38,782 bases of DNA. Origin: a virus. The notes under the pieces are model-generated. The model worked only from the letters and a program-made list of their open reading frames with translations, had not been told where the DNA came from and ran no database searches. Both the position numbers and the translations under genes were made by a program. Within the stretch, counting starts at the first letter, position 1, and the number at the start of each line of letters is the position of its first letter. This document shows, piece after piece, positions 1 to 38,782 of this stretch. The DNA lies in the IMG/VR virus record IMGVR_UViG_3300032087_001743, positions 1 through 38,782 of that record; one strand, given 5' to 3'.

Positions 1-1
1 C

Positions 2-1012
2 ACGGACACCTTAGTAAATATTGGTGAGGGGTATAGCGGTAGGCAATGGAGCGGGCCTGTTCAAGAAGTTATTTTATACGCCTCCGACCAAAGCAGCAAC
101 CGCACGAAAATAGAATCAGACATAAACAACCACTACTCAATCTACGCTAAGCCTAAGAAGCTATTAGACCAATACGGTGGGGCAGCTGCTGCTTACTCAT
201 TGAGATCATTACACTCTAATTACACAGGACCTCTTGTAACTATAAGGAGAGATTCTGATGGCATTGAAGTAGATGTATATGCAGATATTAATGGGGAGTT
301 TAGCTTAAACTCTATTGTTAAGAACGTAGCAGAGACTACAACTGGGGCTACACAAGGGACATTTAACCCAGGTACCCCGCTTGTAACTTTGTCTCAGTTT
401 GTACAAGGTTCCCCAAACTGTTATGTAGTTGAGTGGAAAGATCAGTCTGGGAATGGAAATCATGCTGCTCAAGTAACGGCGGCGAATCAGCCAAAGATTT
501 ACGACAGCGTTACGGGCGTGGTGACGGAGAACGGGAAGACTGCGATGGATTTTGATGGTAGTGACGACTTTTTTGAATCTTCTGCTTTCAGTATATCCGA
601 TGGTAGCGTAGCAGCGGCATTTGTATTTACGGGTGGCTTAGGGACATATTTACATAGCCAAAACGGAACAGTGCGCGGTGCGTATGGAACAGGCGACCAT
701 TTCTTTATTCACTTGGGAACAACTCCAACCACGACTCGAACTAATTTGAGCGGGCCATCAGGGCAAGCCTTAATTGGGTGGCGCGTCAATGATGGAACAA
801 CAGATTTGTATGAGAACGGAACGAGCGTGGCTTCCGAAACTTACACGGGTTCAGTAACCACAGGAACAACGGGTTTAGATATAATGCAGCGGAACAATAA
901 TGGTTCGCGAATATTCGGAACGATGCAGGAAGTTATTTATTACGGCACGAATAAAGGTTCGGATATGCCTAACATTCAAAGCGCAATAAACGATTATTAT
1001 CAAATTTACTGA
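2..1012 (+). CDS. Receptor-binding / appendage protein with repeated concanavalin-like modules (5' end missing)
   Basis: The reading frame is open from the first codon of the window (base 2), so this is the C-terminal 336 residues of a longer protein. An apparent start at 200 (TTG) is internal. A complete module begins near residue 55 with AYSLRSLHSNYTGP, continues with a DQSGNGNHAAQ segment (about 147-157) and NGKTAMDFDGSDD (about 177-190), and ends with QEVIYYG...INDYYQIY. The end of a previous copy is visible at residues 19-47 (QEVILYA...INNHYSIY), so the protein is a tandem array. Such LamG/arabinofuranosidase-B-like beta-sandwich modules are common in Bacteroidetes phage fibres and bind carbohydrates; the receptor role is inferred. 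From about base 465 on, codon choice (CGG, GCG, CGC) looks unlike the neighbouring genes. The stop overlaps a remnant ORF at 1012. Confidence 0.7.
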   Translation, partial: TDTLVNIGEGYSGRQWSGPVQEVILYASDQSSNRTKIESDINNHYSIYAKPKKLLDQYGGAAAAYSLRSLHSNYTGPLVTIRRDSDGIEVDVYADINGEFSLNSIVKNVAETTTGATQGTFNPGTPLVTLSQFVQGSPNCYVVEWKDQSGNGNHAAQVTAANQPKIYDSVTGVVTENGKTAMDFDGSDDFFESSAFSISDGSVAAAFVFTGGLGTYLHSQNGTVRGAYGTGDHFFIHLGTTPTTTRTNLSGPSGQALIGWRVNDGTTDLYENGTSVASETYTGSVTTGTTGLDIMQRNNNGSRIFGTMQEVIYYGTNKGSDMPNIQSAINDYYQIY

Positions 1013-1062
1013 TGCAGTACATCATAGTCCTACCCGAAGGAACGCTAACAAGCAAACTATAA
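1012..1062 (+). pseudogene. 16-codon truncated duplicate of the start of the next gene
   Basis: An ATG overlapping the previous stop (TGATG) opens a frame reading MQYIIVLPEGTLTSKL and then TAA. It matches the N-terminus of the protein starting at 1098 (MDNYIVVLPEGGLTSK) at about 12 of 16 positions, with one residue deleted. The bases also align but have diverged. It looks like the leftover 5' end of a paralogous or orthologous gene. Whether it is translated is unknown. See the finding on cassette replacement. Confidence 0.65.
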
Positions 1063-1073
1063 CAGATTTTAAT

Positions 1074-1081
1074 TAACTTTG
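1074..1081 (+). promoter_or_regulatory. Candidate Bacteroidetes -7 promoter element (TAACTTTG)
   Basis: TAACTTTG matches the TAnnTTTG -7 consensus of Bacteroidetes primary sigma factor promoters. It lies 16 bases before the ATG at 1098 in one of the few real intergenic gaps. No clear TTG/TTTG -33 element sits at the expected distance upstream, so this is only a half-site. Confidence 0.3.
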
Positions 1082-1097
1082 AAAAAAATAAATCACA

Positions 1098-1526
1098 ATG
1101 GATAATTACATAGTCGTACTCCCAGAAGGAGGACTAACATCTAAAGAAAGAGCAGACCAGATCTCTTTTGAACTGTGGGCAATCTCTAGACCTATTGGAG
1201 TACGACCTGCAAATGAAACAACTAAGTATTTGTTTGGGAGAATACATCACCCTGCTACAGATAATACTGACCCTAACTTTGATATGGCAGCTATTCCTGT
1301 AGATTTGGATTACATGGTGTATGTACACCCAGAAAATAACTTGGATGCATTGCTTGCTTTATTTCCTGAAGTTCCAGAAGAAGAAAGAAATCAACTGTCT
1401 ACATTTATTGGGAGCTCAGCAAATAACAAGTTTAGATTTGGGGATATCATCCCATCAACAGCAACTGTTCGCCCAAAATCAGAGCTAGAAGCTGCGGGAT
1501 GGTTTCCTGCAGATGATCTAGTCTGA
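1098..1526 (+). CDS. Conserved-looking hypothetical protein downstream of the receptor-binding gene
   Basis: A 142-residue acidic soluble protein with no signal peptide or membrane segment. It starts MDNYIVVLPEGGLTSKERAD and ends in GWFPADDLV. I do not recognise the family. The ATG is preceded by an A-rich leader (AAAAAAATAAATCACA) typical of this genome, and the stop overlaps the next ATG (TGATG at 1524-1528). Its position right after the fibre module, and a remnant of a second copy of its start at 1012, suggest that it travels with the fibre gene. It could be an assembly chaperone or small fibre partner; that role is inference only. Confidence 0.6.
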   Translation: MDNYIVVLPEGGLTSKERADQISFELWAISRPIGVRPANETTKYLFGRIHHPATDNTDPNFDMAAIPVDLDYMVYVHPENNLDALLALFPEVPEEERNQLSTFIGSSANNKFRFGDIIPSTATVRPKSELEAAGWFPADDLV

Positions 1527-1912
1527 TGAAACACATATTATTATTCTTAATAGCAGTAGTCCTAGGAGTTGTATTTATACCCTTAGGGCTATTGTTTTCT
1601 ATAGTGTTTAGATTAAGAATAACGATTAACACAGGTTATGACTATTTCAAAGTCTGTGCAATAGCGATAGACCAAGCTGGGAACGTTTTTTGCTCTGACC
1701 TGTTTAATATGTTACTGATAACTAACAAAGCTAAAATAAAGTTCGGGAACCCAGATCAAACAATATCAGCAGTACTTGGGTATGCGCAATACTTTAATGC
1801 ATTAACATCTATAGGAAAAAGAATAGTGGTACTATTAGACACTATAGATCCCTATCACTGCTACAACGCTATGGTAAAAGATACAAAATGGAAAAGGAAA
1901 AAAAGAAAATAA
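1526..1912 (+). CDS. Small membrane-anchored protein of the lysis block
   Basis: A 128-residue protein with one strongly hydrophobic N-terminal segment (about residues 4-28), then a soluble part containing NTGYDYFKVCAIAIDQAGNVF, and a very basic C-terminus (KWKRKKRK). I recall similar proteins next to the holin in other Bacteroidetes phages, but I know of no established function. It starts on a TGATG overlap with the previous gene and overlaps the holin gene by 25 bases, so the two are probably translationally coupled. A role as antiholin, second holin or pore partner is possible. Confidence 0.6.
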   Translation: MKHILLFLIAVVLGVVFIPLGLLFSIVFRLRITINTGYDYFKVCAIAIDQAGNVFCSDLFNMLLITNKAKIKFGNPDQTISAVLGYAQYFNALTSIGKRIVVLLDTIDPYHCYNAMVKDTKWKRKKRK

Positions 1913-2328
1913 GAGATACTAGACTAGGAGAATGGTTAAGAGACAAAGCCCCTAATGTATTAAACACAGTAGGAGACCTGCTCCCAGATCAAGGAGCTCT
2001 TGGATTAGTAAAGAATCTACTAGATAAGGAACCAGGTATAGACCCAGCTGAGGCAAAAGCTAAAGTTGATGCAGAAATTGCATATCAGAACAATGTAACA
2101 GAGCGTTGGAAAGCTGATATGTCTAGCGACATCAAGCTTGCTAAACTTATACGACCTGTGATACTCATCACACTAATAGTTGTATTTGTATCAACTATGG
2201 TATTTGATAGTTTAGATAATCAACCTTTTAACGTCAAAGAAAGCTACGTATCTCTACTTGAGATTCTAATGCTAACGGTATTTGGAGCATACTTTGCAGG
2301 AAGAACAATAGAAAAAACAAAGAAATGA
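1888..2328 (+). CDS. Putative holin (3TM / gene-transfer-agent holin type)
   Basis: A 146-residue protein. The N-terminal half is charged and amphipathic (about 1-80, including RWKADMSSDIKLAKLIRP). Two clear membrane helices follow, about 88-106 (VILITLIVVFVSTMVF) and 121-137, and the tail is basic (EKTKK). This layout fits the family 'holin of 3TMs, for gene-transfer release', in which an amphipathic or membrane segment precedes two helices and the protein permeabilises the inner membrane to trigger lysis. It sits one gene upstream of the secreted protease and three genes upstream of the amidase endolysin, as expected for a lysis cassette. The start overlaps the previous gene in an A-rich stretch, and the stop overlaps the next ATG. 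Confidence 0.75.
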   Translation: MEKEKKKIRDTRLGEWLRDKAPNVLNTVGDLLPDQGALGLVKNLLDKEPGIDPAEAKAKVDAEIAYQNNVTERWKADMSSDIKLAKLIRPVILITLIVVFVSTMVFDSLDNQPFNVKESYVSLLEILMLTVFGAYFAGRTIEKTKK

Positions 2329-3473
2329 GAGTCTTATTTTTTCTCTTATTTCCTCTATTTACTTTAGCACAGAATGACTCTTGTGTTGTATTTGAGAATG
2401 ATATAAATCCAGAGATTCAAATAATGGGGATGTCCATGGACCCCCCATCCTGGAAGAACGTAGACTACGTTGTACACATCCATCACACCGACAGCTTTCC
2501 GTTTGAGTATAGCTACCTAGATGAAGATATCATCTGGGATGCTCACGAGCACCTGAATGAGGAGTTCGAGGAGGCTATGTTTAGCTTCGATTTGATTCAA
2601 GTACAATATCATGACCTTGATGATTTCTGGGGTAGCCCAGCAGTTCTTCAGATGTACAATACCTGTGTTCCATACAGCTACTACGGGTGGGAAGCCATGG
2701 AGGAGTATCTAGAACCTATCGTATGGGACCAGGACAATTACATGAATGTACATATATTCCCTCAGTTCTGCGCTGGAATACTCGGCTTTGCTTGGTTGTC
2801 GAGGGCTCAAACTCCATTCGACGGGGTTTGGGTTAGGACAAATGTCTACGGTAGAATTGGGGACCACCTTTGGGGGGACAGGGATGAGAACAAGACTCTG
2901 ATTCATGAAGTAGGTCACTTCCTTAGCTTGCACCACGTATTTAATGGAGTTGATTTCTGCGGAGAAGACCTAGGTCCGTGCGAGGAAACAGGAGACTGGG
3001 TGTGCGACACGCCTCCTACAAAAGTAAACTGGAGTTGCGAGAACCCTGTGTGCCCCCCAGGAGCCTATAACTATACACCAGATAACCACATGGATTACTA
3101 CGTGGATTCATGTAGACAACACTTCACTGAGGGACAGATTAACCGAATGCATGCTATGATCCCAATCACTCGCCCAGGCTTGGTCGATACCGACGAAGAC
3201 ATATGCGTAGGAGACATAGACGGAGACTACGTGGTTGGCATGAACGATATGCTGTTAATGCTCGCTAACTGGAATGACTTGTATTGGGAGCAAGGGGACG
3301 TGAACGGAGACGGATTGTTTACCGTCATGGATGTCCAGATCATACTGGCCCAGTGGGGTACCATTTGTTTTGGTGCTGAGCTTGATCCATTTTATAGAGA
3401 AGAGTATATTTACAGCTCTAAGTCTGAAAACATTCAACAGCTTCTAAACAAGCTACAAAACCATAACAAATGA
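2325..3473 (+). CDS. Secreted M43 (pappalysin/cytophagalysin-like) zinc metalloprotease with dockerin-like C-terminus
   Basis: A 382-residue protein. It has a short signal peptide (residues 1-16, ending TLAQ, a typical Bacteroidetes cleavage context). The zinc site is HEVGHFLSLHH, with ligands H194, H198 and H204 and catalytic E195. The usual metzincin Gly at position 8 of the motif is Ser201. A Met-turn NHMDYYVDSC (M256) is followed by FTEGQINRM, which is the M43 signature. Residues about 294-343 hold two Asp-rich calcium-loop repeats (GDIDGDYVVG, GDVNGDGLF) each followed by a hydrophobic helix, as in type I dockerins. There is no obvious T9SS sorting domain. The gene looks richer in GC than its neighbours and lies between holin and endolysin, suggesting acquisition from a flavobacterial host. 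It may degrade cell-surface proteins at lysis or be virion-borne; the role is inferred. Confidence 0.85.
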   Translation: MRVLFFLLFPLFTLAQNDSCVVFENDINPEIQIMGMSMDPPSWKNVDYVVHIHHTDSFPFEYSYLDEDIIWDAHEHLNEEFEEAMFSFDLIQVQYHDLDDFWGSPAVLQMYNTCVPYSYYGWEAMEEYLEPIVWDQDNYMNVHIFPQFCAGILGFAWLSRAQTPFDGVWVRTNVYGRIGDHLWGDRDENKTLIHEVGHFLSLHHVFNGVDFCGEDLGPCEETGDWVCDTPPTKVNWSCENPVCPPGAYNYTPDNHMDYYVDSCRQHFTEGQINRMHAMIPITRPGLVDTDEDICVGDIDGDYVVGMNDMLLMLANWNDLYWEQGDVNGDGLFTVMDVQIILAQWGTICFGAELDPFYREEYIYSSKSENIQQLLNKLQNHNK

Positions 3474-3601
3474 GAAAGCTACAGTCTGTTAAAATCGAAA
3501 CACACAAAGTAAGCCGACCAGGGGTACACTCTAAGACTAAAACAAGCAAACACAAAAAGTCCAAGAACTACAAGAAGTCCTATAAAGGACAAGGAAGATG
3601 A
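3470..3601 (+). CDS. Small Lys-rich basic protein (43 aa)
   Basis: The frame starts on an ATGA overlap with the protease gene and stops on an overlap with the amidase start, giving MRKLQSVKIETHKVSRPGVH and then a run of Ser/Lys (SKTKTSKHKKSKNYKK) ending SYKGQGR. The overlap at both ends and its composition argue that it is real. Similar tiny Lys/Ser-rich proteins occur in other Bacteroidetes phages, as far as I recall. It could bind nucleic acid or be a minor internal virion component; there is no direct evidence for either. Confidence 0.65.
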   Translation: MRKLQSVKIETHKVSRPGVHSKTKTSKHKKSKNYKKSYKGQGR

Positions 3602-4011
3602 GAGACATAAAGAGAATAATAATACACTGCTCTGCAACCCCTCCAAGTATGGATATTGGGGCTGACACAATTAGGGGGTGGCATATGTCCAAAGGCTGGA
3701 AAGATATTGGCTATCATTATGTAATAAGACTTAATGGGGAAATAGAATCTGGAAGAACTATTGATCAGATAGGAGCTCATGTTAAGGGGCACAATAAAGA
3801 CTCAATAGGGATATGCTACATAGGAGGAGTTGATGAAGATCACAATCCAAAGGATACTATGTATGAGTGCCAAGAGGAGACAATGCGTGAATTGATATTC
3901 TCTTTAAGAGTAGTAGCAGATGAAGATCTAACTATTCATGGACATAATGAGTTCTCAGACAAAGCATGCCCTAGCTTTAAAGTAAGCGAAAAGTTTAAGG
4001 ATATACTATAA
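3598..4011 (+). CDS. N-acetylmuramoyl-L-alanine amidase endolysin (T7 lysozyme type, Amidase_2)
   Basis: A 137-residue protein matching T7 lysozyme in spacing of the key residues. Zinc ligands are H10 (RIIIHCSAT), H116 (HGHNEFSD) and C124 (KACPSF). The catalytic Tyr is Y39 (GYHYVI), exactly 29 residues after the first ligand as in T7. Catalytic Lys is K122, two before the Cys. It cleaves the amide bond between N-acetylmuramic acid and L-alanine in peptidoglycan. There is no signal peptide, so access to the wall depends on the holin upstream. The T7 enzyme also inhibits its RNA polymerase; nothing here shows whether that applies. Start chosen at the ATG overlapping the upstream stop. Confidence 0.93.
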   Translation: MRDIKRIIIHCSATPPSMDIGADTIRGWHMSKGWKDIGYHYVIRLNGEIESGRTIDQIGAHVKGHNKDSIGICYIGGVDEDHNPKDTMYECQEETMRELIFSLRVVADEDLTIHGHNEFSDKACPSFKVSEKFKDIL

Positions 4012-4018
4012 ACTTTTA

Positions 4019-4026
4019 TATATTTG
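4019..4026 (+). promoter_or_regulatory. Candidate Bacteroidetes -7 promoter element (TATATTTG) before groES
   Basis: TATATTTG fits TAnnTTTG and lies 17 bases before the groES-like ATG at 4043. A weak GTTT occurs at 3993-3996, about 22 bases upstream, where a -33 element would be. Transcription would begin around 4030-4033, inside the loop of the inverted repeat described below. Confidence 0.35.
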
Positions 4027-4052
4027 CTCAAAACCAATAATAATGAGCAAAT
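4022..4052 (+). promoter_or_regulatory. Inverted repeat enclosing the groES start codon
   Basis: ATTTGCTC (4022-4029) and GAGCAAAT (4045-4052) are perfect 8-base complements separated by 15 bases. The start codon is at 4043-4045, so in a transcript reading through from upstream the G of AUG and the next codons would be base-paired. This could be a translational switch or a temperature-sensitive structure, or chance. Confidence 0.4.
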
Positions 4053-4321
4053 TAAATTTTAACCCAACTAGGGACTGGATTGTGCTCCCATTTCAACAAC
4101 TGGAGAAAACAGACTCCGGAATTATGTTGGCAGGAGGAGCTGAAAAGTCTATGAAGTCTAACATACTAGAAGTAGTAGCTGTAGGACCAGACTGCAAGAC
4201 TATTAAAGAGGGGGATACTGTTATGGTGCACCCTACAAGCGAAGGACTTATCATCGACCTAGATGAAGGTAAGTTTGTAATGGTTAATGAATTTATGATT
4301 TGTGGAGTAATCCCAGCATGA
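4043..4321 (+). CDS. GroES-like co-chaperonin (Cpn10)
   Basis: A 92-residue protein with the Cpn10 layout. It has an N-terminal strand (NPTRDWIVLP), a mobile loop TDSGIMLAGGAEKS in which I27-M28-L29 corresponds to the GroEL-binding hydrophobic tripeptide (IVL in GroES), then EVVAVGPDCK, a GDTVMVHP segment and a C-terminal strand (VNEFMICGVI). Length matches the usual 90-100 residues. No GroEL gene is in the window, so it probably caps host GroEL to fold phage proteins, as T4 gp31 does for the T4 capsid protein. Conservation of the mobile loop supports activity. Its leader contains a possible promoter and an inverted repeat; the stop overlaps the next ATG. Confidence 0.87.
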   Translation: MSKLNFNPTRDWIVLPFQQLEKTDSGIMLAGGAEKSMKSNILEVVAVGPDCKTIKEGDTVMVHPTSEGLIIDLDEGKFVMVNEFMICGVIPA

Positions 4322-4560
4322 ATGGCTCAGTAACCATATCTCTAAAAGACTTTGATGATCTTAGAAAGACATCAGATGACACAGCAAAAATGAAAGAGAG
4401 GTTACTTGTAGCTACAAAAGAGCTAGAAGTATTCCTCTCTTTTTTGTGTACTAGAGAACACATACAAGAGTATATAGATGAGTTTAACTCCCAGTCTACA
4501 TCTAGTAAAATACTCATAACTGATGGGAGAGCAAAAATCAAACTAAATGCGAAAGATTAA
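4318..4560 (+). CDS. Small hypothetical protein, predicted helical
   Basis: An 80-residue protein starting MNGSVTISLKDFDDLRKTSDD at an ATGA overlap with groES. An in-frame earlier start at 4300 is less likely because it lies well inside groES. The first part (about 8-45) is charged and heptad-like, suggesting a coiled coil; the C-terminus is SKILITDGRAKIKLNAKD. I do not recognise the family. The gene overlaps the next one by 14 bases. Confidence 0.6.
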   Translation: MNGSVTISLKDFDDLRKTSDDTAKMKERLLVATKELEVFLSFLCTREHIQEYIDEFNSQSTSSKILITDGRAKIKLNAKD

Positions 4561-4873
4561 TATTAATGCTGATACTACATTCAAGTATCTACAGGTATTC
4601 AATGGAATTCTTGAGCTGACAGATAAAGAACTAGACATCTTATCTAGACTTGTAGATGCAGGTAGTTCTGATAATATCTGCTCTGTAGACTCAAAGAAGA
4701 AAGTTGCTTCAGATTTGGGGGTGGAAGATTATAATACCCTAAACAACTATGTCAAAAGACTTAAGGATAAAGGGGCTATAGTTAAGCATAAGAAAGGATA
4801 TGTATTATCCCCACTTCTCAAACCTTCTAACAAGACTGTAATACAAATTAACTACGATGAAACCCACGCTTAA
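4547..4873 (+). CDS. Winged-helix-like putative DNA-binding protein
   Basis: A 108-residue protein. The middle part reads ELTDKELDILSRLVDAG, then KKKVASDLGVEDYNTLNNYV and KRLKDKGAIVKHKKGYVLSP. This follows the helix / helix-turn-helix / beta-wing order of winged-helix regulators, with the putative recognition helix at DYNTLNNYVKRL and the wing at VKHKKGYV. I recall similar proteins just upstream of terminase in Bacteroidetes and crAss-like phages, with no established function that I know of. It could regulate late transcription or bind DNA during packaging. It overlaps both neighbours (14 and 17 bases). Confidence 0.6.
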   Translation: MRKININADTTFKYLQVFNGILELTDKELDILSRLVDAGSSDNICSVDSKKKVASDLGVEDYNTLNNYVKRLKDKGAIVKHKKGYVLSPLLKPSNKTVIQINYDETHA

Positions 4874-5156
4874 AGAGATGCTGCAAAACTTCAAGGATGA
4901 AGTTATAGAGTATGCTAAACAAGGTGCTCCCCACGTAACAGAAGAGCAGTATAAGAAAAGATTAGAAACATGTAATTCTTGTGAGCATTTAGAAAGTATA
5001 CGATGTGGACTCTGCGGGTGTGTAGTTAGAGAGAAGTCTAAGTGGGAGACAGCAAATTGTCCAGATAATAGATGGGACAAAATAGTGGTAGGGGAGAGGG
5101 GCAAAAAACTAAACTTACATGGACGAAAAAACGATAATACAGAGGATAGCAAGTGA
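4857..5156 (+). CDS. Cys-rich, probably zinc-binding small protein
   Basis: A 99-residue protein with a compact cysteine cluster: C39-x2-C42 (CNSC), C50-x2-C53-x-C55 (CGLCGC) and C68 (ANCPDNRW). This pattern suits a small zinc-ribbon-like fold and resembles short Cys-rich proteins of other phages. The N-terminal third is helical, with MKPTLKEMLQNFKDE and a basic EEQYKKRLE stretch before the first Cys. The basic C-terminus (KLNLHGRKNDNTEDSK) overlaps the next gene by 38 bases. Function unknown. The neighbourhood of packaging genes suggests nucleic acid or protein contacts, but that is inference. Confidence 0.6.
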   Translation: MKPTLKEMLQNFKDEVIEYAKQGAPHVTEEQYKKRLETCNSCEHLESIRCGLCGCVVREKSKWETANCPDNRWDKIVVGERGKKLNLHGRKNDNTEDSK

Positions 5157-5328
5157 GTATAACCTCCCCATATCCAAAGTAGAAGAGATAGTATACCATC
5201 AATTCAAGTACACAGCACAGCTAATACGAAAAGGAGAATTTGAATCTGTAAGGCTCCCATATTTGGGAAAGTTTCACGTAAGAAAAGGACGATTAAACTA
5301 TTTGAATGAAAGACCTGATAACAGCTAG
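5119..5328 (+). CDS. Short HU/IHF-like DNA-binding protein
   Basis: A 69-residue protein. Helices at about 3-36 are followed by VRLPYLGKFHVRKGR (44-58), which matches the HU/IHF segment 'V.LPGFGTF.V..R' at the base of the DNA-binding arms. It is shorter than a normal HU (about 90 residues) and the long beta-arm and final helix are lacking, so it may bind DNA weakly or act as a bridging factor. It is placed two genes before terminase large subunit, so a part in packaging-site recognition is conceivable. It overlaps upstream and downstream genes. Confidence 0.6.
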   Translation: MDEKTIIQRIASEYNLPISKVEEIVYHQFKYTAQLIRKGEFESVRLPYLGKFHVRKGRLNYLNERPDNS

Positions 5329-5803
5329 TGGGAATAAGATACTCCCATCTCCGTACGCACTTACTATTCCAGAGTTCAAGGCATTGAAAACAGAGGAGCT
5401 TGCTGCAGTATATTTCTTTGTAGATCACCGTTCCCCATACAGTGTGTACGATGAAGAGACTAAATGGGAACAAATTAAGGAAACTCTTAAGGTAAGCGCC
5501 TCCCCAAAGATAAAAGCAGCTATACAAGTATATGCAGAGCTTTCTGAGACATCTGCAGTAAAGCTTTTAAAAGCAGCTAGGGCATCTGTAACAAAACTTG
5601 AGAAGTATTTCAATGATGTAGATCTCACCATGATGGATGATAATGGGAAACCTATATTCCATGCAAAGGACTTAATATCTAATCTATCTAATATGGCTAA
5701 GGTTGTTGGAGGATTAGATGAACTAGAAGAGCTAGTTAAAAAGCAGCAGCAGAAAGACAACCCTAATAGAGGTGGGGTAGTCACTAATAAGTACTCTCAG
5801 TAA
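5306..5803 (+). CDS. Putative small terminase subunit or packaging accessory protein
   Basis: A 165-residue mostly helical protein starting MKDLITASGNKILPSPYALT, with ALKTEELAAVYFFVDHRSPY near residues 26-45 and a charged C-terminus (ELEELVKKQQQKDN). It ends on the ATG of terminase large subunit (TAATG), the position where small terminase subunits usually lie. I see no clear helix-turn-helix, so the call rests mainly on position and on memory of similar genes before terL in crAss-like and marine Bacteroidetes phages. It might instead be a structural or regulatory protein. Confidence 0.5.
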   Translation: MKDLITASGNKILPSPYALTIPEFKALKTEELAAVYFFVDHRSPYSVYDEETKWEQIKETLKVSASPKIKAAIQVYAELSETSAVKLLKAARASVTKLEKYFNDVDLTMMDDNGKPIFHAKDLISNLSNMAKVVGGLDELEELVKKQQQKDNPNRGGVVTNKYSQ

Positions 5804-7767
5804 TGTTTAAAGAGTCTCACTTATTTTCCCCAGCAGCTAATGCATTCCTATCCAACGGATTCTATACAGATATCTTAGTTGGGACTAAAGAGTATTATGA
5901 CTTCTGGGATCAAGAAAGAGAGAGATGCATCTTAGGGTATGAAGTAAACAATGTAAGAATTACAGGATACCACTACTTCTATCTAAACTACTGCCCCATA
6001 GATAGAGTAATAGATGAAGAGCTCCCAGATGGGACAGTACTATCTAGAAGAGATAGAACCTTCCCAGCATTCTATGACGGGGACTATGAGTATTTTAACG
6101 CTATAGATAGGGCTCGAAAAGAGAACAAACATATAGTAGTACTAAAAGCTAGACGTAAAGGCTTTTCATATAAAGCGGGAAGTATGCTAGCTCGTAACTA
6201 TTTTCTCATGCGCAACAGCAAGAACTATGTATTTGCTTCTCAAAAAGAATACCTCATCGGGGATGGGCTGTTATCAAAGGCTTGGGACTTCTTATCTTTT
6301 ATAGATGATAATACAGCATGGACTCAGCCTAGACTTAGAGATAGAGAGATGCACAAACAGTCTGGATACAAGAAGAATGTTAACGGGGCAGATGTAGAGC
6401 TAGGGATGAAATCTCAAATTATTGGGGTAAGCCTTAAAGACAACCCTGATAAAGTAAGAGGTAAAGCTGGGGATCTCATATTCTTTGAAGAAGCAGGTTC
6501 ATTCTCAGGGCTATTGAAAGCCTGGGAAGTAGCAATGCCAACTATGAGACAAGGTTCTAAAACACTTGGGACTATGGTGGCATTTGGAACAGGAGGGGAA
6601 GAAGGAAGTGGATTTGAGGGAATGGAAGAACTGTTCTATCACCCAGAGTCCTATGACTGCTTAGCATTTGACAACAACTGGGATGCAGGAGCTATGGGGA
6701 CAACCTGTGGTTACTTTGTCCCAATCTTTCAAAACCTGGATGGATTTATAGATGAAAATGGGAACTCTCAAGTAGAGAAAGCCAAGAAGCACGAAGAAGA
6801 ACAGAGAGAAAAGAAGAAAGGAGCTAATGACCCAAAGGCACTAGATCAATATATAGCTGAGCACCCATTCTCCCCACAAGAAGCAACACTACAGGTAACA
6901 GCTAATCTATTTGATGTCAACTCACTGAAAGAACAATACAATAGAGTAAAAGCTAATGGGTTAGAATCTGAAGGAACAGCAGGTGTTATGTACTATGATA
7001 ACAAAGGGAATCCTGCATTTAGACCTTCCTTAGATGTCACTCCTGTATATAAATTCCCACATAGAAAGGGAGACAAAACAGATGGGGGTGTAGTCATATA
7101 TGAAACCCCACATAAAACAAAAGAAGGGTTAGTACCACACAATCTATATGTAGTGTGTCATGACCCTTATGCACAATCTAAATCAACTTCAAACGAATCA
7201 TTAGGAGCTGCTTATGTAATTAAAAGAGCTAACAACATAAGCAAACCTGATGATATAATAGTAGCTAGTTATGTCGGTAGACCACAAACGCAGGATGAGT
7301 ACAACAAAAATCTATTTATGCTTGCTGAATACTACAACGCGAAAATTGGGTTCGAAAACGACCGTGGTGAGCTTATTGCTTACGCCAAGAGATATCGCAA
7401 GCTACATAAACTACAGGAAGAGTTTGAGATGCTAGATAAGAAAGAGCTACGCTCTAGGAATGTAAAAAGACAGTTTGGGATGCATATGACTGAACAGCGT
7501 AAGAGACAAGGAGAGCTCTATATACGAGATTGGTTAAACTCCCCAAGAGCAACTGATGAAGAAGGGAATACAAAACTAAACCTTCATTACATCTACGATC
7601 CAGCATTACTTCAAGAATTAATTAAGTTTAATCATAAAGGTAACTTCGATAGAGTGATGGCTTTTATGGTTGGGATGTACCACACACGAGAGCTATATAA
7701 TAAAGAGGTGGTAGAAATATTAGAGGATAGATCTAGTGATGACTGGTTTGATAAAAATTACCAATAA
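5803..7767 (+). CDS. terL: Terminase large subunit
   Basis: A 654-residue packaging motor protein. The N-terminal ATPase has a Walker-A-like segment KARRKGFSYKAG (about 115-126, with the conserved Arg-Lys-Gly seen in crAss-like terminases) and a Walker B LIFFEEAG with E229/E230 at about 225-232. The C-terminal RNase H-like nuclease begins with VCHDPYAQS (D454) and continues to GFENDRGELI near 515-523, giving the acidic metal ligands. It cleaves concatemeric DNA and drives it through the portal, which is encoded next. Length and motif spacing match phages of Bacteroidetes. The start overlaps the previous stop. Confidence 0.93.
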   Translation: MFKESHLFSPAANAFLSNGFYTDILVGTKEYYDFWDQERERCILGYEVNNVRITGYHYFYLNYCPIDRVIDEELPDGTVLSRRDRTFPAFYDGDYEYFNAIDRARKENKHIVVLKARRKGFSYKAGSMLARNYFLMRNSKNYVFASQKEYLIGDGLLSKAWDFLSFIDDNTAWTQPRLRDREMHKQSGYKKNVNGADVELGMKSQIIGVSLKDNPDKVRGKAGDLIFFEEAGSFSGLLKAWEVAMPTMRQGSKTLGTMVAFGTGGEEGSGFEGMEELFYHPESYDCLAFDNNWDAGAMGTTCGYFVPIFQNLDGFIDENGNSQVEKAKKHEEEQREKKKGANDPKALDQYIAEHPFSPQEATLQVTANLFDVNSLKEQYNRVKANGLESEGTAGVMYYDNKGNPAFRPSLDVTPVYKFPHRKGDKTDGGVVIYETPHKTKEGLVPHNLYVVCHDPYAQSKSTSNESLGAAYVIKRANNISKPDDIIVASYVGRPQTQDEYNKNLFMLAEYYNAKIGFENDRGELIAYAKRYRKLHKLQEEFEMLDKKELRSRNVKRQFGMHMTEQRKRQGELYIRDWLNSPRATDEEGNTKLNLHYIYDPALLQELIKFNHKGNFDRVMAFMVGMYHTRELYNKEVVEILEDRSSDDWFDKNYQ

Positions 7768-7785
7768 TTTAGTACTTTTACGAGA

Positions 7786-10005
7786 ATGTATGGAACTGCG
7801 AAAATACCTCAACAGAGGCTTCCATTAAGTAGAAAGACAAAAAAGTGGAGAGAGGAGTGCGTTGATGCATTCCTTAATTTATCTAAGTTCGGACTGTCCG
7901 AACGACGCAATAGCATTAAGTCTTTGTACGACTACTATAACGGGGAGATAGACGAGACTGATTATAGATACGTCTTAAAGCCCTACGGTAAGAGCAGAAA
8001 CAACTTTCCGTCTAAGCTTAGAAACTACCCAATCATTAAGCCTATTATAGACTTATTGCTGGGAGAGAAATCTAAGCGACCTCTAAACTACACTGTATCT
8101 GTAAAGAATGCAGATTCTGTTAGTCTTAAAGAAGAAGCTAAGAAGCAAGCTTTAATGACTACAGTGCAGCAAATGTTTCTCAGAGAACTTGAGAATATAG
8201 AGGACCCAGAGCAGCGAGCTCAGAAAGCAGAGTCCCCTATCCCAGCTCAAGTGCTAGAACAGTTTGAAAGAACTTATGTAGATGATAGAGCCATTAAAGG
8301 ACAAGCTGCTCTTAACTATATCATGTACAATGAAGAAATATATGATAAGTTTCAAAAGCTATTCTTTCACTTCCTTGTAACAGGGGAATGCTACTCTCAC
8401 AAAGGGGTAGTTAGAAGTGAGCCTTTTTATCATGTAGTAAACCCTTTAGACATAGACTATGATAAAGACCCAGATGTGGAGTTTGTAGAAGATGGGGATT
8501 GGGCTATAGTTAGACGCTTTGCCCATGCTTCTAGTCTTATAGACATGTACGGGGAATACCTTACAGAAGAACAGGTACTTGAACTTGAAAACCCAACAAA
8601 TACATCTGTAGAGTCTTACCTGCTGTATAGATCAGAAGCTACTGGGTCAGATGATAACATCTATCGTAATAGACTAGTAGAGTGTGCTACAGTATACTGG
8701 AAGTCTCGTAAGCGTATTGGATTTTTAGAATACACAGACCCTAATACAGGGATGATAGAAGTCATGGAAGTGGATGAGTCTTATAGAATGCCTAAAGAGC
8801 TGAAAGACTCAGGAGCTAAGATGAAGTGGGAGTGGGTTAATGAAGTATGGGAAGGAACAAAGATTGATGGGAGATTCTATGTAAACATATCCCCAATCCC
8901 AAATCAGCGTACATCTATTGATAATCCGTCATTATGCAAGCTCCCAATTAACGGGAGAAAGTACTCTGATATTAACTCAAACAATATCTCTTTAGTACAA
9001 CTAGGAATTCCTTATCAGCTTAACTACAACATTTTCAAATATCGTATGGAGCTGGCTATTGCACGTAGTAAGGATATCATAGCACAGTTTGACATCAACA
9101 TGATCCCAAAGAAGTGGGACATGGATAAGTTCATGTACTATGTAGAAGGGACAGGTATTGCATGGGTTGATTACAACAAAGAAGGAATACAGCTATCCCC
9201 ACAACACCAGTCAGTGCTTGATATGTCTATTAAGACTATCCAGCAATATATAACGCTCTTGGAATCTATAATGCTAGAGTGGGAGAAGCTATCTGGGGTA
9301 AATAGACAGAGACAGGGGAACATTGGAACATATGAAGGTAAGGCTTCATCTCAACAAGCTATAGTACAGTCATCTCACATTACTGAAGATCTCTTCAGAA
9401 AGTTTGCACGATTTGAACAAAGAGAACTCCAGGGTATGCTTGACTACTCTAAAGAAGCTTGGATAGCTGGGAAGAAAGGAATGTATGTACTCCCAGATAC
9501 TACTATGCAGTTTATAGACATAGAGTCTATACAGCATATGGAAAGTGAGTACGGAGTATTCGTATCTGACTCTGGGAGAGACCAAGACAATATGCAACAA
9601 GCTAGGCAGATGTCTCAAGCTATGATTCAGAATGGGGTTCCTGCATCTGCTGTTCTTGATCTGTTTGATACAGATAACTTTATCGGTATTAAAGAGAAAA
9701 TTAAGAAAGCTGAGCAAGCTCAACAAAAGTTGCAACAAGCTCAGAAGCAAGCAGAGCAACAGAAAGAACAAGCTAAAGTTCAAAGAGAGCAGATGAAACT
9801 TCAGCAAGAGTCTTTGGAGAATGAAAAAGACAGACAGAAGGATATTGAGATTGCTCTCATAAATGCTGAAGCTAAAGACCAGACTAATAAGCTAAACCTT
9901 GATCTCGAAAAGATGATGAAGGAGTTCGAGATTAAGGAAAGAGAGATAGAACTTAAGCAGCAGGCGTTGGACAAAGAAGGAGACACTATCCCTAACGGAG
10001 TATGA
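7786..10005 (+). CDS. Portal protein
   Basis: A 739-residue protein directly after terminase, the usual place and size for a crAss-like portal. An early segment (KSLYDYYNGEIDETDYRYVL, about 44-63) and a central one (YHVVNPLDIDYDKDPD, about 215-230) resemble portals of podoviruses in this group. The C-terminal about 100 residues are a long Gln/Glu/Lys-rich coiled coil (AEQAQQKLQQAQKQAEQQKE), which may form the barrel that projects into the capsid. Twelve copies would form the DNA channel at one vertex. The 18-base gap before it contains TACTTTTA, a weak promoter-like match. The stop overlaps the next ATG. Confidence 0.82.
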   Translation: MYGTAKIPQQRLPLSRKTKKWREECVDAFLNLSKFGLSERRNSIKSLYDYYNGEIDETDYRYVLKPYGKSRNNFPSKLRNYPIIKPIIDLLLGEKSKRPLNYTVSVKNADSVSLKEEAKKQALMTTVQQMFLRELENIEDPEQRAQKAESPIPAQVLEQFERTYVDDRAIKGQAALNYIMYNEEIYDKFQKLFFHFLVTGECYSHKGVVRSEPFYHVVNPLDIDYDKDPDVEFVEDGDWAIVRRFAHASSLIDMYGEYLTEEQVLELENPTNTSVESYLLYRSEATGSDDNIYRNRLVECATVYWKSRKRIGFLEYTDPNTGMIEVMEVDESYRMPKELKDSGAKMKWEWVNEVWEGTKIDGRFYVNISPIPNQRTSIDNPSLCKLPINGRKYSDINSNNISLVQLGIPYQLNYNIFKYRMELAIARSKDIIAQFDINMIPKKWDMDKFMYYVEGTGIAWVDYNKEGIQLSPQHQSVLDMSIKTIQQYITLLESIMLEWEKLSGVNRQRQGNIGTYEGKASSQQAIVQSSHITEDLFRKFARFEQRELQGMLDYSKEAWIAGKKGMYVLPDTTMQFIDIESIQHMESEYGVFVSDSGRDQDNMQQARQMSQAMIQNGVPASAVLDLFDTDNFIGIKEKIKKAEQAQQKLQQAQKQAEQQKEQAKVQREQMKLQQESLENEKDRQKDIEIALINAEAKDQTNKLNLDLEKMMKEFEIKEREIELKQQALDKEGDTIPNGV

Positions 10006-12347
10006 CAAACGAAGAAAGAAGAAATCTTTTAGATCGTTATAAAACATCTGACTTTCCTGGCTCTATTACAGAAGTCTTTTCTGCAGCACGGAGAGGAGTA
10101 GACCTTATTGGGCAGTTCGAGCAACAGAATAATATACAGGTTGCTAATACTCCAAAGCAATACGAGCAAGGACTGAGACCTGCACACCAGGCTGGGGACA
10201 TCAATAGAAGTATGGTATTCCCTGATGTTCCTCCCAATACTTCATTTAATACTATGGGGATGAAAGCCCCGATTAACATTCAGAAGTTTGACAATCAAGG
10301 ACACTTAGTTAAGTCATACGAGAATGTACCCCCAGGAATACAATCCCTCCCAACAGGGCCACAACGTGGGACAGTTATTGAAACCCCAGCTAGAATGCAG
10401 CGTGGGGGATTTGCAGCTTCAGAAAGCACATACCAACCAAGCTTTGCAGAGCAAGCTTTTCTTAATCAACAAAATGCTCTACCTAAACTAAACACCCCGC
10501 TCTATAAAGATGAAGGTACAATTAGGGAAGGAAACTTTGAAGTAGATAAAGACAACAATATTGTAGAAGATAGACCTTCTGTTCTTGAAATGGCTGCTAA
10601 CCCTATGGCTACAGCTAGAGCAATAATTGACCCATCAGTAGAAGGTCTCCCATCTCAAGTAGAGTTTGATCAATCTAAATCTAAAGGTAACATAGTAGGG
10701 CAAGCAGCTAATGATATGGTTAACCCTGCTGCATGGGTTAATTATGGTGTAAACGCTTACCAAGATTTTGGGGATGCTACAAAATATGCTATTCAAGGTG
10801 AAGGGCAAAAAGCACTAAGCTCATTAGGGAGTGGCGCCCTAAATCTGTTAGAAGCTATTCCAGGAGCTCCTCTAGGGGGAGCAGCAACAAAAACTACAGC
10901 AAAGTATGCAGCCGCTCCATACCTGTTAAATAAGAACAGAGCTAACCCATTTAACTTTAGAAATGTAGGAGACACCCCACACTGGTGGAGAGGGTATGAG
11001 AATCCTATAAAAGCAGAAACTGTAGATATGACCCAAGGCTTTGGGGATTACTATACTAAGTATAAACAGCTTGGCAGACAAAGAGATTTCCAGATTGGTA
11101 CCAAGTTAGGAGAATATCTTGAAGAAGGGCAAAAGAAGTTTGGAAAAGACTTTGACGGAAGACGTATACCAGGTTCAGCCCCAACACCTGAAATGGAGGC
11201 ATGGACAAAAGCAGCATATGAAAGAGCTCACTTAGAAGTTCCAGATTATGCAGCAAAGCTAAATGCAAGCATCCCATTCATGGGTAAAAAAGTTGGGCAA
11301 GGAAGTTACGGAAGCGTCTATGAATTTGCTGATAACCCTAACTATGTGTTTAAAGTAGGGAAAGCAATGGAAGATGCTACAATGACTCCTGAGTTTATAC
11401 AGGCAGCTAGCAAATTTAAAGACTCCCCAAATATTGCAGTTCCTCTTAATAGGGGGCTATTCAAACAAGATGATTATGTGCTACAAGGTTGGGACGGCCC
11501 AACATTTTACAGGGGATCAATGGCAGAGGCATACAAAATGCGTAATCTAAACGCGCCAGGAAATGCAACGCAACAATTCGCTGGACTTAACCCAAGAGAC
11601 GCACAAGCACTAAAACTAAAAACAGCTAGGCAGCTAAGAGATTCCGGAATACGTCTTGACTTTGCAAGAGATGCTGGAAATTTAGAAGGCAGTAAAGTAA
11701 GCCCCGGATTAACTAATTTCTTTGATTTAAGCTACGCCCCACAAATTGCACCAGGAGGCAGCTACTCTGCACGATACAACCGTGAAATGTATAACAAGCT
11801 TATTCCAAGAGAGAGACAATTATTAAACGGGGGTATTAACAAACTTCAAGGTGGGGGAATGCTAACTAGAAATGCCTTAGAAAATTATTTAGCTGAAAAT
11901 AGGGGTGGTACTCCTGAGATGTGGAGAGCAGCAGCAGATACTATAGCATACCATGAATCAGGTCCTAAGCAAAGAATGAGCCCAACAGCTTTGCAAGATA
12001 AAGGAGGACCAGGAAGAGGAATGTTTCAGTTCGAAACTACTCACAGTGAATCATTTGCTACTGCACAGAATAGACACAAGAATATAGCAAGGGTTACTGG
12101 AAAGACTCCTGACCCAGAAATAATGAGAGCTACTTCTGCTGAACAACTACCAGCAGATAAGCAGTATGCTTTATTTTATTCTCACCTAATAGAAGAGCCT
12201 AAAGTAAGATTAGCAGATTATCCTACAGGTAAGCTCCCACTAGTAGATATGTGGTTACAGGGACATAAGAAAGTAGAGAAGTCAGGAAACAGAAGGTCTT
12301 TTGCAGCATCTACAGCTGAGGCTAAAAGATCCGGTATTCCACGCTAG
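10002..12347 (+). CDS. Multidomain virion protein with protein-kinase-like and lytic-transglycosylase-like domains
   Basis: A 781-residue protein. Residues 1-300 are Gly/Pro/Asn-rich and low in recognisable motifs, with a hydrophobic Ala/Gly-rich region near 255-310. Residues about 425-590 look like a kinase fold: glycine loop KKVGQGSYGSVYEF (G432-Q-G434-S-Y-G437), lysine VFKVG (K451), a C-lobe helix LKTARQLRDSGI, a catalytic-loop-like LDFARDAGN (D553/D557, N560) and a DFG-like FFDLS (D575). The standard HxD is altered, so activity is uncertain. Residues about 640-720 resemble a lysozyme/lytic transglycosylase: AYHESG (E652 candidate catalytic acid) then GGPGRGMFQFE (about 667-677). It lies between portal and scaffold, so a head-internal protein ejected with DNA that opens the wall is likely. 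Confidence 0.65.
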   Translation: MTNEERRNLLDRYKTSDFPGSITEVFSAARRGVDLIGQFEQQNNIQVANTPKQYEQGLRPAHQAGDINRSMVFPDVPPNTSFNTMGMKAPINIQKFDNQGHLVKSYENVPPGIQSLPTGPQRGTVIETPARMQRGGFAASESTYQPSFAEQAFLNQQNALPKLNTPLYKDEGTIREGNFEVDKDNNIVEDRPSVLEMAANPMATARAIIDPSVEGLPSQVEFDQSKSKGNIVGQAANDMVNPAAWVNYGVNAYQDFGDATKYAIQGEGQKALSSLGSGALNLLEAIPGAPLGGAATKTTAKYAAAPYLLNKNRANPFNFRNVGDTPHWWRGYENPIKAETVDMTQGFGDYYTKYKQLGRQRDFQIGTKLGEYLEEGQKKFGKDFDGRRIPGSAPTPEMEAWTKAAYERAHLEVPDYAAKLNASIPFMGKKVGQGSYGSVYEFADNPNYVFKVGKAMEDATMTPEFIQAASKFKDSPNIAVPLNRGLFKQDDYVLQGWDGPTFYRGSMAEAYKMRNLNAPGNATQQFAGLNPRDAQALKLKTARQLRDSGIRLDFARDAGNLEGSKVSPGLTNFFDLSYAPQIAPGGSYSARYNREMYNKLIPRERQLLNGGINKLQGGGMLTRNALENYLAENRGGTPEMWRAAADTIAYHESGPKQRMSPTALQDKGGPGRGMFQFETTHSESFATAQNRHKNIARVTGKTPDPEIMRATSAEQLPADKQYALFYSHLIEEPKVRLADYPTGKLPLVDMWLQGHKKVEKSGNRRSFAASTAEAKRSGIPR

Positions 12348-12367
12348 TGACATATTATTAAGAATTG

Positions 12368-12388
12368 CTATAAAAAATAATTTTATAG
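12368..12388 (+). repeat. Perfect AT-rich inverted repeat before the scaffold gene
   Basis: CTATAAAA (12368-12375), loop AATAA, then TTTTATAG (12381-12388): a perfect 8-base stem. It lies in the 74-base gap after the transglycosylase gene. It lacks G/C pairs and a T-tract, so it is a poor terminator; a protein-binding site or mRNA 5' structure is as likely. Confidence 0.5.
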
Positions 12389-12409
12389 AAAAATTACTAA
12401 CAAACCAAA

Positions 12410-12417
12410 TACATTTG
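12410..12417 (+). promoter_or_regulatory. Candidate Bacteroidetes -7 promoter element (TACATTTG)
   Basis: TACATTTG fits TAnnTTTG and ends 4 bases before the ATG at 12422. Transcription would start at or just inside the start codon, giving an almost leaderless mRNA. No -33 TTG is found at a suitable distance. Confidence 0.35.
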
Positions 12418-12421
12418 TAGA

Positions 12422-13495
12422 ATGCAAGACCCAAATAACAAACTAGACATTAGTGCAATTTCCTTCGACGATATGTTGGGGGATGGATTGCAGGCAGTTC
12501 AAGAAGAGGTTGAAGAACCTGTTGTTGAAGCTGAAGAACAAGTAGAAGAACCTGAGGAAGAGGTTGAAGAACAAGTAGTTGACGAGGAGCTAGAAGAGGC
12601 CCCAGAAGTTGATGAAGAAGTAGAAGAAGAAGTACCAGAAGTAACAGCTTCAGTAGCTTCAGAGATAGCAGGAACTTTAGGTTTTGAACTTGATAACGAA
12701 TATGCAGACACTGTTGAGGGATTGACAGAGTTTGTACGAGATCTTTCTCAGGAAGCTGCAGAAGATCAGATTAGTAGCTTATTTGAACAATACCCAGAAG
12801 TACAGAAGCATCTTGACTATCTGATGTCTGGGGGCAGTTCAGAAGCGTTCTTTGAGGCATATAACCCACAAACAGATTTCGATAATATCGAAGTTGCAGA
12901 GAATGATGTTCAGATGCAGAAAGCAGTATTGTCTCAATACTTTGCTGCAAAAGGACATGACCAAGAATTCATACAAGAAATAATAGAGACGTATGAAGAC
13001 AATGGAAAACTCTACAGCAAAGCTACTATCGCTAAAGATGAGATAGCTGAAGCTCAAAAGGTTTACAGAGAGCAGCTGCTGCAAGAACAACAACAGAAGT
13101 TTGAAGCAGAAGTTGAACAGAACGAAAAGTTCTGGGAGTCTGTAGCAGATACTATTGAATCTGGGAATGAATTTGCAGGAATTAGAATACCTGATAAACA
13201 AAAATCTAAGTTCTTTGACTATATCTCTGAGCCCGTAGGTCCTAACGGAGAGACTCAAAGAGACCTAGATTATGAGGAATCTGATATCAATGTGAAGTTG
13301 GCTATTGATTACTTGATGTACAATGGCTTTAACTTAAATGATATCATAGATACTAAGGCTAGAACGAAGAGCGCTGAGAGCCTTAGAAATAGAATAGTCT
13401 CTAACCAAGAAAGGGTTAAGAGTGCTAGAAAAACTCAGCGCCGTACTAATACTTTCGATCCTGAGGATCTCGACATAAATGCTCTTTTGCAATAA
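12422..13495 (+). CDS. Putative capsid scaffolding protein
   Basis: A 357-residue very acidic protein. Residues about 22-80 are almost only Glu, Val, Asp and Pro (repeats such as EEVEEPVVEAEEQVEEPEEE). The middle is helical and charged, and the C-terminus turns basic (NQERVKSARKTQRRTNTFD). A helical acidic body with a basic tail that could contact capsid protein, encoded immediately before the major capsid gene, is the usual pattern for scaffolding proteins. No protease motif is visible. It could alternatively be an internal head protein. Its 5' flank carries an inverted repeat and a promoter-like element. Confidence 0.6.
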   Translation: MQDPNNKLDISAISFDDMLGDGLQAVQEEVEEPVVEAEEQVEEPEEEVEEQVVDEELEEAPEVDEEVEEEVPEVTASVASEIAGTLGFELDNEYADTVEGLTEFVRDLSQEAAEDQISSLFEQYPEVQKHLDYLMSGGSSEAFFEAYNPQTDFDNIEVAENDVQMQKAVLSQYFAAKGHDQEFIQEIIETYEDNGKLYSKATIAKDEIAEAQKVYREQLLQEQQQKFEAEVEQNEKFWESVADTIESGNEFAGIRIPDKQKSKFFDYISEPVGPNGETQRDLDYEESDINVKLAIDYLMYNGFNLNDIIDTKARTKSAESLRNRIVSNQERVKSARKTQRRTNTFDPEDLDINALLQ

Positions 13496-13521
13496 AAATT
13501 TAACTTTAAAATTAGAATATC

Positions 13522-14952
13522 ATGGCTTTACAGCAAGTACTTAAGACGTACTATAATGACCAGCAGATGACCGACACTAACTCGTTGGTTAATGCTTTGA
13601 TGGAGAAACCAGAAGAGTTGTCTCCAATTATTACTCACCTCGCAGGACGTGAAGAGAAGAAGTTCCCTTTGTCGTTCTTGACTGAAGGTGTTGGTAACAC
13701 TAAATCTATTGACCGCTTTGAATACGAGTACAGAGTGAAGACTCACGAAGTAAACGTTCGTCCTGTTGTTGCTGGGCCTGGTGCAGATGCTGGGCAAGGA
13801 GGCGCAATCTTCAAAGTAACATTCCCAGATAAGTGGTTTGTATTCCCATACACTCTCGTATCTCAATCAGGTGTATTGGCTCGCATTATGTCTGAGCCTG
13901 TACCATCTGCAGGTGGGTATGAGTATTCTTTGAAGCTCGTATCTCCTGACCAAGCTAGCATGCCTGCAACAGATATTGCAGCAGGTGCACTCTTCGGAAT
14001 GCTCTATGCAAACGTAGGTGTTGACTTCTCTAGAGGTAATGCATCTAACTGGAGTGCTCCAGGTTTGGTTAGAAGTAAGATTGGGACAATCCGTAAGTCT
14101 TACCACTTCTCTGGTAATGCTAAGGACTATGTTGCTCAGTTTACTCTCCCAATGAAGGAAGGTCAATCTACTCAGTTGTGGATGGACTATGAGGAGTACC
14201 GTCACATGCTCAAGTTTAAAGAAGAGTGTGAGATGTACTACTGGTACGGTCAGAAGACCTACGGTAATAGTGGTGTTAATGAAATGCTTGATGAGAACGG
14301 TCAGCCAGTAATTTCTGGTCCTGGTCTGTTCGAGCAGATCATCAACAAGGACACTTACTCTACTTTGACTCAGAAGAAGATTGAGGACGTTATTGGTGAC
14401 TTGTTCTACGGTATGACTGATGCTACTGATAAGCAGGTTACTTTGTACACTGGTGTAGGTGGTGCACGTGAGTTCGATAAGGCTTTGCGTGATTACTACG
14501 GAGACAGCACTAATAATGGCTACCTCCAAACTAGTGAGGCTAAGTTCATCACTGGTTCAGGTCGTAACTTGGGGATTACTGGTTACTTCACTTCTTACGA
14601 CCACATTGATGGTCACAGAGTGAACGTAGTAAAAGTTCCATTGTTTGACCATGGCCCAGTTGCTCAAGCTTCTGCTAAGCACCCAGATACTGGATTGCCA
14701 TTGGAATCTTACAGAATGACCTTCGTTGACCAATCATCTTATGACGGAGAAAACAACCTCCAGATGATCAATAAGAAGGGTCGTGAAATGTTGCGTTGGG
14801 CTGTTTCAGGTTCAGTTGTTCCAAAAGGATTTACTGGCTCTGACACTCGCGCAAGTGATATAGACGGTGCGTCTGTACACATGTTGAAAACAGCAGGTAT
14901 CTTGCTTCGCCGCTTTGATACTTCGCTCGATCTCCAGTGTGTGGCATCGTAA
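13522..14952 (+). CDS. Major capsid protein
   Basis: A 476-residue protein following the scaffold gene. The N-terminus (MALQQVLKTYYNDQQMTD) and the KFPLSFLTEG...DRFEYEYRVK segment (about 53-75) resemble capsid proteins of Bacteroidetes podoviruses, which have the HK97 fold. The codon usage differs from most of the window: by eye about 14 of 19 Arg codons are CGT/CGC and Gly is mostly GGT, whereas the neighbours use mainly AGA and GGA/GGG. That is the pattern of a very abundant protein. It is closed by a strong GC-rich hairpin at 14972, so a discrete capsid transcript is likely. The GroES-like protein upstream may help it fold. Confidence 0.85.
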   Translation: MALQQVLKTYYNDQQMTDTNSLVNALMEKPEELSPIITHLAGREEKKFPLSFLTEGVGNTKSIDRFEYEYRVKTHEVNVRPVVAGPGADAGQGGAIFKVTFPDKWFVFPYTLVSQSGVLARIMSEPVPSAGGYEYSLKLVSPDQASMPATDIAAGALFGMLYANVGVDFSRGNASNWSAPGLVRSKIGTIRKSYHFSGNAKDYVAQFTLPMKEGQSTQLWMDYEEYRHMLKFKEECEMYYWYGQKTYGNSGVNEMLDENGQPVISGPGLFEQIINKDTYSTLTQKKIEDVIGDLFYGMTDATDKQVTLYTGVGGAREFDKALRDYYGDSTNNGYLQTSEAKFITGSGRNLGITGYFTSYDHIDGHRVNVVKVPLFDHGPVAQASAKHPDTGLPLESYRMTFVDQSSYDGENNLQMINKKGREMLRWAVSGSVVPKGFTGSDTRASDIDGASVHMLKTAGILLRRFDTSLDLQCVAS

Positions 14953-14971
14953 TTTGTGTTTGGTTTGCATA

Positions 14972-15000
14972 GGGGGGATCGCCAACGGGTTGGTCCCCCC
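14972..15000 (+). terminator. GC-rich hairpin after the capsid gene
   Basis: GGGGGGATC (14972-14980) pairs with GGTCCCCCC (14992-15000), six G-C pairs plus A-T, T-G and C-G. The bases between can add pairs (CCAA with TTGG). No T-run follows, so this may be a mRNA 3'-end stabiliser or an attenuator for read-through rather than a full intrinsic terminator. Confidence 0.6.
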
Positions 15001-15021
15001 ACTTACCATATATTCATTAAG

Positions 15022-15077
15022 TTATTCTTCTTCATAAAAGAACAACTTAGTTATTCTTTCTAAACTCTAAAAGAACA
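15022..15077 (+). repeat. Imperfect direct repeat in the capsid/connector gap
   Basis: Copy 1 (15022-15044) begins TTATTCTTCTTC and ends AAAAGAACA. Copy 2 (15051-15077) begins TTATTCTTTCTA and ends AAAAGAACA. The first copy is also nearly self-complementary (GTTATTCTT with AAGAACAAC, one mismatch). They fill most of the 131-base gap between the capsid gene and the gene at 15084, and could be promoter-operator repeats or processing sites. No standard promoter is evident. Confidence 0.45.
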
Positions 15078-15083
15078 TTAATC

Positions 15084-15890
15084 ATGCGTAAAATTTATAT
15101 CCGCAGAAAAGAAGTCCTGAATCACTTACCTAAAGAAGTACGTGCAGGCGCAAAAATTAGTATTGGAAGTATCTATGTCGGAAGACAGCCTCTACGAGGT
15201 ATAGAAGGAGAAGAAGCCCACAAGCTCTTGTCTGGTATATTAGATGTTCCGCCCGGACATGCAGACTGGCCCAAACAAGAAAAAGATTTCTGGGCAAGTA
15301 TGACTGTCAAAGTCCCATTCGAAGGAGTGGAACTTGATATCAGTACTGATGAGGACGGTAATCCAAGTAATATAATGGATTACATTACTTATAAGTGGTG
15401 CATGAAACATAGACAAGTAGCTGAGTCTGAAACTCAAATGAAAGCAGACGCAACAAAAAAGTTCTATCTCTATGACCCACAAAAAGATTTGCTCAAGCGT
15501 AATGCTCAAGTAAAACTTAGAAAAGATGCAGATAAAGAGTTTATCAAAGTAAGCTCTGATACTGACAAGATGCGCAGGCTGCTTCGTGTATTGTCTAAAG
15601 GATCTCAACCAGAAAAACTCACTGCCATGGAGGTTGAGAACCAGTTGTACAACATTAAGAATGACAAACCAAGTCAGTTCCTAAAGTTTAGTACAGACAA
15701 ACACCTTGATGTTCGCGCCGAGCTTGAACAAATGATTGAGCTGGGAGTGCTTCGAACCATTGGTAATCAAATCATCTACGGAGATGAAACTATTGGGGAG
15801 AACATTACCGATACTATTGTATATTTCAACAACAAAAAGAACTCGGGGCAAGTAAACGCCATGCGAGCACAACTTAAAGAACTTAAATGA
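15084..15890 (+). CDS. Virion structural protein following the capsid gene
   Basis: A 268-residue soluble protein starting MRKIYIRRKEVLNHLPKEVR. It includes FWASMTVKVPFEGVELDIS (about 69-87) and a helical C-terminal half (AMEVENQLYNIKNDKPSQFL). In crAss-like phages a protein of this size and start follows the capsid gene and is found in virions, though I know no confirmed role. A head-tail joining or capsid-associated function is likely from the position between capsid and connector genes. It overlaps the next gene by 4 bases. I see no enzymatic motif. Confidence 0.55.
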   Translation: MRKIYIRRKEVLNHLPKEVRAGAKISIGSIYVGRQPLRGIEGEEAHKLLSGILDVPPGHADWPKQEKDFWASMTVKVPFEGVELDISTDEDGNPSNIMDYITYKWCMKHRQVAESETQMKADATKKFYLYDPQKDLLKRNAQVKLRKDADKEFIKVSSDTDKMRRLLRVLSKGSQPEKLTAMEVENQLYNIKNDKPSQFLKFSTDKHLDVRAELEQMIELGVLRTIGNQIIYGDETIGENITDTIVYFNNKKNSGQVNAMRAQLKELK

Positions 15891-17224
15891 CAATAGAAGA
15901 GATGCATATTGCTGTCAACCTGGGGGTGCAAAAGATTGCATCTTTCCAGGTTGACAATCTCTTACCACAAGAGATTGACCACGAACTTAATGATGCAATG
16001 GAGTCATTCATTAAGCAACGCTACACCCCTATGGGTAATAAATACCAAAGGGGGTTTGAACAATCTCAAAAAAGAATTGATGACCTGCGAGCACTAGTAG
16101 TAGACAGCAGAACTAAGTGCTTCTACGCAGGGGAATCTATCACTGGTTATAAGATTGATAGAGCTCCACTTCCTATGGACTATATGTTCCTAGTTAGTGC
16201 AATTGCTGATAACTACCAGGCTTGTAACGACGTTATTGAGTGGAAATTTGGAGAAGACCAACAATTCAGATACAAACAGTGGGACATTAGAATGACCCCT
16301 CCTGCTGGAGCTGAAGGGTATAAACTTGGGGTATTAAAATTTGGTGATACAGTTTTGATTGCATCTGCAACCCAGAACGCAATTATAGGAGAGGGTCTTA
16401 CAAGAAGATATCTTGCAAACTGGTACAACTTCATACAAACACCAACAGCGCCTCCTCCAGAAGAATCTTATACTGGTGAAGGACTAATTCAATCTGGTGT
16501 AGACACTCCCTTTTTAGAACAAGTAGTTGTTGTAGATTCTGATCCCTACTGGAGAAAGAACGTCGGAGATAACAGCAGTGCACTTGGGAGTGATGGAGAA
16601 GATCCTTCGCAAGAGCAGTATGATTTATACATGCTTCAAGGATCAGAAAGAACCCCAACTATGCATCATAATGTAGTAAAGATATTAATTGGGCATGCTG
16701 CAGTGCTAGCTCTTACTGGAAGTCATAGTCCTTCACTCACCGCTGTTTGGTATAATCCAATAGACGGGTCTACTGTAAATCAAACTATTCCATGCGGAAC
16801 ACCTTCTCAGCTGGAATCTTCATACGCATCAGGAAAAACTAAAAGAGATGTAAAGTTCAGAGCATACAATGAAGATGCAGACGTTCCAGGAGTAAGAAGT
16901 AGAGACCGAATGTGGTTTGTACAACATGACGACTTATATGCACTGTTTTCTGACCCGTTTAATACGACGTCTTACGACAAGATTAAATACACAATACAAG
17001 AAAACTTTATCGACGTACATAGTGACGAAACTTTTTTCACTACATTTGTTGATGTTAAATATATTAGGCACCCTAAGCGTATGGACAAAGGTCTAGGCAT
17101 AGGGTGTGAATTGCCAGAGCACACTCACAGCGAGATTGTTGAGATGGCAATACAAAGCATACTAGAGGCCATTTCTGACCCGAGGTATAACACACAAACC
17201 AGGGAAGTCCTGGGGAGTGAATAA
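15887..17224 (+). CDS. Head-tail connector (ring/neck) protein, crAss-like type
   Basis: A 445-residue protein. The N-terminus (LGVQKIASFQVDNLLPQEID and ESFIKQRY, about 12-45) followed by GFEQSQKRIDDLRALVVDS and the C-terminus (GIGCELPEHTHSEIVEMAIQ, ISDPRYNTQ) are characteristic of a family I know from crAss-like and other Bacteroidetes phages, where it forms part of the portal-proximal tail ring. The middle (about 185-320) is a less conserved insertion (TPTAPPPEESY...). It would bridge portal and tail. It is translationally coupled to the gene upstream by an ATGA overlap. Confidence is good for virion protein, moderate for the exact ring. Confidence 0.65.
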   Translation: MTIEEMHIAVNLGVQKIASFQVDNLLPQEIDHELNDAMESFIKQRYTPMGNKYQRGFEQSQKRIDDLRALVVDSRTKCFYAGESITGYKIDRAPLPMDYMFLVSAIADNYQACNDVIEWKFGEDQQFRYKQWDIRMTPPAGAEGYKLGVLKFGDTVLIASATQNAIIGEGLTRRYLANWYNFIQTPTAPPPEESYTGEGLIQSGVDTPFLEQVVVVDSDPYWRKNVGDNSSALGSDGEDPSQEQYDLYMLQGSERTPTMHHNVVKILIGHAAVLALTGSHSPSLTAVWYNPIDGSTVNQTIPCGTPSQLESSYASGKTKRDVKFRAYNEDADVPGVRSRDRMWFVQHDDLYALFSDPFNTTSYDKIKYTIQENFIDVHSDETFFTTFVDVKYIRHPKRMDKGLGIGCELPEHTHSEIVEMAIQSILEAISDPRYNTQTREVLGSE

Positions 17225-17257
17225 ATATGATGTTTAATCCCAAAAAATAAAATTAAA

Positions 17258-18307
17258 ATGGGAACTAATCTTTCACAGGTATTCGTTTCAGATGCATTGT
17301 CTGCATTGAGCGGTACTACTTTTAATTCTTCCGGCGATGCTGCAGATGATGTGGGTGTATGGAAGTTGGATGCAACTGCAGGCTACATGTCTACAGCATT
17401 GTTTCAAGCAAGCTTTGATACTGAAGCAGAAGTTGCTGCTGATGACTCTGCAGCTTTGACTACAGTTAACAACCCTCTGTGGTTGGTAAACGATATTCAA
17501 ATCGTGCAGAGAGCTTCGCCTAACTTCATTGCATCTCCATTGATCAGCACTCGCAACATCAAGAGCATTAAGTACCAAAACCACACTGGATCTACGATGC
17601 ATGCTGGTACTGTTACTTTTGCTTCTGATGACGCTGGAGATGACTGCAATGTAAAAATCATTGTACGTTCAATCCCAACTGATTACTTGAACTTCGGTAA
17701 TGAGAACACTGCAATTGCAGACTTCTCTAACGAAGGTTACCGCTTCCCAGTAAGTGTTAGCCGTGCAGGACAGTTGTTGAACATTGGAGCAACAGGATCT
17801 GATGCATCTGCTGCAGGTGATGACTTGGTAGCTAACATTGAAGGTAACGCTGTGTTGAATGCTATGTTGAATGTTTCTAACTCTAGTGGAACAGTAACAT
17901 TGACTGCACGTCACCCAGGATTCATCTTCGACTTGTACGCATACAACAACACTGACTCTACTGAGCCTGCTGTATCTAATGGCACTGCAAAGTTTGATGC
18001 AGGTGTTGGTAATGACTGGCAAGTAGTTGGTGATGAAATGCGTTGCAGAAGCCGTTACGGTAACTTCAACAGAATGTACTTCCCACAAGCTCAGACTACG
18101 TTTGGACAGAATGGTTCTGCGTATGATAAGGTTGTTATTGAGTACGCACACAACTGGCCATCATCTACAGGTATTGCACCTGCAGGCGAGTTGAACCAAG
18201 CTGTGATCTACTTCACAAATGCTGGAACTGATCCAGGCACTACAGGTAGTGAGTTCGCAACCTTGTTCGGATTTACAGACGGAACCGACATCGAGTACCG
18301 TTGGTAA
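17258..18307 (+). CDS. Abundant virion protein of unknown identity
   Basis: A 349-residue Ala/Asn/Asp/Thr-rich, probably beta-rich protein without cysteine-rich or enzymatic motifs (MGTNLSQVFVSDALSALSGT; ends DGTDIEYRW). Its codon use resembles the capsid gene (about 8 of 11 Arg codons CGT/CGC by eye; TTG and GGT frequent) and differs from the flanking genes. It is followed at once by a clear intrinsic terminator (18328-18357). Both features point to a high-copy virion component. Candidates are a capsid decoration or head-fibre protein, or a major tail protein if the virion is not a podovirus. I do not recognise the family. Confidence 0.6.
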   Translation: MGTNLSQVFVSDALSALSGTTFNSSGDAADDVGVWKLDATAGYMSTALFQASFDTEAEVAADDSAALTTVNNPLWLVNDIQIVQRASPNFIASPLISTRNIKSIKYQNHTGSTMHAGTVTFASDDAGDDCNVKIIVRSIPTDYLNFGNENTAIADFSNEGYRFPVSVSRAGQLLNIGATGSDASAAGDDLVANIEGNAVLNAMLNVSNSSGTVTLTARHPGFIFDLYAYNNTDSTEPAVSNGTAKFDAGVGNDWQVVGDEMRCRSRYGNFNRMYFPQAQTTFGQNGSAYDKVVIEYAHNWPSSTGIAPAGELNQAVIYFTNAGTDPGTTGSEFATLFGFTDGTDIEYRW

Positions 18308-18327
18308 TAAGACTGTTTAATAAAATG

Positions 18328-18357
18328 GGGGCAGGAATTGGCCTGTCCCTATTTTTT
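18328..18357 (+). terminator. Rho-independent terminator
   Basis: GGGGCAGG (18328-18335), loop AATTGG, CCTGTCCC (18342-18349) with one G-U pair, followed by TATTTTTT. It lies 21 bases after the stop of the abundant virion protein and has the standard stem plus T-tract form. Confidence 0.85.
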
Positions 18358-18370
18358 AATTTTTAATCAC

Positions 18371-18955
18371 ATGGCATCAGCAGAAGACGTACGGATCCTA
18401 AACGTATCCACAAATTGTAAAACTGTAACCGGGAGAATAGAGAACGGGCACATTGATATGTTTGGGAGTGCTATTTCAGATGTCAGTGCCATCCTTAAAG
18501 TATATGTATACGATCAAAGTAAAACCGTTCAGATATACCTATCAGGATCTGACCTAACTGTCGCAGACGGAGTCTTAACATTTACTGCAACATCAACCAC
18601 TCAGTTTACAGGAGTTATCTCAGTAGAGCTGCATGATGCAACGACACTAGACTACGACATAGATGGCGACGGAGTTAACAATGAGAGTGCAGCAGATACC
18701 ACACTGATGGAAACAGTGTACACAGTGGCTCCTTGTAAAATAAACTGCTGCATTGCCAAGCTTGTTGATGCAGCGATAGAATGTCACTGCAAGTGTGACA
18801 AATGTAAAGAAGACTTGCTACGAGCAGAGAAGATACTTTTAATGTTGCAGGGTGCAACTTTTGCTGCAGAACAAGAAAGTAACTATGACCATGCAGTAAA
18901 CATGTATAACAAGGCAAACACTCTATGTACTGAGGTTTGCGCATGTGGATGCTAA
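18371..18955 (+). CDS. Cys-rich virion-associated protein with an N-terminal beta domain
   Basis: A 194-residue protein. I chose the ATG at 18371 (MASAEDVRILNVSTN); the longer frame would begin inside the upstream terminator. Residues 1-95 look like a beta-sandwich (VYVYDQSKTVQIYLSGSDLT). A DYDIDGDGVNNESA loop near 94-107 resembles a calcium loop. The C-terminal part has eleven cysteines: C122, C126, C127, C138, C140, C142, C145, C186, C190, C192 and C194, separated by a helical hairpin (LRAEKILLMLQGATFAAEQE). I have seen similar C-termini in marine and Bacteroidetes phages but no assigned role. Disulfides or metal could stabilise it. The stop overlaps the next ATG (TAATG). Confidence 0.6.
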   Translation: MASAEDVRILNVSTNCKTVTGRIENGHIDMFGSAISDVSAILKVYVYDQSKTVQIYLSGSDLTVADGVLTFTATSTTQFTGVISVELHDATTLDYDIDGDGVNNESAADTTLMETVYTVAPCKINCCIAKLVDAAIECHCKCDKCKEDLLRAEKILLMLQGATFAAEQESNYDHAVNMYNKANTLCTEVCACGC

Positions 18956-19380
18956 TGTCTGTAAGAAGTTACACCAATAACCAAGAAATTGTCGACAAGA
19001 TTGAAGCACTAAGAACGTGCATAGCTCGTCGTCACCACGCCTTCTATAAAAAAATGCATGGAGGGTTAGAATGTTCTACTGTCGAGAACGTAAAACTTAC
19101 TCTTATTGCGCACCTCCTAATAGACTATCAAAAGAACGGGGAGGACGACAATACCAAAGATTGCTTGCAGGCCACAGAATCTGACAGAAAAGGCTGGAAG
19201 ATACTTAACGTATTTCTAGACTTTGTATCAAGAGAGTGCAGAGACTGTTTCCCAACAGAAACTGACTATTCTTCTGGAGATCAAGGAACCCCAACGCCAG
19301 CAACAAATATTAACTTTATTACCACATCTTCAGGAGACCAGCTCACTGATCAAGGTGGAAATCCCATTATAACAAACTAA
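18955..19380 (+). CDS. Small hypothetical protein paired with the Cys-rich protein
   Basis: A 141-residue protein starting MSVRSYTNNQEIVDKIEALR at the TAATG overlap; earlier in-frame ATGs (from 18937) lie inside the previous gene. It is helical with dispersed Cys (RTCIARRHHAFYKKM, ECSTVENVK, TKDCLQATE, SRECRDCF) and a Thr/Ser-rich tail ending GGNPIITN, which resembles linker sequence of virion proteins. Function unknown. Co-occurrence and coupling with the Cys-rich gene suggest that the two proteins act together. Confidence 0.55.
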   Translation: MSVRSYTNNQEIVDKIEALRTCIARRHHAFYKKMHGGLECSTVENVKLTLIAHLLIDYQKNGEDDNTKDCLQATESDRKGWKILNVFLDFVSRECRDCFPTETDYSSGDQGTPTPATNINFITTSSGDQLTDQGGNPIITN

Positions 19381-19384
19381 GAAA

Positions 19385-20386
19385 ATGGCTAACGTAACTC
19401 TAGACGATTTATCAACTACACTGCTTGCAGACGTAACTAGCGCGCATTATCTGCTTATAGATAACGCTACTACTACAACTAGAGTAGCTGCATTGTCAGG
19501 TCTAATACAATCTATCTCAACATTAGGAGCAGCAGGTGCTTCTGTAGTTAAGAGCCACGCTCTTGGGGTGCTTTATCAAAGAGACATTATAGGAGGTACT
19601 GGAATTACTGTAACAGAGAACACAAACGACCTTACTCTGTCTGTTACTCAGGGAGACATCAATATTAATAACCTTGCTGGGATAGCAAGCTTTGATCTGA
19701 GTGGGGCAGACAATACGTCTTCCCTGTTTCTTACCAGCGTAAACCTTGCATCTGATGTTACCGGAACCCTCCCAATTGCAAATGGGGGAACGGGACTGAC
19801 AAGTCTTACAAATAACTCAGTTCTGCTTGGAGGAGCTAGCATTACAAGCGCAGTTCTTGATGCAGACAAAGAGATACTTGTAGGTACCTCTTCAGGACCA
19901 CAGATGAAAACGTTGACTGCAGGTAGTAATATTTCTATTACGCAAGACAACTCAGCTCACACAGTAACAGTAGCTTTCTCAAAGGGTAACTATATTGAGG
20001 AAAATGATAATGTAACTCTTGGAGACACAACAGTAGGAGCATTGACTGTTGCATCTATTGCCCCTACTAGCCGAGGTAGCGTTACGCAAGCAACATCTAT
20101 GTCAACCCCTGTAACAGTAGATGCCCCATCAGGAATTATTCAGCTGTACACAGGAACAATTGCAGCAGACAGTAACACACAATTTACTGTTAATAACACA
20201 AGTGTATCAGCAGGCTCTACAATACTTTTGTCAAAAGAATCACAGAGCACAAATGATGAAGATAATGGAATTCATATAAGCTTAGCTTCTGTATCTGACA
20301 ATAGCTTTGTAGTCAATATTACACATACAGGAAACGCACTTGCTGGTTCATGTGTAAGAAAAATCCATTTCTTAGTAGTCGGATAA
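19385..20386 (+). CDS. Fibre- or spike-like structural protein
   Basis: A 333-residue Thr/Ser/Gly/Asn-rich beta protein starting MANVTLDDLSTTLLADVTSA. It contains modules common in phage fibres and spikes: GGTGITVTENTNDLTLSVTQ (about 75-94), VTGTLPIANGGTGLTSLTNN (about 124-143) and LTAGSNISITQDN. The C-terminal about 110 residues look like a compact globular beta domain (QLYTGTIAADSNTQFTVNNT; ends HFLVVG). It probably forms trimers on the virion surface. Location outside the main fibre cluster (26316-32046) suggests a separate appendage such as a head fibre or collar spike. It begins 5 bases after the previous stop. Confidence 0.6.
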   Translation: MANVTLDDLSTTLLADVTSAHYLLIDNATTTTRVAALSGLIQSISTLGAAGASVVKSHALGVLYQRDIIGGTGITVTENTNDLTLSVTQGDININNLAGIASFDLSGADNTSSLFLTSVNLASDVTGTLPIANGGTGLTSLTNNSVLLGGASITSAVLDADKEILVGTSSGPQMKTLTAGSNISITQDNSAHTVTVAFSKGNYIEENDNVTLGDTTVGALTVASIAPTSRGSVTQATSMSTPVTVDAPSGIIQLYTGTIAADSNTQFTVNNTSVSAGSTILLSKESQSTNDEDNGIHISLASVSDNSFVVNITHTGNALAGSCVRKIHFLVVG

Positions 20387-20407
20387 TAACCAATCAAACC
20401 ATACACA

Positions 20408-20815
20408 ATGTTTAATCAAGTAAAAATGAAGGTGGCAGATGCCATTGAATTGTACAAAGGACTGGAAGCAGTCAAAAAACACAAAGGCGCACGATTCGCA
20501 GTAATTGTAGCCAAGAATGTAAAAGAACTGGAACAGGCTCTGCGTAAGTACGAGGAAACAGCAAAACCATCAGAAGAGTTCATTAGAGTATCTGGGGAAG
20601 CACACAGACTTGCAGAAGCAGAAGACGAAGAAGGACTGAAGAAATTAGAGGAAGATCATGCAGAGCTTATCGAACAAAGAAAGGCGCAGCTTGCTCAACT
20701 CGAACTACAGATGGGGGAAGAGATAGAATTGAATGTACAAACAATCAAAGAAGCTCAACTTCCAGATGACGTAACACCAGAAGAAATTGTTCCAATACTA
20801 CCGATACTAGTATGA
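20408..20815 (+). CDS. Helical coiled-coil hypothetical protein
   Basis: A 135-residue protein. After MFNQVKMKVADAIELYKGLE it is almost wholly charged and heptad-like (KELEQALRKYEETAKPSEEF; KKLEEDHAELIEQRKAQLAQ) and ends DDVTPEEIVPILPILV. Its length and helical character suit a chaperone or adaptor for a larger virion protein. I recall similar proteins in other Bacteroidetes phages without known function. The leader AAACCATACACAATG is one of several similar A/C-rich starts in this window. The stop overlaps the ATG of the phosphoesterase gene, so the two may be co-regulated. Confidence 0.6.
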   Translation: MFNQVKMKVADAIELYKGLEAVKKHKGARFAVIVAKNVKELEQALRKYEETAKPSEEFIRVSGEAHRLAEAEDEEGLKKLEEDHAELIEQRKAQLAQLELQMGEEIELNVQTIKEAQLPDDVTPEEIVPILPILV

Positions 20816-21948
20816 GATCTAAACAGGACATAAGAAAGTTTTTGCTCGAGAGGCCCGGGTACCTAAAGAAAGGTGCCTGGGTCTTAGCGCGTAGACTTGA
20901 TTGCTCTGTAAAAGATTGTCAGGAAGTATTGAAAGAGTTAAGGAACACAAATACATCAGAGAATAGACTTGATAGAGAAGACCTAGTTAAGACTTCTAGT
21001 CTGCAGAAATTCCTAAGCACACATGGAATTAATGAGGCGTCTGTATCAAGTGTAAAGTTTTGGCAAACAGCTACCGGGGATTTACGATACTCGATAGTTA
21101 CTAATGATGCCCCTAACCTAGAGGACATCAAGCAAGAGATAGAAGATTTTGCAGCGAACTACGCTCCAGTATATCCTGAACAGGATTACCCGGAGTGCGA
21201 AGACCCAATTGCATATGAGATATCTCTCCCAGATATACACTACGGTAAGTTAGTGGATATGCCACTACCATACGATTTTCAAGAGAAAGAATACATTACA
21301 GTTGTAGAAAACCTTGTAGCAAAAGCTGCAGGTTTAGAGATCGAAAGATTCATTCTCCCCATTGGGAACGACGGGTTAAACTCAGAGGGAATGAGAATGA
21401 CTACAACTAAAGGTACCCCACAACAGGACTATATGGACTGGAGAAAAAGCTTTAGGGGATACTGGAAGCTAATAGTTTACACCATTGACTATTTAAAGCA
21501 GATAGCACCCGTGGATGTTATAGTTGTCTCAGGCAACCACGATTACGAACGGATGTACTACGTAGGAGATGTGATTGCAGGGTGGTTCCGTAATGATCCT
21601 AACGTAAGCGTGGACAATAGTGACGACCCTAGGAAATATTACCAGTACGGTACAAACATGTTAATGTTTACCCACGGTGATAAAGAAAAGGCCCACAACA
21701 TTCCTTTGATAATGGCAACAGAACAACCAGAAATGTTTGCAGCTACATCTCACAGAGAAGCACACTGCGGGCACTTTCACAAAGAACAGGTCAATGAGTA
21801 TCGAGGAATCAAAGTCCGTTTCGTTCCTTCTATTTGCCCTAACGATTCATGGCACAAGCAAATGGGATACGACTCCAAACGAACAGGACAGGCTTATATA
21901 TGGAGTAAAGAGAGGGGAATGGAAGGATATAATCAGTACAATGTTTGA
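20812..21948 (+). CDS. Calcineurin-like metallophosphoesterase with N-terminal winged-helix-like region
   Basis: A 378-residue protein. Metal-binding motifs are in order: D141-x-H143 (LPDIHYG), G241-N-H-D244 (VVSGNHDYER), H288 (FTHGDKE) and GHFH (320-323, HCGHFHKEQ), with an intervening GNDGLNSEG near 182-190 as the GD-like site. This is the complete binuclear phosphoesterase signature. Residues about 1-50 (RKFLLERPGYLKKGAWVLAR, LDCSVKDCQEVLKELR) look like a winged-helix DNA-binding region. Substrate is unknown: DNA ends, nucleotides or a signalling nucleotide are possible. Its place amid virion genes is unusual, though I recall similar genes in other Bacteroidetes phages. Confidence 0.8.
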   Translation: MRSKQDIRKFLLERPGYLKKGAWVLARRLDCSVKDCQEVLKELRNTNTSENRLDREDLVKTSSLQKFLSTHGINEASVSSVKFWQTATGDLRYSIVTNDAPNLEDIKQEIEDFAANYAPVYPEQDYPECEDPIAYEISLPDIHYGKLVDMPLPYDFQEKEYITVVENLVAKAAGLEIERFILPIGNDGLNSEGMRMTTTKGTPQQDYMDWRKSFRGYWKLIVYTIDYLKQIAPVDVIVVSGNHDYERMYYVGDVIAGWFRNDPNVSVDNSDDPRKYYQYGTNMLMFTHGDKEKAHNIPLIMATEQPEMFAATSHREAHCGHFHKEQVNEYRGIKVRFVPSICPNDSWHKQMGYDSKRTGQAYIWSKERGMEGYNQYNV

Positions 21949-22249
21949 TGATCTGTCATATAACAATGATGAGTTTGACGACACTCTAGACGTCAACGAG
22001 GAGATTGAAATCCTTGGTGAAGCCTATGAGAATGCATATAAAATACTAACGGGAAAAGTTCAGGTAGAAGAGTTCTTACTAGAAAAAACAGATTCAGGTG
22101 ATATAGTCTTTCTCCCATTTGACCCAAAAGAACCAGAGACAATAGAATTAATTATAGAAGACGTAATAGCATACTTTGAAGAAGGTGAAGAGTACGAGAA
22201 GTGCTCAGAGCTTTTGAGCATAAAGAAGAAGTTCGATGACACTAAATGA
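21941..22249 (+). CDS. Small acidic hypothetical protein
   Basis: A 102-residue acidic protein starting MFDDLSYNNDEFDDTLDVNE. The start at 21941 overlaps the phosphoesterase stop by 8 bases; the frame is open further upstream but only inside that gene. Its C-terminal half alternates acidic and hydrophobic residues (ETIELIIEDVIAYFEEGEEY EKC) and is likely helical. No family recognised. Its acidity could mean a DNA-mimic or a partner of the basic proteins downstream; nothing proves this. It overlaps the next gene by 14 bases. Confidence 0.55.
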   Translation: MFDDLSYNNDEFDDTLDVNEEIEILGEAYENAYKILTGKVQVEEFLLEKTDSGDIVFLPFDPKEPETIELIIEDVIAYFEEGEEYEKCSELLSIKKKFDDTK

Positions 22250-22907
22250 GATTGCATATAACTTATTAAACCTGATGCGGGCTGGGCGTTCTCACAATGA
22301 TGAGAACATCTCCCTAGACCAAATCAAGTTTAACATTAAGCATTACCGTGCGATGTTTATTCGCAGGGACTTTATGCGTAATGGGCTTATTACAAGACAC
22401 CTGGAACAAGACTTAGGCTGTCTCGAGCTTGAGAAAGTAGATGCAAGTAAGTGTGGTGAGTGCGGTTTTAATATAGACTGCCCCGTTTGGAGAACAAAAA
22501 AGAAAATACCCCGCACTGTACGATTCAACTTTAGAGATGCAATTACACACGTAGGAGATGTTACTGGTCTTGGTCGTATCCCACTCATAGAGCCATATGA
22601 AGTACAGTGGCTTCCTTATGATAAGTACACGGCTAATAGACCAAAAGCATACATGATAGAAGACTACCTCTATGTGTACAATCCTAATGGTATGGAACTA
22701 GTAAATGTTCGTGGCGTATTTGAAGATCCGGAAGAACTCGCAGGACTTAAGAGCTGCGATCCAGTATGCTATGATGCAGACTCCCCATTCCCAATTCCAG
22801 CAGATATGATTAGTCAGATATCCGCAGGTCTAATAAATGGTGAACTTAAACTATTAGTTAGTACCTTAGTAGACGACGAAAACGACAGGCAACAAGACAG
22901 ACAATAA
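22236..22907 (+). CDS. Neck/tail structural protein, crAss-like type
   Basis: A 223-residue protein starting MTLNEIAYNLLNLMRAGRSH. Near residues 62-82 there is a Cys cluster (C62, C73-x2-C76, C82) that could bind a metal. Later segments VGDVTGLGRIPLIEPYEVQW and PFPIPADMISQISAGLINGE (about 183-202) resemble a structural protein family I associate with the connector region of crAss-like and flavobacterial phages. The C-terminus is disordered (DDENDRQQDRQ). A structural role near the portal or tail is likely but not certain. Confidence 0.55.
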   Translation: MTLNEIAYNLLNLMRAGRSHNDENISLDQIKFNIKHYRAMFIRRDFMRNGLITRHLEQDLGCLELEKVDASKCGECGFNIDCPVWRTKKKIPRTVRFNFRDAITHVGDVTGLGRIPLIEPYEVQWLPYDKYTANRPKAYMIEDYLYVYNPNGMELVNVRGVFEDPEELAGLKSCDPVCYDADSPFPIPADMISQISAGLINGELKLLVSTLVDDENDRQQDRQ

Positions 22908-22908
22908 G

Positions 22909-23187
22909 ATGGCTAAATCAGCAGCATGGACACGTAAAGAGGGCCAAAGCGCAAGCGGTGGACTTAACAGACGAGGGATAGCTTCTTACAGAAGAGCTAA
23001 CCCTGGAAGTAAACTGTCTATGGCTGTAACTGAAAAGAACCCCACTGGAAGAAAGAAAGCTCGAAGAAAGTCTTTCTGCTCCCGTATGTGCGGTATGAAA
23101 AAACGCAGAACCAGCTCAAAAACAGCAAATGACCCTAACTCTAGAATAAATAAGGCACTCCGTAAATGGAGATGCCGTTGTAGCTAA
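22909..23187 (+). CDS. DUF6321-like small basic protein
   Basis: A 92-residue strongly basic protein. KSAAWTRKEGQSASGGLNRR, then RKKARRKSFCSRMCGMKK and KALRKWRCRCS match a family I know as DUF6321, found in many phages including cyanophages. The pattern 'AAW.RKEG....GGLN..G..SY' followed by 'RRKSFC.RM.G' is diagnostic. Its function is not established as far as I know. Four cysteines (C57, C61, C89, C91) might bind zinc, and the charge suggests nucleic acid binding. The gene starts one base after the upstream stop. Confidence 0.75.
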   Translation: MAKSAAWTRKEGQSASGGLNRRGIASYRRANPGSKLSMAVTEKNPTGRKKARRKSFCSRMCGMKKRRTSSKTANDPNSRINKALRKWRCRCS

Positions 23188-23192
23188 CAACT

Positions 23193-23408
23193 ATGAACTT
23201 TGACGACATCACTATATATCAATTTCTAATTCTTGCTGGAGGACTGATTGGAACCTGGATTAAACACCAAAATGACCATGCAGTCCTGAAGAGCAGAGTA
23301 AAGTCTCTTGAGCTCAAGAATGATGAAATAACTGCAATGTTGAAGAAACTGGCTGAAGACGTTGCTGAAATTAAACTTCTACTAGCCAGAAAACAAATTG
23401 ACAATTAA
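23193..23408 (+). CDS. Small membrane protein with coiled coil
   Basis: A 71-residue protein with one membrane segment at about residues 8-22 (IYQFLILAGGLIGTW) followed by a heptad-pattern helix (LKSRVKSLELKNDEITAMLK). The topology matches small phage proteins such as XhlA-like haemolysin/holin-associated proteins and inner-membrane spanin-like subunits. It is far from the lysis block, so an entry or virion-related role is also possible. No lipobox-bearing partner is seen nearby. It lies 5 bases after the previous stop. Confidence 0.55.
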   Translation: MNFDDITIYQFLILAGGLIGTWIKHQNDHAVLKSRVKSLELKNDEITAMLKKLAEDVAEIKLLLARKQIDN

Positions 23409-23415
23409 TACTATC

Positions 23416-24453
23416 ATGGGTAACAAAAAAAGAATGTACAAGAAGGGCAGCTTCTTGGAACCAAGTAAAGAGCTCAAGTTTGGGGGTATGAAATACCAGG
23501 CTGGAAAACCCCCAGTAACAAAAGCAGATCCTAAAAAAGCTCCTGACTATAGAATGACACCAGACAAAACAACTCAAATTGGTGGCGAAGCTATGGCACG
23601 AAGAGGCATGAGCAGAGAGGAAAAACAGAACATGCAGCAAGGATCTAGTGCTAAAACTCAACGAGCCAATCTAAAGCCGAGAACAGAGTCTAGACCTGCT
23701 GCTACTACTAGCGGTATTGCAGGTTCAAAGGCACCTGGACGACCTCTTAATCAAGGCACTAAAGGCACACCTGTTAAAAAAAGCCCCGCACCTGCAGAAA
23801 AAAGCACAGCAACAAAGAAAGCGGGAGAAAAGGGAACGTATGCATACGCAAAGAAGCGCAACCCTAATTTGGATAAGCTGATTGCTGAGCGTAAGAAGTA
23901 TGACAAGGGATCTGCAGAGTACAAAAGAATACAAATGCAGATTAACGACGCATACTATGGTACAGGTGCATTGAGAAAGCCGATGGAAAAAGCATCTATA
24001 CCGGCACCTAAGCCTATTGCTAGAAAAACCAATACTTCTAGTAAAAAGTCTCCCCAAGCTTCAAAAGCAGCAGCTAAAACTACTCCAAAGCAAACCCCTA
24101 GTGGTGGATCTGGAATGGGAGCAGTACAAAGAGAAGCTGCATTGAAAAATGAGATTAATTCAGCAAAGCCAGTAGATCGACGAACTTCCGCGTCTTCAGC
24201 TAAGTCTTCATCTAGTACATCTGTTGCAGACTTGAAGAGCCAGATAAAAGATGCGAGAAAAGCAAACAGACAAGGGCGTAAAAACAATAGACAAGCTGGT
24301 AAAATCTCCAGACTTGAAGAGCGTCTTGCTAAGCTTCAGAATAAGAAGATGGAGCCAGGCGGACTTAAACCCGCCCCAAATGAAGGAGCTGCCTCTTTAC
24401 CAAAAAAAGTGCGTAATAAAATGGGCTTCATGAAAAGAGGCGGTCGACGTTAA
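23416..24453 (+). CDS. Lys/Ser-rich, largely disordered basic protein (putative internal virion protein)
   Basis: A 345-residue protein. I chose the ATG at 23416 (MGNKKRMYKKGSF), 7 bases after the upstream stop; an ATG at 23398 overlaps that gene. The N-terminal 30 residues (PSKELKFGGMKYQAGK) are followed by a very basic Lys/Ala/Ser/Pro-rich region with low-complexity stretches (KKSPAPAEKSTATKKAGEKG; SSAKSSSSTSVADLKSQIK), then a charged helix and FMKRGGRR at the end. Such composition suits proteins packaged with DNA and ejected at infection. I cannot name a family, and the middle probably evolves quickly. Confidence 0.55.
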   Translation: MGNKKRMYKKGSFLEPSKELKFGGMKYQAGKPPVTKADPKKAPDYRMTPDKTTQIGGEAMARRGMSREEKQNMQQGSSAKTQRANLKPRTESRPAATTSGIAGSKAPGRPLNQGTKGTPVKKSPAPAEKSTATKKAGEKGTYAYAKKRNPNLDKLIAERKKYDKGSAEYKRIQMQINDAYYGTGALRKPMEKASIPAPKPIARKTNTSSKKSPQASKAAAKTTPKQTPSGGSGMGAVQREAALKNEINSAKPVDRRTSASSAKSSSSTSVADLKSQIKDARKANRQGRKNNRQAGKISRLEERLAKLQNKKMEPGGLKPAPNEGAASLPKKVRNKMGFMKRGGRR

Positions 24454-24455
24454 TA

Positions 24456-24938
24456 ATGCACACCTTTAAAGACATATATAACAGCTATGCAAAATCCGTA
24501 GAGGATCCCATCAGCAAGAAATTGTTTAAGGAAATCTGCGAAAAGTTCAACATAGAAGTTATAGAGGGTGTCCTTGAGGGTGATGTGTTCAATATGAAAA
24601 ACAATCTTTCCAACCTTTCTATCCGTAGGATTGAACGTAATCCGTCCAAGCCTACGATAGATTGGTGGGAGAGTAACAAGTACAAACAGGAGTTGTTAGC
24701 CGAAGGCAAGACATTGTACTCAGAAGACAACCCTGATGGAGAGAAGTGGTTCATATACTACACCGATCCATGGTACTGTAAATACCACTGGGAAAAGCAT
24801 AGATGCAAGATCCCTAACAAGACAGCATACAGGTTTACCCCGACCCGTGGAATTAAGGGGAATAAAGAAAAGCTAACTAAGCTACTAAAAGAAGACGAAC
24901 TAGCATACCTCAGATTCAAGAAGCATGGCAATATATAA
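24456..24938 (+). CDS. Conserved phage protein of unknown function, Trp/Tyr-rich
   Basis: A 160-residue protein starting MHTFKDIYNSYAKSVEDPIS. The centre reads TIDWWESNKYKQELLAEGKT and then KWFIYYTDPWYCKYHWEKHR (about 97-116), very rich in aromatic residues, followed by YRFTPTRGIKGNKEKLTKLL. I recall this pattern from crAss-like phages, where it is widely conserved near connector genes but unassigned. It could be a small adaptor or assembly protein. It overlaps the next gene by 14 bases. Confidence 0.55.
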   Translation: MHTFKDIYNSYAKSVEDPISKKLFKEICEKFNIEVIEGVLEGDVFNMKNNLSNLSIRRIERNPSKPTIDWWESNKYKQELLAEGKTLYSEDNPDGEKWFIYYTDPWYCKYHWEKHRCKIPNKTAYRFTPTRGIKGNKEKLTKLLKEDELAYLRFKKHGNI

Positions 24939-26316
24939 GACAATATCTAGTAAGGTCGTTATCCGCAAGATATTCCGAGACATCAACCCTAATACTGATA
25001 ACTGGGTTGACGATGCTATTGAATGGATGGGAGAAGCACTGGAGCATATAGGAGCAGCACCACAGCTAGAACTAAAGACATGTGTGCTTACAATAAAAGA
25101 TTATAAAGCAGCTCTTCCAAATGATCTGTTTTATATCAACCAAGTAGCACTAAACGAGACAGAAGAAGGGGTAATCATCTCACAGCAGATGGATACCCTT
25201 TTAGAGCGAATAGACGCTATTGTAAATGGGGGAGCTTCATATAACTATACTCTTAACGAGATAAACTCTAGACTACAGGTTTTAGAAAACCAACTGGCGG
25301 GAGCAGATCACATGACTGTACTCAACAAATGCCGAACAAGCTTTCCTAAAACAGTAGACTGCCCGGACTGCATCAACGACAATAACCTCCCATTTAGATG
25401 TTACTACGTAGAGGCAGATAAGATTAAAACATCTTTCTCTCAGGGCAGAGTTTGTATTAGCTACATGGCATTCCCAGTAGATGACGATTGCTTCCCGCTT
25501 GTGCCAGATGATATCTCATTTAAGGAGGCTATGTTCTGGTACGTATACAAGAAGATGTTGCTTGGTAATATGGCCCCATCTCAAAATGGGATAGGGTATG
25601 AGTTTGCTGAAATGCAATGGAAGTACTACTGCACACAAGCACGTAATGCAGCTAACTTCCCAGACATTGACGGATACGAGTCATTCATGGATCAGTGGGT
25701 CAGACTCATTCCAAACATTAACAGACACGCAGAAGGATTTGCAGGACTTAATCAGAGAGAGTCCCTCAGCAGAGACAAGTACAAGTATCTGGTGGATAAC
25801 ATGCCTATATCCAACGGTGTCCCAACCAAAGCGTCCTCTACAAATCTTACACGTAAGACTACTAGCGTTGCTTGGACCTCAAATACAAATATTATTTCTT
25901 CAATCCCTGCAGGTAACGATACAATCTACAAGCTGCTCAATCCTCCAAGTGATGGTTACAGCTTTGTACTTGGGACGTCAACAATCACATATGGATCAGA
26001 TAGCTGGTTGGTGACAGGTCTTGCATCTTCCATGACTATTACATATGCCTACACAATCGGATTGGCTACAGGAGTAGGAGTAACTGGTCCTTTAGAAGTA
26101 GAAGTTGTTATGGTAAACAATGAGACTGGGCAGGAAACAATCATTGGAGATACTACATATTCACTTGGGGCACTAGTTCAGGAAATACAGGGAGACGAAA
26201 CTTCATTGGTGGGCAGTATACAATCTGCAACAGTGTTTGTTAGAATCCCAACACAGACGGACAATCCAGCAATCTCAGAAATAAAACTAACAGCAGGAAC
26301 ACTGAAGATTGAATAA
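24925..26316 (+). CDS. Tail/neck ring protein with a fused C-terminal beta domain
   Basis: A 463-residue protein. The N-terminal part (SSKVVIRKIFRDINPNTDNW, DAIEWMGEALEHIGA, about 8-43), then FPVDDDCFPLVPDDISFKEA and the FWYVYKKMLLGN helix (about 189-222) resemble a crAss-like ring or neck protein. After about residue 300 the sequence changes to a Thr/Ser/Gly-rich beta domain (TKASSTNLTRKTTSVAWTSN to the end), more like a fibre or Ig-like module. This may be a lineage-specific extension that anchors fibres, which are encoded immediately downstream. The stop overlaps the first fibre gene's ATG (TAATG). Confidence 0.6.
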   Translation: MAIYKTISSKVVIRKIFRDINPNTDNWVDDAIEWMGEALEHIGAAPQLELKTCVLTIKDYKAALPNDLFYINQVALNETEEGVIISQQMDTLLERIDAIVNGGASYNYTLNEINSRLQVLENQLAGADHMTVLNKCRTSFPKTVDCPDCINDNNLPFRCYYVEADKIKTSFSQGRVCISYMAFPVDDDCFPLVPDDISFKEAMFWYVYKKMLLGNMAPSQNGIGYEFAEMQWKYYCTQARNAANFPDIDGYESFMDQWVRLIPNINRHAEGFAGLNQRESLSRDKYKYLVDNMPISNGVPTKASSTNLTRKTTSVAWTSNTNIISSIPAGNDTIYKLLNPPSDGYSFVLGTSTITYGSDSWLVTGLASSMTITYAYTIGLATGVGVTGPLEVEVVMVNNETGQETIIGDTTYSLGALVQEIQGDETSLVGSIQSATVFVRIPTQTDNPAISEIKLTAGTLKIE

Positions 26317-27686
26317 TGGCTAGTAAGTACATTATAAAAAATGAAGGTGGTAACCATGTAGTTATTACGGTAGACTCCGGGGACTTGACAACTCCTCTGG
26401 GTACTAGACGATTCTTGCCTAGAGGTTTGTCTGCATCAGAGCGGGTAGGAGCTATAGACCTCAAAGATGAGGTTAATGACGACAGAGTATTTAGTGCTCT
26501 CCCACACGGTGATATCTACAAAGACACTAGTGGAACAGTGTGGGGCGCAACTGCATCAGATACAGTAACTGCCCTCAATGCATTTTTTGCTACATCTCCA
26601 CACGATCTAGAAGATCTGCAGGATGTTCCTAGCCCAACAGATAACACGCTTCTAAAGTATACAACAGCCGATGGATATGCTTGGACACCTGCAGCATCTC
26701 TAACTCCTACTCCTAACGAGGACCTTGATGACTTAGACGATGTGACTATTACAAGTCCAACTGATGATCAGATACTGCAGTACAATAGCAGCACATCAGT
26801 ATGGGAGAATGTAGACTTCCCAGACACAGATGCAACACTGAGTTCATCAATAACTATTACGAACACAGATGCGGCATTCTCTCATATGAGTAGCCCAATA
26901 GCATCTGGGACATCACTAGAGCAGGTGGTTAGAAACATACTAGAGAAATATAACCTCACGAGCATCACATTCTCAAGCTTTAGTGCTGCATTTGAATCTA
27001 CCTCTTCTACATATGGCAGTCCCACTAATACTACTGGGGCCACTTTAGAGATAGGGAGAGGAGTTAAAATACATGGGTTTAACTACAGCGTAGGAGATCC
27101 TACTCAGACTACAGATGACAGTGTCAAGTTTATACAAGGAAGTAGCACTGTAATAGAGAGCGGATTTGCAGACGATGCTACATCAGCAACTCTTGCCTCT
27201 GTAATTACACTAGATCCCGGTACTACATCTACCACGCAATACAAACTTACAGTGATAGACTCTGGGGGTGGGAGTGATGTAACTAGAACTAGTGTCTCAA
27301 GAGGATTTAGCTGGCAATACAGAGTTCGTGTAGGAGCACACTCAACCAGCTCAATAACTTCAGATTCAGAAGCAGCAGCATTATGGGCTCTGATTACTGA
27401 TGGATACAACAATATAAGAAGTGAAAGTGATTTTACTATCGCTGCAACTTCTGCAATGAATACAGCCCTAAACTACACTTGGATAGCATATCCGGCAGCT
27501 TGGGGAAACCTAAACCAAGTACTACTGGATGGTTCGACCAACGTACTGTCTGACTTTCAATCACCAGTAGACTACAATATTACTAACGACTATGGACTAA
27601 CAGCATCTTACCGATTCTACAGAAGCACCTATGACCAAGCCTTCTCGCATTCAAATCCTACTCAACTCTTAACTATTGACTTCTAA
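26316..27686 (+). CDS. Tail fibre protein with repeat modules
   Basis: A 456-residue protein. The N-terminus (MASKYIIKNEGGNHVVITVD) contains a strand-rich adaptor and SALPHGDIYKDTSGTVWG. Two copies of a fibre repeat follow: HDLEDLQDVPSPTDNTLLKY and EDLDDLDDVTITSPTDDQIL, each ending in a W-containing strand (YAWTPAA, SVWENVD). The rest is a Ser/Thr-rich beta region with a probable C-terminal globular head (QYRVRVGAHSTSSITSDSEA to LLTIDF). It is likely a trimeric adhesin or a fibre segment. It directly follows the ring protein, so it may be the fibre attached to the tail. Confidence 0.7.
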   Translation: MASKYIIKNEGGNHVVITVDSGDLTTPLGTRRFLPRGLSASERVGAIDLKDEVNDDRVFSALPHGDIYKDTSGTVWGATASDTVTALNAFFATSPHDLEDLQDVPSPTDNTLLKYTTADGYAWTPAASLTPTPNEDLDDLDDVTITSPTDDQILQYNSSTSVWENVDFPDTDATLSSSITITNTDAAFSHMSSPIASGTSLEQVVRNILEKYNLTSITFSSFSAAFESTSSTYGSPTNTTGATLEIGRGVKIHGFNYSVGDPTQTTDDSVKFIQGSSTVIESGFADDATSATLASVITLDPGTTSTTQYKLTVIDSGGGSDVTRTSVSRGFSWQYRVRVGAHSTSSITSDSEAAALWALITDGYNNIRSESDFTIAATSAMNTALNYTWIAYPAAWGNLNQVLLDGSTNVLSDFQSPVDYNITNDYGLTASYRFYRSTYDQAFSHSNPTQLLTIDF

Positions 27687-28159
27687 TGCCAATCTTTCCA
27701 GGACCAGTATCGCATAACAACGCTAATGCTCCTATTCTAGATGCGACTGGGAATCAAATTAAGGGGTTTGGATTCTTTGCTGATACCACAGAAAGAGATG
27801 CGCTGTCTACAAACTTACAGGTAGATGGCTTTCTTGCTATTGTAGGTACTACAGCATATGTCTTCCAAGGTGGAACCTGGACGGATGCAAACGACTGGAC
27901 AGAAGTAGGAAGCGGTAGCGGATTAGAAAACGTAGTCGAAGATCTAACACCTCAACTAGGAGGTGACTTAGATGTTAATGGACAATCAATCGTGTCAGTA
28001 AGTAATGGGGATATAGTATTTACCCCCAACGGTACTGGGCACATTAATCTCGATGGGGTTGTAGAGTTTAAAAGATTCCCTGCCGCATCACCCCCTACAG
28101 CTTTTGCTGGGGGTATGTATGCAGATGATGACGACAATTTATTCTTTGGAGTAACGTAA
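27686..28159 (+). CDS. Short fibre or fibre-adaptor protein
   Basis: A 157-residue protein starting MPIFPGPVSHNNANAPILDA. The middle (FFADTTERDALSTNLQVDGF, AYVFQGGTWTDANDWTEVG) is a small module common in phage fibres. The C-terminal part carries NVVEDLTPQLGGDLDVNGQS, shared with the fibre at 29765 (IVQDTTPQLGGDLDANGFN). It ends YADDDDNLFFGVT. It is probably a short trimeric fibre or the base of a composite fibre. It is coupled to the previous gene by a TAATG overlap and followed by a 69-base regulatory-looking gap. Confidence 0.6.
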   Translation: MPIFPGPVSHNNANAPILDATGNQIKGFGFFADTTERDALSTNLQVDGFLAIVGTTAYVFQGGTWTDANDWTEVGSGSGLENVVEDLTPQLGGDLDVNGQSIVSVSNGDIVFTPNGTGHINLDGVVEFKRFPAASPPTAFAGGMYADDDDNLFFGVT

Positions 28160-28230
28160 GGGAATATTTTATATATTTACGACAACTTTTCGAAAAGTAA
28201 TAATTTATAAATTTAAAAATAGTATACTAT
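28160..28230 (+). promoter_or_regulatory. AT-rich regulatory-looking gap with two perfect palindromes
   Basis: The gap between two fibre genes contains ACTTTTCGAAAAGT (28185-28198) and ATAGTATACTAT (28219-28230), the second overlapping the ATG at 28229. TATATTTA (28172-28179) resembles the TAnnTTTG -7 element, and TTTG at 28145-28148 lies 23 bases upstream of it. Together these could be a promoter with operator sites driving the abundant fibre gene; nothing here proves it. Confidence 0.4.
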
Positions 28231-29350
28231 GGCAACATGGAAAAAGGTCCTTGTATCGGGGTTAGATCTTAACTCATCAACGGACATATCAAATAATCAC
28301 ATTGGAGTTACAGATGGCTCTACAACCACTGACGTAACTCTTGGTAATAATATCACATTTGCAGCTAGCGGTGATCTTAGCGTATCAGAAAGTGGAGGTA
28401 CAATTACCTACTCATTTAATGCTGGTGCTACTACCAACGCATTCTCTACAATTGACGCTCCAAACGGAACAGACCCAGTAGCTAGTAGTGCGACGGACAC
28501 CCTCACCCTTACCAATGGTAACGGTATCACAATCACTGGTAATTCTAGTACTGATACGATTGATATCGCTGTCCCTGATGGCGGTATTGATACTTTGCAG
28601 CTTGCTGATGCCGCTGTAGAAACTGCAAAAATCGCAGCCGCTAACGTAACCTACGCTAAAATTCAAAATGTTGGCTCGCTTAAGGTTCTCGGTAACGTAT
28701 TGGGCAGCGCAGCGACTGTAGCAGAAATTACAATTGACACCGACTTCACTGACGGTGTGTCTAATACGCACAATACAATTGGTTCTGCTAAAGCTATTAA
28801 GGATTACATTGACGCTCAAATTACAGCAGAAGATCTTGATATTGCAGGTGATTCCGGAACTGGAGCTGTTGATCTTGACTCTCAATCACTGACAATTGCC
28901 GGTACAGCAAATGAGATTGAAACTTCAGCATCAGGTCAGACAATTACTGTCGGTCTTCCTAACGACGTTACTATCGGCAACAACTTGACAGTTACTGGAA
29001 ACTTGACGGTTAGCGGCACCACCACTACTCTTGACACGACTAACCTCCTGGTTGAGGATACATTTATTGCATTGAACTCTAATGGCTCTACCAACGTAGA
29101 TGCTGGTATTGTTTTCACTGGCCTTGCTAACAAAGTATTCGGCTGGGATCAGTCACAAGAGTCTGGACGTTTCGGTGTTGACTACGCAGGCGGTGATGCT
29201 TCTGTTGCTGGTGGTGGATTCTCCCCCGATGCTTGGGTTTCTACTGTCCACACAGCATCTGGAGACTCAAGCAATGCTACGGCAGCTTTGGCTCAAATTG
29301 GGAACATGTACATCAATTCTGCTAACCAGGATATTTACATCTACTCATAA
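28229..29350 (+). CDS. Fibre/appendage protein with MATWKK N-terminus, probably abundant
   Basis: A 373-residue Thr/Gly/Asn/Asp-rich beta protein starting MATWKKVLVSGLDLNS. It includes NGITITGNSSTDTIDIAVPD, then DVTIGNNLTVTGNLTVSGTT (about 246-265) and LLVEDTFIALNSNGSTNVDA, modules typical of phage fibre shafts and collars. GGT, GCT and ACT codons are common, closer to the capsid gene than to the neighbours, which suggests a high copy number. The first seven residues match the fibre at 29765 (MATWKKIL), implying a common attachment sequence. It has its own upstream gap with palindromes. Confidence 0.65.
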   Translation: MATWKKVLVSGLDLNSSTDISNNHIGVTDGSTTTDVTLGNNITFAASGDLSVSESGGTITYSFNAGATTNAFSTIDAPNGTDPVASSATDTLTLTNGNGITITGNSSTDTIDIAVPDGGIDTLQLADAAVETAKIAAANVTYAKIQNVGSLKVLGNVLGSAATVAEITIDTDFTDGVSNTHNTIGSAKAIKDYIDAQITAEDLDIAGDSGTGAVDLDSQSLTIAGTANEIETSASGQTITVGLPNDVTIGNNLTVTGNLTVSGTTTTLDTTNLLVEDTFIALNSNGSTNVDAGIVFTGLANKVFGWDQSQESGRFGVDYAGGDASVAGGGFSPDAWVSTVHTASGDSSNATAALAQIGNMYINSANQDIYIYS

Positions 29351-29352
29351 TA

Positions 29353-29526
29353 ATGCCTATTCTTGGTAAGGGCAGGGATGTCGGTGGGATTACCACTGAC
29401 ACCCTGACCCAACAAGAGTTGACGTTCATCTTAAAAACTTTGCACGAAGCAAAGTTTGATGGAAAGGACGTACTTTTGTTGGCAGACGTAGTAAACAAAC
29501 TTCAGAATCAACTGAAGGCAAAATAG
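29353..29526 (+). CDS. Small helical protein between fibre genes (57 aa)
   Basis: ATG at 29353, two bases after the fibre stop, opens MPILGKGRDVGGITTDTLTQ followed by a helical stretch QELTFILKTLHEAKFDGKDV and LADVVNKLQNQLKAK, then TAG. The pattern 'ELxFxLKxLxxxxFxGKDVxxLxxxVxKLQxQL' is one I have seen in small proteins of marine phages. It resembles the next small gene (29550) in length and helix layout. A fibre-trimerisation chaperone, like T4 gp57A in size, is possible but unproven. Confidence 0.6.
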   Translation: MPILGKGRDVGGITTDTLTQQELTFILKTLHEAKFDGKDVLLLADVVNKLQNQLKAK

Positions 29527-29549
29527 AAACATTTTAAAAACCAAACACA

Positions 29550-29753
29550 ATGTTAAATTTAGACATAACTGAAGTGTACTTCTTGATAGAAGTTACAAAA
29601 GGAGCAAGCGTCAAAGTATCTGACGCTCGCACAGTAGTAACTCTTATGGATAAACTTGAAAACGAGTTTTCTAAACTCCAAGCAAAACAAGAAGCGCCGG
29701 CACCAGAACAACCTAAAGCTCCTGCAAAAGGAAAAAAACTAGAAAAGGCGTAA
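29550..29753 (+). CDS. Small helical protein between fibre genes (67 aa)
   Basis: A 67-residue protein starting MLNLDITEVYFLIEVTKGAS, then VSDARTVVTLMDKLENEFSK and a disordered Ala/Pro/Lys tail (APAPEQPKAPAKGKKLEKA). The helical part aligns loosely with the protein at 29353 (EVYFLI... with ELTFIL...; LMDKLENEF with VVNKLQNQL), so they are likely distant paralogues. The leader is A-rich (TTTTAAAAACCAAACACAATG). It may help assemble the fibres on either side. Confidence 0.6.
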   Translation: MLNLDITEVYFLIEVTKGASVKVSDARTVVTLMDKLENEFSKLQAKQEAPAPEQPKAPAKGKKLEKA

Positions 29754-29764
29754 AGCTTTTGTAA

Positions 29765-30991
29765 ATGGCAACTTGGAAGAAAATATTAGTAGATGGTGAT
29801 GAAGGAGTAACGTCAATTGATGTTGCTGGAGGCACTGGTCTAAGTTCTTCAGGCGGGCCAATAACCGGCTCCGGAACCATCACTATTAACCTTGACAACA
29901 CGGCAGTAAGTGCAGGCAGTTATACTAATGCAGATATTACCGTAGACGCTCAAGGAAGAATCACTGCGGCTTCTAACGGTTCAGGAGGAGGTATTACTGA
30001 TATTGTACAAGACACCACCCCACAGTTGGGCGGTGACCTTGACGCGAACGGTTTTAACTTGGATATGACCAGCAACACAGCGTCTACGTTGGTTATTACT
30101 GCAAATCAGTATGCGTTTAGGTACCAATCTACTGGTGGTGTTCTTCAGCAGACAGGCTTATACTTTAATGCCACTACTGGACAATATGAATTTCTGAATG
30201 GTTCGGGCAACTGTATCTTCTGTATAAAAGCAGGCTCAGGAGAGTTGACCATTGGTGACACGAGTGGCTCTGCTTACTTTACATTCCCGACTGCTGATGG
30301 AACTGCTAATCAGGTACTACAAACAGACGGAAGTGGTAATGTAGATTGGGCCACGGTCAGTAGTGGGGGTGTTACAGTAACTAACCAATCAGACAATAGA
30401 CTTACAACTGCAACTGCTACCACCGATCAGTTAAACGCAGAAGCAAATCTAACGTTTGACGGAAATACTTTAACTGTAGCTGGAGCTGTAGAATTTACAG
30501 GTGATTATAACGCTAGAGCTGGGGAGCGGTATGATGCAGGAGATGGAAACTATTATGCATCAAACGCTAAGGTTACAGCTGGAGATATTATCACAATACC
30601 AAAAGCTGCTACAAGCACAGTCACGGAGTTTAAAGTATATACTTTAAGTGGTTCAACTTTATACCCAGAGCTATTAGACTCAGCTTCTACATCTACAAAT
30701 ATTGATCAAATTGCATTCCTTGCCCCAAGAACATTGAGCAGCGGAGCTCAATCGTTTTACCTTCGATGTATGGCTACTATTCCGGCTTCTGACGTAAACG
30801 GAACTTATAGTAACAGTGCAGGAGATCCTGTATTTCTAGACCCATCTAACACCGGAGAGCTAACCCTTACAGAACCAGCCTCTGGTGCCTTTGTAAGACA
30901 GATGGGGTACGTAATTAATGGAGTTACCATCTCATCAGTTAATTACTACATTATTTGGTTTGATCCATCTCCAACCTACATAAGAGTGTAA
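29765..30991 (+). CDS. Tail fibre protein with MATWKK N-terminus
   Basis: A 408-residue fibre protein. It starts MATWKKILVDGDEG, like the protein at 28229. It contains VAGGTGLSSSGGPITGSGTI and VSAGSYTNADITVDAQGRIT (fibre collagen-like/beta-spiral motifs), then IVQDTTPQLGGDLDANGFNL (shared with 27686), QVLQTDGSGNVDWATVSSGG and a C-terminal domain (ARAGERYDAGDGNYYASNAK to SPTYIRV) that is probably the receptor-contact or capping head. It is likely trimeric. The shared N-terminus suggests that the two MATWKK proteins dock to the same site or form one composite fibre. Confidence 0.7.
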   Translation: MATWKKILVDGDEGVTSIDVAGGTGLSSSGGPITGSGTITINLDNTAVSAGSYTNADITVDAQGRITAASNGSGGGITDIVQDTTPQLGGDLDANGFNLDMTSNTASTLVITANQYAFRYQSTGGVLQQTGLYFNATTGQYEFLNGSGNCIFCIKAGSGELTIGDTSGSAYFTFPTADGTANQVLQTDGSGNVDWATVSSGGVTVTNQSDNRLTTATATTDQLNAEANLTFDGNTLTVAGAVEFTGDYNARAGERYDAGDGNYYASNAKVTAGDIITIPKAATSTVTEFKVYTLSGSTLYPELLDSASTSTNIDQIAFLAPRTLSSGAQSFYLRCMATIPASDVNGTYSNSAGDPVFLDPSNTGELTLTEPASGAFVRQMGYVINGVTISSVNYYIIWFDPSPTYIRV

Positions 30992-31000
30992 GAGTGGATT

Positions 31001-31861
31001 ATGCCAGAGATCATATCATATAACGGAATAGCGATGGCGAACATTGTTTCAATAAATGGAAAGACTCCTCCATCTGGTGGTGGGACCACTTCTACTACTC
31101 CAACTCTTTCTGTAGCAGGAGGTACGTTTGGGTCTGTAACAGTAACGGTAACTAACCACAGCTCTTACACAAATCCCAACTATGAATGCTCTGCTGCCGT
31201 TGGGGGAACGACAACTGTCTCCGATGCTAATGTAGACCACTTACTAGAAAGCGACGCTTCTGGGCTTAGCGACACGCTACTTCTTTCAGATACTAACTCA
31301 ACTACTGGCACTCGTACTGTTACCGTCAAGGCACAGGAGTTTGGTGACAACATCCAAAGTTCTGCTGCTACCACTACATATGACGTTAATTTTATTCAGA
31401 ATGCATACGTAAGAATTCAAGGAGTAACAAGTACAGGGCAAGCTACAACTTCTCGCCTTGCAATGGAAGACCTTAGACTTTTTACGGGTCAGGGCCAGAC
31501 AGGTACAGAATACCCAACAACAGCTCTAACATCTGACACCTCAGAAACAGGCATTAAAATAACCTATGGGCATAGCTATAGCTCAACATACGATGGATGG
31601 AAGGCTGTGGACAGCAGTACAGCAAGCATGTGGTGGACCCTCGGTAACAGCGTAGCGGCAAATAATTGGTGGCAAATAGAATTTCAAAAAGCAACTTACA
31701 GCTCCGCACCTACAATAAAGAGCATACAAGTTAGGTTTGATAGCCAGACAGATGCTAGTTATTTCAAAATTTTGGGGAGCAACACAGGAGCGTTTTCGGG
31801 GGAGGAAACAGACTACGGAGTGTTTCAAATAATTGAGGATACTATTCAAAACTTTGGGTAA
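31001..31861 (+). CDS. Adhesin-like protein with discoidin (F5/8 type C)-like C-terminus
   Basis: A 286-residue protein. The N-terminus IISYNGIAMANIVSINGKTP is a short tag common in Bacteroidetes phage fibres. Residues about 35-130 form an Ig-like region (PTLSVAGGTFGSVTVTVTNH). The C-terminal about 150 residues (YVRIQGVTSTGQATTSRLAM, GWKAVDSSTASMWWTLG, NNWWQIEFQKATYSSAPTIK, FKILGSNTGAF) follow the discoidin/F5-8C pattern: a 'D...tSx.Ww' loop, then 'WWxIxF' and a closing strand. Such domains bind glycans or membranes. It is a good candidate for contacting cell-surface polysaccharide. It overlaps the next ATG (TAATG). Confidence 0.65.
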   Translation: MPEIISYNGIAMANIVSINGKTPPSGGGTTSTTPTLSVAGGTFGSVTVTVTNHSSYTNPNYECSAAVGGTTTVSDANVDHLLESDASGLSDTLLLSDTNSTTGTRTVTVKAQEFGDNIQSSAATTTYDVNFIQNAYVRIQGVTSTGQATTSRLAMEDLRLFTGQGQTGTEYPTTALTSDTSETGIKITYGHSYSSTYDGWKAVDSSTASMWWTLGNSVAANNWWQIEFQKATYSSAPTIKSIQVRFDSQTDASYFKILGSNTGAFSGEETDYGVFQIIEDTIQNFG

Positions 31862-32046
31862 TGTTTAGACTAACAGGAAATTTTGATGCACAGCTCCAAG
31901 CTTTAGTAGATGCAATAGGGTCCGAAGCTATTGTTTCTCATATTCTACACGAATCCTCTGAAGCCGTAGAAGTTGGGATGAAACTATCCCATGACTCGGA
32001 TGGAAACCTAACCGCAGATGATATCACTTTTTTACAGACACTTTAA
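31861..32046 (+). CDS. Small hypothetical protein after the adhesin gene (61 aa)
   Basis: A 61-residue protein starting MFRLTGNFDAQLQALVDAIG and ending DGNLTADDITFLQTL. It starts on a TAATG overlap with the adhesin gene. The sequence is helical and acidic with no known motif. Position after the discoidin-like protein suggests a dedicated partner or chaperone. The gap to 32081 contains TATAAT (32066-32071) without a matching -35. Confidence 0.5.
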   Translation: MFRLTGNFDAQLQALVDAIGSEAIVSHILHESSEAVEVGMKLSHDSDGNLTADDITFLQTL

Positions 32047-32080
32047 TTTGTAGTTTTTGGTTTAGTATAATAGAGCATTA

Positions 32081-35000
32081 ATGAAGAAGTTTACAGCAGG
32101 AATGATAAAAGATCCAGAAAGAGTGGATCAACCGGAGGGCACCTACAGGGATGCCCTTAATGCTAATTTGTACTATCAAAAAGGTGCTGTTGTAAACGAG
32201 CAAGGTACTGCTGCTATCACAAATGTAGGAGGATTTACAATAGATAATATTATCGGGCAGTGCGCGCTTAAAGATGGGAGGATAGTTTTATTCTTTAATT
32301 ACACATTTAACGCAAACCCCACGTCCGCTATCTCTATTGTAGATCCATCTGCAAAGACCAATACTATTATCTACAGAAACAGCAGTCTAAATTTTAAAGC
32401 GTCCAATACAATAGAGGCTACATCTAAGATTGATGTTAACGGTGAAATACTTGTCTACTTTACAGACAACTATATGCAAAAAACTGTAGAGCCTGCTACA
32501 GGTATTGAGTACATATCTGAGTATAACCCACCAAGGGTAATTAATATTACTCGACAAGAACAAAGCTCTACAGTGGCTGAGCTGTATAATAATGAAGACT
32601 ACACAGTAGAAAAATTAGATCTATTCTTGAACTCAGGATTCATACCAGAGTTTAGAAACGTTAAAATAGAAGAGGGCGGGGGAGTAGTAAGTGGCACCTA
32701 TCATCTTGCAATTGCATATGTAGATGAGGATCTTAATAGAACTAACTACTTAATAACTTCTAATCCTGTACATCTAGTTACTGAGCATGAAGACTCTATT
32801 CCTACAGAAACAATAACTGGTGACCCACAAGGGAGTCAATCAAATAAATCCATTAGCTGGGTAGTAGACATTCCTGTCCCATCTAATTACACGCACGTCC
32901 GGCCCGTAATTATACAACGTTTTGGGGGCGGATATAGCCAAGAGTCTAGTGAATTTGCCTACGAGCTAGATATTGTAAAGATACCAGAGGGTATAGATGA
33001 TCAACTGTTTGCGTCTTTAGAGATTACATACACTGGACTTGAGCAAGTAGCATCAGCTTCTATATCTGAGGTTGTAATAGACTCTGTAAGATACGAAACC
33101 GCAAAGTCTTTTGTGCAGCTAGACAATAGACTGTACATCTCTAACCTAAGAGCGCGTGGTGATATTGGATACCAACGATTTGCAAACAGCATTACAACCG
33201 CACCCAAGATTAAGACTGTACAAAAGTTTGATCCAAAAAGAATACACAGCACAATATTAAATGACGGATACAACAGTTACCAAAATGGAACTTTTGCGGA
33301 CTCTACTACCCGGTACCGTAATATTCAACAAGATGACTTAAACGACGGTAACTTTAATTCTAAGGTCAGAAAAGGCTACAAAGATGTAAACCTTTCTCAC
33401 AACTATAGAGGATACAGAAGATCTGAAGTTTATGCATTCTACATATCCTTTGTACTAAAAGATGGATCTGAAACTTACGCATATCACATCCCAGGAAGAG
33501 AAGTAGAAACAATAAAAGGTGGCACTGTATATGAAAATGCTCCGCTTACAGATGCTACGGCTAGTGACCTTAACAGTATTCTTGATGGATTTGATATAGG
33601 AGAATTTCAAGATTTGTACCCAGATGCCCGTCTGCATGAAATAACTGATACGCAGTATCTGATAGACCAGGACTCTACAGAAATGAGCTATTGGGAAAAT
33701 CAAGATGAGCGTTATCCCACAGACGATGAGTTTACAGTTTGGAGTGTTAACAATGATGGTACCCCAATTGAGATAAGTAGCATTCAAAATGAAAAGGTTA
33801 GGCACCACAAAATGCCCCCAAACAAAAACTTGAACTTCTCGTTTATTGACGAACTGGACGAGGCGGACGGTCAAACATACCCCAACTTGTTTGGGCAAAA
33901 TGAAAACTCATATGATGGGGCGGGAGTAATTTTGCAGGAGAGTATAAAAATACTAGGTGTAGAATTCTCAAATATCCCAATACCTAAGTTTATTAAAGAT
34001 CAGGTCCAAGGATTTAAAATTTACTATGCTAAAAGAACGCAGCAAGAAAAAACTGTAATAGGACAAAGCACTGTTATCCCTTCTTGGTATGAAGATGTAA
34101 TAGCAGTAACAACAGGAATGATCTCTGCTGCTAATGGTCCTTACTCAGATGCATGGTTTCTTAAAGGTTTAATATCTCCTTGGTATTCTAAATATCCTAA
34201 AATTACAAACGCGCCTAATTCTCCTGCTGGTAGATATCGGGCTATGTCTGTTTTTTCCTTTCATGACTTCAATCTGCTAAAGAACAAGCACACACTTAGC
34301 GGTGCTAGCCATATTGATGTTCAAAAAGTCCTCACCATGCGTATGTGGGTGGGAGGAAATAATAAAATGAGCGAAGAAACTGAGGATTATGTTCTTGACC
34401 CAGTCTGGATAAATAGTACAATAGGAAACACGCAATGGTCTGAATGGGTAGATGACAATGACAATGGTTACTATGATGCAATAGCGGATGCAGAGCCCGT
34501 GGGTGCTGTTAATTACTGGACCTCTATTTGGGTAGCGCAGCGATACAAAAATCCAGGTAAAGTATTAGAAGGTGGAAGCTGGAACACAGATCAGACAGCC
34601 CAGAGTTTAGCATACTGGGTAAATAACTACCAAACTATTTTTGCAATATCCCCCAACAGCCGAAGTTATATTACTGGAAGTACCTTTCTTAAAAACACAG
34701 ACAGCTCAGCGTTTAATAATGTAGATTATCTCATGCACTTTGCAGGAGAGTCTTGTGCGGTATTTGGTCTGGTATCTGGTCTTCCTGTTCTTGTAGAGCA
34801 CAGAAATTTTGGATATACTGACGATATAATATATGCACAGGCATCACTTGCATCCTACGCAAAGTGGTTCTCCCCAAGCCTTGCCGGAACCGGCAGGTGG
34901 TTTAGTGCTCAAGATAATGAAATCGTTGCTAATAATAATAGGAGGTTAAACGAACTTAATTCAATTGTAGGTACCGGGGAATATAGGTCTTGGCCAACAC

Positions 35001-37045
35001 TATTTTTAGTAAACTTATGCAGTTACAAGACGAATGTTTACAAGCCATTTGATCAGCAGAGACTTGTATGGACAGGGTATTACCAGCCCTTAGACGATGC
35101 AAGAAGCGGAGAGGCAAAAGAAGAGGATAATGCCTACATCTATAGAACCAGTACTGTATTTGGGGGAGATACCTATGTAGGACGGTACTCGTTTAGAACT
35201 ACGTCGCAAGATTATGGTGCATGTTTCTTCAACCCAGTTTGGTTGGAGGAAAATGGTGATTGGAATCAGGACTTTGATTTATGGAACAAACTGAATTGGG
35301 TTAGCTATGGTTGGAACACATCGGGGGTGCATAATCAACAATACCAATATAGAGCAGTAGACCCATATGCTACAGTATACAATTTCTTTTGTGAATCAGA
35401 TGACCTGCTAGGCTTTAGACATCAGGGAGATAATTCAGCAGGTGTAACACCTGCCGAAAGCCTATTTTTTGATGCCTCCATTGGGGCAGATGTATTGTTC
35501 GGGGGACCAAACAATGACTATACAAAGTCGGAGAATCTGCTGTATATGAACAACTACTCTGCGGTGCAGGATATAAAGGTTACAGCACCTCGTCCAAAGA
35601 AGTTGTTTAACCCAACATTCTACCCAACTAGAACAATACGCTCTACTGTAGATGACGGAAGCATACAAGATAAATACAGATTCTTCTTAGCACTAGACTA
35701 CAAGGACATTCCTAAGAATCGTGGAGAGATAACCAAGGTATTTACTCTGGGGTCCATCCTGTACATGCATACAGAGAGATCTTTGTTTGTTACAAGAGGT
35801 AGACAACAGCTGGGTCTTAGTGACAACACTCAAGCTTTTGTTGGGAGTGGGGATATCTTCGAGCAGAATCCTGATGAAATGATCCCAACTACAGAGGGGT
35901 ACGGAGGGACTGATTGCCAGTTTGCCTCATTAACTACACGCTTTGGACAGTTCTTCGTTAATCGTAAAGACCGTAAGGTATACATGATGTCTGAGAACAT
36001 ATCAGAGCTAAGCTCTCTTGGGATGGAGAAGTGGTTCTTGGACAACATTCCATACGAACTAGAGTCCTACATAGATTTTAGTGGAGACTTAAACTTTGAT
36101 TCACCAACAGAATACTTTGGATTTAATTCAGTATATGATCCCAAGTACAAAAGAATCATACTCTCTAAAAAAGAGCTTATTCCCAAAGGGGAGCTGCTTA
36201 GTATTTTAACTGGGGGCTATACTGTAACAGTTGATTCAGTAAGCACTACGTCCATAACTTTAGGAGGCACCTTCCCTCAAAGCGGAGGAAAGGCAGTTTT
36301 TGAATTCTCTGATACTTCAAACTTTGAGGCATCCGGTTGGACTGTTTCTTATTACCCAGAAATTAAAGTGTGGGGTAGCAGACACAGCTATCTCCCAGTA
36401 ATCTTTGCAAACAACCAAAGAGAGTACTACAGCCTCATTAACGGAGGCGAGGGAAATGTTTGGGAACACTCTGACTTAAATAATCCCGGATCGTTTTACA
36501 ACAAAACTTATAGCTTTGAATTTGAGTACATAGATAACTCACAAGTAGGAGAAGCTAAAATATTTAGTGCGGTTAGATACTGGGCAGAAGAAGTGGCTTC
36601 CAAAGGGGCAGGTCAAAACCTAACAATAGCAAAAGTAACCTCTCCCGGATTTACTGAGTTTTACGTATACAACAGTACGCAGATCTCTGAACAAAAAGAC
36701 ATTTATTATTTAACTAACGCTAGGCTCGTAAATAATTTTTGGTATATTAACGAGTTTAGAGATATGAGTAAGTATGATTTTAACGCCTCAGAAGTACTGG
36801 CTAATGGCCAACTCAACGTCCAAGATCTCTTTAATGAAGGGTCTACGACAATCTCTCCAACGACCACAATGTTTACGGAAGAAGGGGTCATAAACAATGA
36901 CTATATAGATACTAATAAATCGTGGTATAACCAGAAGCGATTTATAGATCATTATTTAGGAGTACGTTTAATAAATAACAATCAAGAGGGTAATTTAGTA
37001 TATTTGTATTCCGCAGGAACTAAGTTCCGACAATCCTTTAGATAA
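32081..37045 (+). CDS. Giant tail 'muzzle'/stabilisation-type protein (1654 aa)
   Basis: The largest gene in the window. The N-terminus MKKFTAGMIKDPERVDQPEG followed by TYRDALNANLYYQKGAVVNE (about 21-40) is the signature I associate with the large tail protein of crAss-like phages (muzzle or stabilisation protein, functionally like podoviral tail tubular protein B / nozzle). It is rich in aromatic and Asn residues, as expected of a beta-propeller-like nozzle, and ends NLVYLYSAGTKFRQSFR. Its role would be to close the tail tip and channel DNA during ejection. The internal part (about 600-1100) may carry inserted domains. It starts 34 bases after the previous stop and is followed 2 bases later by the putative ejection protein. 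Confidence 0.72.
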   Translation: MKKFTAGMIKDPERVDQPEGTYRDALNANLYYQKGAVVNEQGTAAITNVGGFTIDNIIGQCALKDGRIVLFFNYTFNANPTSAISIVDPSAKTNTIIYRNSSLNFKASNTIEATSKIDVNGEILVYFTDNYMQKTVEPATGIEYISEYNPPRVINITRQEQSSTVAELYNNEDYTVEKLDLFLNSGFIPEFRNVKIEEGGGVVSGTYHLAIAYVDEDLNRTNYLITSNPVHLVTEHEDSIPTETITGDPQGSQSNKSISWVVDIPVPSNYTHVRPVIIQRFGGGYSQESSEFAYELDIVKIPEGIDDQLFASLEITYTGLEQVASASISEVVIDSVRYETAKSFVQLDNRLYISNLRARGDIGYQRFANSITTAPKIKTVQKFDPKRIHSTILNDGYNSYQNGTFADSTTRYRNIQQDDLNDGNFNSKVRKGYKDVNLSHNYRGYRRSEVYAFYISFVLKDGSETYAYHIPGREVETIKGGTVYENAPLTDATASDLNSILDGFDIGEFQDLYPDARLHEITDTQYLIDQDSTEMSYWENQDERYPTDDEFTVWSVNNDGTPIEISSIQNEKVRHHKMPPNKNLNFSFIDELDEADGQTYPNLFGQNENSYDGAGVILQESIKILGVEFSNIPIPKFIKDQVQGFKIYYAKRTQQEKTVIGQSTVIPSWYEDVIAVTTGMISAANGPYSDAWFLKGLISPWYSKYPKITNAPNSPAGRYRAMSVFSFHDFNLLKNKHTLSGASHIDVQKVLTMRMWVGGNNKMSEETEDYVLDPVWINSTIGNTQWSEWVDDNDNGYYDAIADAEPVGAVNYWTSIWVAQRYKNPGKVLEGGSWNTDQTAQSLAYWVNNYQTIFAISPNSRSYITGSTFLKNTDSSAFNNVDYLMHFAGESCAVFGLVSGLPVLVEHRNFGYTDDIIYAQASLASYAKWFSPSLAGTGRWFSAQDNEIVANNNRRLNELNSIVGTGEYRSWPTLFLVNLCSYKTNVYKPFDQQRLVWTGYYQPLDDARSGEAKEEDNAYIYRTSTVFGGDTYVGRYSFRTTSQDYGACFFNPVWLEENGDWNQDFDLWNKLNWVSYGWNTSGVHNQQYQYRAVDPYATVYNFFCESDDLLGFRHQGDNSAGVTPAESLFFDASIGADVLFGGPNNDYTKSENLLYMNNYSAVQDIKVTAPRPKKLFNPTFYPTRTIRSTVDDGSIQDKYRFFLALDYKDIPKNRGEITKVFTLGSILYMHTERSLFVTRGRQQLGLSDNTQAFVGSGDIFEQNPDEMIPTTEGYGGTDCQFASLTTRFGQFFVNRKDRKVYMMSENISELSSLGMEKWFLDNIPYELESYIDFSGDLNFDSPTEYFGFNSVYDPKYKRIILSKKELIPKGELLSILTGGYTVTVDSVSTTSITLGGTFPQSGGKAVFEFSDTSNFEASGWTVSYYPEIKVWGSRHSYLPVIFANNQREYYSLINGGEGNVWEHSDLNNPGSFYNKTYSFEFEYIDNSQVGEAKIFSAVRYWAEEVASKGAGQNLTIAKVTSPGFTEFYVYNSTQISEQKDIYYLTNARLVNNFWYINEFRDMSKYDFNASEVLANGQLNVQDLFNEGSTTISPTTTMFTEEGVINNDYIDTNKSWYNQKRFIDHYLGVRLINNNQEGNLVYLYSAGTKFRQSFR

Positions 37046-37047
37046 TC

Positions 37048-38781
37048 ATGGCTAGAAAGAAAACAACTAACAATAAAAAGAAGCGTGTAAATAAGTATCA
37101 AGGAGCGGGACCGTTTAGAGATGATGCTGCAAACAAAGCATTGCGTAATGCAGGTATAACATTTGGGGCTAGTGCACTTACACGCGGTATAGTATCCCCA
37201 CTTATACAGAATAGACGAGCAGACAGAGCAGCATACAACCAATACATGGGCATCATGGACAGAGCTTATCAAAACTCTGGGTATGACAGCTACGCAGACT
37301 ACTGCTTGACTGGAGATTGTCCTCAAAACCCATTTCAGGGTGATCCCCCAACTTTCAGAGATTGGAGAAACCATGATTATTTTGGGGCTGAGGAGACAAA
37401 TGCTCGACCTACATATAGATTTATAAACGACGTTAAAGAAAAACCGCTAGAAGGAACTATGGGCCCTGCGATCAAAGCAGGTGCAAAAGATGCTGCAATC
37501 AGTGGAGCACTTACTTATGGTGCAAACAAACTACTTGACAATACTAGGTTTGGGAGAAACCTTAAGCGTAACTTTAATGTCAATTTAGGATTTAGACGAG
37601 CGTACCAGCCAGGCGGTGCGGTAGGTAACCCATACGCAATGCCTACATCTGCTGCCACATCAGGATATACTAGCACTATGTCTGGAATGGCTGGCGCGCA
37701 ACAGTCTGCAATGCAACTTGCTCAAATTCAACAGGAAGTTAGAGATGAGCAAGAGAGAAGAAGAAGAGAAGCCGAAGCAGCTGATGCCGCAAGTAAAGCA
37801 CAGCTGCAGCAAGAGGCTAGTGGTCTAGCTAGTAAAGAGTTTTTGGGAGAGGCCAGAGACGCTGTAAAAGACATTGGTGCTAGACGAGCTGCTAAATCTG
37901 CAGCACAAGATGCTGCATTGAAAGAAGCATCAAAGGACTATGGGACAAGCCTTGCTGCATACTCAACTAATGTAGGCACAAGCAACTTAAACAATATAGT
38001 GCAGGGAGGAAAAATGGCAGCAGAGGCTTCTAGTCCAGTAACTAATGTAATAATGAACCCTATGTATACTGAGGGATCAAAACAAGTTATGACTTCTACT
38101 GTACCTAATATGGGACAGGAAGTTGTGTTGGAGGGCACTAAAAAGCTAGGGGAAGAAGTAACTAAAGAAGCAACTAAAAAGGGTGCACAAGAAGCAGGTA
38201 AGAATTTTGGTTTAGCCGCATCTGGCGCAAATCCAAGCTGGGCTAATCCTGCAGCAGCAGTAGCTGCAATTGGGGGCAGGGCAGTTGAACATGTAGCAGA
38301 CGATAATGATGATACTAATATAACTGCTGGAGAGGGAATAGGACGAGGATTGGCTGGTGCTGGGCAGGGTGCATCAATTGGGTTGATGTTTGGACCAGTA
38401 GGAGGACTTATTGGAGCGGGAGTGGGAGCACTAGCTTCACTCACTACACAGCAGATACAGAAAAGGAGAGCAATGAAAGAGGCAGCAAAGCAACAAGCAT
38501 TTGATAATCAAATGGCTGCAGCACAACGATACGCATTTGAAAACTCTCTCGTAAAACAGGGGCAAGATATGGGCTACAATATTGGTAACTCTATGACTAA
38601 CTCCTATCTCCCGGGTCAGCAACAATTTATTGGAAAAGCAGGTGGATGGCCGTGGCCAGACAAAGAAGCTAGAATGCTAAACCAGCAAAGAAGACAAACA
38701 AAGAAAGCACAAAAGCTGTTTGAGAGAGCCTCTAAAAAGGCAAAAAGAAAAGGTGGATCCCCTTTAGACTACATGCGATGA
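37048..38781 (+). CDS. Ala/Gln/Lys-rich putative internal (ejection) virion protein
   Basis: A 577-residue protein. The N-terminus is very basic (MARKKTTNNKKKRVNKYQGA). The centre is Ala/Glu/Gln-rich and helical (QQSAMQLAQIQQEVRDEQER; RRREAEAADAASKAQLQQEA). A Gly/Ala-rich hydrophobic segment at about 430-472 (GRGLAGAGQGASIGLMFGPV, GGLIGAGVGALASL) could insert in membrane, and the C-terminus is basic (KKAQKLFERASKKAKRKGGS). These features fit podoviral internal proteins that are ejected and form a transenvelope channel. It follows the muzzle gene by 2 bases. The stop at 38779-38781 overlaps an ATG at 38778, so another gene probably starts at the window edge. Confidence 0.6.
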   Translation: MARKKTTNNKKKRVNKYQGAGPFRDDAANKALRNAGITFGASALTRGIVSPLIQNRRADRAAYNQYMGIMDRAYQNSGYDSYADYCLTGDCPQNPFQGDPPTFRDWRNHDYFGAEETNARPTYRFINDVKEKPLEGTMGPAIKAGAKDAAISGALTYGANKLLDNTRFGRNLKRNFNVNLGFRRAYQPGGAVGNPYAMPTSAATSGYTSTMSGMAGAQQSAMQLAQIQQEVRDEQERRRREAEAADAASKAQLQQEASGLASKEFLGEARDAVKDIGARRAAKSAAQDAALKEASKDYGTSLAAYSTNVGTSNLNNIVQGGKMAAEASSPVTNVIMNPMYTEGSKQVMTSTVPNMGQEVVLEGTKKLGEEVTKEATKKGAQEAGKNFGLAASGANPSWANPAAAVAAIGGRAVEHVADDNDDTNITAGEGIGRGLAGAGQGASIGLMFGPVGGLIGAGVGALASLTTQQIQKRRAMKEAAKQQAFDNQMAAAQRYAFENSLVKQGQDMGYNIGNSMTNSYLPGQQQFIGKAGGWPWPDKEARMLNQQRRQTKKAQKLFERASKKAKRKGGSPLDYMR

Positions 38782-38782
38782 A

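Follow-up and report, generated by a model that had tools for sequence, protein, structure and literature searches.

The gene at positions 2325-3473 of the window (the whole stretch of DNA analysed, a 38.8-kb IMG/VR record that is a fragment of a crAss-like phage) is, on the evidence of its sequence, a real gene for a Sec-exported metalloprotease of the M43 (pappalysin) family. Its zinc site and Met-turn are intact and proteolytic activity is predicted. The gene directly follows a holin gene, and the pair is best explained as an exchangeable two-gene module among marine Bacteroidota phages. We put at about even the chance that the product is an accessory protease, linked to the holin and secreted late, whose targets at lysis are proteins of the envelope, surface or matrix. 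The features of the window are as follows.

1526-1912, plus strand: small protein of unknown function (phrog_3342) with a hydrophobic stretch at its N-terminus; its gene opens the series of overlapping small genes in the cassette.
1888-2328, plus strand: holin (phrog_3427, E=8e-19), of the family that accompanies the protease.
2325-3473, plus strand: M43 metalloprotease of 382 aa, its start overlapping the holin stop (Peptidase_M43 profile, homology, model).
2325-2369, plus strand: signal peptide MRVLFFLLFPLFTLA/Q, from sequence, with predicted cleavage before Gln16 (Bacteroidetes Q-rule).
2382-2384, plus strand: Cys20, context Q-N-D-S-C, invariant in 48 of 48 homologues, candidate cysteine-switch residue.
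2904-2936, plus strand: zinc-binding motif HEVGHFLSLHH, with ligands H194, H198 and H204 and catalytic E195.
About 3084-3101, plus strand: Met-turn NHMDYY, from sequence and homologue alignment.
3204-3371, plus strand: two Asp-rich loops that form a dockerin-like pair, with Cys294 and Cys348 closing it.
3372-3470, plus strand: C-terminal tail with a GAELDPFYREE motif, in one subclade only, without T9SS sorting domain.
3470-3601, plus strand: basic ORF of 43 aa, MRKLQSVKIE...SRPGVHSKTKTSKHKKSKNYKKSYKGQGR, read from the sequence, overlapping the M43 and amidase genes.
3598-4011, plus strand: N-acetylmuramoyl-L-alanine amidase (endolysin; PF01510, E=7e-14; phrog_822, E=8e-55).
4043-4321, plus strand: GroES-like co-chaperonin (PF00166, E=6e-8), the conserved next gene.
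5803-7767, plus strand: terminase large subunit (TerL), crAss-like (phrog_6681, E=7e-130).
23193-23408, plus strand: 71-aa protein with a transmembrane (TM) segment and a coiled coil, weak Rz-like score, whose homologue lies directly upstream of M43 in other phages.

The first-pass annotation had described a signal peptide, the HEVGHFLSLHH site, an M43-type Met-turn and two Asp-rich loops, and all are present. Its identification of a secreted M43 protease is borne out by the signal peptide, zinc site, Met-turn and Pfam match (PF05572, E=7e-20, 71.9 bits against a cut-off of 23). The protein also matches the solved M43 enzymes ulilysin, mirolysin and the pappalysins, and has a zinc site of the HExxHxxGxxH/D type with the catalytic Glu. 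The residues H194, E195, H198, H204, Met256 and Cys20 are invariant in all 48 phage homologues. The Ser in place of the usual metzincin Gly had been called unusual, yet Ser stands there in 18 of the 48 phage homologues and Gly in 30, and cellular M43 proteins have Gly, Asn (often), Asp or Trp. An AlphaFold/ColabFold model built from the 48 homologues has a mean pLDDT of 75.8; the catalytic core is mostly above 85, and loops 207-214 and 229-248 are of low confidence. The model has the Met-turn and metzincin fold and superimposes on ulilysin with Z 21 (2.9 A over 216 residues). Purifying selection is indicated by dN/dS values of 0.05-0.11 in 12 close homologue pairs, and the M43 gene is therefore functional.

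With Gln as its first predicted mature residue the protein conforms to the Bacteroidetes Q-rule (PMC5837995), and the pattern [AGSNCT]Q..C, a Gln after the signal peptide with a Cys shortly after, is found in 47/48 homologues. The Q-rule signal and the phage relatives make Bacteroidota the likely host. In promirolysin the Cys23 of a Q-R-T-C sequence coordinates zinc and confers latency (PMC8259862). The invariant N-terminal Cys20 probably fits a cysteine-switch zymogen of the same kind, which would make the enzyme latent. One cysteine would be unpaired if the others form disulphides, because the protein has 11, an odd number. Residues 16-32 of the model have pLDDT below 50, and zymogen geometry is unreadable there. 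The signal peptide is without a lipobox and no TM segment lies downstream of it, so the protease itself is not built as a spanin.

The Asp-rich loops score 17.3 bits with Dockerin_1 (PF00404) against a cut-off of 22.9, and hence are called dockerin-like only. The module is retained in short phage M43 homologues. Cohesin (PF00963) had no match in the window, in six related phage contigs or in the Bacteroidota genome G048, which may not be the host. The same Cys-closed module terminates more than 20 different proteins of G048, within a few residues of the stop (e.g. L313, L310, L315-L331). G048 is T9SS-positive and encodes 150 or more T9SS type A tails. The module may be a host-type C-terminal module for extracytoplasmic proteins, and in G048 it may serve in sorting or anchoring. 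The window protease itself has no match to a T9SS sorting domain (PF18962 or PF13585), and PF13585 is absent from the window.

The assignment to the crAss-like phages (Crassvirales) rests on TerL, which aligns over 96% of its length with crAss-like phages (cr6_1 and others, the best annotated matches) at about 42% identity; the contig is fragmentary and its PHROG matches are TerL, portal and major head. The protease had been placed in a lysis operon between holin and amidase with overlapping start and stop codons. Its place in the lysis operon is supported. The overlaps are real and take the form of four-base ATGA sequences at 2325 (holin/M43), 3470 (M43/43-aa ORF) and 3598 (43-aa ORF/amidase), but the 43-aa ORF that separates M43 from the amidase had been missed. 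Homologues of this ORF (c15/k28) occur in other loci, and a homologue of the first small protein (k44) is found in four further non-redundant M43 loci.

The association of protease and holin extends to other phages. A member of this holin family is found no more than five genes from M43 in 32/55 non-redundant loci, nearly always upstream. Among the 41 loci with enough upstream sequence for counts of gene neighbours, 28 carry M43 no more than four genes away from a same-strand gene for a holin, an amidase or a DUF5675 protein; the M43 start is no more than 30 nt from the upstream gene in 29, and the overlap is exactly 4 nt in 18. Near relatives of the window (TerL at least 78%, n=41 with the window included) have both this holin and short M43 in 4 cases and neither in 37, one of which has a long M43 on the opposite strand. 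When loci are centred on the holin, an M43-type gene follows it in 23/69, and in 46/69, from podovirus-like and other contigs, the holin is without M43; the protease is therefore dispensable for lysis there. Other occupants of the holin locus are small TM proteins, a 376-aa apparent phosphoesterase and exported proteins, among them one whose T9SS type B signal exceeds the cut-off. M43 is away from a recognised holin in L018-L025 and L071-L077, and in L071, L072, L073, L075 and L077 it is found immediately before a phage GroEL, with GroES nearby.

Several neighbours of the protease were noted in these loci. In many related phages a homologue of the 23193-23408 protein, which has an i-spanin-like topology, separates the holin from M43. 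In L008 (6375-6845), L066, L044 and L048 the gene between M43 and GroES encodes not an amidase but a DUF5675 (PF18925) protein, a candidate alternative endolysin. An exported protein of about 105 aa lies directly upstream of M43 in L004 (2051-2371) and L008 (4920-5234); it is thioredoxin-like by eye and has no family match above cut-off.

Relatives of the protease are encoded in 212 viral contigs, 80 of which were kept. A scan of 84,980 cellular genomes with sequence patterns gave three weak relatives only (27-32% identity). The patterns were phage-derived and favour phage sequences, and cellular genomes were therefore searched by profile too. M43 proteins proved common in Bacteroidota (72/296 genomes), and the best cellular matches belong to the family of genome G048 (E 2e-51). 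These cellular relatives are much more distant than the phage homologues. A tree built from 51 phage and 37 cellular catalytic domains separates the phage sequences from the cellular ones at a single branch (support 100/100, stem 1.49). With the closest cellular sequences added, the short phage M43s stay together as a clade (100/97), to which two long phage forms are sister, and three other long phage M43s cluster with cellular sequences, weakly supported (88/56). The long phage M43s (630-710 aa; L216, L218, L222, L196, L227) bear dockerin-like or EF-hand-like loops. Because the group of L216, L218 and L222 clusters with cellular sequences, it is likely from the tree that phages acquired M43 at least twice, and the acquisition leading to the window is likely old. 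A recent host origin of the short M43s was rejected in view of the phage-only clade.

The foreign-looking composition that the first-pass annotation reported is real. The M43 gene has a GC content of 45.3% and a GC3 of 0.512 against a gene mean of 0.346, the second highest of 31 genes compared. High M43 GC3 recurs in several low-GC, mostly crAss-like contigs (the window, L026, L008, L042) and is mostly absent from podovirus-like contigs, where the gene looks native. Because the anomaly is distributed in this way, phage-to-phage transfer best explains the composition. The contigs cannot be treated as unrelated phages, since nearly all share the phrog_6681 terminase family, though they fall into two deep lineages, one crAss-like as in the window and one podovirus-like (TerL 22% identity over 330 aa). 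The podovirus-like terminase is nearest, among records with a named host, to the Flavobacterium elemo and Cellulophaga phages. The window and L026 share 91% in TerL and 57% in M43. The sole DNA similarity in 17 kb between L026 (crAss-like) and L028 (podovirus-like by TerL score) is a block of 1,495 bp at 87% that covers the holin and most of M43, and the two M43 proteins are 90% identical. Comparison of this one pair shows directly at the sequence level that the holin-M43 block has passed between phages. A recent transfer from host to phage is not supported: the 100/100 phage-only branch, the GC3 pattern and the L026/L028 block point to exchange among phages.

We infer the latency, timing, substrate and compartment of the protease as follows. 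M43 would be made late, together with the holin, and exported by Sec. It would be held as a zymogen by the Cys next to the mature N-terminus, which would block the zinc site until the short N-terminal segment is removed. Once holin and endolysin open the cell, it may cut proteins of the host envelope, the cell surface or the surrounding matrix, and this cleavage may assist the bursting of cells or the escape of virions from the debris. A role at the envelope or surface during lysis, as first suggested, stays plausible.

Proteins with T9SS signals and the apparent phosphoesterase also occur near the same slot, so the slot may simply hold cargo. The protease could then be a moron-like secreted protein: host-surface effectors would land in the slot beside the lysis genes, and the lysis position would be no more than a convenient late operon. 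It would act outside the cell during infection, for example in receptor removal (superinfection exclusion) or the degradation of extracellular proteins. We regard this as possible, if on balance improbable. In relatives, an exported protein whose T9SS type B signal matches PF13585 (E=6e-16) is encoded in or near the slot. PF13585 is present in 10/11 holin-locus records and 0/30 window or M43 records, a contrast drawn from a biased sample because the eleven were chosen after such T9SS-like tails had been seen. The slot or its vicinity also holds long proteins whose T9SS type A tails are weak, as well as long M43s that bear dockerin-like loops, the dockerin-like module ends many exported-type proteins in a T9SS-positive Bacteroidota genome, and in lambda the bor gene directly follows Rz/Rz1. 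Against mere cargo, holin and M43 are translationally coupled and were transferred as a single DNA block. The short M43s are without a recognised T9SS tail, and surface delivery is therefore not evident.

Some of these exported proteins may be described further. T9SS type B proteins near the same holin family are encoded in L156 (9199-10422, minus strand) and in records G335-G344. L149 (7804-10014) and L156 (5423-7498) encode exported proteins of 690-736 aa with a weak T9SS type A tail and repeats of the GCTD..YNYD type, similar to those in the long M43s of the G048 family.

The first-pass annotation had also suggested that the protease replaces spanins, destroying outer-membrane or periplasmic tethering proteins as a dedicated last lysis step. 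A lipobox scan, which recovered lambda Rz1 and a T7 lipoprotein within the 18.7 (o-spanin) gene, found no credible lipoprotein o- or u-spanin in the window or in four of six other contigs. The remaining two each had one small candidate, for which no link to lysis was made. M43 also directly follows a small TM and coiled-coil protein in 10/55 loci, the place of an o-spanin. The absence of spanins does not track with M43, however: a nearby lipoprotein candidate with an ATG start was found in 1/50 cassettes with the same holin and no M43, and in 0/19 with M43. Since cassettes without M43 lack nearby lipoproteins as well, the absence is general in this group and is not explained by the protease. 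The TM protein scores weakly as Rz-like, and the profile used (phrog_739) also matched 11/14 control genomes, which makes it uninformative. These counts weaken spanin replacement as the main reading and leave it unlikely; the protease is best explained as an accessory factor and not as a general spanin substitute.

Very improbable is a virion-associated or morphogenetic protease that processes fibres or helps entry: M43 does lie between tail and packaging genes, and cleavage of extracellular matrix was proposed for a zinc metallopeptidase, a lipoprotein, of Maribacter phage Molly (PMC8776804), but the fibre processing once suggested is unsupported, as the protease is without a tail or fibre domain, the Sec signal peptide and Q-rule cleavage direct it out of the cytoplasm, where virions assemble, and the matrixin-type protease of the related phage Colly_1 is far from the amidase.

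An exported protease linked to a holin has partial counterparts in known systems. The window protease shares the catalytic fold (Z 17-21), zinc motif and Met-turn with ulilysin, mirolysin and pappalysin, and an N-terminal Cys near the cleavage site with promirolysin (PMC8259862). It differs from these enzymes in being phage-encoded, in its identity of about 24%, its shorter N-terminal segment and dockerin-like C-terminus, and in its location in a lysis cassette. The matrixin-type zinc metallopeptidase of the Maribacter phages Molly and Colly likewise comes from marine flavobacterial phages and is a small, exported protease of metzincin type (PMC8776804), but it is 199 aa long, is described as a lipoprotein with a peptidase domain, has a weak structural match only and is encoded outside the lysis region. 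The lambda-type cassette with spanins and bor is also a holin-endolysin operon with an extra envelope-directed gene; in the window the extra gene is a protease and no lipoprotein spanin was found nearby. Cryophages provide a case of Bacteroidota phages with exported host-type proteins as variable genes, T9SS type A cargo in their case (PMC7468147), although those proteins bear T9SS sorting domains and the window protease has none. No paper that describes an M43 protease as part of a phage lysis cassette was found in the literature searched.

To our knowledge, the lysis of Bacteroidota by phages is poorly understood. The present results suggest that the opening or clearing of the envelope may involve a protease besides the usual wall-cutting enzyme. 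In its boldest form, which we consider doubtful, the proposal is of a mobile holin-protease lysis module, in which a latency-controlled protease would be a lysis component of many marine Bacteroidota phages and act on the envelope beyond the holin-endolysin-spanin models. A secreted protease that travels with a holin across deeply divergent phages is a testable candidate for breaching or clearing the Bacteroidota envelope, surface or matrix, and may offer a handle on the release of protein from lysed marine cells.
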